Position numbers and translations under genes: made by a program
Shown: one piece after another, positions 1 through 32,298 of the stretch
Layout: each line of letters begins with the position of its first letter
How positions within the stretch are numbered: position 1 is the stretch's first letter
Notes under the pieces: model-generated
What the model saw: the letters and a program-made list of their open reading frames with translations, nothing else
What the model was told of the DNA's origin: nothing
Database searches by the model: none
Assembly (NCBI RefSeq): GCF_009865215.1
Contig: NZ_WWJX01000910.1
Span: forward strand, 1 to 32,298
Origin: Streptomyces sp. SID3343
GTDB taxonomy: Bacteria > Actinomycetota > Actinomycetes > Streptomycetales > Streptomycetaceae
Direction: 5' to 3'
DNA: 32,298 nt

Positions 1-1402
1 GGGGCGCCGCGGCGGGGGCGGCGTTGCGCCGCTCCCACGCGTCGCCCGCGACGGTCCGCCGGATCGCAAGGGTCGGCTTTTCGGCGAGCAGGTGGTGCGG
101 TGCGGCGTAGGTGATCTCGACGGAGACCATGTCGCCGGGCCGCACGCCCTCGGCGGGGCGCTCGAAGTGCACGAGCCGGTTGTCGGGGGCGCGCCCCGAC
201 AGTCGCGCGGTGTCGTGGTCCTTGCGGCCCTCGCCCTCGGCGACCAGGACCTCCAGCGTGCGACCGACCTGCTTGCGGTTCTCGCTCCAGGAGATCTCCT
301 CCTGAAGCTTGAGCAGCCGCTGATAGCGCTCGGTCACGACCTCCTTGGGCACCTGGCCGTCCATCGTGGCGGCCGGGGTGCCGGGGCGCTTGGAGTACTG
401 GAACGTGAACGCGGCCGCGAAGCGGGCCTCGCGCACGACGTGCAGGGTCTGCTCGAAGTCCTCGTCGGTCTCGCCGGGGAAGCCCACGATGATGTCGGTG
501 GAGATCGCCGCGTCGGGCATCGCGGCCCGCACCCGCTCGATGATCCCGAGGTACTTGTCCTGGCGGTACGAGCGGCGCATCGCGCGCAGCATCGCGTCGG
601 AGCCGGACTGCAACGGCATGTGCAGCTGGTGCATGACGTTGGGCGTCTGCGCCATCGCGGCGATCACGTCGTCGGTGAAGTCGCGCGGGTGCGGCGACGT
701 GAAGCGCACGCGCTCCAGACCCTCGATGCGTCCGCACGAGCGCAGCAGCTTCGAGAACGCCTCGCGGTCGCCCATGTCGGAGCCGTACGCGTTGACGTTC
801 TGACCGAGCAGGGTGACCTCGATCACACCTTCGCCGACCAGTGTCTCGATCTCGGCGAGCACGTCGCCGGGGCGACGGTCCTTCTCCTTGCCGCGCAGCG
901 CGGGCACGATGCAGAAGGTGCACGTGTTGTTGCAGCCCACCGAGATCGCGACCCACGCGGCGTACGCCGACTCGCGGCGGGTGGGCAACGTCGAGGGGAA
1001 GACGTCGAGCGACTCCAGGATCTCGACCTGGGCCTCCTGCTCGATCCTGGCCCGCTCCAGCAGCACCGGCAACGAGCCCACGTTGTGGGTGCCGAAGACC
1101 ACGTCGACCCACGGCGCCTTGCGCACGATGGTGTCGCGGTCCTTTTGCGCGAGGCAGCCGCCGACGGCGATCTGCATCCCGGGGCGTTCGGCCTTCGCGG
1201 GCGCCAGGTGGCCCAGGTTGCCGTAGAGCTTGTTGTCCGCGTTCTCCCGCACGGCGCACGTGTTGAAGACGACGACGTCGGCCGTCTCGCCCGCGGATGC
1301 GCGGACATAGCCCGCGTCCTCCAGGAGACCGGACAGCCGCTCGGAGTCGTGGACGTTCATCTGGCACCCGTAGGTGCGGACCTCGTAGCTTCGCGCACTC
1401 AT
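1..1402 (-). CDS. miaB: tRNA-2-methylthio-N6-dimethylallyladenosine synthase MiaB (3' end cut off by window)
   Basis: Radical-SAM methylthiotransferase that adds the methylthio group to i6A37 of tRNAs reading UNN codons. The 467 visible residues hold the N-terminal UPF0004 domain with its three cluster cysteines (C13 in YGCQMN, C49 in NTCAVREN, C83 in GGCLAQK), the radical-SAM motif CNNTCTFC (C157, C161, C164), and the conserved [10 protein letters not shown] and GFPGET stretches. A TRAM-like segment follows. The reading frame is still open at base 1, so the last residues and stop lie outside. The ATG at 1402 gives the standard N-terminus just before [11 protein letters not shown]. It is transcribed away from the TAXI receptor gene, from a short shared intergenic region. 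A TACCCT hexamer lies 8-10 bases upstream of the ATG on the minus strand, which could mean a nearly leaderless transcript, but no -35 is evident. Confidence 0.96.
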
Positions 1403-1470
1403 ATCAAGCGACAGGGTACGGGGTTTGCTTCCCGCTGTGCGTGGGCCTCCTCCATGGCAATATCGCCGCC

Positions 1471-2469
1471 GTGCCCTCCCTGTCGTTCGTCCCCGTTTCC
1501 GTACGCGACGCTTTCGCGCAACGGCCCCGTATCGTGCGCGCCGCTCTCGTGGCGCTCGTGGCACTGTGCCTGGTCGTGACGTACGCGGTGCTCACGCGCG
1601 AGGACGAGCCGACGCCTGGCGGGCCGGTGTCGCTGGCCACGGGGGTGCCGACGGGGGTGTACCACCGCTACGGCGAGTTGCTGCGGCCGAGGCTGTCGGC
1701 CGACCTGAAGGTGCGGGTGACGGTGGACCCCAGCGGGGGCTCGGTGGAAAACCTGCGGCGGGTCACGGACGGTACGGCCACGTTCGGGATCGCGACCGCC
1801 GACGCGGTGGCCGACGTCCCGGCTCGCGATCGCGACCGGTTGCGGGCGGTGGCACGGCTGTACGACGACTACATCCAGTTGGTCGTGCCGAGCCGGTCCC
1901 CGGTGACCCAGATCGCCGATCTGCGGGGGCGACGCGTGGTGGTGGGCTCGCCGGGGTCCGGCGTCGAGCTGATCACGCGGCGGTTGCTGCGCGAGGTGGG
2001 CATGGACCTCGAGCGCGACATCGTGCCGATCCGGATCGGGGTCGGGGAGGCGACCGACCGCCTGCGCGACGGGTCCGTGGACGCCTTCTTCTGGTCCGGT
2101 GGGCTGCCCACGGGCGCGGTGGCCGAGCTCGCCGCGGGGTGGCCGGTGCGGCTGGTCAAGCTCGGCTACCTCGCGGGCGCCATGCGCGACGAGTACGGGC
2201 CGGTGTACCGCGAGGCCGTGGTGCCGGCCGACGCGTATCCCGGGGGAGCCGAGACGCCGACCATCGCGGTGCCCAATCTGTTGGTCACGACGGCTTCGCG
2301 AGACGACGAGCTGGTCCGGCGGGTGACCGAAACGGTGATGGAAAACCGCGAGGCGATCGGGCGCGAGGTGCACGCCGCCCAGTTGGTCGACCCCAGGACG
2401 GCGATCTTCACCGATCCGTTGCCTCTGCACGCGGGGGCTCGCCGGTGGTACAGATCGGTCAAACCGTGA
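1471..2469 (+). CDS. TAXI-family TRAP-type solute receptor, membrane-anchored, orphan
   Basis: About 332 residues. The N-terminus has one hydrophobic segment (about residues 21-41) after a basic stretch, without a lipobox cysteine, so it is probably a membrane anchor. The rest matches TAXI solute receptors: [18 protein letters not shown], the [13 protein letters not shown] region, [26 protein letters not shown], and [18 protein letters not shown] proteins normally feed TRAP transporters, but no DctQ/DctM membrane genes are near. Some family members have been reported with glutamate or glutamine bound, which is suggestive next to gluABCD. The start is uncertain: GTG 1471 is chosen because it places the basic residues and anchor at the N-terminus; GTG 1441 is also in frame, and neither has a convincing Shine-Dalgarno site. 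A 211-base gap separates it from the co-directional kinase gene. Confidence 0.82.
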
Positions 2470-2680
2470 TCGCGCAGATCGTGATGCACAGAGCGTCGCG
2501 CGAAGCGGCCCCGATGGCACATGCTGGGTTCGTGTCATCGTGTTCGGGACCGACATCTACGCTCTGCGCATCAGGCCGGGACGTGACGCGGCCCCCGAAA
2601 CGACTCTGTGAGCCGACCGGGGGGAAGGCCGCACACATGGTCCGGGAGGCCCGCTTGCTCGGGAGGAGGGTGCGACCGCG

Positions 2681-4597
2681 GTGTCCGAGGGGGAGATCGG
2701 CCGAATACTGAACAATCGCTACCGCTTGAGCCGCAGCCTCGGCCGAGGCGGCATGGGCGAGGTGTGGCTGGCCGTCGACACCGCCCTGGGTCGCGAAGTC
2801 GCGGTCAAGGAGCTGCTGCTGCCGACGTCCCTGGACGCGAGTTCGCAACGCTCCTGGCTGGAGCGCAGCAAGCGCGAGGCGAGCGCCGCGGCGCGCATTC
2901 GCCACGAGAACGTGGTGACGGTTCACGACGTCTTCGAAGAGGACGGTCTGCCCTGGATCGTCATGGAATTGGTGATTTCGCGCTCGCTGGCCGACGTGAT
3001 CCGCGCGGAGGGTCGGCTCGACCACGCCGAGGCGGCGCGCATCGGCCTGGACGTGCTGCGCGCGCTGCGTGCCGCGCACGCCAAGGGCGTGCTGCACCGT
3101 GACGTCAAGCCCGCCAACGTGCTGCTCGGCACCGACGGTCGAGTCGTGCTCACCGACTTCGGGATCGCGACGTTCGTCGACGCGCCGCAGGTCACCCAGT
3201 TCGGCGAGTTGCTCGGGACCCCCGGCTACCTCGCGCCCGAACGCGCCGAACAGTTCGCCCGCGCTCGGCCGAGCGTGCTCACCGACGACACGTCGGGCGA
3301 ATGCCCGACCGCCGAGCAGTCGGACGCGCTCGACCCGGCCTCCGACCTGTGGTCGCTCGGCGCGACCTTGTACGAGATGGTCGAGGGCGTCGCGCCGTTT
3401 CGTCGGGCCTCCCCCGTGGAGGTCGTCGACGCGGTGGTCAACGCGCCGCCCGCGCCGCCGCGCCACGCGGGCCCGCTGGAGCCGGTCATCATGGGGTTGC
3501 TGCGCAAGGACCCGATCCGGCGGCTCGACGCCAAGGAGACCGACGCGCTGCTCGCCGGCGTCGTGCAGGACTCGGTACCGGTCACGTGGGGCGGCGATCC
3601 GTTGCCGCGGCGCGAGCGTGACGAGGCGGCCGAGGCGACCTTCGCGGGTGAGCCGCCCGGCGAGGACGCCCCGAGCAAGGCGCCGGGCACCGGCAAGGGC
3701 CGCTGGTGGCGGCGGACCCGGGTCGCGCTGCCCGCCACACTGGCGTTCGTCCTGGTCGCCGCTGGCGCGTCGTGGCTGGCCGTGGAGAACAACCGGGCCG
3801 AGGGCGGCACCCACGCGGCGCCCGACCCGCAGGCGAGCCTGCGCAAGAACTCGCCGACGTATCGGGCCATGGAGGCCCGCGGCCGGGTGATCATCGGCGT
3901 CAAGCCGGACCAGCCCGGCTGGAGCGTGCGCACCGACGACCAGGCGTATCAGGGCTTCGACGACGACGTGGCCCGGATGATCGCGGAGGACCTCGGGTTC
4001 AAGGACCGCGTCACGTTCATGGACGTGGAGACCCAGAACCGCGAGTATCGGATCACCAGCGGTCAGGTCGACCTGGTGGTCGCGAGCTACACGATCAACG
4101 AGGCACGCTCGCAGAAGGTCTCGTTCGCGGGCCCGTACTTCATCGCCGGGCAGGACCTGCTCGTGCGCCGGGACGAGGCCGGCGTGGACGGTCCCGAGGA
4201 CCTCGCGGGCAGCGCGGTGTGTGTCGTGCGCGAGTCGACGTCGGCGTCCCGGATCCGGGCCGAGTTCCCGAACATGCACGTCGAGGAGCGTGGCAAGTAT
4301 TCCGAGTGCGTCGACGAACTCCTGGCCGGAAAAGTGCGCGGGGTCAGCACCGACGACGCGATCCTGTCCGGATTCGTGGCGCAACACCCGGGGAAGCTGC
4401 GGATCCTGGGACGGCCGTTCTCCGACGAGCCGTACGGCGTGGGCCTGAGCAAGGGTGACGTCGCCCTCGCGCAGGCCGTCTGTGGCGCCCTGGAGCGACA
4501 CATCGCCAACGGCGACTGGCAACGCGCGTACGACACCCGGCTGCGTCCGCTCGGGCTGCCTCAGCCGCGCGCGCCGCAGTGTCGGGTGAGCGAGTAG
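2681..4597 (+). CDS. Transmembrane Ser/Thr protein kinase fused to an extracellular GluB-like solute-binding domain
   Basis: 638 residues in three parts. (1) Cytosolic Hanks-type kinase, about 12-270: glycine loop GRGGMGEV (21-28), K43 in VAVKEL, catalytic loop HRDVKPAN (D141), DFG D159, and APE E187, so it should be active. (2) A Pro/Gly/charged linker and one membrane helix at about 348-368. (3) An extracellular family-3 periplasmic binding domain, about 380-630. This last part lines up throughout with GluB encoded at 7858-8808: shared SFAGPYFIAGQ versus SFAGPYYIAGQ, STDDAIL, YGVGL, NGDW; the likely carboxylate-binding Arg (R476), Asp pair (D558/D559) and two cysteines (C514, C543) are kept. 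The inference is a receptor kinase reading external glutamate or a similar amino acid. GTG 2681 follows GGGAGGAGGG. It converges on gluK with only 21 bases between stops. Confidence 0.93.
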   Translation: MSEGEIGRILNNRYRLSRSLGRGGMGEVWLAVDTALGREVAVKELLLPTSLDASSQRSWLERSKREASAAARIRHENVVTVHDVFEEDGLPWIVMELVISRSLADVIRAEGRLDHAEAARIGLDVLRALRAAHAKGVLHRDVKPANVLLGTDGRVVLTDFGIATFVDAPQVTQFGELLGTPGYLAPERAEQFARARPSVLTDDTSGECPTAEQSDALDPASDLWSLGATLYEMVEGVAPFRRASPVEVVDAVVNAPPAPPRHAGPLEPVIMGLLRKDPIRRLDAKETDALLAGVVQDSVPVTWGGDPLPRRERDEAAEATFAGEPPGEDAPSKAPGTGKGRWWRRTRVALPATLAFVLVAAGASWLAVENNRAEGGTHAAPDPQASLRKNSPTYRAMEARGRVIIGVKPDQPGWSVRTDDQAYQGFDDDVARMIAEDLGFKDRVTFMDVETQNREYRITSGQVDLVVASYTINEARSQKVSFAGPYFIAGQDLLVRRDEAGVDGPEDLAGSAVCVVRESTSASRIRAEFPNMHVEERGKYSECVDELLAGKVRGVSTDDAILSGFVAQHPGKLRILGRPFSDEPYGVGLSKGDVALAQAVCGALERHIANGDWQRAYDTRLRPLGLPQPRAPQCRVSE

Positions 4598-4618
4598 GCC
4601 GGCGCGTTCGCGAGCGCC

Positions 4619-6034
4619 TCAGTCGGCGCGTGGCACGGTCAGGACGACCGTCAGGCCGCCGCCCTCGCGCGCGGTGAAGTCCACGGCGCCGTCGCCGGCT
4701 TCGAGCAGCGTGCGCGCGATCGACAGGCCCAGGCCGGAGCCGTCCACGTTCTGGTGCCGCGGGCTGCGCCAGAACCGGTCGCCCACCCGGCGCATCTCCT
4801 CGAAGGTCAGGCCCGGGCCGCGGTCGCTGACCCGGATCTCGATCCGGTCGCCGAGCGCCGAGCAGCCGACCGTGACCGTGCTGCCGAGCGGCGCGAACTT
4901 CAGGGCGTTGTCCAGGATCGCGTCGAGCGCGCTGCCGAGCGTGACCGGGTCGACGTTGCCGGTCAGCGCCGACGGGCCCTCCTGCTCGAAGCACTGGTCG
5001 CGCGAGCGGGCCAACGCCTGCCACGCGTCGATGCGTTCGTGGACGAGAGCCGCGACGTCGACCGCGCGCGCGGACGGGCGCGCGTTCTCGGCCAACGCCA
5101 ACTCCAGGAGTTCGTCCAGCACATGGGTGAGCCGACGTCCCTCGTCGCGCACGCCGTCGAGCGTGTCGCCGTGCCCCGGCGGCAACGAAAGACCCAGTTC
5201 CTCGATCCGCAACAACAGCGCGGACAGCGGGTTGCGCAGTTGGTGCGAGGCGTCCGCGGCGAACGCGCGCTGCTGCTCGACGACGGTCTCGACGTGGTCG
5301 GCCATCTCGTTGAACGACCCGGCCAGTCGCCGCAGTTCGGGCGGCCCCTGGGCGCCGGCCACTCGCGCGCCGAGCCGTCCGGTGGCTATCTCGTGGGTCA
5401 CCGAGTCGAGCACGCGAACCGGGCGCAGCACCCATCCCGTGAGCCGGTTCGCGAGCAGCAACGCGGCGAGCACCGCGACCACCTCGCCGGCCGCCAGGAT
5501 CAACCAGTCCTGTTGGACGCGCGAACGCATCCGCCCGGTGGGCGAGTCGGTGACCACGACCGCGACCACGTCGCCGCGGTGGATCACCGGCGCGGCGACG
5601 ACGAGCCGCCCGCGCTGCCACGGCCACACCTGCCCGGGGTCGTCGCTGCGCCGCCCGGCGAGCGCGGCCGTGAAGGCCGCCGAACGGGGGTCGACCCGAA
5701 ATCCGATGTGCGAGACGGCGATCGGCTGGCCGAGCCGGTCGAAGGCGCCGACGCGGATGCCGTACACGTCCTCGTAGCGGGAGAGTTCCGAGCTCAGCAT
5801 GTCCAAGTCGGCCGGGTCCGGTCCCGGGGTCAGCCCGGAGTCGTCCTGGGCGCGCACGGTGTCGGAGACCACGGTGAGTTGCGTGTCGGACACGAAGCGG
5901 GTGATGTCGTCGACCCGGTCGCGGATCACGCCCTGCTGGTGGGCGGACGCGCGCGAGATCGCCAACGGGATGCCCAGTGCGATGAGCACCGCGGTCATCA
6001 GGGTCAGGAGCAACGCGAGCAGGCGGGTACGCAC
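4619..6034 (-). CDS. gluK: Sensor histidine kinase GluK
   Basis: 471-residue membrane histidine kinase. An N-terminal membrane helix (about 5-27) and a second near 175-195 bracket an extracytoplasmic sensor region. A HAMP-like linker follows, then a HisKA H-box ASHQLRNPL with H264 as phospho-acceptor, an N-box LDAILDNALKFAP, and ATP-lid motifs SDRGPGL and GSGLGLSIA. In Streptomyces coelicolor the GluR-GluK pair beside gluABCD senses extracellular glutamate and activates the uptake operon; gene order and family here are the same, so the name is by synteny and domain match. GTG 6034 is 36 bases after the gluR stop, so gluR-gluK is one transcript. No clear ribosome site precedes the GTG, and the frame is open back to the gluR stop, leaving the exact start slightly uncertain. 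Confidence 0.9.
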   Translation of the reverse strand: MRTRLLALLLTLMTAVLIALGIPLAISRASAHQQGVIRDRVDDITRFVSDTQLTVVSDTVRAQDDSGLTPGPDPADLDMLSSELSRYEDVYGIRVGAFDRLGQPIAVSHIGFRVDPRSAAFTAALAGRRSDDPGQVWPWQRGRLVVAAPVIHRGDVVAVVVTDSPTGRMRSRVQQDWLILAAGEVVAVLAALLLANRLTGWVLRPVRVLDSVTHEIATGRLGARVAGAQGPPELRRLAGSFNEMADHVETVVEQQRAFAADASHQLRNPLSALLLRIEELGLSLPPGHGDTLDGVRDEGRRLTHVLDELLELALAENARPSARAVDVAALVHERIDAWQALARSRDQCFEQEGPSALTGNVDPVTLGSALDAILDNALKFAPLGSTVTVGCSALGDRIEIRVSDRGPGLTFEEMRRVGDRFWRSPRHQNVDGSGLGLSIARTLLEAGDGAVDFTAREGGGLTVVLTVPRAD

Positions 6035-6070
6035 AGGAGCTGGTGACGATCCGTCAGGAGGCCGGTGGGA

Positions 6071-6748
6071 TCAGGCTTCGGGAACGACACGGTAGCCGAC
6101 GCCGCGCACCGTCTCGACGATCGCGGGGTTGCCGAGCTTGGAACGCAGCGACGCGACGTGCACCTCGAGCGTGCGGTTGTTGCCGGCCCAGCTGGTGTGC
6201 CACACCTCGCTGATGATCTGTTCGCGCCGAAAGACCACGCCCGGACGCTGCGCGAGGAGCGCGAGCAGGTCGAACTCCTTGCGGGTGAGCACGACGTCGG
6301 TGCCGCCGACGGTGACTCGTCTGGTGGCGGGGTCGAGCACGATGCCGTCGGGTCCCTTGGCCGATGCGGTCGACTCGGGGGCGGGGCCGTCGCTGCGGGT
6401 GCGCCGGCCCACGGCGTGTATTCGGGCCAGGAGTTCGCCGATGTCGTAGGGCTTGGTGACGTAGTCGTCGGCGCCCAGGTTGAGCCCGTGTATGCGCGAC
6501 CTGATGTCGGCTCGGGCGGTGACCATGATGACCGGTACGTCGCACAGACGCCGGATGCGGCTGCACACCTCGAAGCCGTCGTGGTCGGGCAGCGACAGGT
6601 CCAACAGCACGACGTCGGGCAGGTCGTCGATGGCGGCGAGCGCCTCCTCCCCCGTGGTGGCATGCCGCACGGTGAACCCGTGCCGGCCCAGCACGGCGCG
6701 CAGTGGCGCGGCGACGCGCAGATCATCCTCGACGAGCAGGAGGCGCAC
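6071..6748 (-). CDS. gluR: OmpR-family response regulator GluR
   Basis: 225 residues. The receiver domain (about 1-115) has the acidic pocket E7-D8-D9, phospho-acceptor D50 in LLDLSLPDHDG, the conserved Thr/Ala in VIMVTARAD, and Lys in YVTKPYD. The C-terminal winged helix (about 130-222) ends in the typical GNNRTLEVHVASLRSKL and VRGVGYRVV motifs of OmpR/PhoB regulators. GTG 6748 is chosen because GAGGA lies 5-6 bases upstream; GTG 6760 is an in-frame alternative. The gene is divergent from gluA and directly upstream of its partner kinase gluK. It is likely to control gluABCD and itself through the intergenic region, where two 11-bp-spaced direct repeats are visible. Confidence 0.92.
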   Translation of the reverse strand: MRLLLVEDDLRVAAPLRAVLGRHGFTVRHATTGEEALAAIDDLPDVVLLDLSLPDHDGFEVCSRIRRLCDVPVIMVTARADIRSRIHGLNLGADDYVTKPYDIGELLARIHAVGRRTRSDGPAPESTASAKGPDGIVLDPATRRVTVGGTDVVLTRKEFDLLALLAQRPGVVFRREQIISEVWHTSWAGNNRTLEVHVASLRSKLGNPAIVETVRGVGYRVVPEA

Positions 6749-6785
6749 GTGGTTCCTCACATCTGACGGTCCGTTACCGACTCTT

Positions 6786-6803
6786 AACCTCAGGACAACC
6801 TCA
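6786..6803. promoter_or_regulatory. Direct repeat, candidate GluR operator between gluR and gluA
   Basis: AACCTCA occurs at 6786-6792 and again at 6797-6803, an exact 11-base period. Tandem repeats about one helical turn apart are the usual DNA signature of OmpR/PhoB-type dimers. The repeats lie 38-55 bases upstream of the gluR start, and upstream of a possible gluA -10 (TAGTGT, 6835-6840) that has no good -35, as expected for an activator-dependent promoter. Assignment to GluR is inference. Confidence 0.45.
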
Positions 6804-6834
6804 AGTTCGATGCCCTGGGGGGTGCTGCCTGAAT

Positions 6835-6840
6835 TAGTGT
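6835..6840 (+). promoter_or_regulatory. Candidate -10 element of the gluABCD promoter
   Basis: TAGTGT fits the actinobacterial TANNNT -10 pattern and lies 95 bases upstream of the chosen gluA start. The expected -35 position (about 6811-6817) is GC-rich with no TTGACA-like hexamer, which would fit dependence on an activator such as GluR. Confidence 0.35.
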
Positions 6841-6934
6841 CACGCACCACCCGGCACCGCCGGGAGACCTCGAACCCACCTGCCACCCGGTCGTGCAAGA
6901 AGATACGGGACGACTCTGGACGGAGCCCGCCATC

Positions 6935-7750
6935 GTGACGACGGATGCCTCTGAGACCACACCGAAGCCGCCGGTGTTCGCGAAGAGCGACAGCACCGCA
7001 AACGCGCCGCAGGGTGAGCCTCTCGTCGTGCTGACGAGTGTCAACAAGCACTTCGGTGCGTTGCACGTACTGCAGGACATCGACCTGACCATCCACCAGG
7101 GTGAGGTCGTCGTCGTGATCGGTCCGTCCGGATCGGGCAAGTCGACGCTGTGCCGCACGATCAACCGCCTGGAGGCGATCGACGCGGGAACCATCACCAT
7201 CGACGGCAAGCAGTTGCCGCAGGAGGGCCGCGAACTGGCCCGGCTGCGCTCGGACGTGGGCATGGTCTTCCAGTCGTTCAACCTGTTCGCGCACAAGACG
7301 GTGCTGCAGAACGTGACCCTGGGCCCGCTCAAGGTCCGTCGCGAGAAGGCGGACGTCGTCAACCGGCGCGCGCAGGAGCTGCTCGACCGGGTCGGCGTGG
7401 GCAGTCAGGCGGACAAGTACCCCGCCCAGCTCTCCGGCGGTCAGCAACAGCGAGTGGCCATCGCCCGCGCGCTGGCCATGGAGCCCAAGGTGATGCTCTT
7501 CGACGAGCCGACCTCGGCGCTGGACCCGGAGATGATCAACGAGGTTCTCGAGGTCATGCGCGACCTTGCCCGCGAGGGCATGACGATGGTCGTGGTGACG
7601 CACGAGATGGGCTTCGCGCGCTCCGCCGCGAACCGCGTGATCTTCATGGCCGACGGCCGCATCGTCGAGGAGAACACTCCCGAGGAGTTCTTCAGCAACC
7701 CGCGCAGCGACCGGGCCAGGGACTTCCTGTCCAAGATCCTGCACCACTGA
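6935..7750 (+). CDS. gluA: Glutamate ABC transporter ATP-binding protein GluA
   Basis: 271 residues; the ATPase of the glutamate importer. Walker [10 protein letters not shown] begins near residue 63, the Q-loop is in [11 protein letters not shown], the ABC signature is [15 protein letters not shown], Walker B is [12 protein letters not shown], and the H-loop is [11 protein letters not shown], so every catalytic element is present. It is closest to the polar amino acid (GlnQ/ArtP) ATPase class. GTG 6935 is preferred because CGGAG lies 9 bases upstream; a longer in-frame GTG at 6893 would add 14 residues. The first 25 or so residues are a poorly conserved Ser/Thr/Pro-rich leader. It is the first gene of gluABCD. 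Confidence 0.94.
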
Positions 7751-7773
7751 GCGATTTCACCGCTCGGTCTCGC

Positions 7774-7804
7774 AACGCCCTTGGTCGGAACGCCCTTTGT
7801 TCGG
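7774..7804 (+). repeat. Imperfect tandem repeat in the gluA-gluB spacer
   Basis: A 15-base unit at 7774-7788 (AACGCCCTTGGTCGG) is followed at once by a 16-base near copy at 7789-7804, differing by one inserted T and one substitution. It sits in the 107-base gap before gluB. Function unknown; it may simply be a small duplication. Confidence 0.5.
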
Positions 7805-7857
7805 ACCGCAGTCGATTTGTCGTCAGCCACGCTCCCTCATCTCCAAGGACGTTGATC

Positions 7858-8808
7858 ATGAAGATGCGCAAGACTGTCGCCGCCGCCGGTATCACCGTGC
7901 TCGCCCTGTTCGGCACCGCGTGCGGCAAGGACGGTTCGCCGGAGGCGAAGAACCCGGGCGGCACCACCGGCGGCGCTCCGGGCGCCCCGGGCGGGACCGG
8001 TGCCGCCAAGCCCGAACTGCCCACGTACACCCCCAAGCAGGGCGTCGCGCTGGCCGGCTCGAAGACGTTCGAGAACGCGACCAAGCGCGGCAAGCTCGTC
8101 GTCGGCGCGAAGGAGGATCAGCCCTTCCTCGGGTCGAAGGATCCGGCCACCGGCAAGTACTCCGGCTTCGACATCGAGATAGCCAAGATGATCGCCGCGG
8201 AACTGGGCTTCGGCCCCGACAAGATCGAGTTCAAGGCGATCGCGTCGACCAACCGTGAAAACGCGCTCGTCAACGGCGACATCGACTACTACGTCGGCAC
8301 CTACAGCATCACCGACAAGCGCAAGGAGCAGGTCTCCTTCGCGGGTCCGTACTACATCGCCGGCCAGTCGCTGCTCGTGCGCAAGAACGAGAGCGCGATC
8401 ACCGGCAAGGACACCATCAAGGGCAAGACGGTCTGTTCCGCGAAGGGTTCGACCCCGCTGCAGAACCTCCAGACCAACTTCCCCGACACCACCACGCGCG
8501 TCTTCGACACGTACTCGCTGTGCGTCGAGGCGCTGCTGTCCAACCAGGTCGACGCGGTCTCCACCGACGACGCGATCCTCAAGGGCTACGCGGCCAAGGA
8601 CCCGGCCGCGCTCAAGATCGCCGGCGAGCCGTTCACCACCGAGAACTACGGCGTGGGCCTGAACAAGGACGACGCGGTCTTTCGCGGCGCGGTGAGCGAC
8701 GCACTGGACGCGCACGAGAAGAACGGCGACTGGAAGAAGGCGTACGACGCGACGCTGGGCCTGTCCGGCAGCGCCGCCCCGGCTGTCCCGGCGCTCGTCC
8801 GCTACTGA
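7858..8808 (+). CDS. gluB: Glutamate-binding lipoprotein GluB
   Basis: 316 residues; the extracytoplasmic receptor of the GluABCD importer. A basic start and hydrophobic stretch lead to a lipobox-like FGTAC (C22), where the -3 residue is Gly rather than the usual Leu. A Gly/Pro-rich tether (about 25-65) precedes the family-3 binding domain. The domain shows GFDIEIAKMIAAELGF, YSITDKRKEQVSFAGPYY with the carboxylate-binding Arg, a two-cysteine pair (KTVCSAKG and YSLCVEALL) and VSTDDAILKGY. AAGGA at 7844-7848 supports ATG 7858. The binding domain is paralogous to the extracellular half of the receptor kinase encoded at 2681-4597. Confidence 0.95.
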   Translation: MKMRKTVAAAGITVLALFGTACGKDGSPEAKNPGGTTGGAPGAPGGTGAAKPELPTYTPKQGVALAGSKTFENATKRGKLVVGAKEDQPFLGSKDPATGKYSGFDIEIAKMIAAELGFGPDKIEFKAIASTNRENALVNGDIDYYVGTYSITDKRKEQVSFAGPYYIAGQSLLVRKNESAITGKDTIKGKTVCSAKGSTPLQNLQTNFPDTTTRVFDTYSLCVEALLSNQVDAVSTDDAILKGYAAKDPAALKIAGEPFTTENYGVGLNKDDAVFRGAVSDALDAHEKNGDWKKAYDATLGLSGSAAPAVPALVRY

Positions 8809-8818
8809 CGCACGAGAT

Positions 8819-8849
8819 CGACCGGCCCGGGAGCGCCCCGGGCCGGTCG
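8819..8849 (+). terminator. Intercistronic hairpin between gluB and gluC
   Basis: Arms 8819-8831 and 8837-8849 form a perfect 13-bp GC-rich stem with a 5-base loop, 10 bases after the gluB stop. There is no T-tract. In binding-protein-dependent operons such structures usually protect the upstream message or cause partial termination, giving more binding protein than permease. That role is inferred here. Confidence 0.7.
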
Positions 8850-8954
8850 GTGCTCGGCCTCCCGTCCCCGTCGCACCGCACGTCCGGGGGTACGGGCCGG
8901 CTTCACCACCCCTGCCCCTGAACCCACGATCACGGAGAGGAGGACTCGATCACG

Positions 8955-9602
8955 ATGTTCGAAGTTGTCCAGGACAACTGGGATCTCTTGCAGGACGGAT
9001 TCGTCGGCACGCTGAAGCTGACGCTCGTCTGTGGAATCGTGTCGCTTCTGCTCGGCACGTTGATAGCCGCGTGTCGCGTCTCGCCGGTGCCCCCACTGCG
9101 CTGGTTCGGCACCGCCTACGTCATGATTTTCCGCAACACCCCGCTGACGCTGATCTTCTTCTTCGTCGCCCTCGGTTTCCCGAAGCTGCGGTTCAACCTG
9201 TCGTACTTCGAGTTCGCGATCATCGCACTCAGCACGTACACCGCCGCCTTCATCTGCGAGGCGATCCGCTCGGGTATCAACACCGTGCCGATCGGCCAGG
9301 CCGAGGCCGCTCGCAGCCTGGGTATGTCCTTCACCCAGACCCTCGGCCAGATCGTGCTGCCGCAGGCCGGCCGCGCCGCGGTCCCGCCGATCGGCAGTCT
9401 GTTGATCGCCATGGTCCGCAACTCGGCGATCGCGAGCGCGTTCAACGTCACCGAACTCATGGGCACGAGCGCGCAGATGGTCGAGAACGGCTACAAGTCG
9501 CTGTGGGTGCTGACCTGGATCGCCATCGGCTACCTCGTCATCACGTTGTCGATGAGCGCGGCACTGGCCGCCCTCGAAAAGAAGCTGGCGGTGGTCCGAT
9601 GA
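8955..9602 (+). CDS. gluC: Glutamate ABC transporter permease GluC
   Basis: 215-residue integral membrane protein of the His/Glu/Gln/Arg permease family (HisM/GlnP class). It has about five hydrophobic segments, and the cytoplasmic EAA loop reads EAARSLGMSFTQTLGQIVLP, which docks onto the ATPase GluA. GAGAGGAGGA ends about 12 bases before the ATG. It lies 146 bases after gluB and its stop overlaps the start of gluD (ATGA), so the two permease subunits are translationally coupled and should assemble as a heterodimer. Confidence 0.95.
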   Translation: MFEVVQDNWDLLQDGFVGTLKLTLVCGIVSLLLGTLIAACRVSPVPPLRWFGTAYVMIFRNTPLTLIFFFVALGFPKLRFNLSYFEFAIIALSTYTAAFICEAIRSGINTVPIGQAEAARSLGMSFTQTLGQIVLPQAGRAAVPPIGSLLIAMVRNSAIASAFNVTELMGTSAQMVENGYKSLWVLTWIAIGYLVITLSMSAALAALEKKLAVVR

Positions 9603-10513
9603 GCCGCGAAGCGAGCGTCCTGTTCGACGTTCCCGGTCCCAAGGCGCGCATGCGCAACCTGATCGTCGGGATCGTCGGCACCCTGGCCCTGGCCGGGTTC
9701 GTGATCTTCGTGATCGTGCGTTTCAACGAGACCGGTCAGTTCGAGTCGGCGAAGTGGGACCCGTTCCAGTACTCCGGGGTCCAGCAGTTCATCCTCGACG
9801 GCCTCAAGGCCACCCTGAAGGCGTTCGCCTACGCGGCGGTGCTGTCCATCCTGCTCGGCGCCCTGCTCGCCGCCGGTCGGCTCTCCGATCACGCGCCGGT
9901 GCGTTGGGCCGCCACCGCGTTCGTGACGTTCTTTCGCGCGATGCCGCTGCTCGTCCTGATCTTCATGCTCTACCTGATCCCCGGCAGCATGGGCTGGTGG
10001 AAGTGGGACCCGCTGTGGCCGCTGGTCGTGGGTCTGACCGTCTACAACGGCACGGTGCAGGCGGAGAACATCCGCGCCGGCATCCTGGCCGTGCCCAAGG
10101 GCCAGAGCGAGGCCGCGTACGCCCTGGGTATGCGCAAGACCCAGGTGATGACGATGATCCTGGTGCCACAGGGCATCCGGACCATGCTGCCGACGATCAT
10201 CAGCCAGGTCGTGGTGACCCTCAAGGACACCTCGCTCGGCTTCCTGATCACCTACCCGGAGTTGCTCGCGGCGGCCAAGCTGATCGGCGGCTACCAGGAC
10301 TACAACATGCCGTTCATCCCGGTCACCCTGATCATCGGTGCCATCTACATCTCGATGTGCATGATCCTGTCGGCGTTCGCGACCTGGCTGGAGCGTCGCC
10401 TGCGCACGTCCCGCAAGGGCAAGCCGCCGGCCGCGCCCGCGCAGGCCGACATGGGCGGCGGATACGGCCGTAGTACCGCCACCCTGCCCGCGGCGGTGGG
10501 ACCGAGCGCCTGA
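9599..10513 (+). CDS. gluD: Glutamate ABC transporter permease GluD
   Basis: 304 residues; second permease subunit. An N-terminal helix (about 20-42) precedes the conserved permease core, with EAA loop EAAYALGMRKTQVMTMILVP. The C-terminal 35 residues are a Lys/Pro/Ala/Gly-rich cytoplasmic tail absent from GluC. ATG 9599 overlaps the gluC stop by four bases. It is the last gene of the operon and is followed 30 bases later by a strong hairpin. Confidence 0.95.
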   Translation: MSREASVLFDVPGPKARMRNLIVGIVGTLALAGFVIFVIVRFNETGQFESAKWDPFQYSGVQQFILDGLKATLKAFAYAAVLSILLGALLAAGRLSDHAPVRWAATAFVTFFRAMPLLVLIFMLYLIPGSMGWWKWDPLWPLVVGLTVYNGTVQAENIRAGILAVPKGQSEAAYALGMRKTQVMTMILVPQGIRTMLPTIISQVVVTLKDTSLGFLITYPELLAAAKLIGGYQDYNMPFIPVTLIIGAIYISMCMILSAFATWLERRLRTSRKGKPPAAPAQADMGGGYGRSTATLPAAVGPSA

Positions 10514-10542
10514 CGCCTCGTCAGCACAGCACCACCATCGGC

Positions 10543-10578
10543 CGACGCCCCGCGGTGACCACCACCCGCGGGGCGTCG
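10543..10578 (+). terminator. Terminator after gluD
   Basis: Perfect 13-bp stem, arms 10543-10555 and 10566-10578, with a 10-base loop, followed by CTTTGT. It closes the gluABCD operon and separates it from the monooxygenase gene downstream. Confidence 0.8.
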
Positions 10579-10652
10579 CTTTGTCGTCGAGTCCCCTCGG
10601 TGCCGGATGATGGGCAACGAGTACGACAAGTCTTGCAACTTGGGGGGTCACG

Positions 10653-12359
10653 ATGGCGGGCAACGCTCCGCGCGCGGACTCGGTGATCATCGCGGGCGCC
10701 GGGCCCGCCGGACTGGCCGCGGCGCTGGCCCTGGCCGGGCGTGGGGTGCGCTCGGTCCTGGTGGACTCGGGCAACGGCACGCCGCGCGCGGGCTCGCGCG
10801 CGTGCGGCCTGGACGCGGCCATGTTGGCCTTCGTCTACGACCTGACCGGCACCCGGCTCGACGGCGCCGCCGAGCCGTGGAGCGTGCAGCGGATACGCCG
10901 CCGCGACCGCGACGTGCCACAGACGGTCGCCGAACCCGAGACGCCCGTGCGCTACGGGCTCTCCCAGCAGCGGCTGGAGCGCGCGCTGTTGGACGCGGTA
11001 CACGCGAGCCCGTTGGTGACCACCGCGTGGCGACACCGGATCGAGGGTGTCCAACAGGACGAGACCTCGGTCACACTGCTCGCGCGCGGGCCGGGCGGGC
11101 CGGTCAAGTGGCGCGCCCCGTGGCTCGTCGCGTGCGACGGGGCCCGGTCCGGGGTGCGCCGCGCCCTTGATGTGCGCTTCCCGGGCCGCCCGCGGGTGGA
11201 CCGGCTGCTGTGCGCGGACGTGAAGGTACACCTGCCGCGCCGGATCGGCGCGACCTCGCTGGTGCCGCCCGACCCCTCGCTCGCCGACGAGCCCGAGTCG
11301 CCCGACGAGAGCGGTCCGGCCACCCCGTGGCTGTTCGTCGACCCGCCCTTCCACCGGGGCGGCACCGTGCTGGCCCAGCCGCTTCCGGACGACGTGTGGC
11401 GACTGACCTGGCAACTCCCGATGGTGCACGGCATCGCGAAGGCCGCCGAGGCGACCCGGGTGATCCAGGTGACCGGCGACCTCGCCGACCCCAAGCGGGT
11501 GGCCGCGCGGGTGCGCACCGTGCTGCGCTCGCTGGACTCGCTGTCGTCGGGATCCGCGTCGAGCGAGGGACCCGCCCACGACCTGCTGTGGAGCGGTGAG
11601 TACGAGGTTCACCAGCGGCTCGCCCGGCGCTTTCGGGTCGGGCGCGTCCTGCTCGCCGGAGACGCCGCGCACCTGGTTCACCCGTCCGCCGCCGACGCGG
11701 TCGAACTCGGTCTGCAGGACGTCCGCAACCTGGCCTGGAAACTCGCCTTCACACTGCGCGGGTACGCCCCGATACGGCTGTTGGAGACGTATCACGGCGA
11801 GCGCCGCGGCGCCGCCAGGCGCCGACTCGCGCTCGGCGAGGAGGCGCTGCATTTCCTCGCCCCGGCGAGCCCCGCGCAAAAGGTGGGTCGCCGGCTGACC
11901 CTGATGGGCGCCCGCGGCAAGGGCACCACCCTGCGCCGTCTGGATCCGCGCGGTCCGGCGGCGGCCGGCTCGCGTCCCGACTACACGGGCTCGCCGCTGT
12001 TGACCCCGGGCCCCGGGGTCGGCGAGTGGATCGAGGACGTCCCCGTCGTGCGCGCCGACGGCGCGGAGGGCTGGCTGACCGAGTGCCTGGACCGCGGCCT
12101 GGTCCTGCTGCTGATCGCCCCCGGCATACAGGTGTGGCACGGTGACCGGTGGCGCGAGGCGGGCCTGATGCCCCGCCTGCGCGCCCGCCTGGACAAGCTG
12201 GCCGCTCCGGCCGAACTCGTGGTCACCTCGGAATACCCGGGCGCGGTCGCCCACACGCTCCTGCTGATCCGCCCCGACGGCTATGTCGCCGCACATCTGC
12301 CGCCGGAGCGGTTGGACGTCCTGGAGGAGACGATCGATCGAGCCAGGGGCGCCAAGTGA
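10653..12359 (+). CDS. FAD-dependent aromatic-type monooxygenase (PheA/TfdB family)
   Basis: 568 residues. The N-terminal Rossmann fold has VIIAGAGPAGLAAALALAGRG (GxGxxG, from about residue 10), an acceptor region with R-x-YGLSQQRLE, a DG motif (CDGARSGVRRAL), and the second FAD motif GDAAHLVHP followed by LGLQDVRNLAWKLA, all typical of group A flavoprotein hydroxylases. A thioredoxin-like C-terminal domain of about 170 residues follows, as in phenol and polyketide hydroxylases. The PPTGGQG stretch normally after GDAAH is altered (PSAADAV). The substrate is unknown, and no polyketide or aromatic-degradation genes are near. ATG 10653 follows a GGGGGG run. It converges on the mannosyltransferase gene with 15 bases between. 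Confidence 0.88.
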   Translation: MAGNAPRADSVIIAGAGPAGLAAALALAGRGVRSVLVDSGNGTPRAGSRACGLDAAMLAFVYDLTGTRLDGAAEPWSVQRIRRRDRDVPQTVAEPETPVRYGLSQQRLERALLDAVHASPLVTTAWRHRIEGVQQDETSVTLLARGPGGPVKWRAPWLVACDGARSGVRRALDVRFPGRPRVDRLLCADVKVHLPRRIGATSLVPPDPSLADEPESPDESGPATPWLFVDPPFHRGGTVLAQPLPDDVWRLTWQLPMVHGIAKAAEATRVIQVTGDLADPKRVAARVRTVLRSLDSLSSGSASSEGPAHDLLWSGEYEVHQRLARRFRVGRVLLAGDAAHLVHPSAADAVELGLQDVRNLAWKLAFTLRGYAPIRLLETYHGERRGAARRRLALGEEALHFLAPASPAQKVGRRLTLMGARGKGTTLRRLDPRGPAAAGSRPDYTGSPLLTPGPGVGEWIEDVPVVRADGAEGWLTECLDRGLVLLLIAPGIQVWHGDRWREAGLMPRLRARLDKLAAPAELVVTSEYPGAVAHTLLLIRPDGYVAAHLPPERLDVLEETIDRARGAK

Positions 12360-12374
12360 GCCCGACCCGCCGGG

Positions 12375-13589
12375 TCAGATCCCGTAGTGCCACGTGGTGA
12401 GCATGTACGCGCCGTACCACATGCCGAACAGGCACATCCCGCCGAGCACCAGGCCCGCGGTGCGCGTCTTGGACCGCCCGAGCACGACCGCGAGCGGAAT
12501 GAAGAACAGCAGCGTGGGGAGCATCAGCCGCATCTTCGAGTGGTAGTAGTTGCTCTGGCACAGCGTCATCACCAGGATCGACAGCCCGTACACCGCCAAC
12601 GGCGGCCAGATGTGCCGATTGAGCGCGACGATCGAGCCGATCACGGCCGCGATGATCAGCACGGCCGTACTGACCGCCACCCACTGGTCCCCGTTGCGCA
12701 GGGTGTCGGTGAGGAAGTGCCAGATCGCATCGCCGTTGTCCCACTTGGTGCCCCACCCGGCGTCCTGGATGGTGAACCACGCATCCGTCTCGCCGACCCG
12801 CTCCCCCACCCACAGGAGGTACAGCGGGGTGCCCAGGCACGCGATCACACACGCCACGATCGGTTCGAGCATCACCCGGCGGTGTTTCCACATCTCCATC
12901 AGCGCGGCCACCCCCAGCGCCGCGATCACCGCGATGCCGGCGGGTCGGGTCAGGCTGGTCAGGCACGCCAGGACGCCGGCGGCCACCCACGCCTTGCGGT
13001 GCGCGGCCAACAGGGTGCCCACCGCGAGCGCGAGGAAGAGCGTCTCGCTGTAGGCCATCGAGAACACGACGCCCATCGGCTGCGCGCCGCCCACCAAAAC
13101 GGTCATCGCGAGCGCCACGCGCTTGTCGTACAGCCGGGTGACGAACACGTAGAGCACGCACAGCGCGGCGGCGGTCGCCAGGTGCCCCGCGATGATGCCC
13201 GACGACGAGTAGCTGGTCCCGGTCAGGTAGTGCACGACCCGGATCAGCCCCGGATACAGCGGGAAGAACGCGAGCGTATTGCCGGTGAGGTCCCCCTCGG
13301 GGGTGTACGTGAAGCCGTCCGGATAGCCGTGCCCGGCGACGTCGACGTACCAGTGCGCGTCCCACGTCAGCAGGCGCTCGCGCACGCTGGGGCCACCCGC
13401 CGGGATCATCCAGGACAGGATGATCAACTGGAGAACGGCCGTGACCGCGTACACGGCGAGCGGCAGCCACAGCGCCCCGACCCCGCGCCGCACGAGGGAC
13501 AGGGGCAACGGCCGATCCCGGTCCTTGGCCGGTGGACCCGGGGCGGTGGCGCCCGGTCCCGGTATCCGGGGCTCGTCGATGACGGTCAA
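12375..13589 (-). CDS. PIG-V-like polytopic membrane mannosyltransferase
   Basis: 404 residues with about nine or ten hydrophobic segments. The motif WDAHWYVDVAGHGYP (about residues 75-90), just after the first membrane helix, is the acidic loop typical of GPI mannosyltransferase 2 (PIG-V) relatives and GT-C enzymes that use a polyprenyl-phosphate sugar donor; FFPLYPGLIR and SLTRPAG are also family-typical. The role is probably transfer of mannose to a cell-surface acceptor, inferred only from the family. The start is TTG 13589 with GAGGAG 8 bases upstream; no ATG or GTG fits better. The N-terminal 30 residues are Pro/Gly-rich and cytoplasmic. Confidence 0.85.
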   Translation of the reverse strand: MTVIDEPRIPGPGATAPGPPAKDRDRPLPLSLVRRGVGALWLPLAVYAVTAVLQLIILSWMIPAGGPSVRERLLTWDAHWYVDVAGHGYPDGFTYTPEGDLTGNTLAFFPLYPGLIRVVHYLTGTSYSSSGIIAGHLATAAALCVLYVFVTRLYDKRVALAMTVLVGGAQPMGVVFSMAYSETLFLALAVGTLLAAHRKAWVAAGVLACLTSLTRPAGIAVIAALGVAALMEMWKHRRVMLEPIVACVIACLGTPLYLLWVGERVGETDAWFTIQDAGWGTKWDNGDAIWHFLTDTLRNGDQWVAVSTAVLIIAAVIGSIVALNRHIWPPLAVYGLSILVMTLCQSNYYHSKMRLMLPTLLFFIPLAVVLGRSKTRTAGLVLGGMCLFGMWYGAYMLTTWHYGI

Positions 13590-13700
13590 CGCGTACTCCT
13601 CGTTCGATTCCGGTTAATGCACGCAGGGGACAACTGACACGGTTGACGCCCTTCGCGTGGTTTCGACGTGGCCTATGTCACGTCTCCGCCTTCTGACGCT

Positions 13701-13730
13701 CTGTCAACTCCGGGCTCGAAGTTCTAGTGT
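13701..13730 (+). promoter_or_regulatory. Likely promoter of the esterase gene
   Basis: CTGTCA (13701-13706) and TAGTGT (13725-13730) with an 18-base spacer resemble a housekeeping-sigma promoter. A start near 13737 would leave a leader of about 25 bases containing the GGAGGAG ribosome site. Confidence 0.5.
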
Positions 13731-13761
13731 GCTGATTCGTAATCCCGTACGGAGGAGTCGC

Positions 13762-14724
13762 ATGCCCGTCGCACCGCAGATCCAGCCGATCCTCGACGCT
13801 GTCGCAGCCGCGCCGCCCCTTCCGGCCGACCTGTCCTTGGCGGAGCGGCGTGCCGCGTCGAACAAGGGTTTGGAAAGCACCATCCTGGCGTTCGCCGAGC
13901 CCGCACCGGAAGACGTGACGACGCGAGACGTCACGATCACGGTCAAGGAACCCGAGCCCGGCAAGATCACCGCCCGCGTGTACACGCCGGCCGGCCCCGC
14001 TCCGAAGGGTGGTCGTCCAGGCTACGTGTACCTGCACGGTGGCGCCTGGTGGCTCGGCTCGGTGGCCCACTTCGACAGTCACTGCGCGAATGTCGCCGCC
14101 GAGAGCGGCGCGGTCGTCGTATCGGTCGAGTATCGGCTCGCGCCCGAGTTCAAGTTCCCGTGGCCCCTGGAGGACGCGTACGCCGCCTGGCTCTGGGTCC
14201 AGGAGCGCGCGTTCCAGTTGGGCGTCAACGCCGACAAGGTCGCCATCGGCGGATCCAGCGCGGGCGGCAACCTCGCCGCGGCGTGCTCGGTCATGCTGCG
14301 GGACCGCCGGCAGCCGACCCCGGTGTGCCAGGTGCTCGACATACCCGCGCTCGACCTGACCCTGTCCCAGCCGTCGATGGAGGAGAACGGCGAGGGCTAC
14401 CTCCTCACTCGGGCCGGGATCGAGCACGCCGTCCAGCTGTACCTGACCAGCCCGCGCAGCGAGAAGCGGGACCCGCTCGCCTCGCCGCTGTTCACCGAGG
14501 ACTTCGCGGGACTGCCGACCACGCTCGTGATGACGTGCGAGTTCGACCCGCTGCGGGACGAGGGCGAGGCGTACGCGAAGAAGCTGGAGGCCGCGGGCGT
14601 CACGGTCGAGTCCAAGCGTTGGGACGGGCTCGTCCACGGCGCGGGCGAGTTCACCGCACTGCTTCCCCAGGCGCGCGAGTATCGCTCGACGATGGCCGAC
14701 TTCCTCAAGCGCCACCTGGCGTGA
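13762..14724 (+). CDS. Alpha/beta hydrolase, hormone-sensitive-lipase family esterase
   Basis: 320 residues. It has the HGGAWW oxyanion motif (YVYLHGGAWWLGS), a nucleophile elbow GGSSAGGNLA with S166 where the family usually has GDSAGG, acid D262 in CEFDPLRDEG, and H292 in GLVHGAGEF: a complete catalytic triad. The cap region is N-terminal, as in bacterial HSL/type IV esterases acting on short acyl esters. The substrate is unknown. GGAGGAG at 13751-13757 fixes ATG 13762. It converges on the STAS gene with a hairpin between them. Confidence 0.92.
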   Translation: MPVAPQIQPILDAVAAAPPLPADLSLAERRAASNKGLESTILAFAEPAPEDVTTRDVTITVKEPEPGKITARVYTPAGPAPKGGRPGYVYLHGGAWWLGSVAHFDSHCANVAAESGAVVVSVEYRLAPEFKFPWPLEDAYAAWLWVQERAFQLGVNADKVAIGGSSAGGNLAAACSVMLRDRRQPTPVCQVLDIPALDLTLSQPSMEENGEGYLLTRAGIEHAVQLYLTSPRSEKRDPLASPLFTEDFAGLPTTLVMTCEFDPLRDEGEAYAKKLEAAGVTVESKRWDGLVHGAGEFTALLPQAREYRSTMADFLKRHLA

Positions 14725-14781
14725 GCCGGGGCCGGGGCTGCCTCACTCCGCCCCGCGCCCGGCTCACCGCCGACATGCGGC

Positions 14782-14817
14782 GGCCGTCCCGTCGAGCTCG
14801 CGCTCCACGGGACGGCC
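14782..14817. terminator. Bidirectional terminator between esterase and STAS genes
   Basis: Perfect 11-bp stem, arms 14782-14792 and 14807-14817 with a 14-base loop, lying between two convergent genes and therefore able to serve both. Confidence 0.65.
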
Positions 14818-14841
14818 ACACGTGCACAGTCTTGGGGCGAG

Positions 14842-15219
14842 CTATTCCCGGGTGGCGGGAGCGTCCTCGGCGTCGAGCGCTTCCTGAACGGTTTCGTGCA
14901 CCGCCACCATCAGCGTGAACCCGGTCAATCGAAGCACCCGGGCGACCGCTCGCGTGGGCGCGATCAGTTGCAGCGCCCCGCCGGCTTCGCGGGCCCGGCG
15001 CTCGGCGCGCACCAGGATGCGCAGTCCGAACGAGTCGATGAAGCCGACCGAGGACAAGTCCAGCAGCAGCCGGGTCATCCCCGCCGACACCTGCCGACTC
15101 AACGCGTCGTCCAGAATCGGACCACTGTCCATGTCGATCTCGCCGTGCACGGTCACCAAGGTGTGACCGGCTCCGACCTGCGACACCTGCACCAGGAGGG
15201 GACCGCTCTCGTCGTTCAC
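14842..15219 (-). CDS. STAS-domain anti-sigma factor antagonist
   Basis: 125 residues forming a single STAS domain. It has the beta-strand signature TLVTVHGEIDMDS and the phosphorylation loop FIDSFGLRIL with the Asp-Ser pair characteristic of SpoIIAA/BldG-type proteins, whose Ser is phosphorylated by an anti-sigma kinase. A partner anti-sigma factor is not encoded nearby, so the target sigma factor is unknown. GTG 15219 is used because AAGGG lies upstream and the domain begins soon after; GTG 15252 would add 11 residues. It is co-directional with sdaA, about 100 bases downstream of it. Confidence 0.88.
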   Translation of the reverse strand: MNDESGPLLVQVSQVGAGHTLVTVHGEIDMDSGPILDDALSRQVSAGMTRLLLDLSSVGFIDSFGLRILVRAERRAREAGGALQLIAPTRAVARVLRLTGFTLMVAVHETVQEALDAEDAPATRE

Positions 15220-15319
15220 GGGCGCATGCCTACCCTTCGTTCTCGGGAGCACACCTCAGGCGCGTCTCCGGGCTGTACGGCGCGTTGTCGGCGCCGAAGT
15301 CGTGGGTCGGGGCCCGACG

Positions 15320-16687
15320 TCAGCATTCGATGATGTTGACGGCGAGGCCGCCGCGGGAGGTCTCCTTGTACTTGACCTTCATGTCCGCGCCGGTCTCCTT
15401 CATGGTCTTGATGACCTTGTCGAGCGAGACGTGGTGGCGCCCGTCGCCGCGCAGGGCCATCCGAGCGGCGGTGACGGCCTTGACGCCGGCCATGCCGTTG
15501 CGTTCGATGCACGGGATCTGCACGAGGCCGCCGACCGGGTCACAGGTCAGGCCCAGGTTGTGTTCCATGCCGATCTCCGCGGCGTTCTCCACCTGCTCCG
15601 GCGTGCCGCCCAAGACCTCGGCCAGGCCGCCGGCGGCCATCGCACACGCGGAGCCGACCTCACCTTGGCAACCGACCTCGGCTCCGGAGATCGACGCGTT
15701 CTCCTTGAACAGCATCCCGATCGCGCCGGCCGCCAGCAGGAATCGCACGATGCCGTCGTCGTCCGCACCGGGCACGGTCGCCACGTAGTGGTGCAACACG
15801 GCGGGAATGATGCCGGCCGCCCCGTTGGTCGGCGCGGTCACCACCCGACCGCCCGCGGCGTTCTCCTCGTTGACCGCCATCGCCCACAGGGTGACCCACT
15901 CCATCGCGTGATTGGGTCGCTCCCCCTCCGCGCGCAGCGTGCGGGCGGTGCGTGAGGCCCGCCGCCGGACCTTGAGGCCGCCGGGCAGGATCCCCTCGGT
16001 GGCCAGACCTCGGGTGACGCAGTCGCGCATCACCTGCCAGATCTCCAACAACTCGGCGCGCACCTGCTCCTCGGTGCGCCACGCCGTCTCGTTGGCGAGC
16101 ATCAGCGCGGACACCGACAGGCCGGTCTCGCGGGTCAGCCGCAGGAGCTCGTCACCGGTACGGAAGGGGTGGCGAAGCACGGTGTCGTCGGGCTTGACCC
16201 GATCGGCGCCCACCGCGTCCTCGTCCACCACGAACCCGCCACCGACGGAGTAGTAGGTCTTCGACAGGAGGTCGGCGCCGTCGGCGTCCATCGCCCAGGC
16301 CGTCATCCCGTTGGCGTGATAGGGCAACGACTTGCGTCGATGCAGCACCAGGTCACGGTCGAGGTCGAAGGCGATGTCCTGCACCCCGAGCACCCGCAGC
16401 GTGCCGGATTCGCGGATGCGGGCCAGTTCCGGGTCGACCTCGTTCGGGTCGACGGTGCGCGGTGAGTAACCCTCCAGGCCCAGCAACACCGCGCGCGGCG
16501 TGCCGTGTCCGTGTCCCGTCGCGCCCAGGGAGCCGTACAGCTCGACCCGGACGGACGCGACCCGATCGAGCAGGCCCTCGTGTTTGAGTCGTCGCGCGAA
16601 CATCCGCGCGGCTCGCATGGGGCCCACCGTGTGGGAGCTCGACGGGCCGATCCCGATCGAGAACATGTCGAACACACTGATCGCCAA
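15320..16687 (-). CDS. sdaA: L-serine dehydratase (iron-sulfur, single-chain)
   Basis: 455 residues. It converts L-serine to pyruvate and ammonia. The N-terminal beta domain starts [20 protein letters not shown], and the C-terminal catalytic domain has the Fe-S cysteines in [17 protein letters not shown] and [14 protein letters not shown]. The chain ends in NIIEC; a C-terminal Cys that plugs the active site is known in this type II family. The first residues matching relatives are preceded by TTG 16687 with AGGG about 10 bases upstream, so TTG is the likely start. An in-frame ATG at 16792 would add 35 residues rich in His, Arg and Gly with no family resemblance. The gene stands alone, downstream of recA-recX on the same strand. 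Confidence 0.93.
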
Positions 16688-16914
16688 GGCGGATGGCCCT
16701 TCAAACAGACGGCTGGGACGAGCGAACGGCTGTCGCGTGACTCCGGTGCACCGATGGGCCTGGATGTGCTTGTGGCCACCCGGACGGCCCATGCGACGGT
16801 TCCCAGGCTAGGTCACCGTCGGTTCGGGCGGGGGCCGGGTGGCTGCCGAGCGGGTGTCGGTCGGTGTCGGGGAGGGCGTCGGGGCAGGGTCGGGCGCAGG
16901 GCGTGGGCCCGGGG
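16688..16914 (-). promoter_or_regulatory. sdaA upstream region
   Basis: 227 bases between the recX stop and sdaA. A TAGCCT hexamer (16805-16810, minus strand) could be a -10 giving a leader of about 110 bases. The recX-proximal part is a C-rich, low-complexity run of Pro/Thr-type codons that does not form a plausible gene. No glycine or other riboswitch core was recognised. Confidence 0.3.
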
Positions 16915-17850
16915 TCAGACCGGTCCGTCCCACGCGCGCCATGCCGTGGCGTCGTCGTGTGCCTGCTCCTGTGCCTCGGCGTCGGCCTCGCGGTCGAGCG
17001 CGTCGCGGACGACCCGCACGGCCAGACCCTCGCCGTATCCCTTGCGCGCGAGCATGCCCGCCAACCTGCGAATGCGTTTGTCGCGGTCCAGGCCGCGTGT
17101 GCCCGGCAGTTTGCGAGCCACCAGGGCCCGGGCCGTCTCCAGTTCCTGTTCGGGATCCAGTTGGGCGACCGCCTCGTCGACCACCACGGCGTCGACCCCG
17201 CGTTGGCGCAGTTCGCGCGCGAGCGCGCGGCGGGCCAACCCTTTGCCCGTGTGCCGCGTGTTCACCCACGCGCCGGCGAAGGCGGTGTCGTCGATCAGGC
17301 CGACGTCGGTGAACCGGCCCAACACGTGTTCCGCGACGTCGTCGGGCACCTCGCGGCGACGCAGCGCGTCGGCCAGCTGGGCCCGGGTGCGCGCTCGCCC
17401 CGTCAGCAGCCGAAGACAGATCGCCCGGGCCAGGGCCTCGGGATCGGCCGGCGGCTCGCCGCCGGGTGTCACGTCGTCGGTCGAGTTGCCGTCATCGTCG
17501 GCGGCGTCGGGAACGTCGGCGTCCGACGAGTGTCGGCGGGTCCGGCCCCGAGCCCCGCTCCGGCCCTGCTTCTCCCGTTTGGGGCGTCCGCGACCGGCGC
17601 CTCGGCCCCATCGCTCGCCGGATTCTTCCCGGTCGTCGGCTTCCGAGTCCGTTGCGACATCCCGGTCGTCTGCCCCCGAGGCACGGGCGACCGAGCCGGG
17701 TCGGGCCGCCTTCCTCCCGGACGGCGCCTCCCTCGACAACACGGCGTCGAGCGCGGCGCGCAGTTGCGCGGCGTCGACCGGCGCGGAGACGGATCCGGCC
17801 TCGGATCCGTCTCCCCACGTGTTCGACCACCCGTCGGCAGGACGACCCAC
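16915..17850 (-). CDS. recX: RecX regulatory protein with long N-terminal extension
   Basis: 311 residues. The RecX core begins near residue 138 (EALARAICLRLLTGRARTRA) and continues with LGRFTDVGLIDD, AFAGAWVNTRH and GLARRALARELRQRGV; it binds and modulates RecA filaments. The first ~137 residues are low-complexity, rich in Asp, Glu, Arg, Gly and Ser, and probably disordered. RecX proteins are usually 150-210 residues, so this extension is unusually long. GTG 17850 starts 4 bases after the recA stop, behind GAGGAAGG overlapping the recA 3' end, so recA-recX are cotranscribed and probably coupled. Confidence 0.93.
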   Translation of the reverse strand: MGRPADGWSNTWGDGSEAGSVSAPVDAAQLRAALDAVLSREAPSGRKAARPGSVARASGADDRDVATDSEADDREESGERWGRGAGRGRPKREKQGRSGARGRTRRHSSDADVPDAADDDGNSTDDVTPGGEPPADPEALARAICLRLLTGRARTRAQLADALRRREVPDDVAEHVLGRFTDVGLIDDTAFAGAWVNTRHTGKGLARRALARELRQRGVDAVVVDEAVAQLDPEQELETARALVARKLPGTRGLDRDKRIRRLAGMLARKGYGEGLAVRVVRDALDREADAEAQEQAHDDATAWRAWDGPV

Positions 17851-17854
17851 AGGC

Positions 17855-18889
<1,035 letters not shown>

Positions 18890-18932
18890 GCCTGCCGTCT
18901 TGCCGCTCTGGGGGGATCGCTTCACATCCAGA

Positions 18933-18955
18933 ACGCTAACTCTTCGCACCGACAC
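18933..18955 (-). promoter_or_regulatory. RecA-NDp / PafBC-type DNA-damage promoter of recA
   Basis: Read on the minus strand: GTGTCGGTGCG, six bases AAGAGT, then TAGCGT. This matches in spacing and nearly in sequence the LexA-independent actinobacterial recA promoter motif, TTGTCAGTGGC-N6-TAGGGT, which PafBC activates in mycobacteria. Transcription would start about 37 bases before the recA ATG. Confidence 0.75.
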
Positions 18956-19006
18956 CGCGGGACGATCGGTGCCCGCCTGTGGACAACCGAGGACCCGAAG
19001 CTTGAC

Positions 19007-19022
19007 CCGAACGTGCGTTCGA
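19007..19022. promoter_or_regulatory. LexA (SOS) box upstream of recA
   Basis: On the minus strand TCGAACGCACGTTCGG matches the actinobacterial/Gram-positive SOS box TCGAAC-N4-GTTCGA in all but one position. It lies 118-133 bases before the recA start and upstream of the RecA-NDp promoter, within the gap after the small membrane protein gene. Confidence 0.75.
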
Positions 19023-19040
19023 GAAGCGCGAAACCCCCGG

Positions 19041-19232
19041 TCAGACCTGGGCGCCGAGCTCGCGGGTCCGACGCATCCGGTGCCGACGGACGTAGTAGAA
19101 CGCGATGTTCCCGTCCAGCGCGGCCAGCAGGACGAAGGGCACACCGAGCCAGCTTCCGCCGACGAAGGCGATCACGGCGGCGGCGAGCGCCAGGACGCAC
19201 ACGATCACGGCGAGCACGGCGATGCGGGGCAT
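19041..19232 (-). CDS. Small two-helix membrane protein, conserved-type hypothetical
   Basis: 63 residues: two hydrophobic segments (about 4-24 and 27-48) separated by a short GSWLG turn, then a basic tail [15 protein letters not shown], suggesting a cytoplasmic C-terminus. ATG 19232 has GGAG about 12 bases upstream; a longer form from 19295 would add a Pro/Arg-rich leader and is less likely. It lies upstream of recA on the same strand, with the LexA box just beyond its stop. No function can be assigned. Confidence 0.65.
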
Positions 19233-19430
19233 GACGGGGGCTCCAGACAAGGGAAACGGGCGAGGACTGGTGCGATGCCCGGGCGGGTCGCGCATTCATT
19301 GTCGCCTCCGCCGACCGACCGGCCGATACCGCCCGCGACCACTCGGGACAGCCCGGACGCTCGGCCCCCCGGACAGCCCGGCCCGCTCGGCGCGCCCGAC
19401 CCTCCGGGAATGCGGCGGCATCGAGTGAAG

Positions 19431-19459
19431 TTGAAGCAACAACAAGATTGCGCTAGATT
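19431..19459 (+). promoter_or_regulatory. Promoter of the FMN reductase gene
   Basis: TTGAAG (19431-19436) and TAGATT (19454-19459) are separated by exactly 17 bases in an AT-rich patch within otherwise GC-rich DNA, a strong housekeeping-type promoter. Transcription would start near 19466, inside the palindrome listed next. Confidence 0.75.
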
Positions 19460-19475
19460 GTTAAACGTTCAACAA
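19458..19475. promoter_or_regulatory. 18-bp palindromic operator overlapping the FMN reductase promoter
   Basis: TTGTTAAACGTTCAACAA is palindromic at 16 of 18 positions. It overlaps the end of the -10 and the predicted start site, the classic position for a repressor. The shape fits a MarR-type regulator, but none is encoded nearby, so the regulator is unknown. Confidence 0.65.
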
Positions 19476-19501
19476 CAGTCACCAGCTTCACGGAGGCCCC
19501 C

Positions 19502-20113
19502 ATGACCCGCATCCTCGCCATCTCCGGATCGCTGCGCGCCGAGTCGTTCAACACGGCCCTGCTGCACGCCTTCCAGCCCTTCGCCCCCGAGGGCATGCAG
19601 ATCGAGGTGTACAAGGGCCTGGACGAGCTCCCGCACTTCAACCAGGACCTCGAGGCCAACCCGCCGGCGTCGGTGATGCGCCTGCGGGACGCGATCGCGC
19701 AGGCCGACGGCCTGATCATCGCCACCCCGGAGTACAACCGCAGCCTTCCGGGCGTCCTCAAGAACGCCCTCGACTGGGCCTCGCGCCCCTACGCCCAGGG
19801 TGTACTCGCCGGCAAGAACGTCGTCGCGATCTCGGCCTCCCCGGGCGCCCAGGGCGGCATCCGCGCGCTGATCCAGCTCAAGTCCCTGCTGCGCGACCTC
19901 AGCAACTACGTGGTGTCCGGCCCGGAGATCTCGGTTCCCGAGGTGCACACGCGCCTCGGCGTCGAGGCCGACGTCCAGCACGTGCTGACCGACCCCGCGA
20001 CCGCCGGCATGGTCACCCACGTGCTGGCCGGCCTGCAGGACGCGGTCGACAACGACCTCGGCGGCCTCGTCGCGCGCCCCCTCAACAACTGGGCCGCGTC
20101 GCTCGCGGGCTGA
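19502..20113 (+). CDS. NADPH-dependent FMN reductase (flavodoxin-fold)
   Basis: 203 residues. The FMN-phosphate loop ISGSLRAESFNTALL is at the N-terminus, and TPEYNRSLPGVLKNALDW is the isoalloxazine-binding motif, so this is an NADPH:FMN reductase/azoreductase-type quinone reductase (pfam03358). It is likely cytosolic and involved in reducing flavins, quinones or electrophiles. GGAGG upstream sets ATG 19502. The tight promoter-operator arrangement suggests induction by a small molecule or redox stress. It converges on the F420 oxidoreductase gene across a 23-bp terminator. Confidence 0.92.
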   Translation: MTRILAISGSLRAESFNTALLHAFQPFAPEGMQIEVYKGLDELPHFNQDLEANPPASVMRLRDAIAQADGLIIATPEYNRSLPGVLKNALDWASRPYAQGVLAGKNVVAISASPGAQGGIRALIQLKSLLRDLSNYVVSGPEISVPEVHTRLGVEADVQHVLTDPATAGMVTHVLAGLQDAVDNDLGGLVARPLNNWAASLAG

Positions 20114-20138
20114 CCCCCTGGGCAGTACCCGAAAACGG

Positions 20139-20189
20139 CGAAACGGCGTGAGGCCCCGCACTCCAGGTGCGGGGCCTCACGCCGTTTCG
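20139..20189. terminator. Strong bidirectional terminator
   Basis: Perfect 23-bp stem, arms 20139-20161 and 20167-20189 with a 5-base loop, between the convergent FMN reductase and F420 oxidoreductase genes. A-rich and T-rich edges flank the GC core on both sides. Confidence 0.9.
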
Positions 20190-20215
20190 GCGCGGGCCGC
20201 TTCGGAACCACCGGC

Positions 20216-20908
20216 TCACACGTCGGTGACGCGCAGCCCGGCGTGTGCCTTGTAGCGGCGGTTGATCGAGATCAGGTTGGCGGTGAGCCCCTCGACCTGA
20301 CGCGCGTTGCGCAGCCGACCGGCGTACACCCCGCGCATGCCGGGGATCCGTGCCGCGAGCGCCTGCACCGCGTCGGTGGCGTCGCGCTTGTCGCCGAGCA
20401 CCATGATGTCGGTGTCGAGCGACTCCACGTTGGGGTCGAGCAGCAACACGGCCGACACGTGGTGGAACGCGGCCGTCACGAACGAGTCGCCGAGCACGGC
20501 GGCGGCCTGCTGCGCAGCGCTGCCCTCTTCGACGTCGAGCACGAACGCGCCCTGCTTGTCGAAGCCCATCGGGTTGACGCAGTCGACGACGATCTTGCCC
20601 GCAAGTTCACTCTTGAGGGCTACCAGCAGATCGCGGTGGCCCTCCCACGGAACGGCGACGATCACGATGTCGCTCTCGCGGGCGCACGTGGCGTTGTCGG
20701 CGCCGCGCACACCGGCGCCGAGCTCGGCCGCGGCGGAGGCGGCACGGTCGGCGTTTCGCGAGCCGATGATCACTTTCTGGCCGGCGACGGCCAGCCGGAA
20801 CGCGAGGCCGCGGCCCTGCTCACCGGTACCGCCGAGGACGCCGACCACCAGATCGTCGATGTTCGGCAGGTCACGCGGGTCGCGCTTGGGGGAGGAGGGG
20901 GTTGTCAT
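20216..20908 (-). CDS. npdG: F420H2:NADP+ oxidoreductase (NpdG family)
   Basis: 230 residues. It transfers hydride between reduced coenzyme F420 and NADP+, linking the F420 pool to NADPH. The N-terminal dinucleotide fold has VGVLGGTGEQGRGLAFRLA, then IIGSRNADRA, where Ser/Arg would grip the NADP 2'-phosphate, and VPWEGH. The C-terminal part includes FHHVSAVLLLD and LRNARQVEGLTANLISIN, as in the F420-dependent NADP reductase family. ATG 20908 has AGGA about 10 bases upstream. A further upstream in-frame start at 20944 lacks such a site. Confidence 0.9.
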   Translation of the reverse strand: MTTPSSPKRDPRDLPNIDDLVVGVLGGTGEQGRGLAFRLAVAGQKVIIGSRNADRAASAAAELGAGVRGADNATCARESDIVIVAVPWEGHRDLLVALKSELAGKIVVDCVNPMGFDKQGAFVLDVEEGSAAQQAAAVLGDSFVTAAFHHVSAVLLLDPNVESLDTDIMVLGDKRDATDAVQALAARIPGMRGVYAGRLRNARQVEGLTANLISINRRYKAHAGLRVTDV

Positions 20909-21013
20909 GGGCGCGATCCTGCCGGCCCGAACCGAAGAGAACACGGGGTCTACACCCGGATGCAGCCGAGGTCACAGTCCGTTTTCGGCAGCAAGGGTCG
21001 ATTCACCCCGAAA

Positions 21014-21031
21014 TATCACTTATATGTGACA
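21014..21031. promoter_or_regulatory. AT-rich palindrome upstream of the DUF1508 gene
   Basis: TATCACTTATATGTGACA has a TCAC-N6-GTGA core; the 14-base core is palindromic at 12 positions. It lies 59-76 bases upstream of GTG 21090 in conspicuously AT-rich DNA, where the promoter would be expected. Regulator unknown. Confidence 0.4.
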
Positions 21032-21089
21032 AATGGTGCGAACCGTGCTTCTTTGGAAGAGAAATCACTTCTCACCGAAGGAGACCGCA

Positions 21090-21560
21090 GTGCCGGCGAA
21101 ATTCATTGTCACCAAGGGACGCTCCGGCAAGTACGGCTTCGTCCTGGAAGCCGCCAACGGCTCGACCATCGTCAAGTCGCCTCCGTACGAAACCAAGCGC
21201 GCGGCCTTGACCGCTCTTCGGTACATCCAGCGCAACGGCTCGACCGAGGTGGTCGACGACCTCACCGCGGCGACCGCCTCGGCCCCGGCCGGCCGGGCCG
21301 GGACCCCCGCACCGCGCCGGATCGCCACCCGGAAAACGGGGCCCGCGAAGCGTCCTGCGGCCACCCGGACCACGGCCGAAAAGGCCGCGGCGAAGCGGTC
21401 CGTCCCCCGAAAGGCGGTATCGCGCAAGGCACCGCCGAAGAAAGCCGCCGGCAAGAAGTCGCTCGTCCGGAAGTCGCCGGTCCGAAAGTCGGTCACCAGG
21501 ACGTCGGGACCGCGCAAGCCCGTCGCCCGGAAGAGGATCACCGCGAGGTCGGCAGCCTGA
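21090..21560 (+). CDS. DUF1508 (YegP-like) protein with histone-like Lys/Arg tail
   Basis: 156 residues in two parts. Residues 1-55 form one DUF1508 module: KFIVTKGRSGKYGFVLEAAN, then a Tyr-Glu-Thr-Lys-Arg-Ala-Ala stretch and YIQRNG. From about 75 to the end is a low-complexity tail of Lys, Arg, Ala, Pro, Ser and Thr, including RKAPPKKAAGKK and repeats of RKSPVRKS type, resembling the C-terminal tails of actinobacterial HU (HupS) and histone H1. The tail should bind DNA or RNA non-specifically, so a nucleoid-associated role is a reasonable inference. AAGGAG at 21078-21083 supports GTG 21090; a 19-residue-longer form from 21033 is less likely. It is divergent from npdG. Confidence 0.85.
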   Translation: MPAKFIVTKGRSGKYGFVLEAANGSTIVKSPPYETKRAALTALRYIQRNGSTEVVDDLTAATASAPAGRAGTPAPRRIATRKTGPAKRPAATRTTAEKAAAKRSVPRKAVSRKAPPKKAAGKKSLVRKSPVRKSVTRTSGPRKPVARKRITARSAA

Positions 21561-21665
21561 TCCGTGCCCCCTCCTCGGCTTGATCGCCCGATTCCCGACT
21601 CGCCCCCGTAACCCATTACGCCATATGGGGTCGTAGCGTGCGGTGACCGGGAAATGATCAGGCAA

Positions 21666-21688
21666 TGCCCGGGACGATGTCCCGGGCA
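21666..21688 (+). promoter_or_regulatory. Hairpin directly upstream of the mgtC ribosome site
   Basis: Arms 21666-21675 and 21679-21688 form a perfect 10-bp GC-rich stem with a 3-base loop. It ends 2 bases before the GGAGG ribosome site (21691-21695) of the MgtC-family gene. It could be a terminator of the upstream gene or a leader element affecting translation. Confidence 0.6.
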
Positions 21689-21702
21689 GAGGAGGTGGGC
21701 AG

Positions 21703-22470
21703 GTGAGTTCGGGCGAGAACATCGCGGCTTGGGCCAACGGGATACCGCAGAGCCAGGGGTGGACCCAGTTCTCCGAGTTGTTGCTCTCCTTCGTTCTCTC
21801 CAGCGTCATCGGTGTCGAGCGTGAACTGCGCCAAAAGAGCGCGGGGCTGCGCACCCACGCGCTCGTCGGCGTCGGGACCACCTTGTTCATGGAGGTCTCC
21901 AAGTACGGGTTCGCCGACGTGCTGCCGGCCGGCCACGTGGGCTGGGACCCGTCCAGGATCGCGGCGCAGGTGGTGTCCGGGATCGGCTTCATCGGCGGCG
22001 GTCTGATCTTCGTCCGCCGCGACACCGTGCGCGGTCTGACCACCGCCGCCGTCGTGTGGTTGACCTGCGCGATCGGCATGGCCTGCGGTGCGGGCCTGCC
22101 CTACCTGGCGATCGGCGTCACGGTGTTGCACTTCGTGGTCGTCTACGGCTATCCGCCGATCATCCGCAGGCTCGGTGGCCCCCGGGATCGCACGGTCGAA
22201 CTGAGACTGACCTATCTGCCCGGGCGGGGCGTGTTGTCGGCGATCCTGGTCGGGTGCACGGGCGCGGGCTTCACCGTGGTCGACGTGTCGGTGCACAACC
22301 GCGACCAGGAGCCCGTGGAGGAACAGGTGGAGCCCGAGCCGGCTCGGGTGACCTCGGTGGTGTTGCTCGTGGAGGGTCCGGACGAGCCCACCGAACTGGT
22401 GTCGCGGCTGTCGGAGATCCCCGGAGTGTTGACCGCGGGCGGCGGACGGGTCAGCGAACCCGTCGAGTGA
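21703..22470 (+). CDS. MgtC/SapB-family membrane protein
   Basis: 255 residues. About five hydrophobic segments span 20-150, with the family signature SSVIGVERELRQKSAGLRTH, LVGVGTTLFM and VVSGIGFIGGGLIF, which carries the conserved acidic and Arg residues of MgtC. The C-terminal ~90 residues form a soluble ACT-like domain with an acidic insert (EPVEEQVEPEPAR). MgtC proteins are linked to growth in low Mg2+ and to F-ATPase control in pathogens; the role here is unknown. GTG 21703 follows GAGGAGG. A GC-rich hairpin lies immediately before this site. Confidence 0.9.
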   Translation: MSSGENIAAWANGIPQSQGWTQFSELLLSFVLSSVIGVERELRQKSAGLRTHALVGVGTTLFMEVSKYGFADVLPAGHVGWDPSRIAAQVVSGIGFIGGGLIFVRRDTVRGLTTAAVVWLTCAIGMACGAGLPYLAIGVTVLHFVVVYGYPPIIRRLGGPRDRTVELRLTYLPGRGVLSAILVGCTGAGFTVVDVSVHNRDQEPVEEQVEPEPARVTSVVLLVEGPDEPTELVSRLSEIPGVLTAGGGRVSEPVE

Positions 22471-22520
22471 CCCGTCGCCGCCGGCGTGCTGCCCCGGTGC
22501 TCACCTGCCCGACGCGGCGC

Positions 22521-22739
22521 TCAGCGTCGGCCGCGGTCGTTCCACTTGGGGTCGTTCTCCCAGCTCTGGTTGCGCGTCCTGGCCGTCTCCAGGGCGTTGG
22601 CCGCCTCTTGGCGCGTCGCGTACGGGCCGAGCCGGTCGCGGGCCGAGCACTCCGGGCCCTCTTCGACCGTGCCGTGCTTGATGCAGTAGTACCACTCGCC
22701 GGCGCGCCCCTCGGGCTTGCGCCACAGCCGGAACTTCAT
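22521..22739 (-). CDS. Conserved actinobacterial hypothetical protein (72 aa)
   Basis: 72 residues beginning [19 protein letters not shown]. Its shape is that of a small Streptomyces family: an aromatic WYYC segment, [27 protein letters not shown], and a tail with WENDPKWND. The [10 protein letters not shown] segment resembles the SPOR-like consensus (G-P-Y/F-x-t-x-x-x-A). Two Cys residues (19 and 31) could bind metal or pair. GGAGG lies 8-12 bases before ATG 22739. It is divergent from map. No function is known. Confidence 0.8.
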
Positions 22740-22840
22740 GACCCGTCCTCCACCCACTCGTACCGCTGCTCGTGGACCCGTTCGTCGGGTCGCCGTCGTC
22801 GCGTCGCCGTCTCGATCGAGGGGTCGGCCGCGCTGCCGGC

Positions 22841-22857
22841 TACACTCGCTGGTTATG
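22841..22857 (+). promoter_or_regulatory. Leaderless promoter of map
   Basis: TACACT at 22841-22846 is followed 8 bases later by ATG 22855, with no Shine-Dalgarno sequence. This is the spacing of leaderless actinobacterial transcripts that begin at or next to the start codon. No clear -35 is seen. Confidence 0.5.
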
Positions 22858-23703
22858 GCGATTCTCGTACCCGGTAAGCCGACCCCCATCCGCTCCGTTC
22901 CCGCCGACATCCCGCGGCCGGAGTATGTCGGGAAGCCGGCCCCCACCCCGTACACCGGGCCCGAGGTGCAGGATGCCGAGACGATCGAGCGCATGCGCGT
23001 CGCGGGTCGGATCGCCGCGGGTGCCATGGAGGCCGCCGCCGCGCTCGTCGCGCCGGGCGTGAGCACCGACGAGTTGGACAAGGCCGCGCACGAGTACACG
23101 CTCGACCACGGCGCCTACCCGTCCTGCCTGGGCTACCGGGGCTTTCCCAAGACCATCTGCACCTCGATCAACGAGGTGATCTGCCACGGCATCCCCGACA
23201 CGACCCGGTTGAACGACGGCGACATCGTCAACATCGACGTCACGGTCTTCATCGGCGGCGTGCACGGCGACACCGACGCGACCTATCTCGTGGGCGACGT
23301 GGACGAGGAGTCCAGGCTGCTGGTCGAGCGCACCCGCGAAGCGCTGAACCGCGGCATCAAGGCGGTCAAGCCGGGTCGACAGATCAACGTGATCGGCCGG
23401 GTGATCGAGTCGTACGCGAAGCGCTTCGGCTACGGCGTGGTCCGCGACTTCACCGGTCATGGCATCAACACCTCGTTCCACTCCGGGCTGATCATCCCGC
23501 ACTACGACGACCCGCGGGCGACCACCGTGATGGAACCCGGGATGACGTTCACCATCGAGCCGATGCTGACCCTGGGCACCTACGAGTACGACATGTGGGA
23601 CGACGGCTGGACGGTGCTCACCAAGGACCGCAAGCGCACCGCGCAGTTCGAGCACACGCTCGTGGTCACCGACTCCGGCGCCGAGGTTCTGACCCTCGCG
23701 TAA
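22855..23703 (+). CDS. map: Type I methionine aminopeptidase
   Basis: 282 residues; removes the initiator Met from nascent proteins. The pita-bread fold metal ligands are present: Asp in NIDVTVF, Asp in HGDTDATY, His in TGHGIN, Glu in FTIEPML and Glu in QFEHT. The substrate-pocket Cys/Tyr region [19 protein letters not shown] is also present. The N-terminal 40-residue Pro-rich extension ([19 protein letters not shown]) is the SH3-binding-like linker of actinobacterial type Ic enzymes such as M. tuberculosis MapB. The start is supported by a leaderless-type -10 rather than a ribosome site. Confidence 0.96.
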
Positions 23704-23783
23704 CCGCCCGCGCGGGCGCGGGCAGTAAGGTTTCGCGAGTTCTCCTCCTGCCCGCTCCCCTGGAAGAGTTGCCCACTACCGAC

Positions 23784-24755
23784 ATGTCCAGACCGAAGCG
23801 CATATCCCGCGCGGTGGCCACGGTCGCCGCATTGCTCGTGACGGCGCTCGCCGCGACCGGTTGTGTCACCGTCAACGGTTCCACGGCGTCCGTCGAGGGC
23901 GTGGACAAGCGCGAGGCCGAGGCGGTACTGCGCGACTACGACGCGCAGAACAACCAGGCGTACGCGAACCGCGACCTCGCCCTCAACTCCCGCACCGAGA
24001 CCGGCCCGCTGGGCGTGCTCGACCAGGCCGACCTGAAGATCCTGGCCTTCACCGACCCGCACGGCAATCGGGGCAAGGAACCGGTCCTGCACGAGCGGCC
24101 CGAGTTCCTGATCCCCAAGATCGTGGGCTGGCCCAAGTGGTTCGCGGTGCAGTCGACGCCCAACCGCAAGGGCGCGAAACCGCAGTTGTTGATGTTCGTC
24201 AAGGGACAGCCGGACGCCGCGTGGCAGGCCGCATGGGGACCGACGCTGCAAAGCCCGCTGCCCGAACTCGCCAAGGACAAGGACGGGTTCGTCGAGCCGA
24301 TCGCGGTGAACACGGCCGGACTGGCCGCCTCTCCCGCCGAGTTGGCGCCGGCGCTCGCGGACTATCTCAAGGACGGCAAGTCACACGCCGAGTTGTTCGC
24401 GCCCGACGCGTACACCGCGCAGCTGCGCAAACAGCGCGAGGACCCGATCGGCGAGGGTTTCGTGCGGCAGAGCGTGGACACCGCGGCGGAGCAGTTCTCC
24501 CCGCTCGCGCTGCGCGCCGAGGACGGCGGCGCGGTGGTGCTGTTCTCGCTCCAGCACAGCATGCGGTTGACCGTGCAGCCGCCGCGCCGACTCGGCGACG
24601 TGGAGCCGTCCACCCTGACGTTCCTGCCGAACAAGCCGACGAAGGCGCTCACCGAGCACCGGCTGTCGCAGTACGTCGCGCTGGTTCCCCAAGCGGGCGG
24701 CAAGGTACAGCTCACCGGGTGGATGTACGGCCTGGTCGGCGCGGAAGGCGAGTAG
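23784..24755 (+). CDS. Putative secreted lipoprotein of unknown function
   Basis: 323 residues. It has a basic start, a hydrophobic stretch and a lipobox LAATGC (C27), so it should be a lipid-anchored extracytoplasmic protein. The mature part has no recognised domain. It is evenly charged, includes two tandem-looking halves (about 45-175 and 200-320), and carries segments such as GWPKWFAVQST and VVLFSLQHSMRLTVQPP that suggest an NTF2-like or beta-rich fold, stated only as impression. No good ribosome site precedes ATG 23784; GGAAGAG is 15-22 bases away, and TAAGGT at 23727-23732 could be a -10. It follows map on the same strand. Confidence 0.75.
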   Translation: MSRPKRISRAVATVAALLVTALAATGCVTVNGSTASVEGVDKREAEAVLRDYDAQNNQAYANRDLALNSRTETGPLGVLDQADLKILAFTDPHGNRGKEPVLHERPEFLIPKIVGWPKWFAVQSTPNRKGAKPQLLMFVKGQPDAAWQAAWGPTLQSPLPELAKDKDGFVEPIAVNTAGLAASPAELAPALADYLKDGKSHAELFAPDAYTAQLRKQREDPIGEGFVRQSVDTAAEQFSPLALRAEDGGAVVLFSLQHSMRLTVQPPRRLGDVEPSTLTFLPNKPTKALTEHRLSQYVALVPQAGGKVQLTGWMYGLVGAEGE

Positions 24756-24800
24756 TCGGGCGGGACGGCTGTGGGCCGGCGGGGGCGGCTGCGGGCGGTG

Positions 24801-25490
24801 CTACATCCAGCGCACGTCGCCGGCCGTGGCCCCCACGGTGTCGCACGCGTCGGTGAGCACGTCGAGCACGCGCAGCGGGTCGGGAAGCGGCAGTTCGGGG
24901 CCGCGGATCCAATGCACCGGCCGGCCCGACGGGTGCATCGAGGACGGCACCAGCACGTAGCTGCCGCGGCAGTGCCAGCGCAGGCCGGGGTGGGCGTCGA
25001 GGGTCTCGGGGTGGCAGTCGAGTTCGCACGGCCACCACTCGTCCTCGTCGGCGGGGGTGCCGCGGGTCGCGGTGTAGAAGAGCGTGCGCTCCGGACCGCA
25101 GGAGGCGACCGGTCCGATCTCGATGCCCTTTTCGGCGAACACCGCGAGGGCCAGTTCGCCCGCGCTCACGGGGACGTCCAAGACGTCGTGCCCTTGGCCG
25201 GTGGCGGTCACGAAGTTGGCCTCGGGATAAAGCTCCAGCCAGCGCGCGACCTGTACGGGGTCGGTGGACGCCTGGGTCTGCCACGCGAACGAGACCGGGT
25301 GCATGCCCGGCGAAGGACAGCCCACGCGGTCGCACGAACAACCGAACCCGAGCGGGTGCGCCGCCGGACAGACGGGCCAACCGCGCTCCACCAGATCCAT
25401 GAGCAATCCGGCCCGCCGGTCTCGAACGACGTCCGGGTCCTCACGCGGTCGGCGGCGCAGCCATCCGGCCATTCTGCCCATTCGCTCCAT
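24801..25490 (-). CDS. Primase-polymerase (Prim-Pol)-like protein, probably inactive
   Basis: 229 residues resembling the bifunctional DNA primase/polymerase N-terminal domain (pfam09250). It has the CSCDRVGC-x6-HPVSFAWQTQAS zinc-like and K/H-P region, VARWLELYPEANFVTATG, then HDVLDVP. Active Prim-Pol enzymes have a second acidic residue where this protein has Pro after LDV, and no helicase domain follows, so catalytic activity is doubtful. The same degenerate motif is known in Streptomyces chromosomal homologues. ATG 25490 follows AAGGGG. It is convergent with the lipoprotein gene. Its physiological role is unknown. Confidence 0.75.
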   Translation of the reverse strand: MERMGRMAGWLRRRPREDPDVVRDRRAGLLMDLVERGWPVCPAAHPLGFGCSCDRVGCPSPGMHPVSFAWQTQASTDPVQVARWLELYPEANFVTATGQGHDVLDVPVSAGELALAVFAEKGIEIGPVASCGPERTLFYTATRGTPADEDEWWPCELDCHPETLDAHPGLRWHCRGSYVLVPSSMHPSGRPVHWIRGPELPLPDPLRVLDVLTDACDTVGATAGDVRWM

Positions 25491-25791
25491 GGAACCCCTT
25501 CTTCCGCGTGCGTCTCGTACGCGCCCCACACGGCGCCTCTGCGTGTACAACGCGGAAAACCGGTTCGGGCAATCCCCATCATCGCGGGTCACCGATGCCG
25601 ATATGCCGGCCGGGTTGCCGGCCGGCCTCGATGTCACCGATCGGGACCGTCGACCCGCGAGAAATGTACATCGCGGATCGCTTCCGTTCGTCGAGTCGCC
25701 ACGAACGACGCCCGCCCCGCTCCACAGGATGAGGGCGGGGCGGGGCGGGCGCGTCGAGCGGCGTGTCGGACCGGGCGGGTGTCGAGTCGAG
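25491..25791. other. Gene-free gap between the Prim-Pol-like and DUF732 genes
   Basis: 301 bases. It holds the GC-rich hairpin at 25709-25751 and a second 7-bp inverted repeat (25605-25611 with 25620-25626). No credible coding region was seen on either strand; the Prim-Pol promoter is expected here but no clear -10/-35 pair stands out. Confidence 0.6.
25709..25751 (-). terminator. Hairpin after the DUF732 gene
   Basis: Perfect 12-bp stem, arms 25709-25720 and 25740-25751 with a 19-base loop, starting about 40 bases past the DUF732 stop on the minus strand. Confidence 0.65.
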
Positions 25792-26523
<732 letters not shown>

Positions 26524-26626
26524 TCATCCCCCATGGATGTCGGGTCTTCGACTCCGTCGGAAGCGACGTACAGATCGTCCGAAAGTAGGACGAAATGCTT
26601 TGCTTTCTGTCTGCGGAGAAAGCGTC

Positions 26627-26655
26627 AGGATCATGAAGCTCCCCATGTTTGTCAA
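26627..26655 (-). promoter_or_regulatory. Possible promoter of the DUF732 gene
   Basis: On the minus strand a perfect TTGACA (26655-26650) is followed after 17 bases by GATCCT (26632-26627), a weak -10. This would give a leader of about 97 bases before GTG 26523. The 230-base gap 26524-26754 holds nothing else recognised. Confidence 0.35.
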
Positions 26656-26754
26656 GGCGGCCCTCGTGGCGAGCTCGGCGTCGGCCCGATCGCGGGCCGG
26701 CGGGTGCTCTGCGCGAGCGATCGCCGAACGAGCGCGCGGGGCCCCGTCGGTCGC

Positions 26755-27552
26755 TCAGATCGCGGCCACCACGACGTCCAGGGCCCACGCGGTGCCGGGC
26801 TTCTTGGGCTCGGCGGCCTCCACCGTCCAGCCGAGATCACGCAGGGCGTCGGCGAGTTCGGCCGGGTTGCGGGGCTCGGCTCCCGAGATCAACAGATCAC
26901 GGGCGATCCGACCCTTGGTCGCCTTGTTGAAGTGGCTCACCACCGAGCGCTTGGCCACGCCGTCGACGATCTTCTCGTGCAGCACCCGCACCACCGCAGT
27001 GCGCTCCGCGACCGCGCCGGTGGGCCGCCACGCCGCCGAGTAGGCCGCCGAACGCAGGTCCAGCACGAGCCCGTCGGCCGCCAGACCCGGCAGTACCGGC
27101 GCCATGGCCTCGCGCCACAGGCTCGTGAGGGCGCCTATCCCGGGCAGCCGCACGCCCATCGAGCATCGGTAGGGCGGAACCAGGTCGGTGGGCCGCAGCG
27201 CGCCCCACAGGCCGGAGAAGATCAGCACTCCCCCGGCCGCGCGAGCCGCCGCGGCGCCGTCGAGGGAGGGCAGGTCGAGCGCGTCGTACAACACGCCCGT
27301 GTACACCTGGGACACCAAAAGCGTGCCGCTCTCGCGCAGTTCGAGGTTGCGCAGCACCTCGCCGCGCAGCTTCGGGCCCAGGCCCAGTACTTCCAGGGCC
27401 TTGAGTTCGTCGCCCTCGCACAGGGTGATCAGCGAATCGAGCACCTGCCGCCGCACCGGGCCCAGTTCCGGGATCGAAAGAGTGTCGAGGTCGAGCAGGG
27501 GGCCCGTCCCCGCAGCGGCCTTGCCCTCGGAGGGCGGCAACAACACGAGCAC
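26755..27552 (-). CDS. yaaA: YaaA-family peroxide-stress protein
   Basis: 265 residues starting VLVLLPPSEGKAA, the family's N-terminal signature, with LIFSGLWGALRPTDLVPPYRCSMG (family core), LDLRSAAYSA and the C-terminal VVSHFNKATKGRIARDLL motif. YaaA lowers free iron and protects DNA against peroxide in E. coli, and binds DNA in vitro. GTG 27552 is chosen because GGAG lies 8 bases upstream and it gives the standard N-terminus; a start at 27591 adds 13 unsupported residues. It is divergent from the RNB ribonuclease gene. Confidence 0.93.
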   Translation of the reverse strand: MLVLLPPSEGKAAAGTGPLLDLDTLSIPELGPVRRQVLDSLITLCEGDELKALEVLGLGPKLRGEVLRNLELRESGTLLVSQVYTGVLYDALDLPSLDGAAAARAAGGVLIFSGLWGALRPTDLVPPYRCSMGVRLPGIGALTSLWREAMAPVLPGLAADGLVLDLRSAAYSAAWRPTGAVAERTAVVRVLHEKIVDGVAKRSVVSHFNKATKGRIARDLLISGAEPRNPAELADALRDLGWTVEAAEPKKPGTAWALDVVVAAI

Positions 27553-27690
27553 GAGCGGGACTCCAAGCGGCGCGGCCGAAATGCGGAACACTCAAGTTTA
27601 CGGGGACGAACCCGACCGATCATGCCCCGACGACGCCGAACGCCCGGGCGAAAAGCCGCGAAAGTCCTTCGCGCCCCGGTGGATCCTTCC

Positions 27691-27706
27691 TAAGCTCGAT
27701 CCCGTG
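27691..27706 (+). promoter_or_regulatory. Leaderless promoter of the RNB ribonuclease gene
   Basis: TAAGCT (27691-27696) lies 7 bases before GTG 27704, with TTCGCG (27668-27673) at a 17-base spacing as a weak -35. There is no Shine-Dalgarno site, so a leaderless mRNA is likely. Confidence 0.55.
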
Positions 27707-29239
27707 CCTCGTCGCCATCTCCACATCAAATCCGCCGACGGTGATCGCCTTCGCGCCGGCTTCGCCCGCCTGCGCACCGACCTCTCGCTGCCCACCGCCT
27801 TCCCGCCACAGGTGCTCGCGGAGGCCGACGCCGCCGCGCGCCGCGGCCCGACGATGAGCCGGCGCGATCTCACCGACCTGCCGTTCTTCACGGTGGATCC
27901 GGCCGATTCGATGGACCTCGACCAGGCGATGCACCTGGCCCGCACCGACACGGGCTACCGGGTGTCCTACGCGATCGCCGACGTCGCGGCGTGGGTGACG
28001 CCGGGCGGCGCGCTCGACGCGGAGACGATGCGCCGGGTGGAGACCCTCTACCTGCCCGACGAACGCATCCCGCTGCACCCGCCCGCCCTGTCGGAAGCGG
28101 CGGCGAGCCTGCTGCCCCGGCAGGACCGGCCCGCCCTGGTGTGGGTGCTCGACCTTGACCCGGCCGGCGACCTCGTCGGCACCGACGTGTTCCGGGCGAT
28201 GGTCCGCAGCCGGGCGCGGCTGGACTACCCCCGGGTGCAGCGGGCGATCGAGGCGGGTACGGCGGAGGAACCGGTGCGCCTGCTCGCCGAGATCGGCGGC
28301 CTGCGCGAGCACCTGGAACGCGAGCGCGGCGGGGTCAGCCTGCCGATCCCCGAGCAGGAGATCGTCGAGCACGGCGACTCGTGGCGGCTGGAGTATCGCG
28401 CGCCGATCCCGGCCGAGGGCTGGAACGCGCAGATCTCGCTGCTCACCGGCATCGCCGCCGCCGACCTGATGACCTACGCGGGCATCGGCATCCTGCGCAC
28501 CCTCCCCGAACCCCCGCCGGAGGCGCTCGCCCAGGTCCGTCGGGTAGGCCGCGCACTCGACGTCCGGTGGCCCGAAAGCTCCACCTACGGCGCGGTGATC
28601 CGTTCGCTCGATCCGGACAATCCCCGGCACGCCGCGTTCCTCCAGGAGGCCACCGGCCTGTTGCGCGGGGCCGGCTACACCGCGTTCGACGCGGGGGTGC
28701 CGGAATCGGCCGGGCACGCGGCGGTCGCCGACGAGTACGCCCACGTCACGGCGCCGTTGCGCCGGCTCGTCGACCGCTTCGCGGGCGAGGTGTGCGTGTC
28801 CCTGGTCGCGGGCGTCGAGGTCCCGCAATGGGTCACCGCCCGGCTGCCCGAGCTGCCCAAGGCGATGGAGACGGGCGACCGACGCGCGCACGAGGTCGAA
28901 CGCGAGGCGGTGGCCCTGGTCGAGGCGGTGGTACTGACCGATCACGTGGGCGACGAGTTCGACGCGGTGGTGGTCGACCTCAACGAACGCGGCGACGGCG
29001 GCACGGTACAACTGGCCGAACCGGCGGTGCGGGCCCGCTTCGACGGGCCGGGGCTCACCCTGGGGGCACGCGTACGAGTCCGGCTCACCGAGGCCGACGA
29101 CGCCCGACGCAGGGTCAGGTTCGCCCCCGCTAGGATGGCGGACACGGCGGATGAGCCGGCCGGGCGGCCGCGTCGGGATTCCTCTTCGGAGGGTTCCGCC
29201 GAGGAACGTCCGGGCTCCACAGGGCAGGGTGGTCGGTAA
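27704..29239 (+). CDS. RNB-domain (RNase II/R-type) ribonuclease
   Basis: 511 residues; a 3'-5' exoribonuclease of the RNase II superfamily without obvious N-terminal cold-shock domains. The catalytic strip reads VDPADSMDLDQAMHL with D65, D71 and D73; the fourth Asp of E. coli RNase II (D210) is Gln (Q74), as seen in several actinobacterial members. YAIADVAAWV, LPDERIPLHPPALSE and the HVTAPLRRLVDR motif near the C-terminus complete the RNB fold. The frame stays open into the RNase P RNA gene, so the last ~30 residues (Pro/Arg/Ser/Gly-rich) are encoded by sequence that is also rnpB. The start is defined by the leaderless -10. Confidence 0.9.
   Translation: MPRRHLHIKSADGDRLRAGFARLRTDLSLPTAFPPQVLAEADAAARRGPTMSRRDLTDLPFFTVDPADSMDLDQAMHLARTDTGYRVSYAIADVAAWVTPGGALDAETMRRVETLYLPDERIPLHPPALSEAAASLLPRQDRPALVWVLDLDPAGDLVGTDVFRAMVRSRARLDYPRVQRAIEAGTAEEPVRLLAEIGGLREHLERERGGVSLPIPEQEIVEHGDSWRLEYRAPIPAEGWNAQISLLTGIAAADLMTYAGIGILRTLPEPPPEALAQVRRVGRALDVRWPESSTYGAVIRSLDPDNPRHAAFLQEATGLLRGAGYTAFDAGVPESAGHAAVADEYAHVTAPLRRLVDRFAGEVCVSLVAGVEVPQWVTARLPELPKAMETGDRRAHEVEREAVALVEAVVLTDHVGDEFDAVVVDLNERGDGGTVQLAEPAVRARFDGPGLTLGARVRVRLTEADDARRRVRFAPARMADTADEPAGRPRRDSSSEGSAEERPGSTGQGGR
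29131..29136 (+). promoter_or_regulatory. -10 element of rnpB, inside the RNB gene
   Basis: TAGGAT lies 10-15 bases before the first base of the closing P1 helix of RNase P RNA, so transcription would begin near 29143. No TTGACA-like -35 is visible. The element is within the coding sequence of the ribonuclease gene. Confidence 0.6.
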
Positions 29240-29567
29240 CACCGACCCGGGGTGACCCGCGGGACAGTGCCACAGAAAACAGACCGCCGGCGTCCTCGGA
29301 CGACCGGTAAGGGTGAAACGGTGGTGTAAGAGACCACCAGCGCCCGGGGTGACTCGGGCGGCTAGGTAAACCCCACCCGGAGCAAGGTCAAGAGGAGCGC
29401 GCCGCGACATGCGCGCTCTGCGCGAACGTTCGAGGGCGGCCCGCCCGAGTTCGCGGGTAGACCGCTGGAGGCTGTCGGCAACGGCAGTCGTAGATGGATG
29501 GCCGCCTCCCCGGGCGCCGCAAGGCTCCCGGGAGACAGAACCCGGCGTAGAGGCCGACTCATCCGCC
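29146..29567 (+). ncRNA. rnpB: RNase P RNA (bacterial type A)
   Basis: About 422 bases, the catalytic RNA that removes 5' leaders from pre-tRNAs. The ends pair perfectly as helix P1 (29146-29155 with 29558-29567). Universally conserved blocks are present: GAGGAACGTCCGGGCTCCAC near 29200 (CR-I), ACAGAAAACAGACCGCC near 29270, GGTAAGGGTGAAACGGTG near 29307, GTAAGAGACCACCAGC near 29326, GGCTAGGTAAACCCC near 29360 and AGATGGATGGCC near 29490, with ACAGAACCCGGCGTA near the 3' end. Overall layout is that of Streptomyces RNase P RNA. Its first ~94 bases overlap the end of the upstream RNB gene in sense orientation. Confidence 0.97.
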
Positions 29568-29656
29568 GTCTCTCGCGCCCCCTCGTCCGGGCGCTGAGGC
29601 CTCAAGCCCGAGCACCCGCGCGACGCGGGCGGGGGCGACCGACTGCCGCAACGGCG

Positions 29657-29688
29657 AGAGCCCCGACCTGTGGGCAGGTCGGGGCTCT
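29657..29688 (+). terminator. Terminator downstream of rnpB
   Basis: Perfect 14-bp stem, arms 29657-29670 and 29675-29688 with a TGGG loop, about 90 bases after the end of the RNase P RNA. The 3' end of the primary transcript probably lies here and is trimmed. From here to the RNase H gene stop at 29832 nothing is recognised. Confidence 0.75.
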
Positions 29689-29831
29689 TGCGCATGTTCG
29701 GAAGTTTGGTCCTCCGCGTGGTCCGCCCGGATTCCTACTGGCGGGCACGCTGAAGGCACTGCCGACTATGCCACAGCACCGGTGGGGTCGTCAAACCTTT
29801 GTTCGATGAGCACTCGGCGGGACGGTTCGCG

Positions 29832-30983
29832 TCAGGTTCCGCGCAGGTGTGCGGTCTCGTTGAAGACGCGCAGCGACGCGTTGCCGTCCGACCACCACTG
29901 GACCGCGCTGATCGCCGCCGCCGACAGTTCCATTCGGAACATCGACTCGGCCGGTGCGCCCAGGGCGATCCGGACCAGGGTCTTGATCGGGGTCACGTGG
30001 GTGACCACCAGGACGGTCTTGCCGGGGTGGCGGGCGATCGTCTTGTCGCGCGCGACCTCGACTCTGCGCGCCACCTCGGTGAAGCTCTCACCGCCGGGCG
30101 GGGCCGCGTCGGCAGAGGTCAGCCACGCGTCGAGGGCATCGGGGGTCTGCTCGCGTGCCTCGGCGAAGGTCAGGCCCTCCCACGCCCCGAAGTCGGTCTC
30201 CCGAAAGCCCGTTTCCTCGCGCACCTTGAGGCCGAGCCGCTCCGCGACCGCCTCGGCGGTCTGCCGGCAGCGGCCCAGCGGCGAGGACACGATCGCCTCG
30301 ATCGTGCCGCGCTCGGCCAACACCTCGGCCGCGCGGGCGGCCTGCCAACGGCCGCGCTCGGACAGGTCGGGGTCTGCGCCGGTGCCCGAGAAGCGCTTTT
30401 GCGGGGTCAGTACGGTCTCGCCGTGGCGCAGCAGCACGAGCGTGGTCGGGCTGCCCAGGTCCGGGCCCCAGCCGGGGGCGGTCGGGCGCGCCTTGGTCGC
30501 GATCGGTTCGACCGCAGCGGGCTCCGCGGCCCGCGGGGTGGCGAACGCCGTCGAGTCCTGCGGGGTCCACGGTCGGCCCTTGGCCGCCGCGTCCATCGCC
30601 TCGTTGGCGAGCCGGTCGGCGTGCTTGTTCCGCTCGCGCGGGACCCACGTGTAGGTGACCTGCCCGGGCGGGTGGATGCCGCGGGCCTTGGTCGCGAGGT
30701 CGCGCATGTCGGCGTGCTTGATCTTCCAGCGGCCCGACATCTGCTCGACCACGAGCTTGGAGTCGGCACGGACCTCGACGGTCGCGTCGGGGTCGAGCGC
30801 GCGAGCGGCGGTCAGGCCCGCGATCACGCCGCGGTACTCGGCCACGTTATTGGTGGCGACGCCGATCGCCTCGGCGATCTCGTGCACCACCTCGCCGCTG
30901 TCGGCGTCACGCACCACCGCGCCATAGGCCGCCGGGCCCGGGTTGCCCCGGGAGCCCCCGTCGGCCTCGACGACGAACCTCAC
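29832..30983 (-). CDS. Bifunctional RNase H / histidine phosphatase (Rv2228c type)
   Basis: 383 residues in two domains. Residues 1-130 are a type I RNase H: ADGGSRGNPGPAAYGAV (catalytic Asp), NNVAEYRGVIAGL (Glu), VRADSKLVVEQM (Asp) and HADRLANEAM (Asp). A Pro/Ala linker (about 140-175) leads to a phosphoglycerate-mutase-like phosphatase: LVLLRHGETVL with the phospho-His, SSPLGRCRQTA, and VVTHVTPIK with the second His. The M. tuberculosis homologue Rv2228c has RNase H activity, and its phosphatase half acts as CobC (alpha-ribazole phosphatase). GTG 30983 overlaps the stop of the CdsZ-like gene by GTGA, so the two are translationally coupled. Confidence 0.95.
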   Translation of the reverse strand: MRFVVEADGGSRGNPGPAAYGAVVRDADSGEVVHEIAEAIGVATNNVAEYRGVIAGLTAARALDPDATVEVRADSKLVVEQMSGRWKIKHADMRDLATKARGIHPPGQVTYTWVPRERNKHADRLANEAMDAAAKGRPWTPQDSTAFATPRAAEPAAVEPIATKARPTAPGWGPDLGSPTTLVLLRHGETVLTPQKRFSGTGADPDLSERGRWQAARAAEVLAERGTIEAIVSSPLGRCRQTAEAVAERLGLKVREETGFRETDFGAWEGLTFAEAREQTPDALDAWLTSADAAPPGGESFTEVARRVEVARDKTIARHPGKTVLVVTHVTPIKTLVRIALGAPAESMFRMELSAAAISAVQWWSDGNASLRVFNETAHLRGT

Positions 30984-31723
30984 AGGCCCGACTCGGCCGT
31001 GCGAACGAGGATGCGCCGGCAGTTCTCGCAGCGCACGATCGTGTCCGGCGCCGCGGCCCGGATCGCGGCGAGGTCGGTGATGCCCAGTTCGAGCCGGCAT
31101 CCCTCGCAGCGGCGTTGGAGCAGGGGCGCGGCGGCGACGCCGTGCGACTGGTCGCGCACCTTTTCGTACAGCTTCATCAAGTCGTCGGGGATCGTGCCCG
31201 CGACGACGGCGCGCTGCTTGGTGATCGCGACAACCTCGTCGTCGATCTCCGTCTCGGCGGCGGCACGGCGGATCTCGGCGGCGTCGCGCGCGGCCTGGGC
31301 CTCGTCGCGCTCGGCCACCAGCTTGGCCAGGCGGGTCTGGATCGTCTCGCGGTGCTCCATGACCTCCAGTACGACCTCTTCGAGGTCGCCCTGGCGCTTG
31401 GCGAGCGAGGTCACCTCGCGCTGGAGGTTCTCCAGGTCGCGCGGCGACGTGACGAGGCCCGAGTCGAGTTTTTGCTGGTCGCGCTCGGCACGCTTGCGGA
31501 CCTGGTCGACGTCGTGTTCGGCCTTGGTCTGGTCACGTGCGGCGTCGCTCTCCTCGGTCTCGCCGGCGACGACGAGGTCACGCAGTCGGGCGAGCCGGGC
31601 GCCGAGGCGATCGATCTCCTCGCGTTCGGGGAGCGTGCGCTTCTTGTGGGCGAGCAGATCGATTCGCGAGTCCAGGGCCTGGAGGTCGAGCAGGCGGAGC
31701 TGGTCGGCGGGCGCGGCGTTCAG
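30980..31723 (-). CDS. CdsZ-like coiled-coil zinc-ribbon protein, apparent CTG start
   Basis: 247 residues. A long charged alpha-helical hairpin (about 10-185) precedes a C-terminal zinc ribbon with CEGCRLEL and VRCENCRRILVR (four Cys). This is the CT398/CdsZ family, partner of RNase H genes in actinobacteria. In-frame ATG, GTG and TTG codons are absent before 31414, which would cut the coiled coil in half. CTG 31723 is preceded by AAGGAG with 6 bases spacing and begins LNAAPADQLRLLDLQALDSR, matching the usual family N-terminus with Leu codon in place of Met. CTG is therefore the likely start. It is coupled to the RNase H gene downstream by a GTGA overlap. Confidence 0.85.
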   Translation of the reverse strand: MNAAPADQLRLLDLQALDSRIDLLAHKKRTLPEREEIDRLGARLARLRDLVVAGETEESDAARDQTKAEHDVDQVRKRAERDQQKLDSGLVTSPRDLENLQREVTSLAKRQGDLEEVVLEVMEHRETIQTRLAKLVAERDEAQAARDAAEIRRAAAETEIDDEVVAITKQRAVVAGTIPDDLMKLYEKVRDQSHGVAAAPLLQRRCEGCRLELGITDLAAIRAAAPDTIVRCENCRRILVRTAESGL

Positions 31724-32002
31724 CGGGGGCTCCTTGGGTGCTTCTTGCTTCTTGGGCTTCGGGGGCTTCGTGGGCTTCGTGATGCTCGTGACTGCTTCGT
31801 GCGGGTGTCGCGGGCGTTGCGTGCTGCGGTGCTGCGTGCTGCGGTGCTGCGGGTTGCCTGCCGGTGTTGCGTGCTGCGGGTGCCGGTGCTGCCTGTGCTG
31901 GTGCTGCTCGGGTGCCGTGTGGCGTTGCGTTGTCTGCGTCTCGTGGTCCGGCCGGGGCCGACGGGCGGCGGGGCCGGGGCTTCCCGGGTGGTCCCGATCG
32001 GG
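31724..32002 (-). other. Spacer between Nif3-like and CdsZ-like genes, stop-free in one frame
   Basis: 279 bases. The frame of both neighbouring genes stays open across it (93 codons) with no ATG, GTG or TTG; read through it would encode a Gln/His/Arg-rich then Lys/Pro-rich linker. It includes the short tandem repeat at 31819-31848. Most likely non-coding leader containing the AAGGAG ribosome site at 31730-31735. Confidence 0.6.
31819..31848 (+). repeat. Tandem 15-base repeat, GTGCTGCG-rich
   Basis: GCGTGCTGCGGTGCT is present twice in tandem (31819-31833 and 31834-31848), within a wider tract to about 31935 made of diverged GTGCTG/GTTGCG units. Confidence 0.8.
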
Positions 32003-32298
32003 CTATCGGTCGTGCGGAGTGTGGAACGTCCACGGGTCCGTGACGAGTTCCGATACGTAGGTCTCCACCGTAGCCCCGGACACGGCGAGCGCATTGGTCA
32101 GTTCGGCGGCCGCGTGGGCGAGCCACGGCCACTCGGTTGCCCAGTGTGGGGCATCGAGCAGCGCGGGGCCGCCGTGTTCCAGCGCCTCCGATGCGGGGTG
32201 GTGCCGCAGGTCGGCGGTGACGTACAGATCGGCGCCGCTGCGGCGGACCGCGTCGAAGAGGCTGTCGCCCGCGCCGCCGCACACCGCGACGGTGCGCA
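32003..32298 (-). CDS. Nif3/DUF34 dinuclear-metal protein (C-terminal part, 5' end outside window)
   Basis: The last ~97 codons of a Nif3-like GTP cyclohydrolase I type 2 family protein: RTVAVCGGAGDSLFDAV, GADLYVTADLRHHPA, and DAPHWATEWPW with His and Glu ligands of the dimetal centre. The chain ends in VTDPWTFHTPHDR and a TAG stop (32005-32003). Its biochemical role is not settled. It is upstream of, and in the same frame as, the CdsZ-like gene, an arrangement (Nif3 - zinc ribbon - RNase H) common in actinobacteria. Confidence 0.93.
   Translation of the reverse strand, partial: RTVAVCGGAGDSLFDAVRRSGADLYVTADLRHHPASEALEHGGPALLDAPHWATEWPWLAHAAAELTNALAVSGATVETYVSELVTDPWTFHTPHDR

Follow-up and report, generated by a model that had tools for sequence, protein, structure and literature searches.

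An open frame that joins a Ser/Thr kinase, one membrane helix and an SBP_bac_3 solute-binding domain in a single chain lies within the window analysed here, the whole 32,298-nucleotide stretch of contig NZ_WWJX01000910.1 from Streptomyces sp. SID3343. From its sequence we judge it fairly probable that the product crosses the membrane once and serves as a receptor Ser/Thr kinase for glutamate and/or aspartate outside the cell. Of 298 Streptomycetaceae genomes, 31 carry a relative with both domains, and these fall in seven of 17 genera. Among Embleya orthologues the kinase and solute-binding (SBP) domains are under purifying selection (dN/dS of 0.09-0.15 and 0.12-0.16, respectively, with about 0.3 in the linker). 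The spread across genomes together with the low dN/dS indicates that the gene is real and that both of its halves are maintained. A class-wide search returned full-length relatives beyond the source genome only in the presumed Streptomyces genus, but as it was limited to a single-protein query at E 1e-75, distant fusions may be missed.

The fusion of kinase and SBP is already known as a kind. Bhattacharyya et al. (2018, PMC6069109) noted genes in Mycobacterium and Streptomyces that encode both in a single polypeptide, naming MSMEG_1200 and 260 further cases in InterPro. Theirs is a one-sentence remark, and the family at the glutamate (glu) locus, its pocket, phylogeny and ligand are not described there. 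Searches of an open-access library turned up no publication about the family at the glu locus, although one may exist elsewhere, and the family appears to be uncharacterised. An initial sequence-only reading of this DNA had supposed that such fusions may exist as database annotations, their ligand and signalling role appearing little explored. The architecture is already in print, and one example (StpK7) has been studied. What is added here is the fusion family itself, the evidence for its pocket, its conserved place at the glu locus, and an origin probably separate from that of StpK7.

The fusion gene and the glutamate locus

The gene and its parts are laid out as follows:

2681..4597, plus strand: whole kinase-SBP fusion gene, one uninterrupted frame of 638 aa that opens with GTG
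2720..3538, plus strand: Hanks-type Ser/Thr kinase domain, residues 14-286 (PF00069, E 8.6e-44)
3194..3196, plus strand: T172, activation-loop Thr aligned to PknB T171, invariant in 20 fusions
3251..3328, plus strand: insert of about residues 191-216 that follows the APE motif, unique to Embleya and Yinghuangia
3569..3721, plus strand: cytoplasmic juxtamembrane linker, disordered, residues 297-347 (pLDDT below 50 at 299-347)
3722..3790, plus strand: single transmembrane helix, about residues 348-370 (hydropathy and model)
3863..4552, plus strand: extracytoplasmic GluB-family solute-binding domain, residues 395-624 (PF00497)
4040..4042, plus strand: R454, aligned to GlnH R147, predicted contact to the ligand side-chain carboxylate
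4106..4108, plus strand: R476, aligned to GlnH R169, predicted contact to ligand backbone groups
4352..4354, plus strand: D558, aligned to GlnH D250, predicted contact to ligand backbone groups
4481..4483, plus strand: C601, a fusion-only Cys (31/31 fusions versus 0/22 GluBs)
4580-4582, plus strand: C634, likely partner of C601, invariant in 20/20 fusions

The intact kinase domain and the one membrane helix described by the sequence-only reading were borne out. Within residues 14-286 the GRGGMG, VAVKEL, HRDVKPANV, DFG and APE motifs are all intact, PknA and PknB are the closest solved structures by sequence, and comparison of the AF2 model with PknB gives a Z of 31 over 252 superposed residues. 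R13, L36 and D83 align to PknB R10, L33 and D76, which we take to form the activating back-to-back dimer face, and the naming of L33D and D76A in PDB titles among the PknB structural matches is consistent with such a role. All three residues are, like T172, invariant in the 20 fusions aligned, but conservation of this face is common in PknB-type kinases, so it would be supportive of ligand control and not proof of it. The insert that separates helix F from the APE motif ranges from about 15 to 60 aa in Embleya and Yinghuangia, and is mostly of low confidence in the AF2 model. The PASTA kinase model NF033483 matched the kinase part only (240.9 bits versus a cut-off of 450), and a Pfam search found no PASTA domain in the fusion protein. 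The sole hydropathy peak spans residues 350-368, with a basic stretch (RWWRRTR) on its N-terminal side, and the AF2 model places the membrane helix at 349-373; the predicted topology is thus a kinase inside, a sensor outside, and one helix between them. In the outer part, Pfam places SBP_bac_3 at residues 403-618 (E 6.3e-23; 81.4 bits versus a cut-off of 26.4).

The fusion gene sits among the following neighbours:

2..1402, minus strand: miaB, conserved flank (TIGR01574, above cut-off)
1423..2469, plus strand: TAXI-family binding protein (TIGR02122, E 2.2e-71), hydrophobic anchor at the N terminus
4619..6034, minus strand: sensor histidine kinase in the GluK position (domain search, synteny)
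6071..6748, minus strand: OmpR-type response regulator in the GluR position (domain search, synteny)
6893..7750, plus strand: gluA, ABC transporter ATPase (domain search)
7858..8808, plus strand: gluB, lipoprotein solute-binding protein (domain search; lipobox-like FGTAC)
8955..9602, plus strand: gluC permease (domain search)
9599..10513, plus strand: gluD permease (domain search)

The gluABCD genes begin 2.3 kb downstream of the fusion, gluB itself being 3.3 kb away. This block of miaB, orphan TAXI gene, fusion kinase, GluK/GluR-type genes and gluABCD is conserved in six Streptomycetaceae genera, with miaB 82-97% identical in relatives. Outside the presumed Streptomyces genus the TAXI gene directly precedes the fusion in 16 of 16 loci read (the window counted), and the histidine kinase, the response regulator and gluABCD come right after it in 15 of them; in the exception (locus L054) the two-component genes follow at a distance of about 7 kb. 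The seventh genus, presumably Streptomyces, has a glu locus without any such kinase in all five loci read, the TAXI gene abutting the histidine kinase in four and standing 3.2 kb off in the fifth. Its fusions were away from the glu locus in seven of seven cases read, so the linkage is not universal, and no shared neighbour theme was found at these unlinked fusions.

In S. coelicolor the corresponding two-component pair, GluK-GluR (SCO5779/5778), responds to glutamate and controls gluABCD, GluK answering glutamate but not glutamine (PMC9739842). The fusion resembles this system in its locus and in the predicted sensing of glutamate by a membrane kinase, but GluK-GluR is a histidine kinase with a response regulator in which a domain search found no SBP domain. 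TAXI proteins are described as always found with fused permeases (PMC5812351), and the TAXI-type TRAP permease model TIGR02123 had no match anywhere in the source genome. As the TAXI gene keeps its place by the GluK-type kinase gene whether or not the fusion is present, the orphan TAXI protein is perhaps a sensor part. Its N-terminal hydrophobic segment looks uncleaved, and its closest solved relatives include the Thermus structures 1us4 and 1us5, named GluR0-like ligand-binding core. The source genome also holds a second complete gluABCD-type operon (locus L004, contig C510), and in two Yinghuangia-group genomes a second gluB-like gene follows gluD (L011 16376-17284; L045 17411-18328).

The outer domain and its predicted ligand

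As the sequence-only reading had observed, the outer domain aligns with the nearby GluB, at 42% identity over 244 aa (E 5e-71). Modelled alone by AF2 it reaches a pLDDT of 94.5 and a pTM of 0.89, and its top PDB match is the glutamate-bound E. faecium protein 5eyf (Z 31.6, rmsd 1.7, 238 residues aligned), followed by GlnH with Asp (Z 30.6) and GlnH with Glu (Z 30.4); matches within one Z of each other count as tied, and the common fold does not fix the ligand.

In M. tuberculosis GlnH the backbone groups of bound Asp are held by polar contacts from S164, R169 and D250, and its side chain by R147, W232 and T162, with K161 acting via water (PMC6069109). Carried onto the fusion by phmmer alignment, the first six correspond to T471, R476, D558, R454, Y540 and S469, and the position of K161 to A468. 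R454, R476, Y540 and D558 are invariant in 31 of 31 fusions and positions 469 and 471 are Ser or Thr only, so that all six contact positions of an Asp/Glu binder are kept in every fusion; a Tyr in place of GlnH W232 is found alike in the fusion, in GluB and in 5eyf. This retention in 31 relatives makes Asp/Glu the likely ligand. The sequence-only reading had pointed to R476 and the D558/D559 pair. Of these, R476 and D558 hold throughout and D559 in 29 of 31 fusions, while R454, S469/T471 and Y540 had been missed. One departure from GluB is in the ligand loop, where G518, kept as Gly in the GluBs, is Glu or Asp in most fusions, and hence affinity or specificity could differ.

The cysteines C514 and C543, also singled out earlier, are indeed invariant, but they are common to GluB and GlnH-like proteins and are therefore not special to the fusion. 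C601 and C634 had been overlooked; their distribution suggests a second disulfide that would pin the C-terminal tail. GluB of gluABCD thus shares with the outer domain its SBP family, pocket positions and C514-C543 pair, but it is a transport lipoprotein without a kinase, a helix tether or C601.

That the fusion protein probably senses outside glutamate directly has to be weighed against readings in which the outer domain serves another end. It might no longer bind free amino acids and instead dock a protein, be that GluB with its ligand, the orphan TAXI protein or the GluCD permease, and the kinase would then read transport and not ligand; the conserved neighbourhood with TAXI, GluK and gluABCD and the fusion-specific acidic residue at 518 lend themselves to this, but a degenerate pocket should have lost its contact positions, and all six, the Arg for the side-chain carboxylate included, are kept, for which reason we consider docking unlikely. 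The same loop residue could instead reflect another polar amino acid or dicarboxylate as ligand, for example Gln, Asn, or a glutamate or diaminopimelate-type compound derived from the cell wall. This appears somewhat less likely still, as R454 and Y540 fit Asp/Glu-type pockets (GlnH R147; the Arg and Tyr of 5eyf) and the GluK of the same locus discriminates against glutamine in S. coelicolor.

A further reading would make the protein a member of the StpK7 family, with a part in phage or lipid-island regulation and not in glutamate signalling. StpK7 is MSMEG_1200 of M. smegmatis, studied for susceptibility to and infection by phage TM4; it too has a Ser/Thr kinase, one helix and SBP_bac_3 in that order in a single chain, and its model NF052427 matches both halves of the fusion. 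That match, however, scores 184 bits versus a cut-off of 900. The StpK7 SBP is just 28% identical to GluB, a value read at one locus (L116), as SBP queries at E 1e-8 were without a match in most StpK7 loci, and in the kinase tree StpK7 groups with mycobacterial kinases, outside the fusion clade. StpK7 is moreover encoded in a BREX-like island, and no such island is present at the fusion. Membership is rejected on the model score, the SBP identity and the kinase tree, leaving this reading a very small chance, and StpK7 is probably an independent fusion.

Origin of the fusion

In the SBP tree, from which three very long rows were left out, all 1000 bootstraps unite the fusion domains in a single clade; a first tree had placed one very long row (L095) inside the clade, which was clean after its removal. 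The clade belongs to the GluB group, not to the GlnH group, and it is separate from the Streptomycetaceae GluBs, to which it is sister in just 255 of 1000 bootstraps. With such low sister support the split is old and a direct parent cannot be named. The fusion kinases likewise form one clade in the kinase tree (98/95), and a single clade in both trees indicates one old fusion within the sample and not a copy of the neighbouring gene, with the rooting and deep order uncertain.

The outer domain is thus, as judged from the alignments and trees, an old GluB-family paralogue, and its duplication from an ancestral GluB-family gene is plausible. The idea of the sequence-only reading that the gene arose by duplication of the adjacent gluB fails on the SBP trees, which rule out a recent event of this kind. 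Its expectation that the outer domain would group with GluB proteins holds at the level of the GluB group, but not for the Streptomycetaceae GluBs.

A possible signalling route

If the outer domain does bind Glu or Asp, the ligand would close the flytrap, and closure would alter receptor pairing through the membrane helix. Kinases paired via the PknB-type back-to-back face could then trans-autophosphorylate the activation loop at T172, and the active kinase would phosphorylate targets in the cytoplasm through which uptake of glutamate or nitrogen metabolism is adjusted. GluK and GluR are candidate targets by position only and OdhI/GarA-like FHA proteins by analogy only; GluR, GluK and the OdhI-like protein are, in this role, guesses. 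A bolder and rather doubtful version sees the locus as a three-sensor glutamate module, in which the directly glutamate-gated fusion kinase, the tethered orphan TAXI protein and GluK-GluR would share a ligand and the kinase would phosphorylate GluR or GluK to integrate what the three sense. Were this true, it would provide an example from bacteria of a receptor Ser/Thr kinase whose small-molecule ligand is defined. A well-understood flytrap and a predicted simple ligand make the receptor directly testable, and the locus is a case of Ser/Thr and His/Asp signalling at one place.

The sequence-only reading had gone further, proposing that this one chain does the job of GlnH-GlnX-PknG, and that comparison stands as an analogy only. 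Both couple an SBP for external Asp/Glu (predicted, in the fusion) to a Ser/Thr kinase. The known system, however, consists of three proteins, its kinase is soluble with rubredoxin and TPR domains, and its SBP belongs to the GlnH clade; the fusion is one chain, with an SBP outside that clade, and a Pfam search found neither rubredoxin nor TPR domains in it. It nevertheless offers a natural one-chain comparison to GlnH-GlnX-PknG.

Replacement of PknG by the fusion is ruled out, as the same genome has a PknG with a rubredoxin domain, near PP2C-, VWA- and FHA-type genes (translations inspected). A GlnH-like lipoprotein is present as well, and so is an OdhI/GarA-like FHA protein that scores 180.6 bits against the OdhI model, slightly below the cut-off of 200, and whose gene stands in a gcvH-FHA-MerR neighbourhood (translations inspected). 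With PknG and the OdhI/GarA-like protein both retained, the fusion would be an additional input and not a substitute. The OdhI/GarA-like FHA protein (L103 1447-2259, minus strand) has a long N-terminal extension with a possible zinc ribbon.
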